Below the pieces are notes generated by a model. It did not search any database. It saw only the letters and a list, made by a program, of their open reading frames with translations, and was not told where the DNA came from. From Candidatus Edwardsbacteria bacterium RifOxyA12_full_54_48 (GTDB lineage: Bacteria > Edwardsbacteria > AC1 > EtOH8), in contig MFFN01000004.1 in assembly GCA_001777915.1 (NCBI GenBank), positions 351,632 through 415,631 of the forward strand: DNA of 64,000 nt. The letters are read 5' to 3'. Shown in pieces: positions 1 through 64,000 of the stretch. The translations under genes were made by a program, and so were the position numbers. Each line of letters starts with the position of its first letter. Position 1 is the stretch's first letter.

Positions 1-117
1 ACCGCCGAGGGCCTGTCCGATGCATATGTCGCGCCAAAATAAAATGAGAGAAGAAAAATGGATGCAACTATTTTCCTCATAAATTATGTCTTTCTTATTG
101 TATTGCTGGTACTTTAA

Positions 118-264
118 TTATTTGATCAAACCCTGTGCTCTTTTCAAAACAAGATCACATTTATCAATAACCCCTTGATTTGAAAAACGTAGCCCTTTTA
201 TTCCGTATTGATTTATTATAAAATTCCGCAATTTATCACAATTCTTTTGGTCTCCAATATCTAT
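118..264 (-). pseudogene. Decayed C-terminal fragment of a DUF559-like nuclease (tentative)
   Basis: An open minus-strand frame of about 48 codons ends at the TAA at 118-120 and is closed upstream by a stop at 265-267. It has no start codon of its own. Its translation reads like a protein C-terminus, with a segment near GIKGLRFSNQGVIDKCD that resembles the end of DUF559 or Vsr-type nucleases (the pattern vlRF..nevv....vl). The stretch is AT-rich compared with the neighbouring genes. I read it as a relic of a lost gene; the family assignment is weak. Confidence 0.3.
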
Positions 265-304
265 TTAAGCATAATATTGCTTATGATTCAACCAAAATAT
301 TTTT

Positions 305-322
305 GACGGGCATATGCCCGTC
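305..322. repeat. Perfect 18-bp palindrome
   Basis: GACGGGCATATGCCCGTC is an exact palindrome lying just beyond the terminator hairpin at 329-357. It is of the same style (arms rich in GGGC and GCCC) as the hairpins at 62372-62452 and is probably a dispersed intergenic repeat rather than an operator. Apart from this palindrome and the nuclease-like fragment, nothing gene-like is visible in 1-375. Confidence 0.6.
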
Positions 323-328
323 CCATAA

Positions 329-357
329 AGAGACCCCCGCTTACTGCGGGGGTCTCT
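329..357 (-). terminator. Intrinsic terminator after the 376-933 lipoprotein
   Basis: A perfect 12-bp stem, AGAGACCCCCGC with GCGGGGGTCTCT, encloses a 5-nt loop. It lies 19 bp beyond the stop of the minus-strand lipoprotein gene. The T stretch that follows on the minus strand is short (CTCTTTAT), so termination strength is uncertain. Confidence 0.6.
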
Positions 358-375
358 CCCTTTAAAAAAACCAGG

Positions 376-933
376 CTATTCCTGAACCACCGGGCTCATT
401 AAACTGGCTTTGATCTTGGCGGCCAGGTTCTGCATCTCGGTCCCGATGTTGACCGCACCCAAAAGGTCTCCGGACTTAAACGCCTCGGTGGCTTTGGCCA
501 GAGATGCTTCCATCCCTTTGACTTCGTCCTTGGCTGACGCGATGACCGCCTGGTCCGCGCTGCGGGCCGAAGCAATGGCGGCCTTGGTCTCGGTGATCAG
601 TTTCGGCAGGCTGGCGGCCATGCCCTCCCATATCCTGGGCAGTTCGGCCTTGCGGGATTCGACGGCAACGGCCAGGTCCTTGACCTTGAGGGGCAGATCC
701 CTGGCTCCGGCCAGGGCGGCCTTGTAATCGCCCTTCTCGAACTGGTCCCTGGCGTCGCTCAGGGCTGCTTCCACAGAAGCCAGCTGGTCCGGCACATATT
801 TCTGGGCCTCAACACTGACGGCCTTTAGTGCCCCCTCGGCGGTTTTGATGGCCACCTGGGCCGGGGTCTTGCTAAGACTGCAGGCTGCGAACAACAAAGC
901 GACACAGCAGAGGACGGGAAGGATCTTCTTCAT
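376..933 (-). CDS. Alanine-rich helical lipoprotein of unknown function
   Basis: A 185-residue protein starting at the ATG at 933, chosen because MKKILPV begins a typical lipoprotein signal and an AAGGAAAAG ribosome site precedes it; an upstream extension to 1014 is open but lacks signal character. The lipobox is LFAAC with the modified Cys at residue 18. The mature part is almost entirely helical (Ala, Lys, Glu, heptad-like spacing) with no recognisable enzyme motif. It is probably a periplasm-facing membrane-anchored protein. It stands alone, with a terminator directly downstream. No family could be assigned with confidence. Confidence 0.7.
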   Translation of the reverse strand: MKKILPVLCCVALLFAACSLSKTPAQVAIKTAEGALKAVSVEAQKYVPDQLASVEAALSDARDQFEKGDYKAALAGARDLPLKVKDLAVAVESRKAELPRIWEGMAASLPKLITETKAAIASARSADQAVIASAKDEVKGMEASLAKATEAFKSGDLLGAVNIGTEMQNLAAKIKASLMSPVVQE

Positions 934-1125
934 GGTCTTTTCCTTTGTTATTGGTTTATGGTGATGGTTGTTTGCCGGAATAAACAGTCTATACCCGCCG
1001 GAACAGTAAATCAAGAGATATTTTAAAAATTATTTCCCTTGTCGCAGTCCTGGACTATTCTTAGAAGATATGGGGCTGAGTTGGAAAGTATGTATTGTGT
1101 TTTTGCGTTGGTCTGGTAAAAGCAC

Positions 1126-1151
1126 AAAAGCCCCGCGTCAACGAGGCTTTT
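1126..1151 (-). terminator. Intrinsic terminator after gatD
   Basis: Arms AAAAGCCCCG (1126-1135) and CGAGGCTTTT (1142-1151) pair with one G-U in the transcript and surround a 6-nt loop. The minus-strand RNA ends in a U-rich arm. It sits 7 bp past the gatD stop and closes the gatE-gatD unit. Confidence 0.7.
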
Positions 1152-1158
1152 ATGTTTT

Positions 1159-2544
1159 CTACTTGTGAAACTTCTTTATGAACTCCTCCACCTCGGGAAC
1201 CCCGCCCTGGTATATCAGATACCCGTTATACGGCTCGCGCGGGGTGGTCTCGTCGCTGACCGGCGCCAGCATCATCCTGTTGACCTCCTCCCGATCCTGG
1301 GTCTGCCCCAGCACCCAGCCCAGTTTGATGTAGGCGGCTTCGGGAAGCATGTTCTCCAGAGGCACCACTCCCTTGGCCATCAGGTCGCGTCCGGTGTCGT
1401 AGACGAACATGTGGACGTAGCCCCACAGGGTCTGCACCGTCATGAAGATGTGAACCCCCTTGGCCACCGCCCGTTCGATGGCCGGGTACAGCGGCTTGTT
1501 GACGTGCCCCAGGCCGGTGCCGATGATGATGATCCCCTTGTAGCCGGCATCCACCATCGAGTCTATCATGTCCGGCTGCATGTTGGTGTAATAGTAGATC
1601 ATTCCTATCTTCTCTTCGAAGTAGGGCTTGATGGTGACCTGGCGGTCCTTGCGCCGGGGATGGTAATCCGGCTTGATGGGCCTGACCCCCTGGCGGGTGA
1701 CGGTGGCCAGCGGAGTGTCCCCGATGGTGCGGAAGGTGGAACGGTAGGAGGAGTGCATCTTGCGCACCCGGGTGCCCCGGTGCAGAAAGCCGTATTCATC
1801 GGAGGTGGGGCCGAACATGCAGACCATCACCTCGGCGATGTCCCCGTGGCCGGCGGCGGTGGTGGCGTGCATCAGGTTCAGGGCGGCGTCGGAGCTGGGG
1901 CGGTCGGAGGACCGCTGGGAGCCCACCAGCACGATGGGCACCGGCGGGTTCTGGACCATGAAGGTCAGGGCGGCCGCGGTGTAGTGCAGGGTGTCGGTGC
2001 CGTGGCCGATCACGATGCCGTCGATGCCGTTCTCGATCTCCTTGCCTATGGCCACCGCCAGGGTCTTGTACTGCTCCGGCCCCATGTTCTCGGAGAAGAC
2101 CGCGAACAGCTTATCGGTGGTCAGGTTGCAGATGTCGGCCAGCTCCGGCACCGCGCCGTACAGCTCGCCCGGGGTGAAGGCCGGGATCACCGCGCCGGTG
2201 CGGTAATCCAGCCGGCTGGCGATGGTGCCGCCGGTGCCCAGCAGTTTGACCCGGGGCAGACCGGGGGTGATGGGAAATTCCTTCTCCGGGATCTTGTAGT
2301 TGGCTTTCTTGTAGCCGGTCTCGGTCATCCCGGTGATGGTGGCGATGTCGATGCCGATATTGTAGCCGGTGGCAATCTTCAGCACGATGTGCTGGTCGTC
2401 GTCGTTCTCCGACCTCGGCAACACCGTGCCCTTGAAATCGCCCCGGCTGGTAACCACCTCGGCCTGTCCCCACACCCGGACGTTGAATTTCTTGAGGACC
2501 TCCAGCCCGGCGCCCTTGTAACCTTGGAATATGTCTTCGGTCAT
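1159..2544 (-). CDS. gatD: Glutamyl-tRNA(Gln) amidotransferase subunit D
   Basis: A 461-residue protein of the asparaginase family with the N-terminal extension (about residues 1-95) that separates GatD from plain asparaginases. GatD releases ammonia from asparagine or glutamine for GatE, which converts Glu-tRNA(Gln) to Gln-tRNA(Gln). The catalytic set is visible: Thr107 in GTGGTIAS, Thr183-Asp184 in HGTDT, and Lys262 in RVRKMHSS. Length matches archaeal GatD. gatE lies upstream on the same strand, with a small repeat-bounded GxxExxY remnant between them, and a terminator follows. In the literature GatDE is considered archaeal, while bacteria use GatCAB, so its presence among bacterial genes is notable. 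The family call itself is secure. Confidence 0.95.
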   Translation of the reverse strand: MTEDIFQGYKGAGLEVLKKFNVRVWGQAEVVTSRGDFKGTVLPRSENDDDQHIVLKIATGYNIGIDIATITGMTETGYKKANYKIPEKEFPITPGLPRVKLLGTGGTIASRLDYRTGAVIPAFTPGELYGAVPELADICNLTTDKLFAVFSENMGPEQYKTLAVAIGKEIENGIDGIVIGHGTDTLHYTAAALTFMVQNPPVPIVLVGSQRSSDRPSSDAALNLMHATTAAGHGDIAEVMVCMFGPTSDEYGFLHRGTRVRKMHSSYRSTFRTIGDTPLATVTRQGVRPIKPDYHPRRKDRQVTIKPYFEEKIGMIYYYTNMQPDMIDSMVDAGYKGIIIIGTGLGHVNKPLYPAIERAVAKGVHIFMTVQTLWGYVHMFVYDTGRDLMAKGVVPLENMLPEAAYIKLGWVLGQTQDREEVNRMMLAPVSDETTPREPYNGYLIYQGGVPEVEEFIKKFHK

Positions 2545-2558
2545 AGTTTGCCTTTTTT

Positions 2559-2914
2559 AAATGGAACACGGATCAGGCTGATTGAGCAGATCCGCGCTGA
2601 TTATTCTTTTGGGTGTATATTTTGCGCTTGAATTGGGGCTTCTTGCCAAAATTCATCAATAAACCAACATTAATGCCTGTGGCCTTCAAGTAATTGACAA
2701 GTTGCAGCTCATGCTCAACCGCTATTGTTTCCGCAGCCTTTAGTTCAATGATTATCTTGTCATCAACAATTATGTCGGCAAAATACTCACCAACTCTTTC
2801 ATTTTTAAAGTAAACGTTTATCGGCACTTGCTTCTTGCATTTTAAACCCAAATTGGTAAAGCATCTATAATCTCCGCGTAAATCTGCCTGATCCGTATTA
2901 TCCGTGTTCCATTT
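2559..2914. repeat. Inverted-repeat-bounded unit between gatE and gatD
   Basis: The unit is bounded by a perfect 15-bp inverted repeat, AAATGGAACACGGAT (2559-2573) and ATCCGTGTTCCATTT (2900-2914). Looser similarity continues inward on both sides (CAGGC.GATT and CGCGG/CGCGC blocks). It carries one truncated GxxExxY gene and no transposase. Similar single arms occur at 47985-48020 and 54413-54446, so this is one expanded member of a dispersed repeat family. Confidence 0.7.
2573..2851 (-). pseudogene. N-terminally truncated GxxExxY-family protein
   Basis: The frame encodes up to 92 residues from a TTG at 2851, including KCKKQVPINVYFKNERVGEY, a FADIIVDDKIIIELKA-type core and LLMNFGKK. This is the C-terminal two thirds of the GxxExxY family (usually about 125 residues, named after an N-terminal GxxExxY motif that is missing here). 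Codons upstream of 2851 stay open but only translate the flanking repeat. The last residues are also read from the repeat arm. The family fold resembles PD-(D/E)xK nucleases; its role is unknown. I treat it as a remnant carried by the repeat unit, though a short product could still be made. Confidence 0.65.
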
Positions 2915-2918
2915 TTTA

Positions 2919-4880
2919 TCAGATGCTTTTCATTAATTCCGGTAGTCCCACATTCCCCACCGCCATCTTTCTCAGCTGTCCCATGACCCAATGCTTTTCA
3001 GCCTCAGGCAGTTTCGAGGTCTTTATGTTTTTGTACTTGTCTTTCAGGAACGGGATCTTTGAAACTATCTCCTCCTTGGAGAACTGCTTGAAATCCAGGT
3101 TCACCAGCACCGAGCCAAAATCCATCTTGGGATACTGGTAGACCACCGGCAGCATGGTTTTAACTATCTCGGCATCCAGCTTGCTGGCGGTCACGTATTT
3201 GTACAGATCATAGATACGGTCGTATGAGAAATCCGGAGACCTTTGATAATGCCCCTCGATATATTTTAAATAATGCCCGAACAGGGCTCCCGTCCTTTTG
3301 GGGTCCTGGCCCAGTTCTTTTATTATTCTTTCGATGACCGGGTACAGGTTGTGGGTGAACAGATAGTGATGGGAATCCTCCGGCACCCCCCAGGTTTTCA
3401 GCTGGCGGTATCTTTCGATGATATCGGTGGGCAGGTCCTGGCCCAGTTTTTTGATATGGCTGTCCTCCAGCGGGATGGGCTTGGAGTCGGTGTCCGGATA
3501 CATCCGGTCGGCGCCGGGCAGCACCCGCTCGAAGATGGTGGTGCCGTCAGGCAGAGATTTGCGGGTCTCGTTGGGAACCCCGGAGAAGGCCATTAAGCAT
3601 CGTTCTTCGATGGTCTCCAGCGCCGTCTTGATGTCTTCCCCCGGCCCCCAGAAGACCAGCTGGGCGTCATCGGGCGAGGACTTCAGCAGGCTGCGGACCT
3701 GGTCCCAGTCGTTATCGGCCAGCATCGGATCCAGGTCCTCGGAACAGGCCATGTTGGGCCGTTCCAGACAGGCGATAACTTTGAGCCGGTCGGCGATCTC
3801 GCTGGCAAAGCATTTTCCCGGCTGGGTGAAGTGGGAAAGGATGCCGCCGAAGCCCGGCAGGTTGACCGCCATCACCTGGCTGCCGTTGTTTGACAGTTCC
3901 TTAAAGCGCCTGCTCTCCAGCTTGCTGATGATGGGTTTCAGCGGTTCGGACCTTGTCTTCCATTCTTTCTGCTGTTTCACTTGGTCCTTGAGCAGGTCGC
4001 GGATCTTCAGCAGGGCCCACTGGCGGAAGCACTCGTTATGGGTCAGTTCCGGGATCAGCTTGGTGCGCGAGACGCCCTTGATCTCCACCCGGGTTCCGCC
4101 CTTGCAGGAGACGTTGACATCCTCCCGGCCCGCCCCGATCCCGGTTCGCACCATCCCGGTGCTGCGGTTCAGAAAGCGGATGTAGTCGCAGGCCTCCATC
4201 ACCTCGTCCGGGTTCTTCATGTCGGGATAGGTGACGGTCTCGATCAGCGGCATGCCCAAACGGTCGGTGCGGTAGACCCTCAGGTGGCCGATATCCGACA
4301 CTTCGCGGCAGGAATCCTCCTCCAGGGAAAGCTGTATCAGGCGCACCTTCTTGTGCTTCAGGGGGATCTCCCCCTCCACCCCGATGATGGCGGTGCGCTG
4401 GAACCCGGTGGGGATGCTGCCGTCCAGGTACTGCTTGCGGGTGATGTGCACCTCGCCCACGATGTTCAGCTTGGACAGCAGGGCGATGCGGATGGCGATG
4501 TCCAGGGCCTCCCGGTTCAGGGGGAAGGGCGGGGTGTCGTCCACCTCGTAGGTGCAGGCGGTCCGGCTGTTGATGTGATAGACGATGTTCTTGCGGGTCT
4601 TGAACTCCATCAGGGCGGTGCCGTCGTACTCCCCCAGCTCCGATAGGGTGGGCCGCATGTGGCGGATCAGCTCGGCGTGGTATTCCTCCGGCTTCTGGAA
4701 TATTCCGGCCGGACAGCGGCAGAACAATTTTTGTTCGGTCAGCAGCTGCTGGTGCACCTCCAACCCGGACATGAACCCGATAGCCTCATAGGTCTGCTGG
4801 GTGGCCTGCTGGCGCGGCAGGTAACCCACTGACTGTTTGGTCTGGCCGTAATTTGCCCTGGGATCGAATCGGTTGTTCAT
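2919..4880 (-). CDS. gatE: Glutamyl-tRNA(Gln) amidotransferase subunit E
   Basis: A 653-residue GatB/GatE-family protein. The N-terminal signature IGFMSGLEVHQQLL followed by KLFCRCPAGIF is typical of GatE, which phosphorylates and transamidates Glu-tRNA(Gln) using ammonia from GatD. Length and the central insertion before the helical tail domain (around residues 400-520) also fit GatE rather than the roughly 480-residue GatB. The start was set at the ATG at 4880, because the open extension to 5015 crosses a terminator hairpin and has no conserved sequence. The ribosome site is weak. gatD follows after the repeat unit; no gatA, gatB or gatC is seen in the window. Confidence 0.95.
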   Translation of the reverse strand: MNNRFDPRANYGQTKQSVGYLPRQQATQQTYEAIGFMSGLEVHQQLLTEQKLFCRCPAGIFQKPEEYHAELIRHMRPTLSELGEYDGTALMEFKTRKNIVYHINSRTACTYEVDDTPPFPLNREALDIAIRIALLSKLNIVGEVHITRKQYLDGSIPTGFQRTAIIGVEGEIPLKHKKVRLIQLSLEEDSCREVSDIGHLRVYRTDRLGMPLIETVTYPDMKNPDEVMEACDYIRFLNRSTGMVRTGIGAGREDVNVSCKGGTRVEIKGVSRTKLIPELTHNECFRQWALLKIRDLLKDQVKQQKEWKTRSEPLKPIISKLESRRFKELSNNGSQVMAVNLPGFGGILSHFTQPGKCFASEIADRLKVIACLERPNMACSEDLDPMLADNDWDQVRSLLKSSPDDAQLVFWGPGEDIKTALETIEERCLMAFSGVPNETRKSLPDGTTIFERVLPGADRMYPDTDSKPIPLEDSHIKKLGQDLPTDIIERYRQLKTWGVPEDSHHYLFTHNLYPVIERIIKELGQDPKRTGALFGHYLKYIEGHYQRSPDFSYDRIYDLYKYVTASKLDAEIVKTMLPVVYQYPKMDFGSVLVNLDFKQFSKEEIVSKIPFLKDKYKNIKTSKLPEAEKHWVMGQLRKMAVGNVGLPELMKSI

Positions 4881-4951
4881 ATTAAAAAATTTAAGATTTT
4901 GAGTGCATAAACAGTTAAGAATATTACAAAATCGCCTATAAGTCAATAAAA

Positions 4952-4983
4952 AATGCTGCCGCCCAATTTCGAGCGGCAGCATT
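4952..4983 (-). terminator. Intrinsic terminator after the TMEM43-like gene
   Basis: Stem AATGCTGCCGC (4952-4962) with GCGGCAGCATT (4973-4983), followed on the minus strand by TTTTTTATT. It is a strong rho-independent terminator ending the gene at 5005-6138 and separating it from gatE. Confidence 0.85.
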
Positions 4984-5004
4984 AAATCAAGGTCAGGTCC
5001 GGCT

Positions 5005-6138
5005 TTACTTAGCAATCGCTGGAGCCGCGGGCTTCTTTTTTAAATTAAGAAAAACTATCAGCCCGGCTATCAGGGCCAGCACTATCAGCAGAACGATTAT
5101 ATTGTGGGCGATCATGGAGACGATGATGGTGGCGGCCGACAGCACCAATGCGATGGGAAAGGCTGCCAGGCCGATCACGAACCGGCTGGCCGAGCCCAGG
5201 AATGGCAGAACATCAAGAATGGTGTGCAGCGGGCCGGTCAGCATCAGCAGCCCGATCCACATCATCAGGAATCCGATGATGCGGCCGAGCCATCCGGCCG
5301 CCTTGTATTCGCCCTTCAGAATGGCGATGGCCTCGTCCCTGGCCCCCAGAAAAGCCCGGTAGAATTTTTTCTCACCTTTATAAAAATACGGATCAAGCAT
5401 CCCTCCGGACAGCTTGCCGAATACCGTGGCCCTCCGGCCGGATGACAGGGCATAAAACGACAGCCGGGTATCGCCGATCTGCGGATCGGCCAAAGAACCC
5501 TGCCCCTGGAACAGATATTCTTCGGTGGCGCTGTATCCTTTGGTCTTTTCCAACAGGATCTTTCCGCCTCCCAGGTCCAAGGGCTCGGTCGGCGGCAGGT
5601 TCAGGCGCCCCATATCCAATTCATAAACCCCGGCCCGGGCCTGTCTGGCCGTGAAGGTCCGGGAGGAAATTTCCGGCGGGGGGTTGGCATGGCCCTCCGG
5701 CTGCTTGAAATCCCCCGAGTTCTCCGGGTTTTCGGTCCATCCCTTTTCGTAGCTGTAGGTCTTGGTGGTGGTCTCGCTGCCTCCGGTGTTCTTCTGGGTC
5801 TTGGTGCTTACCCGTTCCCTCCAGGCGAACATCTCGGCCCGGCGGGTCAGGATCAGATAATTTCCCGGGGTGATGAAATCGGGATCGCCCACCAGATCGA
5901 CGGTCTCCAGCGGCCCGGTGACCGATGCCAGCTGTCCCTGGGCCTTCTGATCTATCGACGATGGCGATGCAATGACGGCCTTCTGCGCCAGCTTGGCGAA
6001 ATCGGTCCGGCCCTCTGTTTTCCACAGCACTATAAAGGAGATGATGAACAGGGCCAGCCCCACCAGCACCCCGACAAACGAGTTCAGGATCCTCTTGCCC
6101 CAGCCGGTGGTGGTAACTTCGGTCAATTGATCGGTCAT
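5005..6138 (-). CDS. TMEM43-family membrane protein
   Basis: A 377-residue protein with an N-terminal membrane segment (about residues 18-42), a large non-membrane middle and several hydrophobic segments near the end (about 285-370), the layout of the TMEM43/LUMA family. Features such as the LVGDPDFITPGNYLIL block, a repeated aromatic YSYEKGW region and the C-terminal helices support this. The bacterial members have no established function; the eukaryotic protein acts in the nuclear envelope and ER. The gene stands alone with its own terminator and is divergent from rbfA. Confidence 0.8.
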   Translation of the reverse strand: MTDQLTEVTTTGWGKRILNSFVGVLVGLALFIISFIVLWKTEGRTDFAKLAQKAVIASPSSIDQKAQGQLASVTGPLETVDLVGDPDFITPGNYLILTRRAEMFAWRERVSTKTQKNTGGSETTTKTYSYEKGWTENPENSGDFKQPEGHANPPPEISSRTFTARQARAGVYELDMGRLNLPPTEPLDLGGGKILLEKTKGYSATEEYLFQGQGSLADPQIGDTRLSFYALSSGRRATVFGKLSGGMLDPYFYKGEKKFYRAFLGARDEAIAILKGEYKAAGWLGRIIGFLMMWIGLLMLTGPLHTILDVLPFLGSASRFVIGLAAFPIALVLSAATIIVSMIAHNIIVLLIVLALIAGLIVFLNLKKKPAAPAIAK

Positions 6139-6275
6139 TTTTTCCTCCTATACGTATAATGGGATATGGATACCCGGGCGATCCGTCTGAAGTTATTATC
6201 CGATAGCTTGATGGAGATGTCAAGCGGTTTTATGCCCTGGCCAAAAGTTGTGTTATCTTTTTCTATATTTTTCTC

Positions 6276-6303
6276 TTGCAATCATAAATCTGTATGGTAA
6301 AAT
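6276..6303 (+). promoter_or_regulatory. Candidate sigma70-type promoter for rbfA-nrnA
   Basis: TTGCAA (6276-6281) and TAAAAT (6298-6303) are separated by 16 bp and lie about 28 bp upstream of the rbfA start. The rbfA ribosome site AGGAGG follows. The match is by eye only. Confidence 0.45.
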
Positions 6304-6330
6304 GTTGAATTGTATTAGGAGGCTGACTTT

Positions 6331-6696
6331 ATGCATTTTAAACGTTCCTCTCAGGTGGCCGAGGTGATAAAACGCGAGATGTCCGACATCATCTCCAACC
6401 ACATCAAGGACCCCCGCCTGGGGTTCATCACCGTTACCGGGGTAGACCTCACCGATGACCTGCGCTATGCCAAGGTGTTCGTCAGCATCTTCGGGGAGGA
6501 GGACAAGCGGCAGGAATCCCTGAAAGGCCTGGAAAGCGCCAAGGGCTTCATCCGCCGGGAGATGGGCAGCCGTCTGCGCCTGCGCTATTGCCCCGATCTC
6601 TCCTTCAGGCTGGACGAGTCCATAGCCTACGGCGACAAGATAGACCGCCTGCTTAACCAGATCTCCCCGAAAGAGAAGCCCGATGACAGCCAGTGA
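6331..6696 (+). CDS. rbfA: Ribosome-binding factor A
   Basis: A 121-residue protein with the single KH-type domain of RbfA, which binds the 30S subunit and assists late 16S rRNA maturation. Recognisable stretches are RSSQVAEVIKREMSDII near the start, DPRLGFITVTGV, and LRLRYCPDLSFRLDES near residue 90. Start chosen at the ATG behind a strong AGGAGG. It overlaps nrnA by 14 bp, repeating the common rbfA-nrnA gene order; the usual neighbours infB and truB are absent here. Confidence 0.95.
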   Translation: MHFKRSSQVAEVIKREMSDIISNHIKDPRLGFITVTGVDLTDDLRYAKVFVSIFGEEDKRQESLKGLESAKGFIRREMGSRLRLRYCPDLSFRLDESIAYGDKIDRLLNQISPKEKPDDSQ

Positions 6697-7639
6697 GATC
6701 GCCCAGGCCCTGGAAAAGCACCGCCGGATAATGGTCACCAGCCATGTCAACCCTGACGGAGACAGCATCTCCAGCCAGCTGGCCCTGGCCTCGGTGCTTA
6801 AAACCCTGGGCAAGCGGGTGAGCATAATAAACCAGGACCCGGTGCCGGAGAGGTACCGTTTCCTGCCCGGCTGGGAGTCGATCTCCAGCCAGATGGGGGC
6901 CCCCGACGTCACCGCGGTCTGCGTGGTTGACTGCGCCAACCCCCAGCGCCTGGGCCAGGCGGCCGAGCTGATCACCCCGGCCACCATGGAGCTGATCGTG
7001 ATAGACCATCACGTCTCCAACGACGGCTTCGGGCATATCCAATACATAGACCCCGAAGCATCCTCCACCTGCGAGCTGGTCTACCGCATCTCCCAGAAAC
7101 TGGGAGTCAAGTTGACCGCCGAACAGGCCACTATCCTGCTATCGGGAATTATGACCGACTCCGGCGGCTTCCGCTATTCCAATACCTCTCCGGCCACCCT
7201 GCGAAGCGCCGCCCTGCTGATGGAGTCCGGGGCCGAGCTGGCCTGGATATCGGAACAGCTTTATTTCCAGCAGCCACTGAGACACCTTAAGGTGCTGGGG
7301 CAGCTGTTCTCCGACCTGAAGACCGCCGCCAACGGCAAGGTTTCCTGGGTGGCCCTGACCCAGGAGATAGCCCGAAGGCACGGATTTGACATCAACGACA
7401 GCGAGGAATTCGTCAGCCATGTGCTTTCGGTCAAAGGGGCCGAAGTGGGCCTGCTGTTCAAGGAGCAGGGCAACGGGATCGTGCGGGTCTCCTTCCGCTC
7501 CAAGGGCCGGGTGGACGTAAATAGGCTGGCAGCCATCTTCGGGGGCGGCGGACACCTCCAGGCCGCCGGGGCCAGGGTCAGGGGGTCGATTGACGAAGTG
7601 ACCAGAAAGGTGGTCCAGACGGTGGAGAGGGAGCTTTGA
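6683..7639 (+). CDS. nrnA: DHH-family oligoribonuclease / pAp phosphatase NrnA
   Basis: A 318-residue DHH-DHHA1 phosphoesterase. NrnA degrades nanoRNA and dephosphorylates pAp in the cytoplasm with Mn ions. Motifs in order are SHVNPDGDSISS (I), VVDCANP (II), IDHHVSND (III), MTDSGGFRYS (IV), and GGGGHLQAAGARV of the DHHA1 domain near the C-terminus. Its start lies inside the end of rbfA, indicating translational coupling. A small zinc-ribbon gene begins one base after its stop. Confidence 0.9.
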   Translation: MTASEIAQALEKHRRIMVTSHVNPDGDSISSQLALASVLKTLGKRVSIINQDPVPERYRFLPGWESISSQMGAPDVTAVCVVDCANPQRLGQAAELITPATMELIVIDHHVSNDGFGHIQYIDPEASSTCELVYRISQKLGVKLTAEQATILLSGIMTDSGGFRYSNTSPATLRSAALLMESGAELAWISEQLYFQQPLRHLKVLGQLFSDLKTAANGKVSWVALTQEIARRHGFDINDSEEFVSHVLSVKGAEVGLLFKEQGNGIVRVSFRSKGRVDVNRLAAIFGGGGHLQAAGARVRGSIDEVTRKVVQTVEREL

Positions 7640-7640
7640 C

Positions 7641-7832
7641 ATGGAGTTCAAATATAAATGCGACTGCGGCGGCCGGGATTTTCTGATGGTCTCCGAAAAA
7701 AGCTATAACGCCCGGGTGGACGCCGAGGGCACCCTGGTCTGCCTGCCCCAGACCGAGCATATTGTTTCCATCACCTGCACCGGGTGCAGCAAGGCCTATA
7801 AACAGGAAGATTTCAAGCAGATAGAATATTAA
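7641..7832 (+). CDS. Small four-cysteine (zinc-ribbon-like) protein
   Basis: A 63-residue protein with Cys pairs CDCGG near residue 7 and CTGC near residue 46, spaced like a zinc ribbon. It starts one base after the nrnA stop, so it is almost certainly translated as part of the rbfA-nrnA unit. No specific family is recognised. Such short proteins often bind nucleic acid or stabilise a partner, but nothing here shows which. Confidence 0.65.
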   Translation: MEFKYKCDCGGRDFLMVSEKSYNARVDAEGTLVCLPQTEHIVSITCTGCSKAYKQEDFKQIEY

Positions 7833-7837
7833 CACCT

Positions 7838-7879
7838 GCTCCCTCTCCAAAAGCTTTTGGAGAGGGGCGGGGTGAGGTC
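7838..7879. repeat. Palindromic intergenic repeat (CCCTCTCC family)
   Basis: A perfect 26-bp palindrome (7841-7866, arms CCCTCTCCAAAAG and its complement) is followed by GCGGGGTGAGGTC. The same plan, a C-rich/G-rich palindrome followed by GGGGTGAGG or GGGTGG, recurs at 8774, 23471 (inverted), 29450, 52661, 58133 and 61757. Confidence 0.8.
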
Positions 7880-7893
7880 AAAAGGAAGATAGC

Positions 7894-8733
7894 ATGAAAA
7901 CCTACGGTCTGATCTACAACCGGAACCGGCCCGGGGCCGAGCGCATTGTGCGGGAGCTGGCAGCCTGGCTCAAGGACCACGGCATAGCGGCCCTGGCCGA
8001 AAAGGGTTTTGATATCAGCCAGGCCGAGATGGCCGATGAGGCCCAGGTGGCCGCCCGCTGCGATATGATGCTGGTGCTGGGCGGCGACGGCACCCTGCTG
8101 AGGGCGGTAAGGCTGATGGGTGACGCCCAGAAGCCGGTGCTGGGCATCAACCTGGGGTCGCTGGGATTTTTGACCGAGATCTCACAGGACAATATCCAGC
8201 AGAGCATGGAACAGGTGATCCGGGGCCAGTATCAGATAGAGGAGCGGGCCATCATCAAGGCCCGATGCGGCGATGCGGATTTTTTTGCCCTGAACGACTT
8301 CGACATCCGGGTGCCCACCCGCCTGGTGGAGCTGTCGGTATCCATCGGCGATGAACTGGTCAGCCGCTATTTTGCCGACGGCATGCTGATCGCCACCCCC
8401 ACCGGCTCCACCGCCTACTCCCTGTCGGCCGGGGGGCCGATAGTGGAGCCCGACATGGATGCTTTCGTGCTTACCCCCATCTGCCCCCATACCCTGAGCC
8501 TGCGGCCCATGATAGTCTCCATGAAGAAGACCATCACGGTGGTGGTCCACGGCAAGAACGAGGAGGCGGTGCTGGTGGCCGACGGCCAGACCGTGGCCCG
8601 TTTGAAGGACGACCAAAAACTGACCATCACCAAGGCTGAAAGAAAAGCGCTTTTAGCAAGACCCGCGGCTTCTTCGTTCTACAATATCCTGAGGACCAAG
8701 TTAAAGTGGGGCGCCCGGGGCGAGAATTCCTGA
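7894..8733 (+). CDS. nadK: NAD kinase
   Basis: A 279-residue ATP-NAD kinase that phosphorylates NAD to NADP in the cytoplasm. The GGDGT motif lies at residues 63-67, followed by [13 protein letters not shown] and the [19 protein letters not shown] nucleotide-binding stretch. The usual Asn-Glu of the NE motif reads Asn-Asp here (FALNDF), a conservative change. Length is normal. It follows the nrnA group but is separated by a palindromic repeat. Confidence 0.95.
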
Positions 8734-8773
8734 AATTGGCGCTTCTTGACTGTTATCCGGGGCAAGTTATTAT

Positions 8774-8795
8774 CCCCTCCTTGAACAAGGAGGGG
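8774..8795. repeat. Palindromic intergenic repeat
   Basis: CCCCTCCTTG (8774-8783) and CAAGGAGGGG (8786-8795) form a hairpin in the gap between nadK and the following lipoprotein. It is a member of the family described at 7838. It could also act as a weak terminator but has no clear T run. Confidence 0.75.
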
Positions 8796-8825
8796 ACCAC
8801 ATAAATAGTTATAAGGATAAACGCG

Positions 8826-10718
8826 ATGAAAAAACTTATTAGCCTGGCTTTATTGGTAGTCGTGGCAACGGTTATTGTCCAGGGCTGCGGAAAAAAGAGC
8901 GACCCGGTGGCCCCGCCGCCGACCCCCCCCACTCCGCCGACGGTGATCGCCGTATATCCGCCGGCCAGCAGCACGGATAATTTCAGGAACAGCCTGATAT
9001 ATCTGACCTTCAGCGCCGACATGAAGCAGACCGAGACCCAGAACGCCCTGGCCATAACCGGCATGACCGGCCAGAAGACCTGGTGGAACCGGATACTGAT
9101 ATTCCGGCCGGATTCGCTTTATACCCCCGGTGATACCATTCTGATAACGGTGTCCACCATCGCCCAGAACACCGCCGGCACCGCCCTGGCCGCGGTCTAC
9201 ACTTCTTCATTTATCTGCGGGGCCAACGCTGACAGCCTTCGTCCCACGGTGGTCTCCACCAATCCGGCCGGCGGCCAGACCGGGGTCAGCGCCACAGCCA
9301 GCATTTCGGCGACCCTTTCCGAGAGGCTGGCCCCCTGGTCGGTCTCGGCTTTTTCCCTGACCGCCGTTACCGGCATCTTGGGCAATGCCGCCCTGCAGAG
9401 CGACTCCATAATAAACTTTTCCCCCTCTTCGCTTCTTTGCTATGACATGACCTTCACCGCCATACTCGACACCAGCGTCACCGACCTGTGCGGAAACCAT
9501 CTATCGCCCCAGTATTCCTGGACCTTCCGAACCATCGCCGACACCGTCAAGCCCAAGGTTTTGTCGCTTGACCCGGCCAATAACGATACTTTGACCTCGG
9601 TGAATAAGCCAATAATCGTCAGATTCTCCGAGGTGATGGATACCGCCTCGGCCCGGGCCGCCTTTTCCATCACTCCTTCCGTTTCCGGAAATTTCACCTG
9701 GAGCGGGGATTCCATCATGACCTTCGCCCCGGCCGAGACCCTGGCCTTTCGCCGCCAATTCCAGGTGGCCATCGGCTCCGCCGCCCAGGACCTGGCCGGA
9801 AATCCCCTGGCCTCGGCCTGGAATTCCAGCTTCACCACCGTCCGGGGGATCTACGTCTGCTGTAACACCTCCAATGAGATATATATGTTCCAGCAGAACG
9901 ACCTAAAGCCCGAGGGCTATCTGACGTTTTATTCCAAGGCCAGCCAGATAAGAATTTCCTCCGATGACAGCATGGCCTATGTCCTTACGCAAAGCGGGTT
10001 GGAATTCATCCAGCTCAAGAACCACAACAATCATTTTGCCACCGTCACCCTGCCGGCCACCTGTTACGGGCTGGCCCTGTCCCCCAACGGCAGCCGCCTG
10101 GCGGTGACCGACACCCTTAACAAATGGCTGTATCTGATCGACGCTGTCACGGCCCAAAAGACGGATTCGGTCCAGACCGGGGCCGCCTTCCCCAAGGGGG
10201 TCTGGTTCAACCAGGGCAGCAGCCAGATCTGCGTCCTGTGCTGGGGACAGGTGGAGATATTCAGCGTCAGCAATCTGCACACCGCCCCCTCCACTGTCGT
10301 CATTCCCAACAACGGCGAGGAGGCCGTCAGGGGGATCTCCGGCGATACGCTTTATGTCTCTTCCGGCACCGGGTTCACCGCCATCAAGATATCCGACAAC
10401 TCCGTGCCCTTCCAGATAACCGGCATCAGCAACCATCCCTTCGGACTGGCGGTCTCGCCGGATCAGGCTCATGTGGCCCTGGCCTGTTATGAGGAGCATG
10501 CGGTGAAGATATACACCACTTCCGGAGCCTACGTCACCACCGTTTCGGTCGGCACCGGGCCCAAGGGCCTGGCCTACAGCCCGGACGGGAAATATCTGTA
10601 TGTCTCCAACTCCGGCAGCAGCTCTATTTCGGTCATCAGCCGGAACGACAATACCTACACCGCCCAGACACCAAAGACCGTTGGCAGCGGGCCGTGGGGG
10701 ATCGCAGTCACGCCGTAA
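8826..10718 (+). CDS. Surface lipoprotein with three Ig-like domains and a beta-propeller
   Basis: A 630-residue lipoprotein. The signal peptide ends at VQGC with the modified Cys at residue 21, and a Pro-rich spacer (PPPTPPTPPT) follows. Three SbsA/Big_5 Ig-like domains can be seen at roughly 38-130, 143-236 and 243-337, each opening with a V..xPa.g.. strand and containing an FS..M or LSERL segment. The last 290 residues are YVTN/NHL-type propeller repeats (SPNGSRLAVTD, SPDQAHVALA, SPDGKYLYVSNSG). It is probably exposed at the cell surface for binding. It immediately precedes the four LVIVD-repeat genes, 26 bp from the first. Confidence 0.8.
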   Translation: MKKLISLALLVVVATVIVQGCGKKSDPVAPPPTPPTPPTVIAVYPPASSTDNFRNSLIYLTFSADMKQTETQNALAITGMTGQKTWWNRILIFRPDSLYTPGDTILITVSTIAQNTAGTALAAVYTSSFICGANADSLRPTVVSTNPAGGQTGVSATASISATLSERLAPWSVSAFSLTAVTGILGNAALQSDSIINFSPSSLLCYDMTFTAILDTSVTDLCGNHLSPQYSWTFRTIADTVKPKVLSLDPANNDTLTSVNKPIIVRFSEVMDTASARAAFSITPSVSGNFTWSGDSIMTFAPAETLAFRRQFQVAIGSAAQDLAGNPLASAWNSSFTTVRGIYVCCNTSNEIYMFQQNDLKPEGYLTFYSKASQIRISSDDSMAYVLTQSGLEFIQLKNHNNHFATVTLPATCYGLALSPNGSRLAVTDTLNKWLYLIDAVTAQKTDSVQTGAAFPKGVWFNQGSSQICVLCWGQVEIFSVSNLHTAPSTVVIPNNGEEAVRGISGDTLYVSSGTGFTAIKISDNSVPFQITGISNHPFGLAVSPDQAHVALACYEEHAVKIYTTSGAYVTTVSVGTGPKGLAYSPDGKYLYVSNSGSSSISVISRNDNTYTAQTPKTVGSGPWGIAVTP

Positions 10719-10744
10719 GATAAAATTCAATGACAAGGAGACCT

Positions 10745-12937
10745 ATGTCCAAGAAGATTCTTCTGGGCATGATCATTCTTTTTGCCGCCCTTTCAGCCCG
10801 GGCCAATGACAGCCTTAATGTGCGATCTGTCGGTAGTTGGCCGTTCTACCGCTGCTTGAGCGTAGCGCTGGATACTACCACCGCTCAGAAACTAGCCATT
10901 ATGGGCACCGGCGGGGGGCTTTTTATTGCCGACATAACCGATCCTTTGCGCCCAAACAAAATCGGCGAAATAAACCTGAACGGCTCCTATAGCTACATAA
11001 TCAAAACCAGGGATCATTATGCGTATTGCCTTTCAGATAGTTTAGGTCTTTTAATTGTAGACTATTCCAATCCATACTCACCCGTACTGGCCGGACATTG
11101 TGCCTATAAAGAAGGAAAGAATCAAGCATTGGCCATCAGCGGAAACTATGCTTTCATTTGCATAAACTATTATGGCATAAAAATAATAGACATCACGGAC
11201 CCAACCAAACCAGTTGATAAAAATTATTACCCCTGCAACGATTTTAATATAGATATTCTAATAAAAGACTCTTTAGCCTATTTTGCGACATATGAGTTCA
11301 AAGTATTGAATATCAGCGATCCTGAAAACCCCGTTCAAATCTGGAATGATGATACACAATCCGGGCAGTTTGCGATATCCGATACTTTTTTGTATCTCGG
11401 TAGTGGAAGTATATATACATACAACATTTCTGAACCAGCTAATCCGGTTAAGGGCGGATCGGGAGGTACGGCCTACTTCGGTTTTTCGATATATGACACT
11501 CTGATCTTCGGCGGAGGAACTGGATTCAATGAAGGATTTTACATAAACAGCCTTTCCGATCCCAACAGCCCCGTAACAATAGGGCAATGTTCAACCAATT
11601 ATTTCAGAGGGTTAGCCGCTTATAACGGCTATGCCTATGTGGCTGACGACAGCAAAGGCTTGAAGGTTGTTGATATCAGCGATCCCGCACACCCCGTGAT
11701 AGTCGGTCATTGCCCCACACCAAGAAACGAAGATAACGGCATACTTTACCAAAATAATTATATTTACCTTCCGGCAATGGAAGGTGGCTTAAGGATGATA
11801 GATGTCTCCGATCCTTCCTCGCCGATCGAAACCGGCTGCTCATTTTACCCCAACAGAGAGAATCAAGCCCTTGCTGTGGTTGTCAGAGATACCATCGCCT
11901 ATGTATCAGACCGATCGAACGGGCTGAGGGTGATAAATATTACCGACAAAGCCAATCCTGCCGAGATCTGTTCTCTTTCCTTAAAAGGATATACTTATGC
12001 AATGGCTGACAAGGATACACTTCTGTTTATAGCCTTATGGCCGGAGTTTTTTAGCGGGGATTCTTCCAGCATCAGGGTGATAAATATTGCCGATCCGAAA
12101 AATCCCAGCGACATAGGTCATGTTTGCTTGCCGCGTGATGCCATGGATATTACGATAAAAGATAATAGTATGTTCGTTTCAACATTTAATACCACCCTGT
12201 CAACCATTGATATATCCGATCCTGCCAATCCGGTGATAACCTACAGTAACGACACATTGGGGTTGGGTTGGAACCAATCTTTAAAAGACACTATTTTATA
12301 TTTGGCTAATGATAATAAAGGGTTAAGCATAATCAACGTTGCCGATCCCATAAACCCCGTAAAGATCTCCTCAGTTCCTCCTTTTAGCCGCACTACCGGA
12401 GTATTCGTTGATTCCGGCTTTGCTTACATGGTGGATGATACCCTGGGGCTTAAAGTGGTCAATATCACAGATCCTTCAAATCCTATTGTTACCGGCTATT
12501 ACCTTTTCGATTACGATCCAATTTATGCTGTTATTTTTTTCCCCTATGTTGATGTGACAGCCAAAAATAATAATATATTCATCACCCACCCGGCCAATAT
12601 TCTCCAAGCTTTGGAATACTACGGCCCGGAGGCCGGTGTTTCTTCAGATAATATTGATAACGAAAAGAGACCCCTTATCTTCCTGCTAAAAGACGCCTAC
12701 CCCAATCCGGCCCGGAGCAGGGCGACCATCAGCTATCAACTGCCGGCCAAATCTACGGTCAGCCTGAATGTATATAATGTAGCCGGACAGCTGGTCCAAT
12801 CAACAGATATGGGCGCCCAGCAGCCGGGATATTATAATATTCCCTTTAAGACCGACAAACTTTCCTCCGGGGTATATTTTTATAAGCTGACGGCCGGAAG
12901 CAACAGCCGGACCAGGAAACTGGTGATTTTAAAATAA
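10745..12937 (+). CDS. LVIVD-repeat secreted protein with T9SS sorting domain (paralog 1)
   Basis: A 730-residue protein with signal peptide (cleavage near ARA-ND) and about 13 LVIVD repeats of the form GLKVVDISDPAHPVIVG, a beta-propeller-type family, followed by a type A T9SS C-terminal domain that opens at DAYPNPARS and ends KLVILK. Such tails direct export through the type IX system and surface attachment. Start at 10745 rather than 10730, because AAGGAG lies just before 10745. It is first of four tandem paralogs sharing the DSLNVR.VGSWP opening. Ligand or function is unknown. The T9SS machinery itself is not in this window. Confidence 0.85.
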   Translation: MSKKILLGMIILFAALSARANDSLNVRSVGSWPFYRCLSVALDTTTAQKLAIMGTGGGLFIADITDPLRPNKIGEINLNGSYSYIIKTRDHYAYCLSDSLGLLIVDYSNPYSPVLAGHCAYKEGKNQALAISGNYAFICINYYGIKIIDITDPTKPVDKNYYPCNDFNIDILIKDSLAYFATYEFKVLNISDPENPVQIWNDDTQSGQFAISDTFLYLGSGSIYTYNISEPANPVKGGSGGTAYFGFSIYDTLIFGGGTGFNEGFYINSLSDPNSPVTIGQCSTNYFRGLAAYNGYAYVADDSKGLKVVDISDPAHPVIVGHCPTPRNEDNGILYQNNYIYLPAMEGGLRMIDVSDPSSPIETGCSFYPNRENQALAVVVRDTIAYVSDRSNGLRVINITDKANPAEICSLSLKGYTYAMADKDTLLFIALWPEFFSGDSSSIRVINIADPKNPSDIGHVCLPRDAMDITIKDNSMFVSTFNTTLSTIDISDPANPVITYSNDTLGLGWNQSLKDTILYLANDNKGLSIINVADPINPVKISSVPPFSRTTGVFVDSGFAYMVDDTLGLKVVNITDPSNPIVTGYYLFDYDPIYAVIFFPYVDVTAKNNNIFITHPANILQALEYYGPEAGVSSDNIDNEKRPLIFLLKDAYPNPARSRATISYQLPAKSTVSLNVYNVAGQLVQSTDMGAQQPGYYNIPFKTDKLSSGVYFYKLTAGSNSRTRKLVILK

Positions 12938-12946
12938 GGATAAGCT

Positions 12947-15157
12947 ATGTTTAAAAAGATATATCTACTTTTGCTCCTTGGATTGGCCGTCTCTTCTGTC
13001 GCACATGCCGCCGACAGTCTTAACGTACGGACCGTTGGCAGCTGGCCGTTTGGCTATACATACTCTGCGGCCACCTGCAGTATAGGCGGCCACCATATTG
13101 CAATAGTCGATAACGACGGCGGCATTATGACTGTTAACATTGACACCCCAACTAATCCATACTGGCTGGGCGAAGCAAGGATAACTGGCCAAAGAACAAC
13201 CGACCTATTGGGCCATCACCGAAAGGCAAGAATATATGGAAATCACGCTTTTCTAGCTTTAGCCGAACTTGGTCTATGTATTATTGATATCAGCGATCCT
13301 GCAAACCCAAACATCTGCAATCAAATGTCGACGCCGGGTTATATCGTTGATATCGCTGTGCGTGGAAGCTACGCATATGCAGCCGACGATTCCTTTGGCC
13401 TTCGTGTCGTGGACGTATCTGATCCTTTCAACCCCGATACAGTAGCATTGGTGCCATCAACGGAAGGGTGCTATAGCCTGGCCATAAATGACACCTTGCT
13501 ATATATAATCAAACAAAACTGGCCAGATTTCATTCCAACAGTCCTGTCCTTTAATATTACCACGCCCAATAATCCAATATTTATTGATAGCCTGCAGTAT
13601 TTATGCGGTGGTTCTTTGGCAATCAAAGACACCTTGCTCCTCACTGGCGCGATGGATGTTTTGAATATAAGCAACCCAGCAGATATTTTTCTTATTACTT
13701 CCTTTATGCTTTCCGGCAACGGAGAAATAGCCATTCACGATACCCTAGCCTTTTGCCCCAATGTGGGCGGATTTGCTGGTTTATATATTACTTCCTTTTC
13801 CGATCCGGCCAACCCCTACATTATTACTTCTTATGATACTCCTGGTTATACTCGTGATATTTATTCTGATAACAATCTATTATACGTGTCGGACGACATA
13901 GGTGGGCTAAGGGTCATTGATATATCTTCACCTAACACTCCCATTGAAATAGGCGCTTTTAATTCGCCATCACCCGTATATGGCAATAACGTTATGTTGG
14001 CAAAGGATGACATACTTTACTACCCTACCGGTGATTTATATTCACTGGATGTTTCCGATCCCGCGGAGCCACACACCACCAAATGGGGAAAAGCTTTGGG
14101 TAATGCCCACGCCGTCGCTTTAAAAGATTCAATTATATTAACCATTGATGATGCATATGGATTTAAAGCAATGCAGGATGTTGGAAACAAATATTTATCG
14201 GTTGTTGACTCACTCCCCATGTCCAGTAGTAATTGTTGGGATATTTATTGTATGGATACCTTAGCTTTGGTTGCTTCTTCAGAAAGCCTTTTCGTAATCA
14301 ATGTATCAGACGCTGGAAACATTCATATAATTGGCCAGTGTGGCATACCGAACGCAACCTCTTATGCTGCGGCAGTTACCGCAACCAGCCAATATGCCTA
14401 TGTGGCTGCAGGCACCTCAGGTTTTTATATTGTGGATCTCTCAAATTTAACAAACCCAGAGATAGTTGACACTATCAATATTGGTATGGTCTGGGACCTA
14501 ACCATCGATAAAGATATTTTATGCTTGGCTAACGATTTAAATGGATTATTGCTGATGAATATAGACATACCCGACAGCCCCAAGGTGTTAAGCGTCTTTG
14601 ATACATCAGGAAAAGCTATGGCTATTACCGTGGATTCACTTTTTGCATATTTGGCCGATGACTCGGCCGGATTGAGGATCATTGACATCAGCGAACCTAC
14701 CAATCCGTTTGAAACAGGTTACTATGCAATGGAAACCGTCTCCTTTCCTTTAAACAATAGGGCTGTTGGCGTGGCAGTTGGAAATGGTAATATCTTCGTA
14801 TCGCACTATGCCGCTGGTTTAAAAGTTTACCAATACTATGGCCCGGACGCAGGGATCTCAACCGATGATCATGACAAAGACATAAACAGGCCCCTCACCT
14901 TCCTGCTGAAAGACGCCTACCCCAACCCTGTTCGGAGCAAGGCCACCATCAGCTATCAACTGCCAGCCAAGGCCGAGGTCAAATTGAACCTTTACAATAT
15001 AACCGGACAGCTGGTCCGATCAACAGATCTGGGCACACAGCCGCCGGGATATTACAATGTGCCTTTGAAGACTGACAAATTATCTTCGGGCGTTTATTTT
15101 TACAAGCTGACGGCCGGAAATGACAGCCAGACCAGGAAACTGGTGATTTTAAAATAA
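12947..15157 (+). CDS. LVIVD-repeat secreted protein with T9SS sorting domain (paralog 2)
   Basis: A 736-residue paralog beginning 9 bp after the previous stop. Signal peptide ends near AHA-AD, followed by the family opening DSLNVRTVGSWPF. About 12 LVIVD-type repeats can be counted (for example VSDPFNPDTVA, ISEPTNPFETG). The sorting domain runs from DAYPNPVRSK to KLVILK. The DNA from the end of paralog 1 through its start (AAATAAGGATA.GCTATG then TTTAAAAAG) is almost repeated before paralog 3, marking the duplication unit. In the tail this gene shares a distinct sequence variant with paralog 4. Confidence 0.85.
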   Translation: MFKKIYLLLLLGLAVSSVAHAADSLNVRTVGSWPFGYTYSAATCSIGGHHIAIVDNDGGIMTVNIDTPTNPYWLGEARITGQRTTDLLGHHRKARIYGNHAFLALAELGLCIIDISDPANPNICNQMSTPGYIVDIAVRGSYAYAADDSFGLRVVDVSDPFNPDTVALVPSTEGCYSLAINDTLLYIIKQNWPDFIPTVLSFNITTPNNPIFIDSLQYLCGGSLAIKDTLLLTGAMDVLNISNPADIFLITSFMLSGNGEIAIHDTLAFCPNVGGFAGLYITSFSDPANPYIITSYDTPGYTRDIYSDNNLLYVSDDIGGLRVIDISSPNTPIEIGAFNSPSPVYGNNVMLAKDDILYYPTGDLYSLDVSDPAEPHTTKWGKALGNAHAVALKDSIILTIDDAYGFKAMQDVGNKYLSVVDSLPMSSSNCWDIYCMDTLALVASSESLFVINVSDAGNIHIIGQCGIPNATSYAAAVTATSQYAYVAAGTSGFYIVDLSNLTNPEIVDTINIGMVWDLTIDKDILCLANDLNGLLLMNIDIPDSPKVLSVFDTSGKAMAITVDSLFAYLADDSAGLRIIDISEPTNPFETGYYAMETVSFPLNNRAVGVAVGNGNIFVSHYAAGLKVYQYYGPDAGISTDDHDKDINRPLTFLLKDAYPNPVRSKATISYQLPAKAEVKLNLYNITGQLVRSTDLGTQPPGYYNVPLKTDKLSSGVYFYKLTAGNDSQTRKLVILK

Positions 15158-15166
15158 GGATACGCT

Positions 15167-17338
15167 ATGTTTAAAAAGATATATCTATCTTTCCTACTGG
15201 TCGCATCCTTTTCGGGCCTGGCCTATGCCTCGGCCGACAGCTTAAGGATGCGGACCGTCAGTTCATGGCCGTACAGCATTAACGCCGCAACTGCGGCGGC
15301 GACCATCAATGGTCATGATTACCTGCTGGCCGGCATGGGCGGCGGCATATTCATTTTCAACATCGATTCTCTGGACGCACCATATAAGGTATCCGAGGCC
15401 GCCACGCAAGCCAGTTATATAAAAGACATCGCCGTAGCCGGAGATTATGCATACCTGGCAGCGTCAGATTGCGGTTTATGGATTTTGGATATCAGCGACC
15501 CATTAAATCCCTACGTGACCGGCAATGTCGATCTTCCTGGTTATGCGGTTCAGGTCAGAATAAATAACAACCACGCTTTTGTCGCTTCCTGTTTTTCCGG
15601 CGTCCGAATCGCAAACATATCCGATCCCTACAATCCTTACGAAGCTGGCTATCTTGACAATGGTGACTATTTTTACGGCTTAGATGTCAACGATACCCTG
15701 CTTTACACCGCAGGAATGACAAACGGATTAAAGATTTACAACATATCTTCTCCTGCCATGCCAGTTGAAATAGGATACAATGACAGCACCAGCGATCTTC
15801 GCTGTGTTTATTATAAAGGGGGCTATCTTTATGGCGGCAATACTGCGGAAACGGTAATATTTGATGTGTCTGACCCGACAAATCCGGTTATTACCGGCAC
15901 TGGCGGCTATGGCGCTTATAGAATGGCCATCTTGGACACTATTATTTATGGGACTATCAATAGTTACTTTTATTCCACGATCAACATCAGTGATCCTTCC
16001 TCCCCAGTTCTGGTTGAAACCAATCCCACCGATTGGTTCGCTACATTTGTAACAATATTTAAGAACCGATTGATTGTCACCACCGAAAAATATTTTTCCC
16101 TTCAGGATATCACCGATCCAGTAAACCCCGTAGAAACCTATCGCTTTGACTGCCCTGTTATCTACGGTACAGGCGCAGTCAAAGACAGCTTTGCTTACAT
16201 GCCTTCGGATTACATTCATATCATCAAAACAACAGAAACCCAGTACCTCCAAGAAGTGAGTTCTGTTAAAAGTATTGCCAGCGGTTTTTCCAGTATTTGT
16301 ATAAAAGATTCCTTAGCATACTTGCCTGATTTCATTTATGGCTTGCAGGTGATCAACATAGCCGATCCCTATAATCCTATCGTTCTGGATTCGGTATATT
16401 GCGCGGGTTTTTGCAATTATGTAGCGATAACGGATTCTTTTGCTCTTTTAACACAATATAACAATATTAAGGTGATCAATGTCTCCGACCCTTCCAACAT
16501 ATTTGTTGTTGACTCGTTTATAACAAACGACATAGCCTATAACATATGTATTGACGGTTCGCTGGCCTATCTGGCAAATAGCGGTTATGGGTTGCGCATT
16601 TACGATATTACCAATCTTCCCGCCATAACAGAGATAGGTTATTATGACACCCCCGGGACGGCTCTTTATGTGGCTGTCCAGAATGGAATGGCTTATGTGG
16701 CCGACGGAGACAGCGGTATGCGCATAATAAACGTCTCCGAATCAACAACCCCTGTCGAGCTGGGACACTTTGTGATACCGAACCCGGAAGATATGTTCTA
16801 CGGCGCCAACTCGCTGGCCGTCAAAGACAGCCTGGTCTATATCTCCTATGATACCTTGGGGGTCAGGGTCGTCAACGTTTCAGATCCCGCCAATCCTACG
16901 GAATCAGGCTATTATAAAAAGATCCCCTGGAGTTCTTATAACTTTGGATGCAGCGCCAACGGTCTGACTTTGGCCGACAATAAGGTTTACGTCTCTTACT
17001 ACCAATACGGCCTGCAGGTGTTCGAATACACCAGCCCCAGCGGGGTGACAAACAATAAGAACGAGAGCAGGATATCTTCATTTCTGTTGAAAGAAGCCTA
17101 CCCCAACCCAGCCAGAGGAAAGGCCACCATCAGCTATCAACTGCCGGCCAAATCTACGGTCAGCCTGAATGTATATAATGTGGCAGGACGGTTGGTCCAA
17201 TCAGTGAATATGGGAACCCAACTGCCGGGATATTACAATATTCCATTGAAGACCGACAAACTTTCCTCCGGGGTATATTTTTATAAGCTGACCGCCGGAA
17301 GCAACAGCCAGACCAAGAAACTGGTGATTTTAAAATAA
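15167..17338 (+). CDS. LVIVD-repeat secreted protein with T9SS sorting domain (paralog 3)
   Basis: A 723-residue paralog, 9 bp after paralog 2. It carries a signal peptide (AYA-SAD), the opening DSLRMRTVSSWPY, about 13 LVIVD repeats and the sorting domain from EAYPNPARGK to KLVILK. Its repeat region differs substantially from its neighbours, while parts of the tail are identical at DNA level to paralogs 1 and 4 for more than 50 bp. This suggests exchange between tails with free divergence of the exposed part. Confidence 0.85.
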   Translation: MFKKIYLSFLLVASFSGLAYASADSLRMRTVSSWPYSINAATAAATINGHDYLLAGMGGGIFIFNIDSLDAPYKVSEAATQASYIKDIAVAGDYAYLAASDCGLWILDISDPLNPYVTGNVDLPGYAVQVRINNNHAFVASCFSGVRIANISDPYNPYEAGYLDNGDYFYGLDVNDTLLYTAGMTNGLKIYNISSPAMPVEIGYNDSTSDLRCVYYKGGYLYGGNTAETVIFDVSDPTNPVITGTGGYGAYRMAILDTIIYGTINSYFYSTINISDPSSPVLVETNPTDWFATFVTIFKNRLIVTTEKYFSLQDITDPVNPVETYRFDCPVIYGTGAVKDSFAYMPSDYIHIIKTTETQYLQEVSSVKSIASGFSSICIKDSLAYLPDFIYGLQVINIADPYNPIVLDSVYCAGFCNYVAITDSFALLTQYNNIKVINVSDPSNIFVVDSFITNDIAYNICIDGSLAYLANSGYGLRIYDITNLPAITEIGYYDTPGTALYVAVQNGMAYVADGDSGMRIINVSESTTPVELGHFVIPNPEDMFYGANSLAVKDSLVYISYDTLGVRVVNVSDPANPTESGYYKKIPWSSYNFGCSANGLTLADNKVYVSYYQYGLQVFEYTSPSGVTNNKNESRISSFLLKEAYPNPARGKATISYQLPAKSTVSLNVYNVAGRLVQSVNMGTQLPGYYNIPLKTDKLSSGVYFYKLTAGSNSQTKKLVILK

Positions 17339-17354
17339 TTACTTAAGGGAGCTT

Positions 17355-19556
17355 ATGTCCAAGAAGCAAATTCTGGGCATATTCTTGCTGCTGTCAGGTC
17401 TTTCGGCCCATGCCACTGACAGTCTTAACGTAAGGACTGTTGGCAGCTGGCCGTATGGTTTGAGCCGTGCGATCGCGGTAGATTCCATGGACGGCCACAG
17501 ATACGCCTTTACCGGTTTCGGCGGCGGGATATTCATTTTTGACGTGGATACTCCGTCAATGCCGGTCAAGATCGGCGAAGTCGCCACAGACGGATATATG
17601 ATCCATCAAATTGTAATAAACAACGGCCATGCCTATCTGGCCTGTTATGATAAAGGCCTGTGGATAGCGGATATCAGCGACCCACACAAACCTACCATCA
17701 CCGGCAACTGTCCGCTTCCGGGGTTGGCGGTGGATCTGGCGATATCTGGCGGCTTTGCCTACGTGGCCGGTGATACGACAGGGCTTTTTGTTGTCGACAT
17801 TTCCGACCCCGTTGCGCCGGCATTGGCTGGTAGTTATAATGATGGCGGCTGCGTATGGGGCATACGGGTCAGGGATACCATTGCCTATGTGGCCGACGGT
17901 GACAGCGGACTATCCCTGCTGAACATAAAAACACCTGGGATCATCAGTGAAATAGGCCGTTATAATGCCGTATATGCCTCTTATGTTAGCCTAGCCGGTC
18001 GCTATGCCTATATTTCTAGTGTGCCTTGGAATTATGGCAGCACTGATGTTATTACGGTCGTGGATATCGGCAATCCAGCCAACCCATTGTTTGCCGGATC
18101 GGGCGGGGAGGCCGCCACCCGGGTTGAAATTTATGATTCATTGGCATTCAGCGGAGCATATAATAATTATCAGATATTTATCAATACCATTTCAGATTCC
18201 ACGCACCCTCAGCTTAAGCAGAATTACACTTCCAGCGAATGGGGCAATGCCTGGCATTTTGCTTATTCGCCGGGTTACATTTATGTAGCAGATGAACGCA
18301 GGGGCATGGTAATATACGATATTTCTAATCCTGCAAACATATTAGAGATCGGCCAATACCAAGTGCCAAATTTCATTACCCTTGCTGTGGCTGATAGTCA
18401 TGCGTACCTGCCTTCCTACGGATTAAGGGTACTTGACGTGAGTGTTCCAACCAGTATTACCGAGCAAGGTGTCTGTTTTTTAGATACCAGCAATCACTTC
18501 GGGGCCTTGTGGGATGTTGATGTCAGGGATTCATTGGCCTACGGCCTGCCGGGTGATTCCACTATGCTTACATTCAACGTGAAAAACCCATATACGCCCC
18601 AAATAGTTCATACCCTTACGTTACCAGTTAAGTATGTATATTATTTTACCATATGTGATACGTTCGCCTATATTTCAAGCGATACCGGTTTAATATTTGT
18701 AAATATTGCCGATCCGGAAAGTCCGTTTGTAATAGGGCAATACCACGGTATTGCTGATCCTGTGAATATGACCGTCCGGAATGGCGTTGCCTTTGTGGCT
18801 GATTATTACGCCGGCCTAAAAATAATTGATGTCAGCGACCCGGCAGCACCGCATGAGATCGGACATTGCGATATAACGGGGGATGTGATTGATGTCGCAA
18901 TAGAAGATACTTTCGCCTACATTACCGCCATGAATAACGGTTTGCGGATAGTGAACATCGCTGACCCAAGCAATCCGTTTGAGGTCGGTAATTTCCAGAT
19001 GTCTGCCGATTCGTGGATAGGCGCATACGGTGTAGAAATAAAAAATAATTTAGCCTACGTAGCCTGGGATACCTTTGGGGTTAGGGTTATTGATGTCGCT
19101 GATCCAAACAATCCGATAGAGATAGGTTATCATGATAATAACTCAAGCCCGTATTACACTTTGGCCTGGGATATAAAATTGTACGATGGTTATGTGTATG
19201 TGGTTTATGAAAACTGGGGTCTTCAAGTCTATGAATACTACGGCCCGGAGGCCGGTGTTTCTTCAGATAATATTGATAACGAAAAGAGATCCCTTGTCTT
19301 TCTACTAAAAGACGCCTACCCCAACCCAGCCAGAAAAAAGGCCACCATCAGCTATCAACTGCCGGCCAAATCTACGGTCAGCCTGAATGTATATAATGTA
19401 GCCGGACAGCTGGTCCGATCAATGGATATGGGCGCCCAGCAGCCGGGATATTTCAATATTCCATTGAAGACTGACAAATTATCTTCGGGCGTTTATTTTT
19501 ACAAGCTGACCGCCGGAAGCAACAGCCAGACCAAGAAATTTATCGTTTTAAAATAA
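17355..19556 (+). CDS. LVIVD-repeat secreted protein with T9SS sorting domain (paralog 4)
   Basis: A 733-residue paralog, 16 bp after paralog 3, with GGGAG before the ATG. Like paralog 1 it starts MSKK and has the opening DSLNVRTVGSWPYG; about 13 LVIVD repeats follow (VSDPAAPHEIG, VADPNNPIEIG). The linker YYGPEAGVSSDNIDNEKR before the tail is the same as in paralog 1, so 1 and 4 are related over this stretch, while the DNA near 19465-19510 matches paralog 2. The last residues (KFIVLK) differ slightly from the other three. recN follows after only 10 bp. Confidence 0.85.
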   Translation: MSKKQILGIFLLLSGLSAHATDSLNVRTVGSWPYGLSRAIAVDSMDGHRYAFTGFGGGIFIFDVDTPSMPVKIGEVATDGYMIHQIVINNGHAYLACYDKGLWIADISDPHKPTITGNCPLPGLAVDLAISGGFAYVAGDTTGLFVVDISDPVAPALAGSYNDGGCVWGIRVRDTIAYVADGDSGLSLLNIKTPGIISEIGRYNAVYASYVSLAGRYAYISSVPWNYGSTDVITVVDIGNPANPLFAGSGGEAATRVEIYDSLAFSGAYNNYQIFINTISDSTHPQLKQNYTSSEWGNAWHFAYSPGYIYVADERRGMVIYDISNPANILEIGQYQVPNFITLAVADSHAYLPSYGLRVLDVSVPTSITEQGVCFLDTSNHFGALWDVDVRDSLAYGLPGDSTMLTFNVKNPYTPQIVHTLTLPVKYVYYFTICDTFAYISSDTGLIFVNIADPESPFVIGQYHGIADPVNMTVRNGVAFVADYYAGLKIIDVSDPAAPHEIGHCDITGDVIDVAIEDTFAYITAMNNGLRIVNIADPSNPFEVGNFQMSADSWIGAYGVEIKNNLAYVAWDTFGVRVIDVADPNNPIEIGYHDNNSSPYYTLAWDIKLYDGYVYVVYENWGLQVYEYYGPEAGVSSDNIDNEKRSLVFLLKDAYPNPARKKATISYQLPAKSTVSLNVYNVAGQLVRSMDMGAQQPGYFNIPLKTDKLSSGVYFYKLTAGSNSQTKKFIVLK

Positions 19557-19566
19557 CCTTTTAGTT

Positions 19567-21273
19567 ATGCTTAAAAAACTCACCGTAAAAGATTACGCCC
19601 TGATAGATTCCCTGGAGGTGGAGTTCTCCCCGGGCCTCAATATCCTCACCGGGGAGACCGGGGCGGGAAAATCCATCCTGATCGGCGCCCTGGGCCTGGT
19701 GCTGGGCGAACGGGCCGACAGCGACAGCGTCCGCAGTGGCGCCAAGGCCGCCATGGTGGAGGCCGAATTCCACCTGACGGATCTTGGCGCCGTAAAGACG
19801 ATCTTCGGCGAATTGGACATCGACTGGTCCGACGAACTGCTGATCCGCCGCGAGGTGTCCCCGGCCGGCAAGAGCCGGGCCTTTGTCAACGACAGCCCGG
19901 TCACCCTGGCCAATCTTAAAAGGATCGGTGACGCCGTGCTGGACATGCACGGCCAGCACGAGCACCAATCCCTGCTCTACGAGGAGCGGCATCTGGATTA
20001 TCTGGACGGCTTTGCCAAGACCCGGCCGGAACGAACAGCCGCCGGAGAACTTTTTCACCAATACCAGAAGATCAGATCAGAACTGGAGGCCTTGCGGAAC
20101 AAGGAGCAATTGACCAGGGAAAAGCTGGACCTGTATAATTTCCAGATAAAGGAGATCGGATCGGCCTCGCTGGCCGAAGGCGAAGAGGAAGGGCTGGAAA
20201 GCGAAAAGACCATTCTGGAGAATTCCGAAAAGCTTTTTTCGCTGGCCTCGGCCGGCTATCAGCTTTTATACCAGCAGGACGGCTCCATCACCGAGCAGTT
20301 CAGCGCTTTGGAGCGGTCGGTGGAGGAGATCGCCGGGATCGATCCCCGCCTGGAATCTACTTTGAAGGCCGTAACTTCGGTGAACGACCAGATCGAGGAG
20401 GTCGCCCGGGACCTGAGAAAATACCGGGACGGCATCTCTTTCGATCCCCAGCGGTTGGAGGAGATCCGCAACCGGCTGGACCTGATCAGGACCCTCAAGA
20501 AAAAATACTCCGGCCGGGAGAATTCCATAACCGCCGTTTTGGCCCATTACGAAAAGATCAAGGCCGAAGTGGATTCGGTGGAGCACGGCGAGGAGAATAT
20601 CAAAAAACTGGAGGTCCAATTGGAAGCCCAGCGCCGGGACCTGGAAAAGGCCTGTCTGGCATTGTCTGAGAAACGCCAAGCGGCGGCCAGGAAGATGGCC
20701 AGGGATGTGGTGGCCCAGCTGAAGGACCTGGGAATGGAAAAGGCCGCCTTCAAGGTTGATGTGGCCCAGGTCGAAGAGGCCGAAGGCATTGTCCACCACA
20801 ATAAAAAGCAGCTTAAAGCCGACGCAACGGGCATCGATTCCGTACGGTTTTTGATATCCCCCAACCCCGGCGAGGAATTAAAGCCCCTGGCCAAGATCGC
20901 CTCCGGCGGCGAGATCTCCCGGGTGATGCTGGCCATCAAGACCATCTTATCGGAGGCCGACGCCGTCCCGGTGCTGGTATTCGACGAGATCGATGCCGGG
21001 ATCGGTGGCCGGATCGCCGAGGCGGTGGGAGTAAAGCTCAAGGAGATTTCCTCGGCCCGGCAGGTGCTGTGCATCACCCACCTGCCGCAGATAGCCTCTC
21101 TGGCCAAGAGCCACTTCCTGGTCAGCAAGGATGAGCAGAAGGGCCGCACCATCACCTCGGTGAATGTCTTAAGCGAAAAGGAGAGGATCGAGGAGATCGC
21201 CCGAATGCTGGGCGGCAGCAAGATCACCGAGACCACCCTGAAGCATGCCAGGGAGATGATCGAGAAACAGTAA
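19567..21273 (+). CDS. recN: DNA repair protein RecN
   Basis: A 568-residue SMC-like ATPase of recombinational repair that acts at double-strand breaks. Walker A is GETGAGKS (residues 29-36), followed by MHGQHEHQSLL, a central coiled coil (about 150-370), the signature SGGEISRVMLAIK, and Walker B VLVFDEIDAGIGG. Length is normal and the C-terminus is complete, ending IEKQ. There is no visible Shine-Dalgarno; it begins 10 bp after the fourth LVIVD gene. About 610 bp downstream lies a diverged copy of its last ~56 bp. Confidence 0.95.
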   Translation: MLKKLTVKDYALIDSLEVEFSPGLNILTGETGAGKSILIGALGLVLGERADSDSVRSGAKAAMVEAEFHLTDLGAVKTIFGELDIDWSDELLIRREVSPAGKSRAFVNDSPVTLANLKRIGDAVLDMHGQHEHQSLLYEERHLDYLDGFAKTRPERTAAGELFHQYQKIRSELEALRNKEQLTREKLDLYNFQIKEIGSASLAEGEEEGLESEKTILENSEKLFSLASAGYQLLYQQDGSITEQFSALERSVEEIAGIDPRLESTLKAVTSVNDQIEEVARDLRKYRDGISFDPQRLEEIRNRLDLIRTLKKKYSGRENSITAVLAHYEKIKAEVDSVEHGEENIKKLEVQLEAQRRDLEKACLALSEKRQAAARKMARDVVAQLKDLGMEKAAFKVDVAQVEEAEGIVHHNKKQLKADATGIDSVRFLISPNPGEELKPLAKIASGGEISRVMLAIKTILSEADAVPVLVFDEIDAGIGGRIAEAVGVKLKEISSARQVLCITHLPQIASLAKSHFLVSKDEQKGRTITSVNVLSEKERIEEIARMLGGSKITETTLKHAREMIEKQ

Positions 21274-21295
21274 TTGCACCAATTAGGGAGATCGG

Positions 21296-21871
21296 ATGAA
21301 AGTCGTCGCCTTCAACGGCAGCCCCAGGCCCAACGGCAACACCGCCGCCCTGATCCGCTACGTCTTCGAAGAGCTGGAAAAGGAAGGCATCGTCACCAAA
21401 CTGGTCCAGCTGGGCGGCCAGAACATCCACGGATGCCGGGCCTGCTATAGATGCGTTCAGAACAGGGATAAGAAGTGCGCCTACGATGACGACATGCTCA
21501 ATAGCTGCATCGGGGAGATGCTGGCGGCCGACGGGATCATCATCGGATCGCCCACCTACTACTCCAACGTCAGCTCCGAGACCAAGGCCCTGATCGACCG
21601 GGCCGGTCTGGTGAGCGGGGTCAACGGGCACCTGCTGAAAAGAAAGGCCGGGGCCGCGGTGGTGGCGGTGCGCCGGGCCGGGGCCACCAACACCTTCGAC
21701 GCCATCAACAAGTTCTTCCTGATCAGCGAGATGATCGTCCCCGGCTCCTCATACTGGAACCTGGGCATCGGCCGGGAGCCGGGCGCGGTCAAAGAGGACC
21801 AGGAGGGCCTGGACACCATGCGGGTGCTGGGACAGAACCTGGCCTGGCTATTGAAGAAGATAAACTCATAA
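21296..21871 (+). CDS. Iron-sulfur flavoprotein / NADPH-dependent FMN reductase family
   Basis: A 191-residue flavodoxin-fold protein. The FMN phosphate loop is [12 protein letters not shown] near the N-terminus, [12 protein letters not shown] is the second flavin contact region, and a compact cysteine cluster ([15 protein letters not shown], about residues 46-60) fits the iron-sulfur flavoprotein subgroup, which passes electrons between FMN and a 4Fe-4S cluster. AGGGAG precedes the ATG. It lies between the true end of recN and the diverged recN tail copy, so it may have arrived by whatever process produced that duplication. Confidence 0.85.
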
Positions 21872-21880
21872 GGCTAGACA

Positions 21881-21936
21881 GCAGCAAGATCACCGAGACC
21901 ACCCTTAAGCATGCTAACGAGATGTTGGATAAAATT
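21881..21936 (+). pseudogene. Diverged copy of the recN 3' end
   Basis: These bases repeat recN 21215-21270. The first 25 bp are identical and later positions carry scattered differences. The reading frame is preserved and would encode SSKITETTLKHANEMLDK against recN GSKITETTLKHAREMIEK. No other part of recN is present. The frame runs on without a stop into the next gene. The divergence argues against an assembly duplicate. Confidence 0.85.
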
Positions 21937-21951
21937 TTATATTATTGTTTT

Positions 21952-22965
21952 ATGAAAGAATTGAAGATAAGAAAAATCACTTTGACCGGAAACGTGACCC
22001 ACAACCTGTGCTTTCTTTCCCGGGATTTTGACCTGTCATTCTATGTAAAATTTGGCTTCTTCACTGGAGAGGCGGGGTTGCTCTTTAGGACGGCAGATCA
22101 GAACCATGGTCATGCGCTGAAAATCACTAAGGACCGTATAACCTTTATCGCGAATTTTTCGCCCAGCGGCACTTCGGAATACAAAGAACAGACGATAAAA
22201 AACAATCTTCAAGAGAACCAGCGCTACAATATCCGGGTGCTTTTCGTCGGGTCCGAACTGAAAATATCCGTGGATAACAGGATACTGTTCAGCAGTTCAG
22301 TTTCGTCAAGCACCATAGGAAATATATCTATATTCGGCAACATTGTCGGAAAAGTAAATATTTACCAGATATCTATTTCCTCGCTCGACAAGCAGGCGGA
22401 TATGGGAGATGCTGCATTCGTCGACAAATTTAACGATATCAACAACTGGGAGATAATCAGCGGCCACTGGCAGACCAATTCCGGATGCCTCCGGGGAACG
22501 GCCGAAAAAAATAACATTTATGCGCGGCTAAAGGAAAATATCCCCCAGTTCGGCGGCGTCTCTTTTTATTTGAAAAACGAAAATGATCTGCGGATGAACT
22601 ACGGCTCCGGCATTCTGCTGCGATTTTCCCCCGAAACCCAAAAAGGCGTTGCCGTCCATTGCTTCCCCAGCCACGGCTATATCAGCCTTTATCCCGACTT
22701 TGATCTTTCAATCTATAATGCAAAGACCGAGATCTGTTATCCCGGTCTGGAATTGAAACATCATATGCTTTTAAAACCAAACTGCTGGCATTATCTTCAG
22801 ATTAAATTCACCAAAACCCAGTTCTGGACTTACTTTGACGATGTTCTGATCCACCAAAGCAATAATATCCCATATCATGATGGCCAGCTTTTGTTGTGCG
22901 TCGGCGAACGCAACACTGCGCAGTTCAGCGATTTCCGGCTTTATCGATCGGAAGAGACAATATGA
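21952..22965 (+). CDS. Protein with two concanavalin-A-like (lectin/glucanase-fold) modules
   Basis: A 337-residue protein from the ATG at 21952; a start at 21922, inside the recN tail copy, is also open and neither has a clear ribosome site. Two similar halves (about 15-140 and 160-335) each contain a strand pattern like FYVKFGFFTGEAGLLFRT and YGSGILLRFSPE followed by W.YLQIKF.....W.YFDDVLI, typical of LamG or DUF1080 jelly-roll domains that bind glycans. There is no signal peptide, which is odd for such domains. It ends with a 4-bp overlap with pgsA. The function is not established. Confidence 0.6.
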   Translation: MKELKIRKITLTGNVTHNLCFLSRDFDLSFYVKFGFFTGEAGLLFRTADQNHGHALKITKDRITFIANFSPSGTSEYKEQTIKNNLQENQRYNIRVLFVGSELKISVDNRILFSSSVSSSTIGNISIFGNIVGKVNIYQISISSLDKQADMGDAAFVDKFNDINNWEIISGHWQTNSGCLRGTAEKNNIYARLKENIPQFGGVSFYLKNENDLRMNYGSGILLRFSPETQKGVAVHCFPSHGYISLYPDFDLSIYNAKTEICYPGLELKHHMLLKPNCWHYLQIKFTKTQFWTYFDDVLIHQSNNIPYHDGQLLLCVGERNTAQFSDFRLYRSEETI

Positions 22966-23492
22966 ACCTCCCCAACCTGCTTTCCCTTTCCCGAATCGCC
23001 CTGATGCCGGCGGTACTGTTCTGCCTCAAGGAAGAAAAAACCATCCCCCTGCTGATACTGATGCTCCTGGCGGTGGCCACTGATTACTTCGACGGATATC
23101 TGGCCCGGAAGCTGGGCCAGATATCCTCCCCGGGGAAGATCCTGGACCCCCTAGCCGACAAGATCTGCCTGGACTCGATGGTCTTGGCCCTTTCCCTGTG
23201 GCGGGGCTTCCCCTGGTGGGCCACCGGACTGGTGATACTGCGCGATTTCCTGATCCTGGCCGGCGGGTTTTTGATGATCAACAAAACCAAGGAAATCCCG
23301 GTCTCAAACTGGCCGGGGAAATTTGCGGTCACCTTTCTTTCGGCCGCCATATTTCTTTATGTGCTCAACTGGCAGCCCTGGGGCCGGTATCTTCTGTATG
23401 CTTCGCTCTTGCTGATCCTGGTATCGGGGATCATATATCTAAGAAAAATTCTCGGGCAGTCAAAGAGGACCCCACCCCTGCCCCTCCCCTAA
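22962..23492 (+). CDS. pgsA: CDP-alcohol phosphatidyltransferase (phosphatidylglycerophosphate synthase-like)
   Basis: A 176-residue membrane enzyme of phospholipid synthesis. The family motif D..DG..AR........G...D...D is seen in DYFDGYLARKLGQISSPGK followed by ILDPLADK. Multiple hydrophobic helices follow. Start at 22962, sharing ATGA with the previous gene. The last residues (TPPLPLP) and the stop codon come from a palindromic intergenic repeat, so the native C-terminus was probably replaced. PgsA is the likeliest family member, but related CDP-alcohol transferases are hard to separate by eye. Confidence 0.8.
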   Translation: MNLPNLLSLSRIALMPAVLFCLKEEKTIPLLILMLLAVATDYFDGYLARKLGQISSPGKILDPLADKICLDSMVLALSLWRGFPWWATGLVILRDFLILAGGFLMINKTKEIPVSNWPGKFAVTFLSAAIFLYVLNWQPWGRYLLYASLLLILVSGIIYLRKILGQSKRTPPLPLP

Positions 23493-23507
23493 CGCATTAG
23501 GAGAGGG
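23471..23507. repeat. Palindromic intergenic repeat (inverted copy) overlapping the pgsA stop
   Basis: Arms CCCTCCCCTAA (23482-23492) and TTAGGAGAGGG (23497-23507) differ by one base from perfect pairing. The preceding CCCCACCCC is the tail block of the family in the reverse direction. The pgsA stop TAA (23490-23492) is inside the left arm. Confidence 0.75.
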
Positions 23508-23550
23508 AACTGGCACTGCGAGAAAATTTGGGGAAATGACGGTGGTGTAT

Positions 23551-23596
23551 AGATCCTTCGGCTTGTAAGGTAAACTTGCCTGGCTCAGGATGACAA
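23551..23596. repeat. Dispersed repeat of the TCCTTCGGCT...CTCAGGATGACA type
   Basis: The stretch opens AGATCCTTCGGCTTG and closes GGCTCAGGATGACAAT. This pattern is familiar as a dispersed intergenic repeat in many bacterial genomes. It lies with three other repeat types in the 254-bp gap between pgsA and the DUF362 gene. Confidence 0.5.
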
Positions 23597-23640
23597 TAAT
23601 GGACAAATGGTATCTTTTTGTATTGGTGGTAAAAGAAACC

Positions 23641-23670
23641 CATGGATTCCCGGTCGTGCCGGGAATGACA
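23641..23670. repeat. Hairpin repeat with ATTCCCGG arms
   Basis: ATTCCCGG (23646-23653) pairs with CCGGGAAT (23659-23666) around a 5-nt loop, flanked by CATGG and GACA. It is another repeat type commonly seen dispersed between genes. Confidence 0.5.
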
Positions 23671-23685
23671 AGGCGATAAATAATA

Positions 23686-23716
23686 TTCTGTGTCAATCTG
23701 TGTAATCTGTGGATAT
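23686..23716. repeat. AATCTGTG repeat unit
   Basis: Two AATCTGTG blocks in tandem followed by GATA. It is a variant of the AATCTGC...GATCCGCG...CCATT family seen at 2559, 2900, 47985 and 54413. Confidence 0.45.
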
Positions 23717-23746
23717 AAATAACCAGCATTTCAAAAGGAATAAAAT

Positions 23747-24850
23747 ATGCCAAGCAAAGTATATTTCACCAGTTTCCGGGAGACCCCGGAGCAGAACATC
23801 TATCAAAAACTGGACCGGCTGATGGACCGGCTGCCGGTCTCCTCGGCCTTCCAGAAAGGCGACCTGGTGGCGGTCAAGGTGCATTTCGGCGAGCGGGGTA
23901 ACACCGCCTTCATCCCCTCCTATTTCGTCCGCCGGGTGGTTGACAGGATCAAGGAGTCCGGCGGCAAACCCTTCGTCACCGACGCCAATACCCTGTATGT
24001 CGGCTCCCGCTCCAACTCGGTGGACCACCTGGAGACCGCAGCCATGCACGGCTTCACCCGCGACACCCTGGGCTGCCCGGTGCTGATCGCCGACGGCCTG
24101 CGGGGCGGGGCCTATGTCGAGGTGGATATCGACGGCCGGCACTTTAAGAAGGTCAAGCTGGCCCACGACCTGGTCAGGGCCGACTCCATCGTCTGCGTCA
24201 CCCATTTCAAGGGGCACGAACTGGCCGGCTTCGGCGGCTCCATCAAGAACCTGGGAATGGGCGGCGGGGCCCGGGGCGGCAAGCTGGCCATGCACTCAGA
24301 CATCGCCCCGCAGATCAAGGCCGAAAAATGCATCGCCTGCGGCAAATGCGCCGCCAACTGCCCGGCCGACGCCATTGCTATCGGCAAATATGCCGTGATA
24401 GATCCCAAAAAATGCATCGGCTGCGGATCCTGCATCGTGGTCTGCCCCACCCAGGCAGTCCGCAACGGCTGGGACAGCGGGGCCCAGAAGATGCAGGAGA
24501 AGATGGTGGAGCACCTGGCGGGCTTTGTGAAGCACAAGAAGGACCGGATCGCCTATCTGAATTTCATCATGAACGTCTCCCCGGCCTGCGATTGCTACGG
24601 CCACGCCGACCACCCCATCGTGCCGGACCTGGGCATTGCCGCCTCGCTGGACCCGGTGGCGGTGGACGCCGCCAGCAACGCCCTGGTGATGGCCTCGGCC
24701 GGGTACAAGGACTCGGAACTGAAGAACGCCCTGGAGCCGGGCAGCGACAAATTCCGCGATATCTATCCCGAGGTGGATTGGAATGTCCAGTTGGATCATG
24801 CCGAAAAGATGGGGTTGGGCAGCAAGAAGTATGAACTGGTTTTGATCTAA
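23747..24850 (+). CDS. DUF362 protein with two 4Fe-4S clusters
   Basis: A 367-residue protein. The DUF362 region covers roughly residues 1-185 and 260-355, with VAVKVHFGERGNTAFI and VTHFKGHELAGFGGSIKNLG as recognisable blocks. A ferredoxin segment lies between them: CIACGKCAANCP (Cys195, 198, 201, 205) and CIGCGSCIVVCP (Cys223, 226, 229, 233). These proteins are thought to be redox proteins, but their substrates are unknown. It has an AAAGGAAT ribosome site and stands after a stack of intergenic repeats. Confidence 0.9.
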   Translation: MPSKVYFTSFRETPEQNIYQKLDRLMDRLPVSSAFQKGDLVAVKVHFGERGNTAFIPSYFVRRVVDRIKESGGKPFVTDANTLYVGSRSNSVDHLETAAMHGFTRDTLGCPVLIADGLRGGAYVEVDIDGRHFKKVKLAHDLVRADSIVCVTHFKGHELAGFGGSIKNLGMGGGARGGKLAMHSDIAPQIKAEKCIACGKCAANCPADAIAIGKYAVIDPKKCIGCGSCIVVCPTQAVRNGWDSGAQKMQEKMVEHLAGFVKHKKDRIAYLNFIMNVSPACDCYGHADHPIVPDLGIAASLDPVAVDAASNALVMASAGYKDSELKNALEPGSDKFRDIYPEVDWNVQLDHAEKMGLGSKKYELVLI

Positions 24851-24855
24851 TTGTT

Positions 24856-25383
24856 TTGAATACAAAAATATTAAAAACCTCTGGTATTTATATCCGCCCG
24901 CCCAAGCCCGAGGAGATGGATTACATCATAAAGCTCTGGGCCGATCCCCTAAGCATGGCCGAGGTGGGCGGGCCCGTTCACCTAACAGAAGAGCAGGCCA
25001 CCAAATGGTTCTCCCGGATGGTCTCTCCCGGAAGCAAAACAGACCGGTATTTTCTTATATTCAACCAGAGCGACCAGCCGGTAGGCGAGATCAGCTTTCA
25101 CCGCTACGACCTTTCTACCGGCACTGCCGAATTCAATATAAAGGTCGAACATTGCCACCGCGGCCAGGGCTATGCCGGCAAGGCCGTTCCCCTGCTGTTG
25201 CGATATTTCTTCTTCGATTTCGGGGGAAAGGTGATGTGCGACCCGGTGGCTTTGGATAACCAGCCTGGCCAGAAGGCTTTGATCAAGCTCGGCTTCAAAA
25301 AGGATGCATCGCGGCAGGATGTCTGTCTTTTAAAAATGACCAAAGAAGATTTTTTGGATATCTACGGAAATATATCGCCTTAA
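24856..25383 (+). CDS. GNAT-family N-acetyltransferase
   Basis: A 175-residue RimJ/RimL-type GNAT protein. It starts at a TTG at 24856, as no in-frame ATG precedes the conserved IYIRPPKPEEMDYIIKLW. The acetyl-CoA motif appears as HCHRGQGYAGKAVPLL (V/I..xxRGxGxG type), followed by DNQPGQKALIKLGF. It probably transfers an acetyl group to an amine; the substrate cannot be told. It lies 5 bp after the DUF362 gene. The 175 bp downstream show nothing coding. Confidence 0.8.
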   Translation: MNTKILKTSGIYIRPPKPEEMDYIIKLWADPLSMAEVGGPVHLTEEQATKWFSRMVSPGSKTDRYFLIFNQSDQPVGEISFHRYDLSTGTAEFNIKVEHCHRGQGYAGKAVPLLLRYFFFDFGGKVMCDPVALDNQPGQKALIKLGFKKDASRQDVCLLKMTKEDFLDIYGNISP

Positions 25384-25558
25384 AGGGATCTATATTGCCT
25401 TTATAATATTTCCGGCATCAGATTGTTACCAGCAGTAAATACTTTATTCTAGCCAACCGGTTTTGCTTTTTTAAAATAAACGGCAAAACACATCACCTTC
25501 ACAAAGCCGCCAGCATTATTCACGGAATTTTAAACGCTAAATATATAAAAGTTGTTTG

Positions 25559-26962
25559 ATGTCCCTTAAAAAATACCGGCCGGCAGAATCCTGGCTGGCC
25601 GTTCCCGGCCCGCCGCCGAAATTTTACCCCTTAGACCTGCGTCAACGCCAGGCGGCGGTGCTGACCATCGCCGGAAGATGGGACCTGGCCGAAAAGCTGT
25701 TGCGGCGCAATCTGGACCAGGCCCAGGAATCCGGCGACATGGCCGCGATCGCCGGGAGCCAAAGGGACCTGGGGGCCATCCTGTTTAAAAAAGGGGAGTA
25801 TAACCAGGCCAAGGAACTGTACCTGCAATCACAGCAGACGGCCGAGAAGCTCAACGACCTGGACCTGCTGAGCGCGGCCCTCAACAATATCGGAACGCTC
25901 TATTTCAACCAGGGGGATTACTCCGGGGCCGCCGAATGCTTCGAAAAGAGGCGGACCATCACCATACGGACCGGAGACCGGCAGGGGCTGGGCGAGGCCC
26001 TCAACAACCTGGGCACCCTCCACGCCGACCGGGGGAACTACGACCAGGCCATGGATTGCTACCGCCAAAAACTGGAGATAGCCCAAGGCCTGGGCGACCG
26101 GCAGGGCGAGGGCCTGGCCTGGGGCAACGTGGCCATGATCCATTACTATCAGGGGAAAATGGACCTGGTGATAGAGAACCTGAAAAAGCAGTGGGACATG
26201 GCGGCGGCGATCGGCGACAAACAGACACTGGCGCTGTCCTCCGGCAATCTGGGACTGGTCTATATGGACCTGGGGGATTACGAACGGGCCATGGAGTACA
26301 ACAATAAGAAACTGGCCCTGAGCCGGGCCCTGGGCGATAAATCAGGGGTCAACTCCGCAATTTCCAACATCGGGGTGCTGTACTATTACCTGGGCCGCTA
26401 TGATGAAGCGCTGGATTGCATGCGGCAGGAGATGGAAGGGGCCCGGGAACTGGGGGACAAGCTGAGCCTGGCCCTGGCGGTCTTCAACCTGGCCAACATC
26501 TACAGGGACACCGGACGCTATGACGAGGCGGCCGGATGCTACCGGGAGGCCATGGCCGCGGTGAAGGAGATGGACGTAAAATACTACCTTTGCGACATTC
26601 TGCTCAATAAATCGGAACTGGATCTCCTGACCGGGGATCATGTCTCAGCAGGCCAGGCCAACGAAAGAGCGGTGCTGCTGTCGCGGGAGATAAACCGGAC
26701 GGACGTGACTTTCTGGGGGGAACTGATGGATGCCAGGCTGGCGGGACGGTCGGACCCCGGCCGGGCTGCGGAGATGCTGGGAGCCCTGCTGAAAAGATAC
26801 GGTCAGGATCCTGAGCAGGCCAGGCTGCATTACGAGATCTTCTGTCTGACCGGCGGGGAAAGGCACCGGGCGGCGGCGTTGGAGACATATGAAAAGCTTT
26901 ACGGCAAGACCCCCAAGGCGGATTACCGGGACAAGATGGCCATTCTTAAACAAAATAACTGA
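25559..26962 (+). CDS. Tetratricopeptide-repeat protein
   Basis: A 467-residue protein built almost entirely of TPR units, of which about nine are recognisable (ALNNIGTLYFNQGDYSGAAE, ALNNLGTLHADRGNYDQAMD, AVFNLANIYRDTGRYDEAAG). The spacing (about 40 residues) resembles the longer kinesin-light-chain or MalT-like TPR. No signal peptide or enzymatic domain. Start at the ATG at 25559 next to an in-frame TTG. It is a likely scaffold for protein contacts. A paralog with a similar opening (FYP......., GRW/GQW..AE) starts at 62954. Confidence 0.85.
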   Translation: MSLKKYRPAESWLAVPGPPPKFYPLDLRQRQAAVLTIAGRWDLAEKLLRRNLDQAQESGDMAAIAGSQRDLGAILFKKGEYNQAKELYLQSQQTAEKLNDLDLLSAALNNIGTLYFNQGDYSGAAECFEKRRTITIRTGDRQGLGEALNNLGTLHADRGNYDQAMDCYRQKLEIAQGLGDRQGEGLAWGNVAMIHYYQGKMDLVIENLKKQWDMAAAIGDKQTLALSSGNLGLVYMDLGDYERAMEYNNKKLALSRALGDKSGVNSAISNIGVLYYYLGRYDEALDCMRQEMEGARELGDKLSLALAVFNLANIYRDTGRYDEAAGCYREAMAAVKEMDVKYYLCDILLNKSELDLLTGDHVSAGQANERAVLLSREINRTDVTFWGELMDARLAGRSDPGRAAEMLGALLKRYGQDPEQARLHYEIFCLTGGERHRAAALETYEKLYGKTPKADYRDKMAILKQNN

Positions 26963-26969
26963 GGCTCCT

Positions 26970-27494
26970 ATGGGGCAGGATATCAAAATTAGAGACATGG
27001 TGGAAACCGATTGCCAATTGATCTCAGCCGGCTTTGCCGCCCAGGGCTGGGATAATAAGCTAAGCGAAATATATGCCGGATATTTCCGAGAACAGAAGGA
27101 AGGGGAAAGGGAAGTAATATTGGCAGAGCTCAATGGTGAATTTGCCGGATATTTAACCATCGTCTGGGAAACCAAACATGACGCTTTCCGTAATAAAGGC
27201 ATACCCGAGATAAAAGACCTGAACGTGCTGAAAAAGCACCAGCGTCAGGGGATCGCTTCAAAGCTGATGGATGAGGCGGAAAAAAGAATATCAAAAAGAT
27301 CGAAATACTCCGGTCTGGGAGTCGGGCTTTACAATGATTACGGGAAAGCCCAGATCATGTATGTAAAACGGGGTTATATCCCGGACGGAAGAGGAATATG
27401 CTATAATGACCGGGAGGTTGTGCCGGGTCAGAATGTAAAATTGGACGATGATCTGTGCCTGATGCTGATAAAGGAATTAACTTCGCAAACATAA
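26970..27494 (+). CDS. GNAT-family N-acetyltransferase
   Basis: A 174-residue GNAT protein from the ATG at 26970, 7 bp after the TPR gene stop; the longer open frame overlaps that gene and is not conserved. Fold markers are IKIRDMVETDC at the start, GYLTIVW in the core strand and KKHQRQGIASKLMDEAEK as the acetyl-CoA loop (Q-x-x-G-I-A), then YVKRGYIPDG near the end. Substrate unknown. Confidence 0.8.
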   Translation: MGQDIKIRDMVETDCQLISAGFAAQGWDNKLSEIYAGYFREQKEGEREVILAELNGEFAGYLTIVWETKHDAFRNKGIPEIKDLNVLKKHQRQGIASKLMDEAEKRISKRSKYSGLGVGLYNDYGKAQIMYVKRGYIPDGRGICYNDREVVPGQNVKLDDDLCLMLIKELTSQT

Positions 27495-27520
27495 AACCAA
27501 TAATCGCAAAGGATCAAAAC

Positions 27521-28321
27521 ATGAATAAATATCTATTGCTAACGCTGGCCGGCCTATTGTTCGTCGGTCCCGCCCTGGCCCAGCCCGGTTTCGACGAGGC
27601 CCAAGCGCTCTGGGCCGACCGGGGAAACCAGTCCTCGCTGGAGAAGGCCATCGCCCTCTACGAAAAGGCCTATCAGGCTGAGCCTTCATACCAGCTGGCC
27701 GAGAGGCTGGCATACGCCTACTACTTTCTGGCCGACGCCTTCCTGGAGGGCGATGCCAAGGCCGATAATTATTACCAGGGCCACGAATGGGGCCTGACAT
27801 CGCTCAAATACAACGGCGAGTTCAAAAAACTGACCGAGGTGGACAAAAGATCCATGGGCGACGCCGTCTCGGTGCTGGGCAGGGAGTATGCCGGGGGGGT
27901 CTTCTGGACCGCCACCTGCATCGGGAAATGGGGAAAGATGAAGGGGATATTCAAGACCGTCAAGTCATCCAAGCAGGCCCGCAAGATGGTGGAACATCTT
28001 TACGCCCTGGACAAGACCTACTATTACGGCGGCCCGGCCCGCTGGCTGGGGGCCTATTTCGCTTTGGCTCCCGGCATGTTCGGCGGGGACATGAAGAGAT
28101 CGAAGCAGATGTACGACGAGGCCATGCAGATGGCGCCGGATTATTTCGCCACCAGCGTGCTGATGGCCGAAAATTACGCCAGCAAGATCAAGGACCGCCA
28201 GCTGTACGACCGGCTGCTGGACAAGGTCCTCTCCAGCCCGGCCGGCATCATCCCGGAGATCGTCCCGGAGCAGACGGTGGAGCATAAGAAAGCCCAAAAA
28301 CTCAAGGAAGAAAAATTCTGA
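27521..28321 (+). CDS. TatT-like TRAP-associated periplasmic protein
   Basis: A 266-residue protein starting at 27521 behind AAAGGA, with a signal peptide ending near ALA-QP. Helical repeats follow, including IALYEKAYQAEP, YALDKTYYYGGPARWLGAYF and MYDEAMQMAPDYF. The GGP.R.LG.Yfa..PG...GD...S block is characteristic of TatT proteins, which occur beside TRAP transporters. No TRAP transporter subunits are in this window, so the role here is open. Its stop overlaps the next start by one base (TGATG). Confidence 0.7.
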   Translation: MNKYLLLTLAGLLFVGPALAQPGFDEAQALWADRGNQSSLEKAIALYEKAYQAEPSYQLAERLAYAYYFLADAFLEGDAKADNYYQGHEWGLTSLKYNGEFKKLTEVDKRSMGDAVSVLGREYAGGVFWTATCIGKWGKMKGIFKTVKSSKQARKMVEHLYALDKTYYYGGPARWLGAYFALAPGMFGGDMKRSKQMYDEAMQMAPDYFATSVLMAENYASKIKDRQLYDRLLDKVLSSPAGIIPEIVPEQTVEHKKAQKLKEEKF

Positions 28322-29139
28322 TGGACGAAAAAGAGATATCATCCTGGGCGGAGGCCTCCGGGATCTCGGTGAAACAGGCCAGGGAATACCTGAAGAAGCT
28401 CGAGCCACTGGATAAAAAAGAAGACGATATCCTGCGGGAGGTTTTTTCCGGAGTGACCCGGCCGGTATTGGAACTCAGCGCCGGACGGGGCGAATTCACC
28501 CGCCAATTGCTGGAGAAATACATCAAACCGGATGGCAAGCTTTACACCACCGAAAGACTGCCGGAGGTGGCCGAAAAACTGACCGCCGACATCAAGGATA
28601 AAAGGCTGGAAGTGCTGGTCAGCGATTCCTCCACCCTTCCCTTGCCCGACGGTTCGGCCGGATTGGTGATCTCCCGGGCCGCCCTGCACGATTTCGTCAG
28701 CGACGACGGCGATGTGGTCAGGGCCCTTAAGGACTGCGTTCGGGTGCTGGCTCCGGGCGGGACCTTCGTCATTTACGACAAGATCAAGGACGGCTACAAG
28801 GACGTTGAAACGGGATCGGCCGAAGGGCGGATGGAAAAAATGAACGTCGAGCTGGCGGCATTGGAGGGCAAGATGTGTTGGGGCTTGCATTATCTAAAGG
28901 ATTACGTCAGCCTGATGGAGGAGATGGGATTTGCCGACATAAAAACATCTATCCTGGTAATGCCCGACCAGCCGGGATACGTCAGATACATGACCGGCAA
29001 CCTGCATGAGCGAAGGCCGGCCTATGTCAAACGTTGGGGCGAAAAGGTCAATGCCATTCTGGACAGCCTGGCGGCCGATTTTCAGAAGACCCCGCCCAGG
29101 GCACTTCCCATGGCCTTTATCTGGGGCAAGAAAAAATAA
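28321..29139 (+). CDS. SAM-dependent methyltransferase
   Basis: A 272-residue class I methyltransferase. An N-terminal helical stretch of about 45 residues is followed by motif I VLELSAGRGEFTRQLL, an acidic loop TTERLPEVAEK, the motif II region LPLPDGSAGLVISRAALHDF and VLAPGGTFVIYDK. The family is that of UbiE/COQ5-like enzymes; the substrate cannot be deduced. It is translationally coupled to the TatT-like gene and followed by a cupin gene. Confidence 0.8.
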   Translation: MDEKEISSWAEASGISVKQAREYLKKLEPLDKKEDDILREVFSGVTRPVLELSAGRGEFTRQLLEKYIKPDGKLYTTERLPEVAEKLTADIKDKRLEVLVSDSSTLPLPDGSAGLVISRAALHDFVSDDGDVVRALKDCVRVLAPGGTFVIYDKIKDGYKDVETGSAEGRMEKMNVELAALEGKMCWGLHYLKDYVSLMEEMGFADIKTSILVMPDQPGYVRYMTGNLHERRPAYVKRWGEKVNAILDSLAADFQKTPPRALPMAFIWGKKK

Positions 29140-29153
29140 CCCAAGGGGAGATC

Positions 29154-29426
29154 GTGTCCGAAATAAAAATATCCCGTCCCTCCAAGAATGAACTTGATAA
29201 GCTGGGGATCGGCGAATGGTCCTCCTGGGAATGCGATCCCTCGGAGTTCGACTGGCAGTATCCCGACCGGGAGACGGCCTATGTCTTCAAGGGCAGGGTG
29301 GTGGTTTTCACGGATGACGGGGGAAAGGTTGAGATCGGGCCGGGCGACCTGGTGATTTTTCCCAAGGGGCTCAAGTGTCATTGGCGGGTGTTGGAACGGA
29401 TCGAGAAGGTCTATAAAATGGGCTAA
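29154..29426 (+). CDS. Small cupin-domain protein (DUF861-like)
   Basis: A 90-residue single-domain cupin starting at a GTG at 29154 with AGGGGAG ahead. The motif pair is YVFKGRVVVFTDDGG and IGPGDLVIFPKGLKCHW; the middle SSWECDPSEFDWQY and the trailing W.V.E...K resemble the (S)-ureidoglycine aminohydrolase-like DUF861 cupins. Function unknown. It is 14 bp after the methyltransferase and likely co-expressed. Confidence 0.75.
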   Translation: MSEIKISRPSKNELDKLGIGEWSSWECDPSEFDWQYPDRETAYVFKGRVVVFTDDGGKVEIGPGDLVIFPKGLKCHWRVLERIEKVYKMG

Positions 29427-29449
29427 TACCGCTGGCGGTTAATCCCAAT

Positions 29450-29485
29450 CCCCTCCTTGATCAAGGAGGGGATCAAGGGGTGGTC
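29450..29485. repeat. Palindromic intergenic repeat
   Basis: A perfect 22-bp palindrome (29450-29471, arms CCCCTCCTTGA and complement) followed by ATCAAGGGGTGGTC. Member of the family described at 7838. Confidence 0.8.
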
Positions 29486-29552
29486 TACGGATGATAAAAT
29501 ATAACCCCTAAAGTGTTCTGTTATTTAAAAACTCCAAACCGACAGGAATATT

Positions 29553-30512
29553 ATGTCTAAACTAAAAGTGGGCGTCATCGGCGTGGGCAGCCTGGGCCAG
29601 CACCATGCCCGGGTCTATTCCGAGATCAAGGATGTCGAGCTGGTCGGCGTGGCCGACAGCGATCCCCAAAGGGCCGGGGAGATCGCATCCAAGAACAAGA
29701 CCAGGGCTTTTTCCGATTACCGGGAATTGTTAAAGCAGACCCAGGCGGTCAGCGTGGTGGTGCCCACCAGTTTGCATTACCAAGTAGCAAAAGAAGTGAT
29801 CTCGGCCGGCAACCACCTGCTGCTGGAAAAACCCATCACTTCAAAGATCGCCGAAGCGGAGGAATTGGTGGCCCTGGCGGAGAAAAAGTCGGTAAAATTA
29901 CAGGTGGGCCATATAGAAAGGTTCAATCCGGCCATCCGGGCCGCCTCGGAGCACATCCATGATCCCAAGTTCATAGAATGCACCCGGATCGCGCCATTCG
30001 TCTCCCGGGGCACCGACGTTCCGGTGGTGCTGGACCTGATGATCCACGACATCGACATCATCCTTTCCTTCGTCCGCTCCCCGCTGAATAACATCTCGGC
30101 CATCGGCTTCAACCTGGTCAGCGAAAAGGAGGATATCGCCAACGCCCGGCTGGAGTTCGCCAACGGCTGCGTGGCCAACGTCACCGCCTCCCGGATATCG
30201 ATCAAGAAAGAACGGAAGATCCGCTTTTTTCAGCGCAACGCCTACATAAACGTCGACTATATGAAGCCGGAGGTCAAGATCTACAAACTGAAAGGAGAGC
30301 CCAAGGGCGTGCTGGATCTGGCCAAGTTGGTGGATTACCGGGAGCTGAAGCTTGACAAGGTCGAGCCCCTCAGGGCCGAACTATCCGCCTTCGTCGATTG
30401 TGTGACCGGCAACTCGGTTCCGTTGGTGACCGGACTGGACGGACTGATGGCCCTGAAGGTGGCGGGAGATATTTTGAAAACGATCGAAAAACATAAATTG
30501 CAGCTTTCATAA
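29553..30512 (+). CDS. Gfo/Idh/MocA-family oxidoreductase
   Basis: A 319-residue NAD(P)-dependent dehydrogenase. The Rossmann motif is VGVIGVGSLGQHHARVY near the N-terminus, the substrate-side signature is LLLEKPITSK (EKP, about residue 93), and VVLDLMIHDIDIILSF supplies the His-Asp pair of the sugar-dehydrogenase domain. Related enzymes oxidise UDP-GlcNAc at C3 in lipid A biosynthesis, but the surrounding genes do not decide this. Start behind AGGAAT. Confidence 0.85.
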   Translation: MSKLKVGVIGVGSLGQHHARVYSEIKDVELVGVADSDPQRAGEIASKNKTRAFSDYRELLKQTQAVSVVVPTSLHYQVAKEVISAGNHLLLEKPITSKIAEAEELVALAEKKSVKLQVGHIERFNPAIRAASEHIHDPKFIECTRIAPFVSRGTDVPVVLDLMIHDIDIILSFVRSPLNNISAIGFNLVSEKEDIANARLEFANGCVANVTASRISIKKERKIRFFQRNAYINVDYMKPEVKIYKLKGEPKGVLDLAKLVDYRELKLDKVEPLRAELSAFVDCVTGNSVPLVTGLDGLMALKVAGDILKTIEKHKLQLS

Positions 30513-30531
30513 TAACCGGAGGCACATTTAA

Positions 30532-31098
30532 ATGGAATATAGATATTTTGACCAATCCGGCCCGGTCAATACTGAAGAGACCTTGCGGCTGGCCCTGTCC
30601 CGGGCCCGGGATCTGAATATCAAGAATATCCTGGTGGCCACCACCTCCGGGGCGACGGCCATCCGGACGGCGGAGATTTTCCCCGATTTTAATCTGGTGG
30701 CGGTGACCCACTCCACGGGTTTTTCCTTCAAGGACGCCCAGGAGCTTACCGACGGGAATAAGCAGATCCTGGAGAAAAAGGGCGTGAAGATACTAACCTG
30801 CCAGCATGCCCTGGGCGGGGTCAACCGGGCGGTGCGCCGGAAGATGAACAGCTACCAGCTGGACGAGATCATCGCCTACACCCTGCGGACCATGGGGCAG
30901 GGCTTCAAGGTCTGTCTGGAGATGGCGTTGATGGCGGCCGACGCCGGGCTGGTCTCGGTCCAGCAGGAGGCCGTCGCCGTGGGAGGAACCGGCAGCGGGG
31001 CCGACACCGCCGTGGTGCTGACCCCAGCCAACGCCCAGGATTTTTTCGACCTCAAGGTACACGAGGTGATCTGCAAACCGCGCAATTTCCCAGGGTAA
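30532..31098 (+). CDS. Pyruvate-kinase C-terminal-like protein (COG1751-like)
   Basis: A 188-residue protein resembling the alpha/beta C-terminal domain of pyruvate kinase as a freestanding unit. Visible blocks are NILVATTSGATAIRTAEIF, VAVTHSTGF, and GMALMAADAG-like CLEMALMAADAGLV followed by VAVGGTGSGADTAVVL. Function is not known. It is 19 bp behind the oxidoreductase and 3 bp ahead of the next gene, so these form one transcription unit. Confidence 0.75.
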   Translation: MEYRYFDQSGPVNTEETLRLALSRARDLNIKNILVATTSGATAIRTAEIFPDFNLVAVTHSTGFSFKDAQELTDGNKQILEKKGVKILTCQHALGGVNRAVRRKMNSYQLDEIIAYTLRTMGQGFKVCLEMALMAADAGLVSVQQEAVAVGGTGSGADTAVVLTPANAQDFFDLKVHEVICKPRNFPG

Positions 31099-31101
31099 GG
31101 G

Positions 31102-32787
31102 ATGCGCCCCGGCCGGTTAAAATCGCCCGATTTTTGGAGCCGCCTCCTGACCGAAGGGTGGCGGCCCTGCTTCTGGATCATCCTGCTGGGAGCGGCGGTT
31201 TATTTCAGGACTGTTTTCTTCGGGTTTGCTTATTTTGACGACGACCATCTGATCCTGGAAAATTTTCACCATCTGGCGAATCTTAAGAACATTTTTCTGG
31301 CCTTCAAGACCGACATGGCCTGGCAATCCCCGGGAACCTATTACCGCCCCCTGGTCACCCTGACCTTCATCAGCGACGCCCTGTGGAGCGGCCGGAACCC
31401 CTGGGGCTACCATTTGTCCAATATCATTTTTCACCTGGCGGCCTCCTGCCTGTTGTTCTTCCTGTTCAGGACCCTTAAGCATCCCCGGGGGCTTTCCCTG
31501 GCCTTCTGCCTGATCTTCGCCGTGCACCCGGTGCTGAACCATGCGGTGGCCTTCATCCCGGGCCGATACGACTCGGTGCTGGCGGTCTTTTCCCTGGCCG
31601 CGTTTATAACCTTCATCAGATATCTGGAGAGGCCCTCCTGGCCCCTCCTGCTGGGCCACCTCCTATCCTTCACCGCCGCCCTGTTCACCAAGGAGACCGC
31701 TGTGATCCTGCCGGCGGCCGGACTACTCTACTTTTTGCTGTTCCACCGCCGGGAATTCCGCAAGCTCCTGGCGCCGGCACTGATCTGGCTGACGGGTCTC
31801 TCCCTTTTTCTGTTCCTGCGGTGGCAGGCGGTGGGACCGATCACCGTAAAATATAACACTTTTGCGGAAAACCTGGCCGGCCTGGCGAGCTATCTGGGCA
31901 AGATCCTTTTACCTTTCGATCTTTCGGTGATGCCCATTCCGGAAAACACCTCTCTTTGGCCGGGAATGGTAGCGTTGACCGGCCTGCTGGGCCTCCTCAT
32001 TCTGGGAGGACTGAACCGAAAACGGTATTTTATGTTCGGGCTGGGCTGGTTCCTGCTGTTTCTGGCGCCCACCGCCGCCAGGACCCTGGGATTCGCCTAT
32101 CTGCTGGAGCAACGGCTCTATCTGCCCATGGCGGGGTTTTTTATCATGCTGATGGAGTCCCGCATCATCTTCAATATCGCGAAAAGAAAATTTGCCCCGT
32201 TATTTCTGGCTTTTATATTGGCTTTGCTTTCGGCGGTCTCCATCGGGCACATGATTGTATACCGGAACGACATTTCTTTTTGGGGCAACGCCGTAAAATA
32301 TTCTCCCGATTCCTTCTTCGCTCACAACGTGCTGGGGCAGAGATACGCCGCCCGGGACAGATGGCCGGAGGCGGAGGCGGAGGTGGCCCGGGCGGCGGAC
32401 CTGGATCCCGGCAACGCCGCCATACTCCACGATCTGGGGCTGATCCTATACCAGCAGAATAAATTCCCCCAGGCCCAGGCCGCCTTCCAGAAGGCTGTTG
32501 CCGCCGACAGCCTGGGAGCCGATGCCGTAATCTACTTGGGTCTGGCCAAGAGCCTGATCAAGCAGGATCTGTTTCCTCCGGCCCGGAAAACGTTGCAGCA
32601 AGCTTTTGCTCTTGACCCGGATAAGACTGAAGCCAACGAGCTTCTGTCCTTCCTGTTCCTGAACCTAGGCGACCGGGACAGCTCCCTTTATTATTATCAC
32701 CGGGCGGTCCGGCTGGGCCTGCCTTATAATCCCGAGGTTGTCCGCCTGATCACCGGGAAAGATCCGGCAAAACCTGAACCGCAATAA
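31102..32787 (+). CDS. TMTC-like multi-spanning membrane protein with TPR tail
   Basis: A 561-residue protein with about 10 hydrophobic segments (residues 25-400) followed by TPR units (about 405-530: AILHDLGLILYQQNKFPQAQ). An acidic motif, FAYFDDDHLI, lies in the first loop, and YYRPLVTLTFISD and HLSNIIFHL follow; these resemble the DUF1736/TMTC family and other GT-C glycosyltransferases, where the acidic pair holds the catalytic site. It may transfer a sugar from a lipid donor to exported substrates. Substrate unknown. Confidence 0.75.
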   Translation: MRPGRLKSPDFWSRLLTEGWRPCFWIILLGAAVYFRTVFFGFAYFDDDHLILENFHHLANLKNIFLAFKTDMAWQSPGTYYRPLVTLTFISDALWSGRNPWGYHLSNIIFHLAASCLLFFLFRTLKHPRGLSLAFCLIFAVHPVLNHAVAFIPGRYDSVLAVFSLAAFITFIRYLERPSWPLLLGHLLSFTAALFTKETAVILPAAGLLYFLLFHRREFRKLLAPALIWLTGLSLFLFLRWQAVGPITVKYNTFAENLAGLASYLGKILLPFDLSVMPIPENTSLWPGMVALTGLLGLLILGGLNRKRYFMFGLGWFLLFLAPTAARTLGFAYLLEQRLYLPMAGFFIMLMESRIIFNIAKRKFAPLFLAFILALLSAVSIGHMIVYRNDISFWGNAVKYSPDSFFAHNVLGQRYAARDRWPEAEAEVARAADLDPGNAAILHDLGLILYQQNKFPQAQAAFQKAVAADSLGADAVIYLGLAKSLIKQDLFPPARKTLQQAFALDPDKTEANELLSFLFLNLGDRDSSLYYYHRAVRLGLPYNPEVVRLITGKDPAKPEPQ

Positions 32788-32805
32788 TTTAACAGCCTTA
32801 TCATC

Positions 32806-33513
32806 ATGTTTCTAAAATCATCCTTTATCCCGGCAAAACGGCAACTGCTGCTTCTGTCCGTCGGAGCCCTGGCGCTATCCGCCTGGCAGATAGCCCAGAC
32901 CCTGTTTAAGATATTTCCCGGAGCCCTGCCCCCGGCCGGACTGCCCGTCTATCTGATAGCCGGCCTGGCAGGTTTTGCAGTACTGGTGGCCCTGCCCGGA
33001 CATTTTATCAGGACAATAAGATCGGCCGGCCAGGGAAAGGATCTGGCATTCAACTGGGGTGAATTGGCCGATGTTCAGAGCGCCATCCTGGCCCCGGTTT
33101 TCAAATTCCTGTTGATAATCTTCTGGTCTTTTCTGCCCGTGGAAATGTACCTGGTTCTGCTGGCCAAAGATCACGGAGGTTTGTCACCGTTGGCAATGAT
33201 CGTTCTTTTGATCCTCAGCTTCATATATTTTCCCATGGCCCTGCTGATGACGGCCGTCACCGGCAAGCTGATGCCCTCACTGCTGCCTTCCAATGTCATC
33301 GAGCCGATATTCAAGACCCTCAAACAATACATCCTGTTTTTGTTTTTATTCTGGATCGTTTTTCTGCTGCCGCTTTTTGGTTTGCTCCTCTGGCCCGTCC
33401 CTTTTATCGGACCGTTGGCAGCCTGCTTTATTCTTTTATATCTCTGGAGCTGCGGCATGCGCTTGCTGGGACGCTTTTACCGTAAAGAAAAAGAAAGACT
33501 GAACTGGCTGTGA
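32806..33513 (+). CDS. Multi-spanning membrane protein of unknown function
   Basis: A 235-residue protein with about six membrane helices (near 15-35, 45-65, 95-120, 125-150, 170-190 and 195-220). The general layout resembles DUF4013-type membrane proteins, but no diagnostic motif was found. It follows the TMTC-like gene by 18 bp and overlaps the next gene by four bases (GTGA). Confidence 0.55.
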   Translation: MFLKSSFIPAKRQLLLLSVGALALSAWQIAQTLFKIFPGALPPAGLPVYLIAGLAGFAVLVALPGHFIRTIRSAGQGKDLAFNWGELADVQSAILAPVFKFLLIIFWSFLPVEMYLVLLAKDHGGLSPLAMIVLLILSFIYFPMALLMTAVTGKLMPSLLPSNVIEPIFKTLKQYILFLFLFWIVFLLPLFGLLLWPVPFIGPLAACFILLYLWSCGMRLLGRFYRKEKERLNWL

Positions 33514-33854
33514 GGATAGACAATTATTCCTTTGGGCAAATAACGGTCGATGGCAAAAATTATGTCGCAGACCTTATCATCTATCCCGACCGGGTGGACG
33601 ACAAATGGTGGCGCAAAGAGGGACACCGGCTGCAAATGGAGGACCTGGACGAGGTCTTTGGCCAGAAACCGGAGATATTGATAGTGGGCCTGGGCCAGCC
33701 GGGCTTGATGAAGGTGGACGGCAAAGTGGAGGAGTATTGCCGGAAGAACGGGATCTTATTGGTCGCCCTGTCTACTTCGCAGACCATCGAAAGATTCAAT
33801 GAGTTGGCAAATAAAAAGCCGCTGACCATAGCGGCTCTGCATCTTACCTGTTAG
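33510..33854 (+). CDS. Mth938-like (DUF498/NDUFAF3-type) domain protein
   Basis: A 114-residue protein with the whole Mth938-like fold: FGQITVDGKNYVADLIIYPD, WWRKEGHRLQMEDL, PEILIVGLGQPGLMKVD and ALSTSQTIERFN. Homologs in eukaryotes assist complex I assembly; bacterial ones are uncharacterised. GTG start shared with the previous stop (GTGA), indicating translational coupling. Confidence 0.85.
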   Translation: MRIDNYSFGQITVDGKNYVADLIIYPDRVDDKWWRKEGHRLQMEDLDEVFGQKPEILIVGLGQPGLMKVDGKVEEYCRKNGILLVALSTSQTIERFNELANKKPLTIAALHLTC

Positions 33855-33875
33855 TTAAGCATTCGTGATTGGCGC

Positions 33876-34622
33876 CTAAAAATTTAAATCACTGTATTCT
33901 TCTTCCGTCAGGTGCCCGTATTGCAGCATTTTTTGGGCGATCCATTTCCGGCGGGTGTTCATCCGCTTGCTGTCGGTGAACGGTCCGTATTTTCTGGGAT
34001 TGACGATGATCGAAGCCAGTCTGATAGCCAGCTCGGGATCAAGCTCCGAGGCCGAACAGTCAAAATAAATCAAGGACGCCGACTGGCAGCCGAAGATGCC
34101 GTCGCCCCACTCGATATAGTTCAGGTACAGCTCGAAGATCCGGGCCTTGCTGAGCTGGTCGTCCATCCGCCGGGCCAGCACCGCTTCGGAGATCTTCCGG
34201 GTCAGGCTCTTGGAGGTCGACAGGTATAGGTTCTTGGCCAGCTGCATGGTGATGGTGGAGCCACCCCTGGCCCAGCGTTTCTTCTTCCAGTCGGTCTTGA
34301 TGGCCTCCTTCAGCTCGCCGTAGTCTATTCCCTGGTGGGAGAAGAAGGCCGCATCCTCGGCCACCAGCACCGCCTTTTTAAGATAGGGCGATATGGCATT
34401 GTACGGGAGGTACGACTGGCTGATCCGGTACGGTTTTTTCCTGGCCCGGGCCTCTTTGACCCTTTGCTCCATCAAGGCCGTCCTGGCGGGATTCTTCTTT
34501 GCCAGGTTGTCAATGGCCGGCAGGTGCATCAGGTCCAGAACAATGGACCCGGCGAAATAAAAGATCGTCGCTGCAGTCAATATGATGATGAATTTTATTT
34601 TGGGATTTTTCTTTTTGCTCAT
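33876..34622 (-). CDS. mtgA: Monofunctional peptidoglycan glycosyltransferase
   Basis: A 248-residue GT51 enzyme that polymerises lipid II into glycan strands at the outer face of the inner membrane. After a short basic N-terminus a membrane anchor covers about residues 8-30. The catalytic glutamate is in VLVAEDAAFFSHQGIDY, and RGGSTITMQLAKNLYL and ARRMDDQLSKARIFELYLN follow. Start at 34622; the open extension upstream overlaps the divergent EamA gene and has no family similarity. No transpeptidase domain is attached. Confidence 0.9.
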   Translation of the reverse strand: MSKKKNPKIKFIIILTAATIFYFAGSIVLDLMHLPAIDNLAKKNPARTALMEQRVKEARARKKPYRISQSYLPYNAISPYLKKAVLVAEDAAFFSHQGIDYGELKEAIKTDWKKKRWARGGSTITMQLAKNLYLSTSKSLTRKISEAVLARRMDDQLSKARIFELYLNYIEWGDGIFGCQSASLIYFDCSASELDPELAIRLASIIVNPRKYGPFTDSKRMNTRRKWIAQKMLQYGHLTEEEYSDLNF

Positions 34623-34671
34623 AGCCCAAGTATTATCCGCAATAACAACCAACTTGTCAAGGCATTGAAGA

Positions 34672-35550
34672 ATGAAACGGTCCATTTCCAACAATCCGCT
34701 GACGCTTCTGGTCTCGGTCCAGGTGATCATGGCCGGGACCTTTCTGATGACCAAACTGGGCCTGCGGGAATTCTCCCCGCTGGCCCTGGGGGTGCTGCGT
34801 TTCGGCCTGACCGCCCTGGTCTTTGCCGCCTTGCTGGGCATGAAAAGAATGTATTTCACGCCTGATCGCCGGGACCGCTGGACCTTCCTCTGGCTGGCCA
34901 TTTTCTCGGTGCCCTTCAACCAGGGCCTTTTCCTTTACGGCATGAAATACACCCTGGCCGCCCACGGCGCCCTGCTTTACGCCGCCACCCCGATAATGGT
35001 GCTGTGCCTGTCATGCATCTGGCTTAAGGAGCGGCCGTCGGCATTGAAGATAACCGGCATCGCCCTGGGGTTCGCCGGGGTTCTGCTGGTATTGTTCGAA
35101 AAGGGGATCGACCTCTCCGGCCAGACCCTCAAGGGCGACATCCTGATATTTTTTGCCGTCCTGACCTGGTCGGTCTATACCATACTGAGCAAGAAGATGC
35201 TGCAGAGATACCAGCCCCTGCAGGTCACCGGATATTCGCTGATGTTCGGGGCGATGCTTTTTCTCCCCATCGGTCTTCTGCCGATACTCCGGCAGGACTA
35301 CGCGGCGGTCACCTGGTCCGGCCTGTCATCGATCCTTTATCTGGCCCTGCTGACCTCGGTTGTAGGTTACCTGACCTGGAACTGGGCCCTGTCCAAGATC
35401 GAGGCCAGCAAGGTGGCGGTGGTGTCCAACCTCCAGCCTGTTTTTGCGGCTTTGCTGGCCTGGATATTTTTGGGGGAGAAGATAACTGTTAATTTTATCA
35501 TAGGTGCAGCAGTCGTGGCTATAGGTGTTATTCTGACTGAAAAAGGATAG
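34672..35550 (+). CDS. EamA-family (DMT superfamily) transporter
   Basis: A 292-residue protein with ten predicted membrane helices arranged as two EamA repeats (about 10-140 and 150-288). Typical blocks are ALGVLRFGLTALVFAALLG, ALLYAATPIMVLCLSCIWL in the first half and SKVAVVSNLQPVFAALLAW followed by FLGEKITVNF in the second. It probably exports or imports a small metabolite. It is divergent from mtgA with a 49-bp gap and convergent with the transglutaminase-like gene. Confidence 0.85.
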   Translation: MKRSISNNPLTLLVSVQVIMAGTFLMTKLGLREFSPLALGVLRFGLTALVFAALLGMKRMYFTPDRRDRWTFLWLAIFSVPFNQGLFLYGMKYTLAAHGALLYAATPIMVLCLSCIWLKERPSALKITGIALGFAGVLLVLFEKGIDLSGQTLKGDILIFFAVLTWSVYTILSKKMLQRYQPLQVTGYSLMFGAMLFLPIGLLPILRQDYAAVTWSGLSSILYLALLTSVVGYLTWNWALSKIEASKVAVVSNLQPVFAALLAWIFLGEKITVNFIIGAAVVAIGVILTEKG

Positions 35551-35586
35551 AACAAAAGGCCTCTGTTTTAGAGATCTTTTTAATTT

Positions 35587-36885
35587 TCATTTGTATTTAT
35601 TTATTGCCAGAACTACATTATTTAGTTTACGGTTAAAAATATCTCGTACTCTGAAATTAAATACATTATTGCCTTTTGTTAGTTGTTTTACAAATTCCGT
35701 TTTGCATTCAGACCAGGGCCCGTTATTACAACTTATTTCATATTTCTTGAAAAACGGGCAAGAATTAGATAGCACAAACGAAAGTTTTTTATTATGATAC
35801 TTCAATTTATAACTGATTTTATTCATATTTGGATAAAGGTGATCCATGCCCCGATGTTGCTTAAAATATCCTCTCTGTTTATCCTGAAACAGTAAATGCG
35901 GTTGCTCGCTTATTTCTTCTGTTTCTCCCAGAGTATCCCAATTATTAAAGTAATTCTGATTATTATATATCCATATAACTTTAAAGTATTCTAACCAGTT
36001 CATCAGGGATCCCGCTTTTCTGCCATTAACATATGGCTCCATCTGTTGCGTTTTCCCTTTCAAAACATATTCACGTATTTCAGAGGCATTTAAAACCTCT
36101 TTCCCCGCCATCCAATAACAATTGTTCTGGGGATCCAATAATATCCATTTATTAAGATCGTTGCTCCATATTTCTGTCACCCAGTGTCCCTTTCCCGTTC
36201 CATAACTATAATTATTTTTTAAAATGACTACTACCCTGGCCGGATAACCATGTGTCTGCAAAACAGAGGCCAGAAGAATTGAAAATTCTTGACAGGTAAA
36301 CCCTTTTTTATTATCGGCTTCCTTAAGTATTGTAAGGGGGTTTGAATTGCTGGGTTTATTAACCGCATCGTGGACAAAACGTTTATTTACCCAGGCAAGA
36401 CATTCTTTGAAGAAATCAAATTCCTTGTTGGATTTGAATTTTGGAAGTTTGTTTTTTAAACGAATTAAATCTTTTTTATCACAATATTTCGCCCATTGCC
36501 AAGGTTCGATATTCTGGCTTTGAAATTTAACAATCTCTACAGAACTGGCATTATTACAAACACGCTTGTATATTTGCTGAAAAGAACTAAGTTCTTTTAA
36601 TCTTTTTCCTTTATATTTCAACTTAGATAAATCATTCAATTTATCTAAGTCGGTATAGCCCAATTTGGCAGCTTTGTTAAATATGAGTAGCCCTTCTTCA
36701 ATATCTTTGTTTATAATTGCCATATAAGCAGCTGCAGCTAATGTCCAATTTTGCCTTCCTTTATCTTTGAGTAACTTATAAATATTAGAAGCATTTAGAA
36801 ATTTGAGTTTAGCGTTATTATAATCGCTATGCCCGGCAAATATCCTGCCTTCTTTTATCAAGCTATCTGCATTATTGTTGCTCAT
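35587..36885 (-). CDS. Transglutaminase-like protein with helical N-terminus (AT-rich)
   Basis: A 432-residue protein. Residues 1-110 look like helical repeats (SDYNNAKLKFLNASNIYKLL). The central region has the transglutaminase-like triad: Cys in KKGFTCQEFSILLASVL, His in GKGHWVTEIW and Asp in WILLDPQNN. Such proteins act as cysteine peptidases or amide-forming enzymes. The C-terminal 70 residues appear beta-rich. There is no signal peptide. The coding DNA is clearly more AT-rich than its neighbours, suggesting recent acquisition. Catalytic class is well supported; substrate unknown. Confidence 0.75.
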   Translation of the reverse strand: MSNNNADSLIKEGRIFAGHSDYNNAKLKFLNASNIYKLLKDKGRQNWTLAAAAYMAIINKDIEEGLLIFNKAAKLGYTDLDKLNDLSKLKYKGKRLKELSSFQQIYKRVCNNASSVEIVKFQSQNIEPWQWAKYCDKKDLIRLKNKLPKFKSNKEFDFFKECLAWVNKRFVHDAVNKPSNSNPLTILKEADNKKGFTCQEFSILLASVLQTHGYPARVVVILKNNYSYGTGKGHWVTEIWSNDLNKWILLDPQNNCYWMAGKEVLNASEIREYVLKGKTQQMEPYVNGRKAGSLMNWLEYFKVIWIYNNQNYFNNWDTLGETEEISEQPHLLFQDKQRGYFKQHRGMDHLYPNMNKISYKLKYHNKKLSFVLSNSCPFFKKYEISCNNGPWSECKTEFVKQLTKGNNVFNFRVRDIFNRKLNNVVLAINKYK

Positions 36886-36966
36886 TGATTCCTCTTTCGT
36901 TTTTATTTACCAATATTATCACAAACGATGTGCTATAAAATCAAGTAAATTATTTAATATAAACAA

Positions 36967-36995
36967 AGAACCCTCCATTGATAATGGAGGGTTCT
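36967..36995 (-). terminator. Intrinsic terminator after the GAF-domain gene
   Basis: Perfect 13-bp stem AGAACCCTCCATT / AATGGAGGGTTCT with a 3-nt loop, followed on the minus strand by TTGTTTATATT. It lies 13 bp beyond the stop at 37009. Confidence 0.8.
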
Positions 36996-37008
36996 GGGCA
37001 ATTTTATA

Positions 37009-37473
37009 TCACAACCCAGCGCTCTTCAGCACCAGCTCCAAACCCTCCACATCCTCCTGGTCGAAGGAATCCAGCTCCCCGCTGTCCAGGTCCAGCACAT
37101 AAAGACACTCCCCGTTATTCTCCAGCACGGGCATCACCACCTCGGAAAGATTGTTGGGGTCGCAGACGATATGGTCGCCTCCCAGGGCGTGGACATCGGC
37201 CACCACCTGGGCCTTTCCTTTCTTCCAGGCCCGGCCGCAGACCCCGTGCAGTCCGATGGGCGAGCAGGCCGGCTTGGGCTGGCGGCACACCAGCAGCATT
37301 TCCTTCTTGTCATCGGTGATCTTATAGAAGCCCACCCAGGCCAGACCCTCATCCTTCATCCCCCGCCAAAGAACATCAGTGACCGCTTCCATTTTCTGTT
37401 CCGCCGACGCCAAGTCCTTTGCCGCCAACCCGGCGGCCGCGGACATTTTTTCATAGTTTCGGCTGCGATTCAT
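37009..37473 (-). CDS. GAF-domain protein, free methionine-(R)-sulfoxide reductase-like
   Basis: A 154-residue single GAF domain of the fRMsr type, which reduces free methionine-R-sulfoxide using cysteines. Cys63, Cys70 and Cys79 (LVCRQPKPAC and LHGVCGRAW) match the three-cysteine layout, and WVGFYKI, VVADVHALGGDHIVCD and VVMPVL are further family blocks. The loop between the first two cysteines is shorter than usual, so enzymatic activity is likely but not certain. Monocistronic with its own terminator. Confidence 0.7.
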   Translation of the reverse strand: MNRSRNYEKMSAAAGLAAKDLASAEQKMEAVTDVLWRGMKDEGLAWVGFYKITDDKKEMLLVCRQPKPACSPIGLHGVCGRAWKKGKAQVVADVHALGGDHIVCDPNNLSEVVMPVLENNGECLYVLDLDSGELDSFDQEDVEGLELVLKSAGL

Positions 37474-37667
37474 TTGATTTCCTCCGATTTCCGGTTCATG
37501 GTCAGGAGCCGGGATAAGCCCGCTGGTTCATTTGTCCCTTTGGGGGGGTGTCTATCAGTTTTATGCCCCTGCCCCCTATCGGCTAAATTTTTCCATTGGT
37601 TGAATAACAAGGGTCCTGGGCATCAATGGTAAACAGGGCCATGCCATGGTCTGACCGGTTTAAAGAC

Positions 37668-37699
37668 AGAGGAGAGCGGGCTGGTCCCCGCTCTCCTCT
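37668..37699. other. Perfect hairpin in the 37474-37848 intergenic region
   Basis: AGAGGAGAGCGGG (37668-37680) and CCCGCTCTCCTCT (37687-37699) are perfectly complementary around 6 nt. It lacks a T run on either strand, so a terminator role is doubtful. The rest of this 375-bp gap holds only the promoter at 37780-37808. Confidence 0.55.
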
Positions 37700-37779
37700 G
37701 AACTATCAAGCCTTTGATATTATATTGAAAAATAGTTTGAAATGCAAATAATATTTTTCAAATATTATGTTGTAATTCG

Positions 37780-37808
37780 TTGACAACAATAATTGTTTTA
37801 GATATAAT
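37780..37808 (+). promoter_or_regulatory. Consensus sigma70-type promoter
   Basis: TTGACA (37780-37785) and TATAAT (37803-37808) are both full consensus and exactly 17 bp apart, 40 bp ahead of the GTG start at 37849. The surrounding DNA is strongly AT-rich. This is the best housekeeping promoter in the window and predicts high expression. Confidence 0.85.
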
Positions 37809-37848
37809 TCTAAAAATTTATTATTAACTTTATAAAAAGGGGGCTCTT

Positions 37849-38790
37849 GTGAAACGTTCTTTGTTTTCCTTTGCCGTTATGGCCATGCTTACGCTCCAGG
37901 CGTTCGCCGGTGGCGTAAAATACAAACCGGAAGCGTTCGCGGATCCGGCCAATGTAGCCAAAAAAAATCTTGCCCTAAGCCTTAAGAAACTGAAAAAACT
38001 TAACATAAAAAAGTTGGTCATCCTGGAGTGCTACGGCGAGTTCGTGGTCTCCAAAGAGGTCACCAATCACCAGCTGGGCTTGATAAAAAGCAGCAGAATT
38101 GATATCAACAAGGATTATTATACCAACACCACCAATCGGGTATATGATGACCTGGTCGCAATGTTTGAAAAAAACGGCATAGCCATCGTGTCCAAAGACC
38201 AGGTCCATGCCAACCAAACCTACCTGGACTGGAACCTAAAAGAAGAGAAAGAGGGCCGGGGCGCTTCGTCCGGGTTGTTCCAACCCACCAAGGTAAACGA
38301 GACCCAGAAGATATCAACCACCGGCCTGGGGATCTTCCCTGGGGTCATTGGCATGTTCAAGGTGGTTTCCACCGTGGCCCAGATGACAGCGGAAATGGGC
38401 GCTGATGGATTCCTGCAGGTATGGTACAAGGTCGACATTGGCAAGAAATTTGCGCCGGTGCTGACCGCGTTCGAGATCAAATTGAGCACCGATCTTCGTT
38501 CCCAGGAGGTCGGCTTCAAGGGCAACAAGTCGCTGCGCTACGATTTCTATACCCAGTGGGAGCCTATCGTGAAGCTGAAAGAGGCTATCATAAGCGAGGC
38601 AGATATCAGGGGGGCAGAAAAGGGCACTATCGATCTAACTAAATACGACGCCGAACTAATGGGAATGCTGGGAGCGGTTGAGAACGGCATCGGCTTCGCG
38701 ATACATGAATTATTGCCGGAGAACACCCCCGTCATCCATCAAACCACACCGACAGAAGAACAAGGCAGCGAAGTCCCACAGGATCAATAA
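37849..38790 (+). CDS. Secreted protein of unknown function
   Basis: A 313-residue protein with a GTG start behind AAGGGGG. The signal peptide is MKRSLFSFAVMAMLTLQAFA with cleavage before GGVKYK. The mature part has a KKLNIKKLVILECYGEFVV strand-like stretch, a small hydrophobic patch (TGLGIFPGVIGMFKVVS, about residues 162-178) and an acidic tail (PTEEQGSEVPQDQ). No known family is recognised. A consensus promoter and a strong terminator frame it as a single-gene unit that should be well expressed. Confidence 0.75.
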   Translation: MKRSLFSFAVMAMLTLQAFAGGVKYKPEAFADPANVAKKNLALSLKKLKKLNIKKLVILECYGEFVVSKEVTNHQLGLIKSSRIDINKDYYTNTTNRVYDDLVAMFEKNGIAIVSKDQVHANQTYLDWNLKEEKEGRGASSGLFQPTKVNETQKISTTGLGIFPGVIGMFKVVSTVAQMTAEMGADGFLQVWYKVDIGKKFAPVLTAFEIKLSTDLRSQEVGFKGNKSLRYDFYTQWEPIVKLKEAIISEADIRGAEKGTIDLTKYDAELMGMLGAVENGIGFAIHELLPENTPVIHQTTPTEEQGSEVPQDQ

Positions 38791-38805
38791 CAATTGTTCC
38801 TTTGT

Positions 38806-38837
38806 AAAAAGCCCTCCCGGAAACGGGAGGGCTTTTT
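38806..38837. terminator. Bidirectional intrinsic terminator
   Basis: AAAAAGCCCTCCCG (38806-38819) and CGGGAGGGCTTTTT (38824-38837) form a 14-bp stem with a GAAA loop and T/A runs on both sides. It ends the plus-strand gene at 38790 and overlaps the TAA of the converging minus-strand permease gene. Confidence 0.9.
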
Positions 38838-39396
38838 ACCGTTGACAAACAAACCTATTTTTTTCAGAATTGTTTATTTCAAAATTCCTGCCCCGCAAAT
38901 AGGCCTCCATAATATAACCGATGCCGATAAACACCGGCAGGGTGAACAGCGTCCTCAGCATGGAAAACTTTAAACCCAGAAACCCGATTTCGAAGGTCAG
39001 CATCGGTATCTTTAAGGTGGAAAAAGCCCCCAGATAGATGAAGATATTCTTGATGCTGCAACCCTTCTTCCACAACAGGTAGGCCACCGGAAAGGCGCCG
39101 TATAAAGGCCCTACCTGCAGCATGGCCAATAGGATGATCCAGACTGTACCCCTGATGCCCGAGCCGGGCCCGATCTGCCGTTCAATGTTCTCATTTGGCA
39201 CCCATACCTCTATCAGCCCGATCAGGATGAACATCAATGGCAAAAAGGTGATCATCTCAGAGAAGAAGGCCCAAAAGTTCTTTCCCGCGCCCAGGCCCAA
39301 CGACCAGCCGGTAAAGCGGGATATCAGCAGGGCTGCACCGAACAGGACTACCAGCAGGTATTCGCCCAGACCTATTTTTTGGATCAATTTTCTCAC
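38836..39396 (-). CDS. Permease, C-terminal half of a two-gene COG0701-type transporter
   Basis: A 186-residue membrane protein starting at a GTG at 39396 that overlaps the previous stop by three bases (ATGTGA), so it is translationally coupled to its partner. About five membrane helices are visible, with FFSEMITFLPLMFILIGLIE and LLAMLQVGPLYGAFPVAYLL as conserved-looking blocks. Together with 39393-39863 it equals the length of the single-chain permease at 45475. Substrate unknown. Its stop codon lies in the terminator. Confidence 0.75.
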   Translation of the reverse strand: MRKLIQKIGLGEYLLVVLFGAALLISRFTGWSLGLGAGKNFWAFFSEMITFLPLMFILIGLIEVWVPNENIERQIGPGSGIRGTVWIILLAMLQVGPLYGAFPVAYLLWKKGCSIKNIFIYLGAFSTLKIPMLTFEIGFLGLKFSMLRTLFTLPVFIGIGYIMEAYLRGRNFEINNSEKNRFVCQR

Positions 39397-39863
39397 ATGA
39401 ATATCCTTATCAACAGACCGACCAGCAACGCTCCGGCCAGGCTTAAGGCATTGCGCATCAAAGCTACTTTCCGTCCGAAATATTTTATCTCCAGCGGCAG
39501 GGTGAGAATGCCCACCATCATCAGGGTGGTGATGAATACCGCCGTTACCGCATAACCCACCCCGCTCTTCAGCAGCAGGGCGGCCAGCGGGAAGGCCACA
39601 AAGCCGGGAATGAGCGCTATCGAACCTACCGCCGCGGCAATGGCGTAACCGGCCAACCCGGAATTGGCCCCCAGCCATTTAACCAAAGTCTCCTTGGGGA
39701 CCAGATAGAGCACGATGCTGACCAGGATTAGAACGTTCAATAGCATCGGCAGTATGCCCAGGAACATTTTGTAGCCTTTTTTAAGGCCGGACAATGTTTT
39801 GCTCCGGTCGGCCAAAAGGGAAGCCATCAAAGCCAGGGCGGTTATAATTAGAAGTATCAGCAT
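39393..39863 (-). CDS. Permease, N-terminal half of a two-gene COG0701-type transporter
   Basis: A 156-residue membrane protein with about four helices; a basic segment (RSKTLSGLKKGYKMF) precedes LPMLLNVLILVSIVLYLVP. It lacks the CSC motif found in the intact permease at 45475, with SIALIPGFVAFPLAALL in the corresponding place. It lies 28 bp after an OsmC gene and overlaps the second permease half. The arrangement OsmC-permease recurs at 45035-46773 in the opposite gene order. Confidence 0.75.
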   Translation of the reverse strand: MLILLIITALALMASLLADRSKTLSGLKKGYKMFLGILPMLLNVLILVSIVLYLVPKETLVKWLGANSGLAGYAIAAAVGSIALIPGFVAFPLAALLLKSGVGYAVTAVFITTLMMVGILTLPLEIKYFGRKVALMRNALSLAGALLVGLLIRIFM

Positions 39864-39891
39864 GAATTACCGTTGTGTTGAAATAATAATA

Positions 39892-40299
39892 TCATTCGGC
39901 TATAACCCGGCTTTCCAATTTTACATTTATAGCCGGATCCAAACTGTTCAGCACCGAGCAATATTTTTCCTTTACCAAAAGCAAAACACCATCCAGAACC
40001 TCCTGGGAAACATTGCCCTGTACCTCGAAAGTCAGGGTAATGCTTTTAAACTTTTTGGGGTGTTCCACGGCCCGCACCCCGTCGGCCAGCACCCGTAATT
40101 TCTTGATCTGGAGTCTTTTCTTCTGCAATATCTCCACAACGTGGTTGCTCATGCAGCTGGCTGCAGCGATAAGAAGAATCTGGGTGGCGGAAAATCCGGC
40201 CGGAGTGTTTTCCCTTCGGGATTCAATAATAACCGAGTGACCAGAATCATCGCTGGCTACGTTCTGCAAATTTCCCACCCATTCAATAATTATAGGCAT
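39892..40299 (-). CDS. OsmC-family protein (copy 1)
   Basis: A 135-residue OsmC/YhfA-type protein. The two redox cysteines of the family are at Cys49 (LLIAAASCMSNH) and Cys114 (EKYCSVLNSLDP). OsmC proteins reduce organic hydroperoxides through this pair; the YhfA subgroup is less well defined. The ribosome site is GGGAG. It is about 70-75% identical by eye to the protein at 45035-45442. It sits between the ABC/LolA-like operon and the two-gene permease. Confidence 0.85.
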   Translation of the reverse strand: MPIIIEWVGNLQNVASDDSGHSVIIESRRENTPAGFSATQILLIAAASCMSNHVVEILQKKRLQIKKLRVLADGVRAVEHPKKFKSITLTFEVQGNVSQEVLDGVLLLVKEKYCSVLNSLDPAINVKLESRVIAE

Positions 40300-40349
40300 T
40301 ATGATCTCCCGAACTAAGATTAAAATCGTTCAGAACAGCCAGCCATACC

Positions 40350-41624
40350 CTAAAAATAGAACCTGGCCCAAAACTCTGCCTTGCCTTCATACTGCTTGCT
40401 GCCATATTCTGTGTTTTCCCCTCCGGCAAAAACAACTGGCCAAAACACGAATTCCAGATTTGTTATCGGTTTATAGCTGAACGGCAGACCGGCAGAATAA
40501 CTTTGGTCGTCAAGATTATAAAGCAACTGAACGGCGGGCGTAAAATACAACATATTAAATGGCTCCTGCCACGACACCTTGAGATACAGGTACTCCCGCA
40601 TCAGGTTCGGATCGCCAAAATATGTTTTACCGGTGTTCAGGGCGCTGGAGACGGCAATATTATTGCCCGAACTCACAGCCTTGGCCATAAATTCCTGGTA
40701 CTGTTCAAATTCAGCTTTGCTCAAGCCGGCTTCATTTTGGTAATATTCGCCAATAGTGGTGATGTTCCAGCTGTTCAGCCATCTGAATCCAAATAGATAA
40801 GATGAACCGTCAATGTTTTCTGCCCGGAGGGTGTCGTTTAGGATATAATCTCTTGGCTGGTTGATGAAACGGCTGAACTCTCCGTGGATCTCCAGGCTGG
40901 GAGTAACATTCCGGGAAAGATCAAACCCGTATTTTTTAGGATTCACCCGGCTGTAATATCCCATCAGATCTATATCCGTGTTCCACAATAGCAAATAGAT
41001 CTTTCCGGCGATATCGGTGTTTTCCGCTTCCGCTACTTTGCCGTTGATGGTGTTCGCTGAAGGCGACAGGATAAGATCACTTGATATATTATTAAGCACC
41101 TTTCCGGTAAAACTTTTGGTATATTGGTAATTCATGGATAAGAGGCCCGATTGAGCCTGATCGGGGTTTTCCGGATCCTTTTTGGGGTTGACAAAACCCA
41201 CCGGATTGAAGGCGTAGCCTTTGCCCCAATTGTACATCTTTTGCCCCAGCTGCAGAAAAGAATTGTCCGATATGCTTACATTTCCATATAATTCATACAG
41301 TTCAAAGTCCGCCTGACTGGAGCCATAATAAATCGAATAGGTCTTTAAATGAACCCCGACATCTCCGGTTTGGTAGTCCCCGTTCAAATAAAAGTCGGCC
41401 CGGTACGAGGTCAGGACATCGGACAACGGCCGGTTGTAATACTGCAGGGCATACAGCGCCGAACTGTTTCGGCTTTTTATCAGGGAATACCTGGCGTCAA
41501 GATTGCCGCTTAACTCCAGGGTCTCTTTTTGAGTCTCCGCCGGAGGTATCTCAAAAGCAGTATCTTCGGCCCGGGCAACCGCACCGAAGAGTAAAAAGCA
41601 GAATAACCCCGTCAAAGCCCTCAT
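40350..41624 (-). CDS. Predicted outer-membrane beta-barrel protein
   Basis: A 424-residue protein with signal peptide (cleavage near ARA-ED). The mature sequence alternates polar and aromatic residues typical of beta strands and ends in WARFYF, where a terminal Phe is the hallmark of outer-membrane barrels. Blocks such as YNRPLSDVLTSYRADFYLNG and GQKMYNWGKGYAFNPVGFVN recall DUF1302 or alginate-type barrels. Its start overlaps the LolA-like gene stop by 4 bp. It is likely the outer-membrane partner of the ABC/LolA-like set encoded upstream. Confidence 0.75.
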   Translation of the reverse strand: MRALTGLFCFLLFGAVARAEDTAFEIPPAETQKETLELSGNLDARYSLIKSRNSSALYALQYYNRPLSDVLTSYRADFYLNGDYQTGDVGVHLKTYSIYYGSSQADFELYELYGNVSISDNSFLQLGQKMYNWGKGYAFNPVGFVNPKKDPENPDQAQSGLLSMNYQYTKSFTGKVLNNISSDLILSPSANTINGKVAEAENTDIAGKIYLLLWNTDIDLMGYYSRVNPKKYGFDLSRNVTPSLEIHGEFSRFINQPRDYILNDTLRAENIDGSSYLFGFRWLNSWNITTIGEYYQNEAGLSKAEFEQYQEFMAKAVSSGNNIAVSSALNTGKTYFGDPNLMREYLYLKVSWQEPFNMLYFTPAVQLLYNLDDQSYSAGLPFSYKPITNLEFVFWPVVFAGGENTEYGSKQYEGKAEFWARFYF

Positions 41625-42355
41625 TTTCTTAGTCCCTCAAGCCGGGACATATAGTTTATGGTAAACACCTCTTCCTTGAAGATCCTCGGTTTCACCTGAG
41701 AATAGATCATGGTTGATAGATAGCCCTTGTACAGCGGGCTGTATGTTTCTATGACCGACGGCCGCACCACCCCCTGGCCGAAGTCCTTCAGTTCCTTAAA
41801 CTCCAGGGTTTTTATCAGCATCCCGCTGGCGGAATAGCACTCCACTTTTTTCAATATCTCGTCCTTGGCGGCCCACATCTTGAGCTTGTCATAGGCCACG
41901 GTTTTGTTCTTGGCTTTTAGCGTCAGGATGTATTCCGATTCCGATTCCTCCGTCTTTTCGACATCGTATTCCGCGTTGTAATCAACCTGCATGATATCGG
42001 CGTTGTTGAACACCCCTCCGGTAATGGATTGCAGGCTGGTAATGCGGATCGGCTTGCCCACATTGGGTATATACAGCCACATGTTGTCACCCAGCCGCAG
42101 GGTGGTCCGGCCCTTTTCGCTGGCCGGGGAAAGGTACAGCATGGCCACTTTGTCCTTTCCTTTTTTTGCGGTATAAAAAACAAACTCCTTTTTCCGTCCG
42201 TTGGGCTCGGCGTTGATCAGCTTCCGGTACGACTCGTAGCTTTCCGGCATCAGCTTTTCATCGATCCTTTTCAGCAGCTGGTTACCGTCTTGGGCCAGGG
42301 CCGGTCCTATAACGGAGGCCAACAACAGCGGCAACAATAATAGCATTCTTTTCAT
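41621..42355 (-). CDS. LolA-like outer-membrane lipoprotein-sorting protein
   Basis: A 244-residue periplasmic protein from the ATG at 42355 (AAAGGAA ahead) with a signal peptide ending near ALA-QD. The sequence DNMWLYIPNVGKPIRI is typical of the COG2834 group, a LolA/LolB-like fold that carries lipids or lipoproteins across the periplasm. It lies between an FtsX-type ABC permease and a barrel protein, both overlapping or nearly so. Together they suggest a dedicated envelope transport route. Confidence 0.85.
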   Translation of the reverse strand: MKRMLLLLPLLLASVIGPALAQDGNQLLKRIDEKLMPESYESYRKLINAEPNGRKKEFVFYTAKKGKDKVAMLYLSPASEKGRTTLRLGDNMWLYIPNVGKPIRITSLQSITGGVFNNADIMQVDYNAEYDVEKTEESESEYILTLKAKNKTVAYDKLKMWAAKDEILKKVECYSASGMLIKTLEFKELKDFGQGVVRPSVIETYSPLYKGYLSTMIYSQVKPRIFKEEVFTINYMSRLEGLRK

Positions 42356-42371
42356 CGTAGTTCCTTTCTGG

Positions 42372-43622
42372 TTATACATGTCTTAACGCTTCCACCGGCT
42401 CCATTTTTGACGCCTTGAGCGCCGGTTGCAAGCTGGCCAAGGCAGAAATGACGACCACTATGATCAAGGATAAAATTATTTCCGCCGTGGGTATCTGCGG
42501 GGACAGGGAAAGCTTCATCATCCCGAAAACGAAGTTCAACTTCGCCGCCGCCACGATCATCAGAAGCCCCGTTCCAAAAATGATCCCGGCCAGGGCGCTG
42601 AAAAAGCCAAGCAGGAGACCTTCGGTCAGGAATAGTGCCAAAATCTTAGAAGGCGGCGTCCCGATGGAAGCGATGGTGCCGATCTCTCCGATCCGCTCAT
42701 AAACGGACATCATCATGACATTGAGGATGCTTATCAAAACGATGGACACCAGCACCAACCTGACCACCATGATCAGCAGGGTCACTATTTTTACAATGCT
42801 GGAAAAGGGCGATAACTCCTCCCAGGAATGAACCTCAAATGCCGGTTTGCCCGAGTTCCCCCCAGGGATTTCGGCCAGTTCGCCCTTGAGCCGTGAATAT
42901 ACCTTTTTTAGCTTGTCAAAATCATTCAGCTTTACGGCGATTTCGGTGATCTCCCCGTTCTCGATCCTTAAAAGGGAAACCGCATCATCAATGTGAATGT
43001 ATCCGTCCTTGCCCTGCGGACCGAGTATATTTTCCGAAATACCGGAGATTTTAAAGGTTACTCCGTTTACCGAACCGTCCTTGTTGGTGGCCACCAATAC
43101 GGCATCGTCCCCGATTTTAAGGTTCATTCCGGTGGCAATATTGGCGGGAATGACAATCGATCCCGGCTGGACAAAGGTTTTCGGGTCTGAATTGCCCTCT
43201 TTTATCCTTTCCGTCAGGGCCGGGCAGGTGCTGCTTTCTTTCTCGGGATAAACTGCGGTCAGGCGCATACTGGTGGTCTGGGCAAAGTTGCTGACCATCG
43301 CCCCGAATCTGATCCTTTCCGAATAGGCCTTCACTTCGGGATTGGCGTCCAGCAGCGATCTTATTTTGTTCAATCCCTGTTCTGGTATGGCAATGTCCAG
43401 TGGCAGGTTATCCATCGAGCCGACATACCCTTTCTTGTGGATCTGGATGTCGCCCAGGTTGGAATTGGTAATAGTGCCTATGACCTCATCTTTGAACGAG
43501 GCCCCAATCCCTCCGAAGATTATTACCAAAGCCACGCCCACCGCTATCAGCGAGGACGTCAATAGCGTCCGGCGGGTGTACCTTAAAAGGTTGCGCCAGG
43601 AGATCTTGATTATGTTCTTCAT
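42372..43622 (-). CDS. ABC transporter permease, FtsX/MacB type
   Basis: A 416-residue permease. One membrane helix near the N-terminus (about 18-40), a long MacB-type periplasmic domain (about 45-265) and three C-terminal helices with the FtsX signature (YERIGEIGTIASIGTPPSKI, ILALFLTEGLLLGFFSALAG). Proteins of this type (LolC/E, MacB) move lipoproteins or peptides out of the inner membrane rather than importing solutes. It shares ATGA with the ATPase gene and precedes the LolA-like gene by 16 bp. Confidence 0.9.
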   Translation of the reverse strand: MKNIIKISWRNLLRYTRRTLLTSSLIAVGVALVIIFGGIGASFKDEVIGTITNSNLGDIQIHKKGYVGSMDNLPLDIAIPEQGLNKIRSLLDANPEVKAYSERIRFGAMVSNFAQTTSMRLTAVYPEKESSTCPALTERIKEGNSDPKTFVQPGSIVIPANIATGMNLKIGDDAVLVATNKDGSVNGVTFKISGISENILGPQGKDGYIHIDDAVSLLRIENGEITEIAVKLNDFDKLKKVYSRLKGELAEIPGGNSGKPAFEVHSWEELSPFSSIVKIVTLLIMVVRLVLVSIVLISILNVMMMSVYERIGEIGTIASIGTPPSKILALFLTEGLLLGFFSALAGIIFGTGLLMIVAAAKLNFVFGMMKLSLSPQIPTAEIILSLIIVVVISALASLQPALKASKMEPVEALRHV

Positions 43623-44335
43623 TTTGCGCCCCCCCCGTAGGTTTCGTTGGCCTGGACTTTGGTTATCAAGCCGTCCTCCATGGTATAGATAATTTCGGCC
43701 TCGCCCACGATTTTCTGGTCATGGGTGGCAAAGATAAAGGAGGTATTGAACTCTTTCTTCATCTCGTGCATCAGCCCGATCACCTTATAGGCGGTATCAT
43801 GATCCAGGTTTGCCGTGGGTTCGTCCGCTAAAACCAGTTTTGGGTCCATGACCAAAGCTCTGGCTATAGCCACCCGTTGTTTCTGTCCCCCGGAAAGCTG
43901 GGAGGGGTATTTGTTCCGCTGGTCTGACATCCCGACCCGCTCCAGCATGTCCTCAATTCTTTGTTTTCGCTTGTTCAAGGGAACATCCTGGACCATTATC
44001 AGTGGATATTCCACGTTTTCATAGACCGTCAGCACCGGTATCAGGTTGAAGTTCTGGAAAATAAATCCGATGTTGTCGCCCCGGAATTTAGCCGAAGTTT
44101 TCCGGTCCATCCGGTTGACCTCCACCCCAGCCACGGTAACGGTTCCCTCTGTCGGCTTGTCCAAACAGCCGATCAGATTCAGCAGGGTGGTCTTGCCGCT
44201 GCCGGACGGCCCCACAAAGGAGATGAACTTGCCCTTTTCTACCGTAAGATTTATCCCCTTAAGGGCCTGTATCGTGACATCTCCGGCCAGGTAATCCTTC
44301 CTGACATTTGCCATGGAAAGTAAACTCATTTTCAT
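43619..44335 (-). CDS. ABC transporter ATP-binding protein (LolD/MacB type)
   Basis: A 238-residue ATPase. Walker A is [12 protein letters not shown], the Q-loop lies in [10 protein letters not shown], the signature is [15 protein letters not shown] and Walker B is [14 protein letters not shown], followed by the switch His in FATHDQ. Start chosen at 44335 for its GGAAGGAC ribosome site; a start at 44383 sharing ATGA with padR is also possible. It pairs with the FtsX-type permease to drive extraction of envelope substrates. Confidence 0.9.
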
Positions 44336-44379
44336 TGTCCTTCCTTTAAACTTATCTGAAATATTCAATGTCTTCGGGT

Positions 44380-44766
44380 TCATCCTTCATCGAACATCCT
44401 CAGCAATTGTTCCAGGCTCTTTTTGCGTTCAGCGATCAGTGATCTCCAGGTCTTTAGAGATTTTTGCCCGGCGGCGGTTATGCGATAGCAGCGTCTCGCC
44501 GGTCCTTTGTTTTGTGTATCCCAGGCAGATTGGACCAGTTTATTTGATTCCAGTTTTCTTAGCGTACGATAAACGGCGGCTGGATCGGCCGGTCCATTAA
44601 ACAGTCCCATCTCATCGATTCTCTGCATCAGTTCATAACCATAACCAGGCTTTACCTTAAGCAACAAAAGCAGGCTGGGCACAACGAACCGGGGGATCCG
44701 GCGGCTATGGCAGTCGCAACCAACCGGTGCGTGAAGACGTTCAGTATCAGAACTACGGGGGCTCAT
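44380..44766 (-). CDS. PadR-family transcriptional regulator
   Basis: A 128-residue winged-helix regulator. The opening CDCHSRRIPRFVVPSLLLLL is typical of a PadR subgroup with a CxC element; GYELMQRIDE, AAVYRTLRKLESNKLV and YRITAAGQKSL complete the winged helix. Strong AAGGAGG before the ATG. Its promoter contains the inverted repeat ATATATGT-N5-ACATATAT, fitting autoregulation. It heads the ABC / LolA-like / barrel operon. Confidence 0.85.
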   Translation of the reverse strand: MSPRSSDTERLHAPVGCDCHSRRIPRFVVPSLLLLLKVKPGYGYELMQRIDEMGLFNGPADPAAVYRTLRKLESNKLVQSAWDTQNKGPARRCYRITAAGQKSLKTWRSLIAERKKSLEQLLRMFDEG

Positions 44767-44778
44767 TTTCCTCCTTGC

Positions 44779-44828
44779 ATATATGTGTTAGACATATATA
44801 TGATACAAAAGGTTTAGGCAAAAGTCAA
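44779..44828 (-). promoter_or_regulatory. PadR operon promoter with operator
   Basis: On the minus strand TTGACT (44823-44828) and TATCAT (44800-44805) are 17 bp apart. Directly downstream lies the perfect inverted repeat ATATATGT (44779-44786), 5-bp spacer, ACATATAT (44792-44799), matching the ATGT...ACAT half sites of PadR regulators and covering the expected transcription start. Confidence 0.75.
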
Positions 44829-44880
44829 GGGGGTTTAGATTACACCGGGGCATCTCCATAGAAATGTCGACCCGGCAAGC

Positions 44881-44917
44881 AAAAAGCCGCCGCTGTTTGT
44901 GAACAGCAAGACGGCTT
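44881..44917 (-). terminator. Intrinsic terminator after the OsmC/permease operon
   Basis: A two-part stem (AAGCCG with CGGCTT outside, GCTGTT with AACAGC inside) followed by TTTTT on the minus strand. It lies between osmC copy 2 and the PadR promoter. The 117 bp between the OsmC stop and this stem have no open frame. Confidence 0.7.
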
Positions 44918-45034
44918 CATAATTACCCATAGCATCGCCTTTGGAAAGGGTTTGCCCCGGTCAGCCAGTGCTCAAAGCCAAGGGAGCATAATCAGAAGTT
45001 CGGCACTGCTCAGCCTGATGCGTAATTATTGTCG

Positions 45035-45442
45035 TCATTCCGCCAAAATCCTGCTCTCCAATTTTACGGCTATTGCCTGGTCCAGGCTGTTCAGAACAGA
45101 GCAATACTTATCCTTGACCATCGCCACCATATCATCGAATACTCTCTGTTCGACATTTCCCTGAACTTCAAAAGCAAGAGCAATGGAGGTGAACTTTCTG
45201 GGGTGTTCCTCCGACCTGATCCCATCGGCCAGCACCCGCAATTTCTTGATCGACAGCCGTTTTTTTTGGAGGATCCCCACCAGGTGATTGCTCATGCAGC
45301 TGGCGGCGGCTATCAGAAGCAGCTGGGTGGCCGAGAAACCGGCCGGAATGTTTTCCCTGCGGGACGCTACAATCACCGAGTGGCCGGAGTCATCGCTGGC
45401 CACGTTCCGCAGATCGCCCACCCATTCAATGGTAAGCGGCAT
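45035..45442 (-). CDS. OsmC-family protein (copy 2)
   Basis: A 135-residue OsmC/YhfA-type protein, same length as copy 1 and colinear with it, with Cys49 (IAAASCMSNHLV) and Cys114 (KDKYCSVLNSL). AAAGGG precedes the start. It is the last gene of the ArsR-ferredoxin-thioredoxin-CcdA-permease unit and lies 32 bp after the permease, so both OsmC copies are tied to a COG0701-type permease. This linkage implies a shared task, perhaps thiol or peroxide handling around the transported species. Confidence 0.85.
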   Translation of the reverse strand: MPLTIEWVGDLRNVASDDSGHSVIVASRRENIPAGFSATQLLLIAAASCMSNHLVGILQKKRLSIKKLRVLADGIRSEEHPRKFTSIALAFEVQGNVEQRVFDDMVAMVKDKYCSVLNSLDQAIAVKLESRILAE

Positions 45443-45474
45443 TATAATACCCTTTACTTAAGGTTATAGTTGGC

Positions 45475-46773
45475 TCAGAACAGCCAGCCGTATAGCATTC
45501 CGGTAAGTGTGGCCATAATCACAACCAAAACGATATACACCGCCGCCTTTTTTGTTCCTATCACCGTGCGGATCACCAGCATGCTGGGCAGCGATAAGGC
45601 CGGCCCGGCCAACAGCAGGGCCAGGGCCGGGCCCTTGCCCATGCCGGCGCCCAACAGGCCCTGGAGAATGGGCACCTCGGTCAGGGTGGCGAAATACATA
45701 AAAGCGCCGACAATGGAGGCAAAGAAGTTGGCTCCCAGCGAATTCCCGCCCACCATTTTGGCCACCCAGGCCGATGGAATGATCCCTTCATAACCCGGCC
45801 GGCCCAGGAAGAACCCCGAAGCCAGCACTCCAAATAGAAGAAGGGGAAATATCTGCTTGGCATAGCCCCAGGCCGACTCGAACCAGGTTCCGGCCTCGCC
45901 CTTGTCGGTAGCGGTGATGACCGAAAGCCCGATGACCGCGGCGCCGAAGGGGATCAGCGGCTCATGGGAGAAGATGAACGAAAGCGCCGCCACTATCGTC
46001 CCGGTAATTGCAATTTTCCACCAGGCTATTTCAAACCACTTCCACAGCACCCAGCCGAAGGCGATGGCCGAAATGCCCGTCAATATCCACTTGGTCGAGT
46101 ACATGAACTGCCAGAATTGCCCGGCCCCCTGGGGCTGTCCCCAGTTGCTGAAGATAAGGATGACCACCATCAGTCCAAAATAGACCACATTCTGCCACAA
46201 TCTTCGTTTGGCTTCCGGGACCGGCATTACGGCCAGGTCCTGGGCCCGCTTGGCTTCGTCTTTGCGAAAGATGAAATGCATCAGCAGGCCTATCACCACG
46301 CTGAAGACCACCGCCCCCACCGCCCGGGCCAGGCCCATCTCTGGGCCCAGCACCTTGGCCGTTAAAATGATGGCCAGCACGTTGATGGCCGGGCCGGAAT
46401 ATAAAAAGGCCGTGGCCGGGCCCAGGCCCGCCCCGGTGTTGTAGATGCCGGCGAACAGCGGCAGCACGGTGCAGGAACAGACCGCCAGGATGGTGCCGGA
46501 AACCGACGCTACGGCGTAGGCCAGCGCCTGGTTGGCCTTGTGCCCCAGGTAGCGCAGCACCGATTCCTGGCTGACGAAAACTGAGATGGCCCCGGCAATG
46601 TAGAAGGCCGGGATCAGGCACAACAGCACGTGCTCCCGGGCATACCATTTGGTCAGCTGCAGCCCCTCGACTATGGCATTATCGAACCGGGGCCAGCCCA
46701 CCGGCAGATAGAAGAAGGCCAGAAAGCCCCCCACCATCAATAACAGGTATTTGTATTCTTTTTTCCAATCCAT
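45475..46773 (-). CDS. COG0701-family permease (ArsP-like)
   Basis: A 432-residue permease with about ten helices in two halves. The first half holds AVCSCTVLPLFAGIY followed by SGPAINVLAIIL, the CxC motif and GPAxN motif of this family; members include ArsP, which exports trivalent methylated arsenicals. The second half repeats the pattern in degenerate form (ATLTEVPILQGLL, GPALSLPSML). It sits between ccdA and osmC in an ArsR-led operon next to arsenic genes, so a metalloid or thiol substrate is a reasonable inference, not proven. Confidence 0.8.
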   Translation of the reverse strand: MDWKKEYKYLLLMVGGFLAFFYLPVGWPRFDNAIVEGLQLTKWYAREHVLLCLIPAFYIAGAISVFVSQESVLRYLGHKANQALAYAVASVSGTILAVCSCTVLPLFAGIYNTGAGLGPATAFLYSGPAINVLAIILTAKVLGPEMGLARAVGAVVFSVVIGLLMHFIFRKDEAKRAQDLAVMPVPEAKRRLWQNVVYFGLMVVILIFSNWGQPQGAGQFWQFMYSTKWILTGISAIAFGWVLWKWFEIAWWKIAITGTIVAALSFIFSHEPLIPFGAAVIGLSVITATDKGEAGTWFESAWGYAKQIFPLLLFGVLASGFFLGRPGYEGIIPSAWVAKMVGGNSLGANFFASIVGAFMYFATLTEVPILQGLLGAGMGKGPALALLLAGPALSLPSMLVIRTVIGTKKAAVYIVLVVIMATLTGMLYGWLF

Positions 46774-46792
46774 GATCTATATTCCTTGTTTT

Positions 46793-47494
46793 TTATCTGG
46801 CTGTAAATATCATGTATACCCCGCCCAGGATCACCAATATTCCGCAGATGATCTTGACGATGGCCGTGCCCTTGGATTTTTCAGTCCAACTAAGATAATG
46901 CTGGATGACCTCGGTGAAGGTCCCGGCCAGCACCAGCACCGAGCAGTGCCCAACGCCGTAGGCCAGCAGCAATCCCGCACCATATAATGGATTGGTGGAA
47001 GCGGTACGGAAGGTGACCGCCAGCATCGGCGCCATGTAGGCGAAGGTGCAGGGGCCCAGGGCTATTCCGAAGATCAGGCCCAGGACAAAGGACGCCAGCA
47101 GGCCCTTGCGCTTATAGCCGGAGGCGTTGGCCCCGGCCCAGGGCATGGGGATCAGCCCGATCAGGTGCAGCCCCACCAGAAAGAAGATGACGGCCACGAA
47201 ATAATTTCCCCAGCGTCCGACATCGCCCATCATCCGGCCCAGAGCCGCGGTGATGGCGCCGATGGCACCGATGGTGACCAGAATTCCGACCCCGAACAAC
47301 AAGGAGATCAGGAAGGCCCGTTTGGTGGAGATACGCCCTTGCTCGTCCACGAAGCCCACGATCAGGGGGATCGATGCCAGGTGGCAGGGGCTGAGGATGA
47401 TACTGAGGATGCCCCACAAGAAGGAGGCCAAAAGGGCGATGGCCGGGGCTCCCTCCACCGCCTGGGACAGTTTTATGAAAACAGTTTCCATCAT
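46793..47494 (-). CDS. CcdA-type transmembrane thiol-electron transporter
   Basis: A 233-residue protein with about six helices. The paired cysteine motifs are SPCHLASIPLIVGF and GPCTFAYMAPML, as in CcdA/DsbD, which carry electrons from cytoplasmic thioredoxin across the membrane. Start at 47494 sharing ATGA with the thioredoxin stop. The adjacent exported thioredoxin is the obvious electron acceptor. Confidence 0.85.
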   Translation of the reverse strand: MMETVFIKLSQAVEGAPAIALLASFLWGILSIILSPCHLASIPLIVGFVDEQGRISTKRAFLISLLFGVGILVTIGAIGAITAALGRMMGDVGRWGNYFVAVIFFLVGLHLIGLIPMPWAGANASGYKRKGLLASFVLGLIFGIALGPCTFAYMAPMLAVTFRTASTNPLYGAGLLLAYGVGHCSVLVLAGTFTEVIQHYLSWTEKSKGTAIVKIICGILVILGGVYMIFTAR

Positions 47495-47967
47495 TGTTTG
47501 AACTCGAAACCCAGTTCCTTCCACTTGGCCAAAATGTCTTCCCGGGAATAGAACCCCTCATGCCGGAACAACTCCTTTCCCTCGGGACTGTAGAATATCT
47601 GGGTGGGGATCACCCGGATCTTGTACTTGCTTCCCTCGTCCGCGTTCTTCCAAACATCTATGAACACTACCTCCAGTTTGCCGGCGAAATCTTTTTTCAA
47701 TTTGTCCAGGATGGGCGCCATCATTTTGCAGGGGATGCATTTATCTGCGCCAAGATCAACCAGTTTGGGAAGTTTTTGATTTTTAGCCTTGGCGCTATCC
47801 ATTTTGACGGTCGGAATATTGACAACCACCGGATCGGCCTTGGCCTGCTTTTTTACGGTTACGGTATCTTTGGCCGAAGATGCCGGTTTTGCCCCCATGG
47901 CCCATAAAAAGCTGGTCAGAAAGAAAAATGCCGTAAGGACAAGAACTATTCTATGGGTTTTTTTCAT
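47491..47967 (-). CDS. Exported thioredoxin-family protein
   Basis: A 158-residue protein with a signal peptide or anchor (MKKTHRIVLVLTAFFFLTSF) and a thioredoxin domain from about residue 65. The active site is DKCIPCKMMAPIL (CxxC), followed by VIPTQIFYSPEGKELFRHEG with the cis-Pro. Start at 47967. It overlaps ccdA by 4 bp and should receive electrons from it in the periplasm. Confidence 0.85.
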   Translation of the reverse strand: MKKTHRIVLVLTAFFFLTSFLWAMGAKPASSAKDTVTVKKQAKADPVVVNIPTVKMDSAKAKNQKLPKLVDLGADKCIPCKMMAPILDKLKKDFAGKLEVVFIDVWKNADEGSKYKIRVIPTQIFYSPEGKELFRHEGFYSREDILAKWKELGFEFKQ

Positions 47968-47984
47968 TGTATCCTCCATTTTTT

Positions 47985-48020
47985 AGATCAGCGGGAATCC
48001 GTGTGGATCCGCGTCCCATT
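47985..48020 (+). repeat. GATCCGCG-type dispersed repeat
   Basis: AGATCAGCGGGAATCCG then TGGATCCGCGTCCCATT. The order and ending (GATCCGCGTCC.ATT) match 54413-54446 and, inverted, the arms around the GxxExxY remnant. It lies between two redox genes and overlaps the stop of the 48019 gene by two bases. Confidence 0.65.
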
Positions 48021-48249
48021 AAGTTATCAGTTTTTTGATCTGCTCCGGTGACAGCAGATGACCGGTGGACTTGACCACGCCGTCTATGGCCAGGGCCGGC
48101 GTCATCATCACCCCAAAGGTCATGATATCCTTGATCTCCGAAACCTTGACAATCTCCGCTTCTATGCCCAGCTCTTTGACCGCCTTCTCAACGTTGGCGG
48201 TCAGGGTCTTGCACTTGGGGCATCCGGTGCCCAGTATTTGGATCTTCAT
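48019..48249 (-). CDS. Small redox-active disulfide protein (thioredoxin fold)
   Basis: A 76-residue thioredoxin-fold protein of the TM0996/MTH895 type, with CPKC at about residues 10-13 (GTGCPKCKTLTANVEKAV) and MMTPALAIDG carrying the cis-Pro. AAGGGGA precedes the ATG. These small proteins are frequent partners of COG0701 permeases and ArsR regulators, as here, and probably cycle the permease substrate or regulator thiols. Cytoplasmic, no signal. Confidence 0.85.
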   Translation of the reverse strand: MKIQILGTGCPKCKTLTANVEKAVKELGIEAEIVKVSEIKDIMTFGVMMTPALAIDGVVKSTGHLLSPEQIKKLIT

Positions 48250-48273
48250 TTATTTTCCCCTTGTATTATGGTT

Positions 48274-48516
48274 TTATTTACAATCACAGCCGCACCCCGA
48301 CGGCTTAACCTTGGGATCATTTTCGCCAAAATAACTGATGGCCCCGGAAGGACAAAGCTTCTGGCAGCCGTGGCAGCCATCCACGCATCCTTGGGGATGA
48401 ACCACCACCATCATACCGCCCTTGTCCTCGAACACCCCGTGGGAACATTTGCCCAGACAGACGCCGCAGACGGTGCATTTTTCGTAATTGATTATCGGAT
48501 ACCAGTTTTTAGACAT
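48274..48516 (-). CDS. Ferredoxin-like 4Fe-4S protein with Cys-rich tail
   Basis: An 80-residue protein with two cysteine sets, CTVCGVCLGKC and CVDGCHGCQKLCP, fitting two 4Fe-4S clusters, the second with an unusual C-x3-C opening. The end reads GCGCDCK, a tight C-x-C-x-C cluster outside the ferredoxin fold that could bind a metal or metalloid. AGAGGTG before the ATG. It is the second gene of the ArsR-led redox operon. Confidence 0.8.
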   Translation of the reverse strand: MSKNWYPIINYEKCTVCGVCLGKCSHGVFEDKGGMMVVVHPQGCVDGCHGCQKLCPSGAISYFGENDPKVKPSGCGCDCK

Positions 48517-48535
48517 TTAGAACACCTCTTTTAGT

Positions 48536-48862
48536 TTAACTGAAAAGACGGTTTTGCTCTTTCAGGGTGTTTTTTATAGTCTCCTCGGCGCAGCTTAAAA
48601 AACCCAGAATGCAGGGGACCTTTAGGTGATAGAAAACCTGGGTGCCCTTCTTTTCCACCGCCACCAACCCGGCATTCTTCAAGACCGAGAGGTGCTTGGA
48701 AACGGTGGTGATGTCGTCGCCCACCATGGCGGTAAGTTCACAAACACAATGCGACTTTATCGACAGCTTATCCACCATAAACAACCTGGTGGGGTGAGCC
48801 AGAGCCTTGATAATGGCGGCCCTGGCCTGGTATTTGGCTTTCTCTTTTTGGGTCATGATCAT
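48536..48862 (-). CDS. ArsR/SmtB-family repressor (redox operon)
   Basis: A 108-residue winged-helix repressor. SHCVCELTAM (Cys39, Cys41) is the metal/metalloid-sensing CxC motif at helix alpha3, and VGDDITTVSKHLSVLKNAGL is the DNA-reading helix-turn-helix. ALAHPTRLFMVDKL precedes it. A perfect 12-bp inverted repeat overlaps its own promoter, so it likely represses the six downstream genes (ferredoxin to OsmC) until its ligand appears. Confidence 0.9.
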   Translation of the reverse strand: MIMTQKEKAKYQARAAIIKALAHPTRLFMVDKLSIKSHCVCELTAMVGDDITTVSKHLSVLKNAGLVAVEKKGTQVFYHLKVPCILGFLSCAEETIKNTLKEQNRLFS

Positions 48863-48867
48863 CCTCT

Positions 48868-48913
48868 ATATTTGGCTATTTGGTATTATAGCCAAATATA
48901 AGATATTTGCCAA
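48868..48913 (-). promoter_or_regulatory. ArsR2 promoter and operator
   Basis: Minus-strand TTGGCA (48908-48913) and TATAAT (48885-48890) are 17 bp apart. A perfect inverted repeat ATATTTGGCTAT (48868-48879) / ATAGCCAAATAT (48888-48899) with an 8-bp spacer overlaps the -10 box, six bases from the start codon. Bound repressor would block polymerase. Confidence 0.8.
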
Positions 48914-48937
48914 GAGACTGCTGTAATTATTATTGCC

Positions 48938-49852
48938 TTATTCTTTATGCGCTCCTCCGTTGGCCGGGGAGCAGATCATGTCCGCACACCCGGTGCATTC
49001 GAACTGAATGGTGGTGTGCAGAATTCCGAACTCGTGTTCCAACAGTTCCTGTATATCCGCCAGCAGCGAATCGCTCTGGCTGGTCATCTGGTCGTCTATC
49101 TGCACATGGGCGCTTAGGGCGTGGATCCCCGAGGACAGGCTCCAAACATGCAGATGATGCAGGGCTTTGACCCCTTTGATCCCGGCCAGGACCTTTTCGA
49201 TCTCCGCGCTCTCGATCCCCGCCGGGGCCGCCTCCAGCAGGATGTCCACCGATTCCTTCACCAGGCCGTAAGCCCCTTTCAGGATCATGGCTCCTATCAG
49301 GACGCTCAATATCGGGTCTATCAACAGCCAGCCGGTGAAGCGGATGATAAGGCCGCCGATGATCACCGCCACCGAGGACAGCAGGTCGCCCACCACATGC
49401 AGAAATGCCCCCCGCACATTGAGGTTCTCTTTGCTGGAGGCCCGCAGGATGAAGAACCCGGCTACATTGACGGCCAACCCGGCCAGGGCCACAATGATCA
49501 TGATGCCGCTCTTGATCTCTGCCGGCGAACCGAAACGCTGCCAGGCCTCGTAGAAGATGTACCCCGACAGGACTATCAGGGTCACCCCGTTCAACAGGGC
49601 CGCCAGTATCTCCAAACGGTAGAAGCCGTAGGTCTTTTTGGCATTGGCCGGAGTGGCGGCAAAGCGGATGGCCAGCAGGGAAAGGCCCAGCGCCAGCACG
49701 TCGGTCAGCATGTGCCCGGCGTCGGAGACCAGGGCCAGAGAACCCGACAGCCAGCCGCCGGCGAACTCCACCAGCATCAGCAACGCGGTCAGGACCAGGG
49801 TCCACTTCAGCCCCTTTAGACCGTCAGCCCGGTGATCGTGATTATGCGCCAT
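48938..49852 (-). CDS. Cation diffusion facilitator (CzcD/ZitB-type metal exporter)
   Basis: A 304-residue CDF protein with six helices. Metal site residues lie in [15 protein letters not shown] and [15 protein letters not shown] (HxxxD pairs), and a His-rich start (MAHNHDHR) is present. The cytoplasmic domain from about residue 205 includes [12 protein letters not shown]. The tail adds [12 protein letters not shown], three cysteines not usual for the family. Start at 49852, overlapping arsM by 11 bp. It exports Zn, Cd or a similar divalent ion; last gene of the arsenic operon. Confidence 0.85.
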
Positions 49853-50666
49853 TTCTGGCCGAGGTTGGCTTGACGGCCTCAATTGAGGCCGAAACCACAC
49901 AATCCGTTATTTTACTGCCGGGCGCCCAACTGCGAATAACCGTCCGGCTTTCCTCCTTTGGTGCAATCTTTACGCTTTCAAACCCGGCATTCATAAGCAT
50001 GGTTTCCAGATCGGAAATAAGTGCCGCCCCTGCCATGCACCCGGCAAAAAGCGAAGGGTCCTGCCGTAGTTCTTCTGGAATGTCGGCAAAGGCCACCACG
50101 TCTGAAACGGCCAGCCGGCCGCCTTTCTTCAAAGCGCGGTAGGCTTCCCGGAACACCCTGTTCTTGTCCAGCGATAGATTGATCACGCAGTTGGAAATTA
50201 TTACGTCTGCGGTTTCGTCCGCCACCGGCAGGTTCTCGATTTCGCCCAGACGGAATTCAACATTTTTATAGCCGCCCTTTTCGGCGTTGGCCCTTGATTT
50301 TGAAATCATCTCCAGGGTCATGTCCACTCCTATTACCCGGCCAGTGTCGCCAACCTGCCTGGCGGCCAGAAAGGCATCAAACCCTCCACCGCTGCCCAGA
50401 TCGAGAACAATTTCCCCCGGCTTTAAAGCGGCGATGGCTTGCGGATTGCCGCAACCCAAGCCCAGGTTTGCCCCTTCGGGAACCGTGTTTATCTCCTGGA
50501 TCGAATAGCCCACCGCCTGCGACAGGGCCCCGGCAGTAAAATCGTTCGGTGCCCCGCAACACCCGGTAGCGGTGCACCCGCACCCGGGAGTTTTCGCACC
50601 GGCCGCTTTGGCGTATGTCTCCCTGACAGCGGTGCGGATCCTCTCTTTATCCTTTAATTCACCCAT
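49842..50666 (-). CDS. arsM: Arsenite S-adenosylmethionine methyltransferase
   Basis: A 274-residue ArsM, which methylates As(III) to volatile or exportable species. The three arsenic-binding cysteines are Cys72 (GLGCGNP), Cys160 (ISNCVINLS) and Cys210 (FAGCMAGA), and the SAM motif is [15 protein letters not shown]. An extra N-terminal Cys cluster ([12 protein letters not shown], about 28-38) is also present. AAAGG precedes the ATG. Located between the rhodanese-like gene and the metal exporter. Confidence 0.95.
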
Positions 50667-50722
50667 GGCCAGCCTTTCTTAAATGTATCTGATTGTCCGT
50701 TACTTAAACCAACCTAACAAGG

Positions 50723-51148
50723 TCATTTGCGCCGTAGCCGGCAGGTGCAGGAGCCCGACAGTTTCTTGCTGTCGTCCACCTTAAGCGGCAGGCCGTCGTG
50801 CTCCCAGTCCAGGATCCCGCCGTTGAGGTTGGCCACGTTTTCCCAGCCTTTGGACGCCAGCAATTTGACCGCCTCCCTGCTGCGCAGACCAACTGAATCG
50901 GCCACGATGACCGGGCGGTCGCGGGGGATCTCCGGCAGCCGGGATTCCAGTTCGTCGGCAGGAATATAGCGAACCCCTGGCACATCGAACTTTTTGTAAT
51001 CCGATTCGATGCTGTCCCTCAGGTCAATGAAAAGCCCGCCATTTACCGCCATCTCTAGAGCCTCACTTCCCGAAAGGTGTGTCATGCCTGATATTAACAG
51101 GCCTTTATTGCCGAAACATGCATTTCTGCTATAATTACCGGCAGCCAT
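50723..51148 (-). CDS. Rhodanese-like protein lacking the catalytic cysteine
   Basis: A 141-residue single rhodanese domain (GGLFIDLRDSIES, VPGVRYIPADEL, LNGGILDWEHDGLPL). The active loop reads ADSVGLRS where active enzymes have CRSGxRS, so the sulfur-carrying Cys is Asp. The C-terminus carries SCTCRLRRK, a CxC that might take over thiol chemistry or bind As(III). Start uncertain: 51148, or 51085 at MTHLSG. It lies between acr3 and arsM, so an arsenic-related role is likely by context only. Confidence 0.75.
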   Translation of the reverse strand: MAAGNYSRNACFGNKGLLISGMTHLSGSEALEMAVNGGLFIDLRDSIESDYKKFDVPGVRYIPADELESRLPEIPRDRPVIVADSVGLRSREAVKLLASKGWENVANLNGGILDWEHDGLPLKVDDSKKLSGSCTCRLRRK

Positions 51149-51217
51149 ATTGCACTTTCTATGATATTATTTCGTGTTGTTTAGTGTGTTTCGTGCCTGC
51201 GCGTTGAAGTGCGGATT

Positions 51218-52294
<1,077 letters not shown>

Positions 52295-52316
52295 ATGCTG
52301 TCCCTTTTTAGTTTTA

Positions 52317-52646
52317 TCAATGTTCGGTTGAACAGACCGAAAGGGCCACAATATGCGTCCGGTCCTTTTTAACCGTGGCATCGGCATCCAGGGTTTTGAG
52401 CGCCGGCAGCAGCTTTTTGGCCCCCGCTTCGGAACTGAGCCGATAGTGCACCCACTTGCCCTGGCGGCGGTCCTCGATCAGTCCGGCTTCCTTGAGGATC
52501 GACAGGTGCCGGGAGATCCGCGACTGCCCCATCTTGAGGGCCTCCATCAACTGACAGACGCACAGCTCGCCGTTCTCCAGCAGTTTGACGATCCGCAGGC
52601 GGGTGGGGTCCCCCAGGGCCTTGAAGGTTTTTACGGTCTGTCTCAT
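52317..52646 (-). CDS. arsR: ArsR-family arsenic repressor
   Basis: A 109-residue repressor with ELCVCQL (Cys29, Cys31), the classical As(III) site, and [19 protein letters not shown] as the DNA-binding helices. Start at 52646 chosen because AAGGAAG lies directly before it; the extension to 52673 reads into a palindromic repeat. It heads arsR-acr3-rhodanese-arsM-CDF, and the promoter behind it carries an inverted repeat. Confidence 0.95.
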
Positions 52647-52660
52647 ATCTTCCTTAATTT

Positions 52661-52695
52661 CCCCTCTCCGCAACGGGGAGGGTAAGGGGAGGGGT
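52661..52695. repeat. Palindromic intergenic repeat in the arsR leader
   Basis: CCCCTCTCCG, CAA, CGGGGAGGG then TAAGGGGAGGGG; one mismatch in the stem. It lies between the ars promoter/operator and the arsR start, so it is in the transcribed leader. Confidence 0.7.
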
Positions 52696-52698
52696 TAT

Positions 52699-52749
52699 CA
52701 TATCAATATATCTTGATATGAATATATAACAAAGAACCCGTTTTGTCAA
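52699..52749 (-). promoter_or_regulatory. ars operon promoter and ArsR operator
   Basis: Minus-strand TTGACA (52744-52749) and TATATT (52721-52726) are 17 bp apart. The inverted repeat CATATCAA (52699-52706) / TTGATATG (52713-52720) with a 6-bp spacer starts right after the -10 box, like known ArsR operators. Confidence 0.8.
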
Positions 52750-52848
52750 TACATTTGTATAAATTTGTATTGAAGCCGGGCAGATTAAGTGATATATTTA
52801 AACATAACTTCCGTATCCGTGCTAACCGCAAGAAAGAGGGTAAAATAT

Positions 52849-53595
52849 ATGCCCCAGATCGTCCTGCTGCGCCACGGCGAGAGCGCCTGGAACAAGGAGA
52901 ACCGTTTCACCGGCTGGACCGACGTCGACCTTTCCCCCCAGGGCATCGCTGAGGCCCAGGCCGCCGGGCAGATCCTCAGAAAAGAGGGATATTCTTTCGA
53001 CCTGGCCTACACCTCGGTGCTCAAGCGGGCCGTCCGCACCCTGTGGATCGCGCTGGACGAGCTGGACCTGATGTGGATCCCGGTGGTCAATTCCTGGCGT
53101 CTCAACGAGCGCCACTACGGCGCCCTGCAGGGCCTCAACAAGGCCGAGACCGCGGCCAAGTACGGCCAGGAACAGGTCAAGATCTGGCGCCGCAGCTATG
53201 ATGTCCCGCCGCCGCCGCTGGAGATGACCGACCGGCGTTATCCGGGGAAGGATCCCCGCTACGCCGGCCTGGCCCAGAACGAACTGCCGCTGAGCGAATG
53301 CCTCAAGGATACCGTCGAGCGCTTTCTGCCCTGCTGGCACGGCACCATCGTGCCGGCGGTCCGGGCGGGGAGGAGGTTGATCATCGCGGCCCATGGCAAC
53401 AGCCTGCGGGCCCTGGTCAAATATCTGGACAACGTTTCCGAAAACGACATAGTCGAACTGAACATTCCCACCGGCATTCCGCTGGTCTACCACCTGGACG
53501 AAAGCCTGAAGCCGGTCAAGAGCTTCTATCTGGGAGACCCCGAGGCGGTGAAAAAGGCCATGGAATCTGTCCGGAACCAGGGCCGGGCCAAATGA
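52849..53595 (+). CDS. gpmA: 2,3-bisphosphoglycerate-dependent phosphoglycerate mutase
   Basis: A 248-residue glycolytic mutase interconverting 3- and 2-phosphoglycerate. [18 protein letters not shown] carries the phosphohistidine; [14 protein letters not shown] and [14 protein letters not shown] hold the acid/base residues and second His. Start at 52849 behind AGAGGG; the open extension upstream is not conserved. Full length. Monocistronic or paired with the following membrane protein. Confidence 0.95.
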
Positions 53596-53653
53596 AGGCC
53601 GGAACTATTCTCCGGCAGATGAACCTTGAATTCAAATATTATAGGCGGTAAAA

Positions 53654-54394
53654 ATGAAGTTTTCCAAGTGGTACCTGTGGCTGACCCTGCTGCTGGCCGC
53701 CGCCTCGTTCTCCTTCTACCTGGCCCAAGTGATGATATTTCACAGGACACAGGACACCTTCTTCTACATGCTGCAGGACCTGGCCTTCGTGCCCATCCAG
53801 GTATTGCTGGTGACGCTTATCTTGAACGACCTGATGGCCCGCCGGGAGAAAAAGGCCCTGCTCAATAAGATGAACATGGTGATCGGAGCCTTCTTCGGCG
53901 AGACGGGCGCCGAGCTGATGGCCCATCTGTCGAAGTTCGACCGGAATGCCGCCGGGTTGAGATCGCTGCTGAAGATCGAGGCCGGCTGGAACGAAAATCA
54001 TTTCAAGCAGGCCCGGCAGAAACTTCTGGCGCAGGACCATATGATCGACCACCGTTCGGGCGATCTGGAGCTCTTGAACGAGTTCCTGTCGGCCCAGCGG
54101 TCTTTTTTGCTGAGCCTGCTGGAGAACCAGAACCTGCTGGAGCACCAGAGTTTCACCGACCTGCTGTGGGCGGTGTCGCACCTGACCGAGGAGCTCAAGC
54201 TGAGAAGTAATTTGGCGGAACTGCCGGAAAGCGATCTGGCCCACCTGGCGGGCGACATCAAGCGGGCCTACGTCCTGCTGCTGGCCGAATGGCTGGAATA
54301 CGCCAGACACCTGAGGACCGCCTATCCTTACATATACTCCCTGGTGATCCGCTCCAATCCGCTGGACCCGCAAGCCTCGGTGATAGTGAAATAA
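53654..54394 (+). CDS. Membrane-anchored helical protein of unknown function
   Basis: A 246-residue protein with two N-terminal membrane helices (about 7-27 and 42-62) followed by a soluble, mostly helical region (TGAELMAHLSKFD, LLNEFLSAQRSFLLSLLENQ). No conserved catalytic motif is visible and no family could be named. It follows gpmA by 58 bp with no obvious terminator between them. Confidence 0.6.
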   Translation: MKFSKWYLWLTLLLAAASFSFYLAQVMIFHRTQDTFFYMLQDLAFVPIQVLLVTLILNDLMARREKKALLNKMNMVIGAFFGETGAELMAHLSKFDRNAAGLRSLLKIEAGWNENHFKQARQKLLAQDHMIDHRSGDLELLNEFLSAQRSFLLSLLENQNLLEHQSFTDLLWAVSHLTEELKLRSNLAELPESDLAHLAGDIKRAYVLLLAEWLEYARHLRTAYPYIYSLVIRSNPLDPQASVIVK

Positions 54395-54412
54395 ACCAGA
54401 ACCCCTGAATAA

Positions 54413-54446
54413 GATCTGCATGATCCGCGAAGATCCGCGTCCAATT
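54413..54446 (+). repeat. GATCCGCG-type dispersed repeat
   Basis: GATCTGCATGATCCGCG then AAGATCCGCGTCCAATT. Same order as 47985-48020 and, inverted, as the left arm at 2559-2603. It fills the gap before the exonuclease gene. Confidence 0.65.
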
Positions 54447-54461
54447 GAATCTTGAACAATT

Positions 54462-55232
54462 ATGCGAACAACCCTGCTTTCCTGGAACGTCAACGGCCTG
54501 CGGGCCGTCTTCAAAAAGGGCTTTGCCCCATGGGTGGCAAGGGCCCGGCCCGATATTCTCTGCCTGCAGGAGACCAAGGCCAGGCCGGAGCAGGTGGTGA
54601 AAGAGCTGGAGAATATCCCGGGATATGACATTCACTTTGCCTCGGCCCAAAAACCCGGCTACAGCGGGGTGGCCCTGTTCTCCAAAGAAAAGCCGCTGTC
54701 CGTCAAGCAGACCTTCGGGGTGGCCAGATTCGACGACGAGGGACGGGTCCTGCAGGCCGATTTCGGAAAATTCATCCTGTTCAACATTTATTTTCCCAAT
54801 GGGAAAGCATCCCCGGAAAGACTTAAATACAAGATGGATTTCTACCAAGCCTTTTTGATCGAGATGAAAAAATTGCTGAAGAAGGACAAGAAGATAATCA
54901 TCTGCGGGGACGTCAACACCGCGCACAAGGAGATAGACCTGGCCAGGCCCAGGGAGAACTCCAGGGTCTCCGGCTTCCTGCCCCAGGAGCGGGAATGGAT
55001 CGACCGATTTTTGAAGCTGGGGTTCATCGACACCCTGCGAAGGTTCGATCCCTCGCCCGGCCGCTACACCTGGTGGGATGTGATCTCCCGGGCGCGGGAC
55101 AGGAACGTCGGCTGGAGGATCGATTATTTTTACGCCAGTGAGAATTTAAAGAAGAATATCAAGAAGGCCTATATCCTGCCCGAGGTGATGGGCTCGGACC
55201 ACTGCCCCATCGGCCTGGAAATGGAGATATGA
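54462..55232 (+). CDS. xthA: Exodeoxyribonuclease III (AP endonuclease)
   Basis: A 256-residue EEP-fold nuclease of base-excision repair. SWNVNGLRAVFKKGF, LCLQETKARPEQV (metal Glu), GYSGVALFSKEKP, GDVNTAHKEIDLARP and GSDHCPIGLEMEI (catalytic Asp-His) appear in order. Length normal. Its stop overlaps the next start by 4 bp (ATGA). Confidence 0.95.
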   Translation: MRTTLLSWNVNGLRAVFKKGFAPWVARARPDILCLQETKARPEQVVKELENIPGYDIHFASAQKPGYSGVALFSKEKPLSVKQTFGVARFDDEGRVLQADFGKFILFNIYFPNGKASPERLKYKMDFYQAFLIEMKKLLKKDKKIIICGDVNTAHKEIDLARPRENSRVSGFLPQEREWIDRFLKLGFIDTLRRFDPSPGRYTWWDVISRARDRNVGWRIDYFYASENLKKNIKKAYILPEVMGSDHCPIGLEMEI

Positions 55233-56062
55233 AAAACATTTACAAAGCCCTGCTGGCGGAACAGCAAGCGGACGGCACCATCCCCCACCACCCCTACCAC
55301 AAATGGCGGGGGGCCAACTGGGTGCTGCTGCAGCTGGCCGAACTGGGCTATCCGCCGGGGGGACGGGAATTGATCCCCCTGAGAAACCAGGTCTATGAGT
55401 GGCTGTTGTCGGAACGTCACCTGAAAAGCGTCAAAACAATAGCGGATAAACCCCGGCGCTGCGGCTCCCAGGAGGGCAACGCCATCTTCTCCACCCTGAC
55501 CCTGGGAATATCGGATCAGCGGGTGGAGCAGCTGATATCCAACCTTGTCAAATGGCAGTGGCCCGATGGCGGATGGAACTGCGACAAAAAACCCTCGGCC
55601 CACACCTCGTCCTTCCATGAGACCCTGCCGCCCTTTCGGGCCCTGGCCCTGCATGCCAGGATCACCGCCTGCAAGACCTCCCGCCGGGCCGCGGAAAAGG
55701 CCGCCGAGCTTTTCCTGTCCCGGAAACTTTTCCTGCGCAAAAAGGACGACACGGTGATGGATCCCGGATTCACCAGGCTGGCCTACCCGGCTTACTGGCA
55801 CTACAACATCCTGGCCGGACTAAAGGCCATGGCCGAGGCCGGCCTCATTAATGACCCCCGCTGCCGCCCGGCCCTGGACCTGCTGGAGTCGAAGCGGCTG
55901 CCGGACGGCGGCTGGCCGGCCGAGGTCAAGTTTTACCGGTTTTCCGAAGAGACGGCTAACGGGACCACCCCCGTCAACTGGGGCGGAACCAGCAGGATCA
56001 AAAGCAATCCCTATGTCACCGCCGATGCCCTTTTTGTGCTGAGATCGGCCGGCCGGGTATGA
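55229..56062 (+). CDS. Alpha/alpha-barrel (terpenoid-cyclase-fold) protein
   Basis: A 277-residue protein with repeated helical-hairpin units and two QW-like motifs, WQWPDGGWNCD (about 110) and KRLPDGGWPAE (about 232), as found in squalene cyclases, prenyltransferase beta subunits and related barrels. The catalytic DxDD motif of squalene-hopene cyclases is not present, so cyclase activity is unlikely. GSQEGNAIFSTLTLG and AYPAYWHYNILAGL are other conserved-looking stretches. It is translationally coupled to xthA, which may be accidental. Function unknown. Confidence 0.7.
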   Translation: MKNIYKALLAEQQADGTIPHHPYHKWRGANWVLLQLAELGYPPGGRELIPLRNQVYEWLLSERHLKSVKTIADKPRRCGSQEGNAIFSTLTLGISDQRVEQLISNLVKWQWPDGGWNCDKKPSAHTSSFHETLPPFRALALHARITACKTSRRAAEKAAELFLSRKLFLRKKDDTVMDPGFTRLAYPAYWHYNILAGLKAMAEAGLINDPRCRPALDLLESKRLPDGGWPAEVKFYRFSEETANGTTPVNWGGTSRIKSNPYVTADALFVLRSAGRV

Positions 56063-56098
56063 AACGGTTCTCGATTCACTTTATTAGAGGATAATTTC

Positions 56099-57046
56099 AT
56101 GGAAGACCAGGAGAAATCACCGGAACAGCTTATCAACGAGCTGCACGCCCTGCGCATCCGCCTGTCCGAGGCCGAGGTCCAGGACCTGGAGCACGGCCGG
56201 ACCCGGCAGAAATTGCGGGCCTTGGAGCAGCTGGTGGACACCATGTCCCTGGGGGTGACCATCTCGGACATCGAGGGCCGGATACTATACTCCAACCCGG
56301 CCGAGGCCCAGATGCACGGCTACCAGGTCAATGAGCTGATCGGCCGGGAGGTGCGGATATTCGCCCCCAACGGCATCTGGAACCCCATGACCCGGGAGCA
56401 GGCCCGCAAGATCAAGCGCCTGAGCCGCGAGGGCCTCAACATCCGCCAGGACGGTTCGGTCTTCCCGGTGCATCTGGTATCGGACGTGGTCAAGAATGCC
56501 GCCGGCGAGCCGGTGGCCATCATAACCACCAGCGAGGAGACCACCGGCCGGAAGCAGGCCCAGGCCCTGCAGTCGGCCCTGTACAAGATATCCCAGAAGG
56601 CCGCCGCCGCCCCCAGCCTGGAACAGCTGTTCTCCGACCTGCACAGCATCCTGGGCGGCCTGATCTACGCCCGCAACTTCCTGGTGGCCCTGTACGACCA
56701 GGACAGCCAGATCCTGGAGTTCCCCTATCATATCGACGAGTTCAGCGCCACCCCGCCCCCCGCCAGGCTGGGCAAGGGGCTGTTCGAGTACGTCATCAAG
56801 AGCGGCCAGGTGCTGTTCGCCACCTCCGAGACCCTGGCCGAGAAGATGCGGGCCGGGGAGATGGACGAGATGAACGCCCCCTTCGTCAACTGGCTGGGCA
56901 TCCCCCTGAAGAAGGGGGACCGGACCGTCGGCATCATGGTCATCAAGAGCTACACCGAGGAGATCTCGTTCAGCGAGGCCGAGAAGGACCTGCTGATCTT
57001 CGTGGCCCAGCAGATAGTGGGCGCCCTGGAGCGCCTGAAAAAATAA
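56099..57046 (+). CDS. PAS-GAF sensory protein without output domain
   Basis: A 315-residue cytoplasmic protein. A short coiled coil (about 5-40) precedes a PAS domain (about 45-155, with LGVTISDIEGRILYSNPAEA and DGSVFPVHLVSDVV) and a GAF domain (about 175-312, with FLVALYDQ and WLGIPLKKGDRTVGIMVI). No histidine kinase, GGDEF or other output domain is attached, so it must signal through a partner or is a remnant of a longer sensor. Start behind AGAGGA. Stands alone. Confidence 0.85.
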   Translation: MEDQEKSPEQLINELHALRIRLSEAEVQDLEHGRTRQKLRALEQLVDTMSLGVTISDIEGRILYSNPAEAQMHGYQVNELIGREVRIFAPNGIWNPMTREQARKIKRLSREGLNIRQDGSVFPVHLVSDVVKNAAGEPVAIITTSEETTGRKQAQALQSALYKISQKAAAAPSLEQLFSDLHSILGGLIYARNFLVALYDQDSQILEFPYHIDEFSATPPPARLGKGLFEYVIKSGQVLFATSETLAEKMRAGEMDEMNAPFVNWLGIPLKKGDRTVGIMVIKSYTEEISFSEAEKDLLIFVAQQIVGALERLKK

Positions 57047-57100
57047 TTCTCCCGCCGATTGCCTGTGTTATAATCAATCGTTTCATTATATCGGATATTT

Positions 57101-58105
57101 ATGGAAAGCCGCATCAAGGACCGGTTCAACCGGGACATCCTGGCCGAGGCCATGGAGCGCTATGCCGTGCCGGAAGGAAAGATCCGGGAACTGGGCGGGT
57201 TCGAAAGCTTCATCTATTCGTTCGAACGCGATTCCAGGGGATATATCCTGCGCCTCAGCCACAGCCTGCGCCGCAGCGAAGAGCTGATCCGGGGCGAGGC
57301 CGACTGGATCAACTACCTGGCCGGGAACGGGGTGCCGGTGGCCGGGGCGATAATGTCGGAGAACGGCCGACTGGTGGAGCCGATCGATGACGGCCAGGGC
57401 AGGCATTTTTTGGCCACCGCCTTTGTGAAAATAGACGGCCGCCCGGTCCATGAGGCCGGCTGGTGCCCCCAGCTTTACCGGGCCTACGGCCGTCTGCTGG
57501 GAAGGATGCACGCGTTGACCAAGGACTATCAGCCGAAAGACCCCTTGGCCAAGCGGCCCCAATGGGAGGATTCCGCCAACACCGAATGCGTAAAGCACCT
57601 GCCGGAGCCGGAGGCCCTGGTCCGGAAAAGATACCGGGAGATCATGGACCGGGTGTCGGCCCTGCCCCGGGACCGGGACTCCTTCGGGCTGATCCATTAT
57701 GATGCCCACAGCAGCAATATGTTGGTGGACCAAAACGGAAACCTTTGCCTGTTCGATTTCGACGACAGCCTGTATTCCTGGTTCGTCTGCGACATCGCCA
57801 TCGTGCTGTTCTACATGACCGCTGGCAAGGAGCCGGACAGCGCGTCGGTCGAAGAATTCCTGACCCACTTTCTGGCCGGCTACGCCCAAGAGAACCAGCT
57901 GGACCCCAAGTGGCTGAAGGAGATCCCGCATTTCCTGAAGATCCGGGAGATAGACCTCTACGCCGTGATCCACCGCAGTTTCGACGTCAACAACATCACC
58001 AACCCCTGGGTGGCCGGGTTCATGAAGGGCCGGAAAGAGAAGATCGAGCGGGAGGTGCCCTTCCTGGATCTCGATTTTGAGACCCTGGCCGGCCGGCTGA
58101 CCTAA
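57101..58105 (+). CDS. APH-fold phosphotransferase
   Basis: A 334-residue kinase-like protein of the aminoglycoside phosphotransferase / homoserine kinase II / Ser-Thr YihE group. The catalytic loop is LIHYDAHSSNMLVD (H-x-D-x4-N) and the metal Asp follows in LCLFDFDDSLYSW. The N-lobe includes YILRLSHS with the ATP-binding Lys position replaced by Arg. Substrate unknown; small-molecule or protein kinase both possible. Confidence 0.8.
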   Translation: MESRIKDRFNRDILAEAMERYAVPEGKIRELGGFESFIYSFERDSRGYILRLSHSLRRSEELIRGEADWINYLAGNGVPVAGAIMSENGRLVEPIDDGQGRHFLATAFVKIDGRPVHEAGWCPQLYRAYGRLLGRMHALTKDYQPKDPLAKRPQWEDSANTECVKHLPEPEALVRKRYREIMDRVSALPRDRDSFGLIHYDAHSSNMLVDQNGNLCLFDFDDSLYSWFVCDIAIVLFYMTAGKEPDSASVEEFLTHFLAGYAQENQLDPKWLKEIPHFLKIREIDLYAVIHRSFDVNNITNPWVAGFMKGRKEKIEREVPFLDLDFETLAGRLT

Positions 58106-58132
58106 GATCAACCTCTCCCTGCCTGACGGCAT

Positions 58133-58167
58133 CCCTCCCCTCGAGGGGAGGGAAATAGGGTGGGGTT
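58133..58167. repeat. Palindromic intergenic repeat
   Basis: A perfect 20-bp palindrome (58133-58152, CCCTCCCCTC and complement) then AAATAGGGTGGGGTT. Member of the family described at 7838, between the kinase gene and serS. Confidence 0.8.
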
Positions 58168-58208
58168 ACGTTACAAAACAAACAACCATTCACCAATACA
58201 GAGGCATT

Positions 58209-59480
58209 ATGCTGGATATCAAATTCATCCGGGAGAACATCGAACTGGTAAAGGAGGGCCTGGCCAAGAAGGGCGAGAAGGCCGACCTGGGCCCCTTCCT
58301 GGAGCTGGACGCCAAACGCCGGGCCATGGTCCAGGAGGTGGAGGTCTTAAAAGCCCAGCGCAACACGGTCTCCGAGGAGATCGCCAGGCTGAAGAAGGAA
58401 AAATCTCCCGAAGCCGATAAGAAGGTTCTGGAGATGCGCCAGGTGGGCGATAAGATAAAGCTTTTGGATGACGAGCTGCGGATGGTTGAAGAGAAGCTGA
58501 CCGAGACTACCCTGTCCCTGCCCAATCTGCCGGACCCCACCGTCCCGCTGGGCCAAAGCGAGAAGGACAACGTGGTGGAAAAGACGGTGGGCGACGAGAA
58601 GAAATTCGGCTTCGCCCCCCAGCCCCACTGGGAGCTGGGCGAGAAGCTGGATATCATAGATTTTGAGCGGGGGGTCAAGATGTCCGGCACCCGCTTCTAT
58701 CTGCTCAAAGGGGCCGGCGCCCGCCTGCAGAGGGCCCTGATCGCCCTGATGCTGGACGTTCACACCCAAAAGCACGGCTACCGCGAGATCCTTCCGCCCT
58801 ACATAGTGAACCACCACTGCCTGATCGGCACCGGCCAGCTGCCCAAGTTCGCCGACAACCTGTATCACGACGCCGAGGAGGATTTCTGGCTGATCCCCAC
58901 CGCCGAGGTGCCGGTAACCAACATGTACCGGGGCGAAATTTTGGACGGAAGCAAGCTTCCTTTATATCACGTGGCCTACACCCCCTGCTTCCGGCGGGAG
59001 AAGATGTCGGCCGGCAAGGATGTTAGGGGCATCAAGCGCGGGCACCAGTTCGACAAGGTGGAGCTGGTCAAGTTCTCCCTGCCGGAGCATTCCAATGACG
59101 AACTGCAGAAGCTGCTGGCCGACGCCTGCGCCATTCCGGAGATGCTGGGCCTGCGCTACCGCGTGGTCCAGTTGTGCACCGCCGACCTGACCTTCTCCTC
59201 GGTTAAGACCTACGACGTGGAGGTGTGGGCCCCGGGCTGCAACGAGTGGCTGGAGGTTTCATCCTGCTCCAACTTCGGGGATTTCCAGGCCCGCCGGGCC
59301 AACATCAAGTTCCGCCGGGAACCCAAGGCCAAGCCGGAGTTTGTGCATACCCTGAACGGCTCTGGCCTGGCCCTGCCCAGGACCATGATAGCGGTGATGG
59401 AGAATTACCAGAACGCAGACGGGAGCATTACCGTGCCGGAGGTTTTACGGCCGTTCATGGGAATGGATGTGATAAAATAA
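58209..59480 (+). CDS. serS: Seryl-tRNA synthetase
   Basis: A 423-residue class II synthetase charging tRNA-Ser. The N-terminal coiled-coil arm spans about residues 30-100. Motif 2 is FRREKMSAGKDVRGIKRGHQ, and motif 3 is LNGSGLALPRTMIAVMENYQ, with VEVWAPGCNEWLEVSSCSN before it. The protein ends EVLRPFMGMDVIK. Full length. A diverged copy of its last 56 bp lies at 60161-60216, beyond the next gene. Confidence 0.95.
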   Translation: MLDIKFIRENIELVKEGLAKKGEKADLGPFLELDAKRRAMVQEVEVLKAQRNTVSEEIARLKKEKSPEADKKVLEMRQVGDKIKLLDDELRMVEEKLTETTLSLPNLPDPTVPLGQSEKDNVVEKTVGDEKKFGFAPQPHWELGEKLDIIDFERGVKMSGTRFYLLKGAGARLQRALIALMLDVHTQKHGYREILPPYIVNHHCLIGTGQLPKFADNLYHDAEEDFWLIPTAEVPVTNMYRGEILDGSKLPLYHVAYTPCFRREKMSAGKDVRGIKRGHQFDKVELVKFSLPEHSNDELQKLLADACAIPEMLGLRYRVVQLCTADLTFSSVKTYDVEVWAPGCNEWLEVSSCSNFGDFQARRANIKFRREPKAKPEFVHTLNGSGLALPRTMIAVMENYQNADGSITVPEVLRPFMGMDVIK

Positions 59481-59516
59481 GCATTGAAATATAAAATCAA
59501 AAATACGAGGGAACAA

Positions 59517-60152
59517 ATGAAAAAGAATATCGGTTTCTATTTATCTCTTTTTATTATGGTAATTATTGCCGTTGTCTCCTGCAGCAGCCATTATATTATT
59601 CCCGTATCAAAAATGCAGCCCAGGATGCAATATACCGGCTTTTCAGTGGCGCGACCGCCGGATACCGGTTGGATTTTATCGATAAAAGAACAGGGTTATC
59701 ACAATGCTTTGTTCAGAAAATATCTTGCAAAATACCCGGGAGACATGAGACACACTGCTTATGTCAGCGTTGAATTGCACAAAATGCGGCGACCGGCCGC
59801 AAACCTTGAGGAATTTGTAAATATTGACAAAGGAACGCACCGGTTCTCAGATACACTGCGATTTAAATTAGTTAACTTTACCCAAGCCCCGGACACATTA
59901 CAGGGGCAATGGTGCGTATATTGGACCGAGGAAGTTCTAGACCGCAATCCTGCCATTAACCCAAACCTACCTTTGAAAATACGTAATTATGGTTTTACTT
60001 GTTTACACCCGACATTCAAGGAAATGGTGATCCGTGCAATGATTTCCGAAAGGGCCTCTGAAAATGAGTTTGATTCTTCAACTTTTGAAGAAGGCAAAAT
60101 AATACTTAAAAGCATAGTTATTGAATCCGCGGCCGGCGTGCCTGTTAAATAA
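59517..60152 (+). CDS. Putative lipoprotein of unknown function (AT-rich)
   Basis: A 211-residue protein from the ATG at 59517 (GAGGGA ahead; an in-frame TTG at 59484 is less likely). The signal MKKNIGFYLSLFIMVIIAVV ends at VSC, so Cys22 is probably lipidated. The mature part shows no recognised domain; a mixed alpha/beta stretch includes RHTAYVSVELHKMRRPA and QWCVYWTEEVLDRNP. The coding DNA is AT-richer than the flanking serS. It lies exactly between the end of serS and a diverged serS tail copy, so it may be inserted cargo. Confidence 0.6.
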   Translation: MKKNIGFYLSLFIMVIIAVVSCSSHYIIPVSKMQPRMQYTGFSVARPPDTGWILSIKEQGYHNALFRKYLAKYPGDMRHTAYVSVELHKMRRPAANLEEFVNIDKGTHRFSDTLRFKLVNFTQAPDTLQGQWCVYWTEEVLDRNPAINPNLPLKIRNYGFTCLHPTFKEMVIRAMISERASENEFDSSTFEEGKIILKSIVIESAAGVPVK

Positions 60153-60160
60153 TTACAAAA

Positions 60161-60216
60161 GCATTACCGTGCCGGAGATTTTACGATCGTTCATGGGGAT
60201 GGATGTGATTCAGTGA
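60161..60216 (+). pseudogene. Diverged copy of the serS 3' end
   Basis: These 56 bases match serS 59425-59480 with 8 differences. The first 17 bp are identical. The copied frame would read SITVPEILRSFMGMDVIQ and a TGA stop, against SITVPEVLRPFMGMDVIK and TAA in serS, so frame and stop are preserved. Nothing else of serS is present. Confidence 0.85.
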
Positions 60217-60303
60217 AGATCTTTATACATTTTACACACATAGTGATGGTCGAAACAATGCCTAAGAAATATTATTAACCATTATTAAATAAAAGCCATA
60301 ATA

Positions 60304-61092
60304 ATGAAAAAAGAATTGCATGGTTTTTACCAAGCCTTTAGCGAGGCAATATCTAATGGTATGCGCTCCAAGCTAGATTTCATTATATTGGAATATGATA
60401 AAAACGTTGAAGTCCATTGTTTGTTTCTTTTATTTATAAAAAGTTATCGCCATTTTAATAGCATCAAAATATTATGTAAAAATAATATATTTCAAGACTC
60501 TTTTGTACTTTTACGTTGCCTGTTTGAATCTGTACTTTGCTGCGTATTGTTTGCAAAGAACAATAAACATATTGAACGTTGGGTTAAATATCAACAATTC
60601 ATTTACTTTAAAGAGTTTCTCAAAGACAAAACATTTATAAAACAGCATCCTGCAGATGAAATAGCTTATATGCAAAAAGAGTATGATGCATTAAAGCCAT
60701 TATTTACAAACAGAGATAAGAACAGCGGTAAAATCTACGTAGACCGTCAATGGTACCAGGGTGGCTTACGCGCTGCTGCGATAGAGGCCGATTTGCTTGA
60801 AAATTATGAGTTTTGTTATAGAATTGGTAGTGATTTTGTTCACAATTCATCAAAAGTTGGTCAATTCTATATTGACTTACGTAAAAAAGAAGAAACAATA
60901 AAAATGATAGTTGGCACTAAACCTTCAAAAGGTATTGACCCAATAATAATATTTACTTCTATTCACCTTATGTTGTGTGCCGTTGACGCTGTAAGTAAGA
61001 ATATTGAAATAATGAATGAATCAACAATAGCTTTTTGGGATAAACGGCTTAGCAAAAAAATGGGATTATACAAAAATGAGTTTCTGCAATAA
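60304..61092 (+). CDS. DUF5677-like protein (AT-rich)
   Basis: A 262-residue helical protein. LRCLFESVLCCVLFAKN near residue 70 and YEFCYRIGSDFVHNSSKV near residue 165 resemble DUF5677/AbiV-type proteins, with the R..lE and H.s elements of that group. Some relatives occur in phage-defence settings. The gene is strongly AT-rich and follows the serS tail copy. Function unknown; the family call is moderate. Confidence 0.6.
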   Translation: MKKELHGFYQAFSEAISNGMRSKLDFIILEYDKNVEVHCLFLLFIKSYRHFNSIKILCKNNIFQDSFVLLRCLFESVLCCVLFAKNNKHIERWVKYQQFIYFKEFLKDKTFIKQHPADEIAYMQKEYDALKPLFTNRDKNSGKIYVDRQWYQGGLRAAAIEADLLENYEFCYRIGSDFVHNSSKVGQFYIDLRKKEETIKMIVGTKPSKGIDPIIIFTSIHLMLCAVDAVSKNIEIMNESTIAFWDKRLSKKMGLYKNEFLQ

Positions 61093-61248
61093 AAGATCTA
61101 TCAATAATTGCATTCTTCCTATTGCTCTTAATCTGCTATAGCAAGGACACACCGATAACTAACTGCTTGTATAAAACCACCGTTTCAAGTGACGGCTGCT
61201 GATACTTCACAAAAAATACCAACCTGGTTTTGTTTAATTCTACACTTT

Positions 61249-61776
61249 ATGTACAATAGCATCCTCATCCGCCCATACCAGCCCGCCGACCCCATTCCGG
61301 AGATCACCGCCCTCCTGCACCGGGCCTACGCCAAGCTGGCCGGGCAGGGCGTCCGCTTTTGGGCCTCCCGCCAGGACGACTCCGTCACCGAGAAGCGGCT
61401 AAAAACGGGAACCTCCTTCCTGGCTGTCAAGGACAGTGCCCTGGTGGGCACCATCTCGGTCTACGGCCCGGACAAGAATTCCCCGGCCGAGTTCTACCGC
61501 CGGGATGACGTCAACTTTTTCGGGCAGTTCGGGGTGGACCCGGCCCTGCAGGGCACCGGCCTGGGCAAAAGGCTGTATCTGACGGTGGAGGACCATTGCA
61601 AAAAGAACCAGGTAAAATTCCTGGCCCTGGACACCTGCGAGAACGCGGCGGACCTGATAGCGATGTACCAGCGCTGGGGCTTTAAGCAGGTGGACCGGGT
61701 CAAATGGGAGGTGGTGGACTTCCGCAGCATCATCATGGCCAAGGAATTGACCGCCCCCTCTCTCCCCCTTCCGTGA
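61249..61776 (+). CDS. GNAT-family N-acetyltransferase
   Basis: A 175-residue GNAT protein from the ATG at 61249 (no clear ribosome site). SILIRPYQPADPIPEITALL opens the fold; FGVDPALQGTGLGKRLYL is the acetyl-CoA loop (Q-G-T-G-L-G), and YQRWGFKQVDRV closes it. The last residues (TAPSLPLP) and the stop are read from a palindromic repeat, as in pgsA. Substrate unknown. Confidence 0.85.
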   Translation: MYNSILIRPYQPADPIPEITALLHRAYAKLAGQGVRFWASRQDDSVTEKRLKTGTSFLAVKDSALVGTISVYGPDKNSPAEFYRRDDVNFFGQFGVDPALQGTGLGKRLYLTVEDHCKKNQVKFLALDTCENAADLIAMYQRWGFKQVDRVKWEVVDFRSIIMAKELTAPSLPLP

Positions 61777-61829
61777 GGAGGGGGAAGAACGCACCCCTTC
61801 CCTTGCGGGGAAGGGGCAGGGGTTAGGTC
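61757..61829. repeat. Two palindromic repeats in tandem
   Basis: First, TCCCCCTT and AGGGGGA arms around CCGTGAGG, which contains the GNAT stop. Second, CCCCTTCCC (61794-61802) and GGGAAGGGG (61808-61816) followed by CAGGGGTTAGGT. Both belong to the family described at 7838. Confidence 0.75.
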
Positions 61830-61854
61830 GGTGCCCCCGCGGAGCAAGTAACCC

Positions 61855-62286
61855 ATGCCGGCCACCGATCCCCGGCAGCATTCTGCCGAGCACATATTGA
61901 CCTCTGTCTTCGGGCGTCTTTTTAACGGCAAACTGCTGGACACCCGGTTCAAGGGCACCAAGGTCCGCTGTGATTTCAGCGTCCAGAGCGGCCTGCCCCT
62001 GGAGCAGATCATCGCTCAGGCCGAGGCCAAGGCCAATGGGATCATCTCTCAGAACCTTGATGTCACCTTTGAACAGATGACCGCCGCCGAGGCCGCCGCC
62101 TACTGCTCCCTGCACCGCCTGCCGGAGGGCGCCCAGGATGTCCGGCTGGTGCGCATCGGCCAAGACGTGATCACCCCCTGCAGCGGCCCGCACGTGGGGA
62201 ACACCTCGGAGATCGGCCGCCTGCGCATCCGCACCTGGAACTGGGCCGAGCCCGGCCTAGTGAGGCTGACCTTCGTGGTGGAGTGA
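61855..62286 (+). CDS. Freestanding alanyl/threonyl-tRNA editing (SAD) domain protein
   Basis: A 143-residue protein corresponding to the second additional domain shared by AlaRS and ThrRS. The zinc/hydrolase motif is H-x3-H (His9, His13 in QHSAEHILTSVF) with C-x3-H (Cys109, His113 in TPCSGPHVGNTSEIGRL). AlaX-type proteins hydrolyse mischarged Ser- or Gly-tRNA. Here it is the minimal form without the N-terminal glycine-rich domain. It lies between repeat clusters. Confidence 0.8.
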   Translation: MPATDPRQHSAEHILTSVFGRLFNGKLLDTRFKGTKVRCDFSVQSGLPLEQIIAQAEAKANGIISQNLDVTFEQMTAAEAAAYCSLHRLPEGAQDVRLVRIGQDVITPCSGPHVGNTSEIGRLRIRTWNWAEPGLVRLTFVVE

Positions 62287-62291
62287 AACAT

Positions 62292-62455
62292 CCGTAAGGG
62301 CGGGTTGCTCGTCCGATGGGGCCGTCAACGATGGCGTGGTCGGGCGACCCCTCCCCGGCAGATAACCGTAAGGGCAATTCACGCGTACGACGAAGTTTTA
62401 AACGTAGTCGGATGAATTGCCCCAACAGTAAGGGCGGGTTTAAAACCCGCCCCCT
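62292..62455. repeat. Cluster of three GTAAGGGC hairpin repeats
   Basis: Three units each start with GTAAGGGC. The second has arms GGGCAATTCA (62372-62381) and TGAATTGCCC (62413-62422). The third has GGGCGGGTTT (62432-62441) and AAACCCGCCC (62443-62452). The first is an imperfect version (GGGCGGGTTGC ... GGGCGACCCC). They resemble REP-type dispersed elements. Confidence 0.7.
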
Positions 62456-62471
62456 ATCGAGAGATGATCCT

Positions 62472-62951
62472 ATGACCAAATCCAACTGCCCCCACTGCGG
62501 GGCCGCTTTCACCGGGCTGATCTGCGATTTCTGCGGGGCCCTGGTGGGCATGACCGACACCGTGGAGCGGCAGCGCCAGGCCCTGGATGAGCTGCACCGG
62601 CTGATCGTCAACAGCCCCTGGGAAAAACAGCTGCTGCTGATCAAGAACGGCTACCTGCCGGACGACGCCAACCTGCTGATGGACGCCGGGCTCAAGTGCA
62701 TCTCCCTGATCAACGACGCCGAGGTCCGCTCCGGCCGCAGCGATGCCGCCCAGGGAAGGCTGGAGGCGGTGATCACCAAGCTGCAGCTGCGGCCCCGGGA
62801 CCAGGAGATATCAAAAGCCCTGCAGCTGTTCCGGGAGCGGCTGGACAAAAGCGCCCGGTCCAAGGCCCGGGATACCCGGCTGGGCCTGGGCCTGTTCGCC
62901 GTGATCTTCGCCGCCATCATCGTCCTGGTGATGTATTTTTCCCGCCGGTAG
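62472..62951 (+). CDS. Zinc-ribbon protein with C-terminal membrane anchor
   Basis: A 159-residue protein from the ATG at 62472; the longer open frame upstream only translates hairpin repeats. CPHCG and CDFCG (about residues 6-25) form a zinc ribbon, a helical stretch follows, and the last 22 residues (LGLFAVIFAAIIVLVMYF) are one membrane helix ending SRR. Function unknown. It precedes the TPR gene by 2 bp, suggesting a shared unit. Confidence 0.7.
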   Translation: MTKSNCPHCGAAFTGLICDFCGALVGMTDTVERQRQALDELHRLIVNSPWEKQLLLIKNGYLPDDANLLMDAGLKCISLINDAEVRSGRSDAAQGRLEAVITKLQLRPRDQEISKALQLFRERLDKSARSKARDTRLGLGLFAVIFAAIIVLVMYFSRR

Positions 62952-62953
62952 GC

Positions 62954-64000
62954 ATGCCATCACACCGGCCACATAACGTTCTACACCGCCATGGTCTCCG
63001 GCGGTTATGGATCGGCGGCGGCCGGGGGCGTTTTTATCCCGCCCAGGTGCATCTGGCCACCATGGATGTCCGTTTCCGCCAGGGCCAGTGGGCCGGGGCC
63101 GAGGAGGTCTGCCGCCAGGGGATCTCCGCCTGCCGGGAGCTGGGCGACGAATATCACCGGGGGCTCTTTCTCAATCAGCTGGGCAACATCCTCTCCTACC
63201 GAGGGGTGCGGCAGGAGGCCCTGGACACCATGAAGGAGGCCCAGCTGGTGCTCTCCAGATGGCCGGACGATATCATCATGATCTCGGTCCTTTACAACAT
63301 GGGTTATGCCTGCGAACACTTCGGAGACCTGGACGGGGCCCTGGAGAACTACCGGGCCGGCCAGGAGCTGGCCCGCCGGGCAGGCGACCTCCGGTCGGAG
63401 AACCGGGCCAACGGCAATATCGGCATCATCTACGCCATGCGGGGGGACTACCGGACGGCCCTGGATTATTTCCACCGCCTGCTGGAATCATCCGCCGGGC
63501 TGGACGACCTGGCCGGGGTGGCCTTGGCCCACGGCAACCTGGGCCTGGCATTCCTGTACTCCGGCGATCCGGAGCAGGCCGAGGTCCACCTCCAGCAGAA
63601 GCAGGAACTATCCCGCAAGATGGGCGACCGGCTGGGGCTCTGCCAGTCCTTCGGCAGCCTGGGAGACCTGCTGGCGGCCCGGGGCGACTATCCGGGCGCC
63701 CTGAAAAGCTATGCCCTGGCCCGTGAACACAGCCTGGCCATGAACAGCCTTAACATGACCGTCACCGCCGACGAGAAGTCGGGCGAGATCCTGGCGCTGA
63801 TGGGGAACCACCTCGAGGCGGAATCCATCCTTATGGGCGCTGTGGAGCTGGCGGATAAGATGGGGTCGCGCCTCTCCCTGCCCTCTCTCTGGCAGAAGAT
63901 AGGCGATTGCCGCCTGGCGCTGGGGCGGCCGGGATCGGCCGAAATAGCCTTCCATAATTCCATCGCCATCGGCCGGGAGAAAAGCCAGGAGCCGTTCTAT
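62954..64000 (+). CDS. TPR protein, cut by the window end
   Basis: An open frame from the ATG at 62954 to the last base, at least 349 residues, with no stop. From about residue 30 it is a series of long TPR units (FLNQLGNILSYRGVRQEALD, NGNIGIIYAMRGDYRTALDY, SFGSLGDLLAARGDYPGALK). The first 30 residues are Arg/His-rich and uncertain; an internal ATG at 63062 is an alternative start. It resembles the TPR protein at 25559 in length of repeats and in the FYP-then-GQW..AE opening. It starts 2 bp after the zinc-ribbon gene. Confidence 0.75.
   Translation, partial: MPSHRPHNVLHRHGLRRLWIGGGRGRFYPAQVHLATMDVRFRQGQWAGAEEVCRQGISACRELGDEYHRGLFLNQLGNILSYRGVRQEALDTMKEAQLVLSRWPDDIIMISVLYNMGYACEHFGDLDGALENYRAGQELARRAGDLRSENRANGNIGIIYAMRGDYRTALDYFHRLLESSAGLDDLAGVALAHGNLGLAFLYSGDPEQAEVHLQQKQELSRKMGDRLGLCQSFGSLGDLLAARGDYPGALKSYALAREHSLAMNSLNMTVTADEKSGEILALMGNHLEAESILMGAVELADKMGSRLSLPSLWQKIGDCRLALGRPGSAEIAFHNSIAIGREKSQEPFY

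Follow-up and report, generated by a model that had tools for sequence, protein, structure and literature searches.

Reviews of 2021 and 2022 describe the amidotransferase GatDE as archaeal only (PMC8007984; PMC9499178). A 64,000-nucleotide stretch of DNA from Candidatus Edwardsbacteria bacterium RifOxyA12_full_54_48, here called the window, contains a candidate gatE-gatD pair, which raises the questions whether this is a genuine bacterial GatDE and what it does in its host. An earlier note had offered two answers, that the organism makes Gln-tRNA by GatDE or that it carries both GatDE and GatCAB. No report of bacterial GatDE was found in the open-access papers searched, which include few from subscription journals; the databases probably hold annotations of bacterial GatD and GatE, since the NCBIfam models would assign these names.

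The following elements were found at the locus.

4952-4983: terminator-like hairpin of 14 pairs followed by a T run, 3' of the gene upstream of gatE
4918-4946, minus strand: promoter-like TTGACT-N17-TATTCT upstream of gatE, from a consensus scan
2919-4880, minus strand: gatE, first gene of the pair, 653 aa, ATG at 4880; GatB/GatE catalytic domain carrying an AspRS-like (GAD) insertion, followed by a C-terminal region (helical part and tail)
2573-2851, minus strand: GxxExxY (PDDEXK_3) ORF between gatE and gatD, N-terminally truncated
1159-2544, minus strand: gatD, 461 aa; GatD_N and asparaginase-type glutaminase domains

The mechanical ORF of gatE extends back to a TTG at 5015. The promoter-like element (one found upstream of gatE, 0.6 expected) comes just after the hairpin, and together they weakly suggest that gatE may have its own transcript. 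The ORF between the two genes matches TIGR04256 at 85.8 bits over positions 38-114 of the 116 in the profile. A full-length copy occupies the equivalent site in another Candidatus Edwardsbacteria locus (L059), whose GatE is 89% identical to that of the window. This ORF is a passenger and lies outside the enzyme.

Sequence, residues and fold all support assigning the pair to the GatDE family. In a curated model search the gatD product scored 492.6 bits with NF003217 (cut-off 310) and 490 bits with TIGR02153 (cut-off 324), and it matches the Pfam domains GatD_N, Asparaginase and Asparaginase_C. The gatE product scored 389.8 bits with TIGR00134 (cut-off 319.55) and, at 455.8 bits, fell 0.2 bits short of the cut-off of 456 for NF003107. 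The top PDB matches of both proteins by sequence are the archaeal GatDE crystal structures 1zq1 (Pyrococcus abyssi) and 2d6f (M. thermautotrophicus), which also rank first in a fold search with the AlphaFold model of the window GatE (mean pLDDT 75.9). The residues and motifs named in the earlier note proved correct: Thr107, Thr183, Asp184 and Lys262 of GatD align to T101, T177, D178 and K254 of M. thermautotrophicus GatD and are kept in all GatD aligned, and both GLEVHQQL and KLFCRCP are present in GatE. Residues E41, H43, E187, E188, D189 and E214 of GatE are invariant in 50 of the 50 bacterial GatE and are the same in archaeal GatE and in GatB. The window pair is like archaeal GatDE in having both subunits, the checked catalytic residues, the GAD insertion and, as it appears, the C-terminal helical and tail region. 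With bacterial GatCAB it shares the catalytic domain fold of GatB, and a few states of GatE, Tyr151 and Glu226 among them, match those of GatB, not those of archaeal GatE; unlike in GatCAB, the ammonia source GatD is asparaginase-type rather than amidase-type.

The locus belongs to a real bacterial chromosome, and the earlier note was right that complete gatD and gatE lie in it among bacterial genes: the flanking genes in the window (TMEM43, rbfA, DHH/DHHA1, NAD kinase) are all bacterial. The genes are arranged in the same way, with 85-90% DNA identity, in G003, a congener assembled independently; therefore the locus is not a chimera. The contig is 958 kb long, in a host genome of 2.74 Mb on nine contigs that is 100% complete with 0.12% contamination, and the trees of both subunits place the proteins in a bacterial clade. 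Apart from GatDE having been thought archaeal we found nothing in favour of a contig chimeric with archaeal DNA, which the earlier note had considered, and we give that explanation practically no credence. A plasmid or phage origin was also considered and rejected, as the searches returned just weak GatB-like matches and one GatE from a haloarchaeal megaplasmid, and no viral contig; a scan of viral_contigs with an archaeal GatE query found no GatE. In another part of the window, at 10730-19556 on the plus strand, lie four tandem paralogues of about 730 aa each that carry LVIVD repeats and, at the C-terminus, a Por_Secre_tail (type IX secretion).

In the GatE tree rooted with GatB, the archaeal group consists of Mth, Pab and Natrinema together with an archaeal-type protein from genome G063 (support 100/98), and the bacterial group comprises 50 rows (support 96/89). 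In the GatD tree rooted with asparaginase, the 36 bacterial GatD all group together in a single clade (100/99) with a long stem and short internal branches. Archaeal sequences in these trees number three for GatE and two for GatD, and each outgroup sits on a long branch. GatD of the window shares 63-74% identity with GatD from distant bacterial families and 46-48% with archaeal GatD. This pattern fits one origin, possibly by transfer from archaea not represented in the trees, with later spread among bacteria. The label "archaeal-type" in the earlier note is imprecise, as the window proteins differ from those of 2d6f and 1zq1 in forming a separate clade in both trees. Genome G063 (loci L152 and L219), labelled bacterial and 82% complete, has GatDE of the archaeal type in the order gatD-gatE, with GatD 42% identical; contamination with archaeal DNA or an independent transfer may explain this.

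GatDE is no local oddity; it is real and widespread in bacteria. The earlier note had named a common occurrence of GatDE in the phylum as something that would refute its idea, and GatDE is indeed common there: GatE is present in nine of ten Edwardsbacteria and occurs widely beyond them. Two exact peptide patterns, run against 84,980 species genomes, gave 550 confirmed relatives, and the best 80 of the 550 are from Edwardsbacteria and, for the remainder, almost all from Bacteroidales or their relatives (62-68% identity). Of 386 genomes sampled across bacteria (10 Edwardsbacteria and 376 others), 39 had a GatE exceeding the cut-off, namely eight Edwardsbacteria, the ninth being fragmentary, and 31 of the 376 others (about 8%), the latter from 25 families. 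GatD exceeded the cut-off in nearly all genomes with GatE and in none of the tested genomes lacking it. The two genes lie together with gatE first, unlike the archaeal order, in the window and in 69 of the 80 loci as called; tblastn added two. Among the loci compared, gatE and gatD are the sole widely shared genes, so that no operon partner could be used as a functional clue. An apparent GatE-GatD fusion in L134 was rejected as an artefact, its junction being a run of N.

The host does not need this enzyme for its standard Gln-tRNA. The analysis of the host genome consisted of targeted searches and of inspection of selected stretches. GatCAB is absent from it: there is no GatB_Yqey domain, and the sole GatB_N match is gatE itself. 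It has exactly two class Ic synthetases of the Glu/Gln type. One is a bacterial GluRS; the other, a canonical GlnRS, scores 696 bits with TIGR00440 and aligns with the E. coli and P. aeruginosa enzymes over its full length. The host further encodes AsnRS, a bacterial AspRS and glutamine synthetase. Given GlnRS, the bacterial GluRS, AsnRS and glutamine synthetase, the host can form its standard Gln-tRNA and Asn-tRNA without GatDE. Thus neither answer of the earlier note is supported, since the host combines GatDE with GlnRS and lacks GatCAB; of the two absences that the note had taken as a sign of real use, that of GatCAB was observed, but GlnRS is there at full length. Glutamine synthetase occurs in all ten Edwardsbacteria, and we therefore rejected glutamine auxotrophy, or a missing glutamine synthetase, as the reason for keeping GatDE. 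GluRS of the host has Arg at the Tth 358 position. We dropped this residue as a marker of discrimination, since Arg is found there in most genomes with GatE and without GlnRS as well.

Both tRNA-Gln genes of the host (UUG and CUG) have U1-A72, unlike archaeal tRNA-Gln, described with A1-U72. The presence of GlnRS also sets this host apart from the hosts of archaeal GatDE, GlnRS being said to be missing from all archaea (PMC9499178). No suppressor was found among the 42 host tRNA hits, each of which was read. An extra host tRNA gene with anticodon GCU (L050:101-174, G000:C4:306680-306753; 56.8 bits as tRNA) has no long variable arm and no encoded CCA, and its two top acceptor pairs are broken; a regular tRNA-Ser(GCU) is present besides.

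Almost all bearers of GatDE possess a second full pathway to Gln-tRNA. GlnRS exceeded the cut-off in 43 of 48 Bacteroidota and relatives bearing GatDE and in nine of ten Edwardsbacteria, the tenth having it in two fragments. With GatB status defined by a second TIGR00134 match (a match count, several genomes being incomplete), genomes without GatB have GlnRS in 15 of 19 cases with GatE and in 14 of 18 without it (Fisher p = 1.0), and those with GatB in 6 of 14 and 6 of 20 cases, respectively (p = 0.49). As GlnRS is equally frequent in bearers and non-bearers, GatDE is an extra enzyme and no substitute for GlnRS. Four genomes have GatE and neither GatB nor GlnRS. Three of them are simply explained: one is 83% complete, in one even GluRS is missing, and one has a congener with GlnRS. 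In the fourth, G205 (loci L265 and L208; 98% complete), GatDE was found and GlnRS and GatB were not, and gltX is followed on the same strand by tRNA-Gln(CUG) and tRNA-Glu(CUC). This genome is a candidate for a bacterium depending on GatDE.

The two parts of GatE differ in conservation. Mean identity across bacteria is 67% for GatD and 63-73% for the catalytic parts of GatE, versus 19% for its tRNA-binding C-terminus. The conserved catalytic domains indicate that activity is probably under selection, and we infer that the complex is active in the host. We read the contrast as pointing to constant chemistry with tRNA recognition that may be changing or loosened. The window GatE has no match to PF02637 (the YqeY-like tail), whereas GatE of L196 does; its alignment to TIGR00134 reaches position 598 of 622. 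Between the bacterial clade and the two crystallised archaeal GatE, 21 positions are fixed differently, several of them adjoining active-site motifs in the sequence.

One bacterial family includes three genomes in which gatE is immediately preceded, on its own strand, by a tRNA gene with encoded CCA and a tRNA-Gln-like acceptor (43.8-49.2 bits as tRNA).

L195:8635-8709, plus strand: suppressor tRNA, anticodon UUA
L196:8948-9022, plus strand: suppressor tRNA, anticodon CUA
L158:3196-3270, minus strand: suppressor tRNA, anticodon UUA

A radical-SAM/SPASM gene follows gatE in the two of these loci that were covered that far; their outer flanks differ. Stop codon usage around the suppressor tRNAs appears normal. 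No tRNA was found near gatDE in the window or at the GatE loci of other lineages scanned. A search near gatDE in the window also revealed no hidden tRNA or riboswitch, all Rfam matches being far under the gathering score.

What, then, could GatDE do beside GlnRS? By the chemistry of the family, GatD would release ammonia from Gln or Asn, and GatE would use ATP to activate tRNA-esterified glutamate and then amidate it. The substrate would most likely be Glu-tRNA(Gln) misformed by GluRS, so that GatDE would serve as a repair or backup system for glutamine decoding and not as its main route. This is the simplest function, and we put at about even the chance that the pair is a genuine GatDE of the bacterial clade, accessory to GlnRS, kept through Edwardsbacteria and likely engaged in repair or backup of Glu-tRNA(Gln). 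On the other hand, given the redundancy with GlnRS, a minor repair role hardly explains long retention across phyla, and a constant substrate would not predict the low conservation of the tRNA-binding C-terminus. Both the retention of GatDE where GlnRS or GatCAB handles normal Gln codons and the divergent C-terminus would be accounted for if GatDE served a non-standard tRNA of its own, such as a variant or a suppressor form of tRNA-Gln, specific to each lineage and providing Gln at special codons or outside normal translation. The UUA, CUA and UUA tRNAs are the strongest hint obtained here. However, they come from one family, the host and the other lineages scanned yielded no such tRNA, and stop codons around the suppressors appear to be used normally; we regard this reading as possible but less likely than repair or backup. 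Somewhat more speculative is its extension to the entire clade, by which bacterial GatDE would be a separate subfamily amidating Glu on lineage-specific tRNAs, stop-codon readers included, for special decoding and not for ordinary Gln codons.

The redundancy of GatDE for Gln-tRNA in nearly all bearers, together with the 21 differing positions, would also agree with its conversion into a tRNA-independent amidotransferase or a glutaminase/asparaginase. We consider this unlikely: the helical and tail region that contacts the tRNA elbow appears to be retained, the last ~170 residues of the window GatE being predicted to fold with high confidence, and GatE keeps the terminal motif MGxLRK/MGxVMK. 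It is still less probable that the host makes its Gln-tRNA mainly through GatDE, with GlnRS as an auxiliary, although the host lacks GatCAB and G205 makes such use possible in some bacteria. GlnRS of the host is full length and occurs in all Edwardsbacteria, and genome G001 of the same genus, 99% complete, has neither gatE nor gatD and retains GlnRS. The data do not support GatDE as an archaeal-style Gln-tRNA route of this host. The accessory role preferred here has a parallel in Deinococcus, Thermus and Bdellovibrio, which keep GatCAB beside GlnRS and AsnRS (PMC4206432), an amidotransferase retained despite direct synthetases; there GatCAB also acts on Asp-tRNA(Asn), whereas here the enzyme is GatDE in a host with AsnRS and glutamine synthetase.

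One of the two reviews builds on the restriction of GatDE to archaea, deriving from it a post-LUCA division of the two amidotransferases and archaea that never gained GlnRS (one of PMC9499178 and PMC8007984). The archaea-only premise is contradicted by a GatDE clade of bacteria that was sampled in at least 25 families outside Edwardsbacteria and occurs beside GlnRS. The coexistence of GatDE and GlnRS is now directly testable, and it raises the question of the role of a second amidotransferase in cells that do not require it for Gln-tRNA.

Follow-up and report, generated by a model that had tools for sequence, protein, structure and literature searches.

The locus described here raises the question of how neighbouring genes whose products have diverged strongly can nonetheless end in long stretches of identical DNA. 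The window, a stretch of 64,000 nucleotides from Candidatus Edwardsbacteria bacterium RifOxyA12_full_54_48 (contig MFFN01000004.1), holds four genes (Table 1) that the first-pass annotation had described as tandem LVIVD genes ending in T9SS tails. Profile searches bear out this description, as all four pass the cut-offs of the LVIVD repeat family PF08309 (146.6, 130.6, 94.8 and 210.4 bits for genes 1 to 4; cut-off 20.2) and of the sorting-domain models PF18962 (48.9, 51.1, 52.7 and 52.4 bits; cut-off 27) and TIGR04183 (51.3, 53.7, 55.0 and 53.8 bits; cut-off 23), and they are predicted T9SS type A cargo. In the case of the choice-of-anchor B model TIGR04312, the four proteins stay below the cut-off of 100 bits (95.5, 61.6, 56.2 and 96.5). 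T9SS machinery is encoded in the same genome, with matches to SprA (344.4 bits, pieces of one frame summed; cut-off 200) and PorU (623.9 bits; cut-off 420). The open reading frame of gene 1 has an internal ATG at 10745, the alternative start chosen in the annotation.

Table 1. Features of the array and its flanks (positions in the window)
Feature	Position	Strand	Remarks
Left flank, Big_5/YVTN lipoprotein-like gene	8826..10718	+	adjoins recN in relatives
Gene 1, LVIVD passenger and T9SS sorting tail	10730..12937	+	ORF; PF08309, PF18962/TIGR04183 matches
Gene 1 shared tail block (linker and sorting domain with its stop codon)	12614..12937	+	
Junction block 1/2 (end of tail with stop codon, 9-nt spacer, start of next gene)	12910..12967	+	identical to 15130-15187 but for one base
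Gene 2, LVIVD passenger and T9SS sorting tail	12947..15157	+	ORF; PF08309, PF18962/TIGR04183 matches
Gene 2 shared tail block (the most diverged one)	14831..15157	+	start counted from alignment
Gene 3, LVIVD passenger and T9SS sorting tail	15167..17338	+	ORF; PF08309, PF18962/TIGR04183 matches
Gene 3 shared tail block, divergent linker	17024..17338	+	start counted from alignment
Gene 4, LVIVD passenger and T9SS sorting tail	17355..19556	+	ORF; PF08309, PF18962/TIGR04183 matches
Gene 4 shared tail block	19233..19556	+	exact matches of 57 and 73 nt with gene 1, 63 nt with gene 3 and 47 nt with gene 2
Right flank, recN	19567..21273	+	

The difference between the two parts of these genes, already remarked upon in the annotation, is clear: the passengers are 30-35% identical at the protein level, whereas the tails have exact blocks of up to 73 nt in common (73 nt between genes 1 and 4, 63 between 3 and 4, 56 between 1 and 3, and 47 between 2 and 4). 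The grouping of genes 1 and 4 over the linker was also found, as a block of 57 identical nt at 12614 and 19233. Two 16-nt variants lie where they had been placed, with AAACTTTCCTCCGGGG occurring in the window only at 12857 and 17258 (genes 1 and 3) and AAATTATCTTCGGGCG only at 15077 and 19476 (genes 2 and 4), but the variant stops short of the end of the sorting domain, whose last codons group in another way. No outside donor of these 3' variants was found among 176 T9SS genes sampled from three genomes, the best of the other genes matching 22 of 27 bases. At the junctions between genes 1 and 2 and between genes 2 and 3, the common block extends beyond the stop codon and into the next gene, with one mismatch; the first 40 codons or so are also somewhat similar, mostly pairing genes 1 and 4 and genes 2 and 3 (11 of 18 two-against-two sites).

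Conflicting groupings of this kind had led the first-pass annotation to suggest gene conversion. The tails indeed follow no single consistent tree: their 25 two-against-two sites support the three groupings 8, 9 and 8 times, in runs, and the conflicting sites are clustered (order permutation, p 0.0002). GENECONV-type tests, which the annotation had proposed, are significant in four of the six pairs (global p: 3/4, 0/20000; 1/3, 0.0019; 1/4, 0.0042; 2/4, 0.029) and non-significant in pairs 1/2 (0.66) and 2/3 (0.059), and simulations on a single tree reproduced the pattern in 0 of 1000 runs on each of three trees. The dS between array tails ranges from 0.31 to 0.86, while the synonymous sites of the passengers are saturated; values of 0.3-0.9 also imply that recent exchanges are a minority. 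The mosaic tests, the contrast in dS between tail and passenger and the concerted evolution between species at another locus (see below) all support recombination between the tails, and to this extent the earlier reading stands, whereas the non-reciprocal nature of the copying, with RecA-type recombination as the agent, is what we infer.

The simple explanation for similar tails would be purifying selection acting on the sorting signal alone, without any recombination. The tail has a defined function as a predicted export tag, and residues of its sorting domain are conserved, but this explanation is contradicted by the tail dS and by the tree of three species presented below. In addition, synonymous sites are alike as well, the site patterns within the tails conflict, and the other tails of the genome show a median DNA identity of 0.49. 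Neither do tails of orthologues evolve more slowly than their passengers (median dN 0.106 versus 0.122, Wilcoxon p 0.42); of 61 reciprocal pairs, this comparison takes the 34 whose bodies are at least 70% identical, with dS obtained in 33. We therefore give this explanation hardly any credence.

In our view, recurrent homologous recombination among T9SS cargo genes that lie side by side, for the most part gene conversion, very probably keeps the tails similar as the passengers go on diverging. The tail, the stop codon, the short spacer and the start of the next gene would form the only long stretch similar enough for pairing, so that exchange would be confined to it; patches of tail copied between genes would then generate mosaics, with a boundary where the passenger begins.

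A syntenic pair of genes, C6:204609/207315, present in three congeneric genomes, allows this process to be followed across species. The passengers of the pair track the species, whereas the tails group within the genome in two of the three (G002 and G003), with a tail dS of 0.04 and 0.14 within these genomes and of about 0.8 between species, and every gene-wise tail tree is rejected (AU p <= 1.9e-5). In G000, unlike in G002 and G003, the two tails do not group within the genome. The locus shows that tails were exchanged in separate events in two species, with the gene order left intact. Unequal crossing-over in the array, rather than gene conversion, would likewise yield mosaic tails, together with reshuffled passengers, its main product being a change in gene number. 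The contiguity of the tail-spacer-start block over the gene junctions means that crossovers would preserve the reading frames, and hagA and kgp of Porphyromonas gingivalis recombine to deletions according to the accessible part of one report (PMC9328147). However, both passengers and their order have been kept at C6:204609/207315 in the three species despite the homogenisation of the tails, which is consistent with non-reciprocal transfer, and tails are also common to dispersed genes. Crossing-over as the main process is therefore possible but doubtful.

Copying of tails is wider than the array, being found in related genomes as well as at other places in the source genome. Of the pairs whose passengers have diverged, excluding those with a trimmed body shorter than 120 amino acids, 14 of 38 neighbours (at most 6 kb apart on one strand) and 10 of 4966 others have tails at least 75% identical, a threshold that was fixed after inspection of the distribution of tail identities; with the array left out, the figures are 9 of 33 and 9 of 4965. 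A pair in another genus shows a body dS of 1.37 and a tail dS of 0.35. In an unrelated T9SS-rich control genome (G054), 0 of 29 neighbours, here at most 7 kb apart, share tails. Counting against conversion between neighbours, just 3 of 31 neighbours in G006 have shared tails, and it does not explain the eight dispersed pairs of G000 at or above 0.75, whose members are separated by more than 7 kb or placed on different contigs. When tails were permuted among G000 neighbours without detectable passenger homology, the excess was non-significant (1 of 12, p 0.078). These counts use all 75 tails of G000 (another model counts 81), 58 of 94 T9SS matches in G002 and 43 of 68 in G003, both among the matches listed, and 44 of 75 in G006 and 49 of 150 in G054, picked for lying in clusters; the assemblies of G003 and G054 are fragmented, and identical tails may break contigs there. 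In a dispersed family of 12 tails, a test of concerted evolution rejected one orthologue clade (p 0.029) and did not reject two others (p 0.37 and 0.27). We tentatively suggest, as one possible extension, that the T9SS sorting tail in this candidate phylum may be a recombination module of its own, with tails swapped as units among unrelated passengers, neighbouring and dispersed, passenger and tag each evolving on a tree of its own, and new surface genes, those of the array among them, settling by pairing with a resident tail.

The first-pass annotation had gone further, proposing that conversion would keep the export signal uniform and let the exposed propellers vary, a purpose for which selection would favour it. 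The tails are indeed uniform and the passengers variable, but the remaining evidence does not sustain this reading. The other 71 tails of the genome, with at most 55% amino-acid identity to that of gene 1, differ widely, which means that a uniform tail is not needed for export; tails change no more slowly than passengers; and the shared DNA includes the stop codon and the intergenic spacer. We consider such selection rather improbable. Recombination wherever the DNA stays alike is sufficient to account for the pattern, which can be explained without any selective benefit.

At the junction between the lipoprotein gene and recN, the array is absent from all seven relatives readable at that site, and we propose that it was gained there in the source lineage or lost in every readable relative. 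When the four passengers are compared with G006 proteins, the free tree does not resolve them from one of these proteins, and their forced monophyly is not rejected (p 0.17). The array passengers differ in GC3 from the flanks, as might be expected if a passenger had been fused to a resident tail to create each new gene, later exchange being minor; the apparent youth of the tails would then be that of the fusions. Another LVIVD passenger, C8:20638, fits such capture, its tail sharing 96% identity with the tail of the neighbouring gene C8:22787 and the passenger having no reciprocal best partner among the G002 and G003 genes sampled. Capture leaves unexplained, however, both the mosaic tails and the way in which long-standing syntenic neighbours had their tails homogenised once the species had separated, and we hold it to be unlikely as the main account and prefer repeated recombination.

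Related processes are known from other systems. In multicopy genes such as rRNA operons, concerted evolution makes the copies within a genome closer to each other than to their orthologues in other species; here, homogenisation is restricted to the ends of protein genes that differ in the rest of their length. The conserved end of the PE/PPE proteins of Mycobacterium tuberculosis carries the secretion signal. Recombination and gene conversion have been reported in these large secreted families, which resemble the array in having one conserved end and a variable remainder, but the conserved end is N-terminal, the secretion system is another, the paralogues are very close, and the accessible part of the report does not describe the signal as evolving in concert species by species (PMC4770551). 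The closest likeness is to hagA, kgp and rgpA of P. gingivalis, T9SS cargo with recombining sorting-domain 3' ends: in the accessible parts of two reports, the 3' ends of hagA and kgp are virtually identical and serve as sites of homologous recombination, and gene conversion is proposed for surface proteins of this species (PMC9328147, PMC5266723). That case, as far as those parts go, concerns a small number of related genes in a single pathogen, with deletions and allelic exchange, whereas the present one involves many gene pairs, possibly unrelated passengers and tails tested across species. Our literature search, which lay largely outside subscription journals, found no report of T9SS tail homogenisation beyond the gingipain work. 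Sorting tails are a means of finding and classifying T9SS cargo; if they are exchanged between genes, their similarity reflects neighbourhood and recombination and not common ancestry or export route. The pattern further shows that a secretion tag and its passengers evolve separately in uncultured bacteria.

GC-biased conversion was also considered. Genes with similar tails have a median GC3 difference (tail minus body) of +0.048 (n=31) versus -0.011 in the others (n=136; p 0.0006), but a value of +0.07 is also seen in other genes whose bodies are AT-rich (n=31), so that the excess is no specific evidence of such a bias. As for the passengers themselves, they share their repeat family with known LVIVD surface proteins (PF08309), from which the array differs in its four highly diverged tandem copies with T9SS tails. 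The predicted structure of gene 4 is all-beta at low confidence (pLDDT 61), and the Foldseek matches of this passenger model, with low TM-scores, are mostly tandem propellers.

In each of the four LVIVD genes of the array (genes 1-4), the LVIVD passenger is preceded by a signal-peptide-like start and followed by a T9SS sorting tail; passenger and tail both score over curated cut-offs in profile searches, and the genes are separated by spacers of 9, 9 and 16 nt. Their genome (2.74 Mb on 9 contigs) also holds SprA and PorU homologues over cut-off, as well as 75 tail matches, genes 1-4 counted in.

In the array, the tails have a later common ancestry than the passengers. DNA identity in 90-column windows, over all pairs, ranges from 25 to 71% upstream of the tail and from 62 to 97% inside it (alignment columns from 2040). 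Synonymous change is saturated in the passengers (a finite estimate in none of the 6 pairs) and tail dS is 0.31-0.86, placing the common ancestors of the tails after those of the passengers. The tails are also mosaic in structure. As the first-pass annotation had claimed, one 16-nt variant is located exactly in genes 1 and 3, another in genes 2 and 4, and the linker block in genes 1 and 4. The three two-against-two groupings of the genes have 98, 87 and 71 sites upstream of alignment column 2030, and 8, 8 and 10 downstream. A gap-free tail block, a little shorter, holds 25 such sites (8, 8 and 9), which are clustered, six 1+4 sites coming first and eight consecutive 1+3 versus 2+4 sites later, a clustering equalled in 17 of 100000 site-order shuffles. 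When each tree was ML-fitted and 1000 data sets were generated on it, none of the 1000 per tree had at least eight sites for all three groupings; the run of eight on its own was seen in 2-3.4% of these single-tree simulations. The proposed exchange was further borne out by a recombination test on the longest common fragments: once corrected, pairs 3/4, 1/3, 1/4 and 2/4 stayed significant, and 1/2 and 2/3 did not.

Selection alone was considered as the cause of alike tails, a need for a uniform export signal having been suggested earlier. Such a need conflicts with how much the tails of this genome vary, the median DNA identity between tails of different genes being 0.49 (99th percentile 0.67; 2775 pairs). 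Selection alone is further opposed by the tails changing at the same rate as the passengers in 34 orthologue pairs of three congeneric genomes (the window's own, G000, with G002 and G003), and by junctions 1|2 and 2|3, which match past the tail through stop codon, spacer and next start (58 nt, one mismatch).

Homogenisation has occurred independently, after speciation. Among the 58 G002 and 43 G003 T9SS genes sampled, passenger orthology gave 61 reciprocal best pairs among the three genomes, the clearest case being one adjoining gene pair found in all three (C6:204609 and C6:207315 in G000). Each passenger is 75-83% identical across species (dS 0.75-1.0), and the two are mutually unrelated (20-25%, global alignment). 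Over the last ~185 codons, dS between the two genes is 0.037 in G002 and 0.139 in G003. In the tail tree both genes cluster by genome, in G002 (100/100) and in G003 (96/96), and all nine gene-wise trees are rejected (AU p at most 1.3e-5 for 185 codons, at most 1.9e-5 for the last 88), and therefore each of two species homogenised its tails on its own, without any change in gene order. In G000 the two tails are now apart (dS 0.83).

Tail likeness depends strongly on gene neighbourhood. Among pairs from the three genomes with passengers less than 45% identical, alike tails (at least 75%) were found in 14 of 38 neighbours (same strand, within 6 kb) versus 10 of 4966 other pairs (Fisher p 2.6e-25, only a guide as pairs are non-independent); with the array removed, the counts are 9/33 and 9/4965. 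In G006, of another genus, they are 3/31 and 0/915, and one LVIVD pair there has a tail dS of 0.35 versus a body dS of 1.37. The far, T9SS-rich relative G054 had alike tails in 0 of 29 neighbours (here within 7 kb), and the effect is therefore not general to T9SS genomes. In a dispersed 12-tail family, the passenger tree is well resolved and the tail tree hardly so, one of three orthologue groupings of the tails being rejected. We infer that RecA-type recombination would act where stretches of DNA are still alike, and that most of it would be gene conversion.

Individual pairs in G000 vary. C8:20638 and C8:22787, which adjoin (L161, C8:16000-32000; one is LVIVD), have tail DNA 96% and passenger protein 37% identical. 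C4:842912 and C6:37127, with unrelated passengers (26%), have 89% identical tail DNA on separate contigs, so exchange is not only local. The reverse pattern of C4:422721 and C4:425922 (passenger protein 74% identical, tails just 62%) would fit replacement of one of the two tails.

Published work on Porphyromonas gingivalis describes virtually identical, recombining 3' ends coding the sorting domain in hagA and kgp (PMC9328147), and domain rearrangement with allelic exchange in surface proteins (PMC5266723); recombination is likewise reported for pe/ppe families (PMC4770551). Here the tails alone are homogenised, on otherwise unrelated cargo, and this was checked across species; we found no concerted evolution so confined, cross-species, in the literature searched on T9SS recombination and conversion.

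Coordinates of the array, its junction and related features (L-numbers are DNA stretches)
Feature	Position	Strand	Basis
Genes 1-4, tandem T9SS cargo genes, 723-736 residues each	10730-19556	+	ORFs
Lipoprotein-like gene, Big_5 domains and YVTN-type repeats	window 8826-10718		
Lipoprotein-recN junction with array	window 10718-19567		
Junction with TPR-like ORF	L069 8850-10001		
Junction of ~120 nt only	L070 7164-7287		
LVIVD gene, G003:C1	L158 48-914	-	

As to the origin of the array, no matches to genes 1-4 lie between the lipoprotein gene and recN in the 7 relatives with both on one stretch (of two other relatives, one had recN but no lipoprotein gene on its stretch and one gave no match to recN). 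GC3 is 0.41-0.49 in the array passengers versus 0.78 in the flanks, and the passengers are about as distant from a G006 LVIVD protein as they are from one another; these values would fit either the arrival of genes that already differed widely or duplication followed by fast divergence. In G003, an LVIVD gene that has a signal-peptide-like start and shares 43% identity with gene 4 shows no sorting tail, its ORF ending 48 bases from the contig end. The lipoprotein-like gene adjoins recN in relatives across the family, and the cargo between them varies by species; in L069, a 359-codon ORF with predicted TPR-like sequence takes the place of the array. The junction may be an insertion hotspot.
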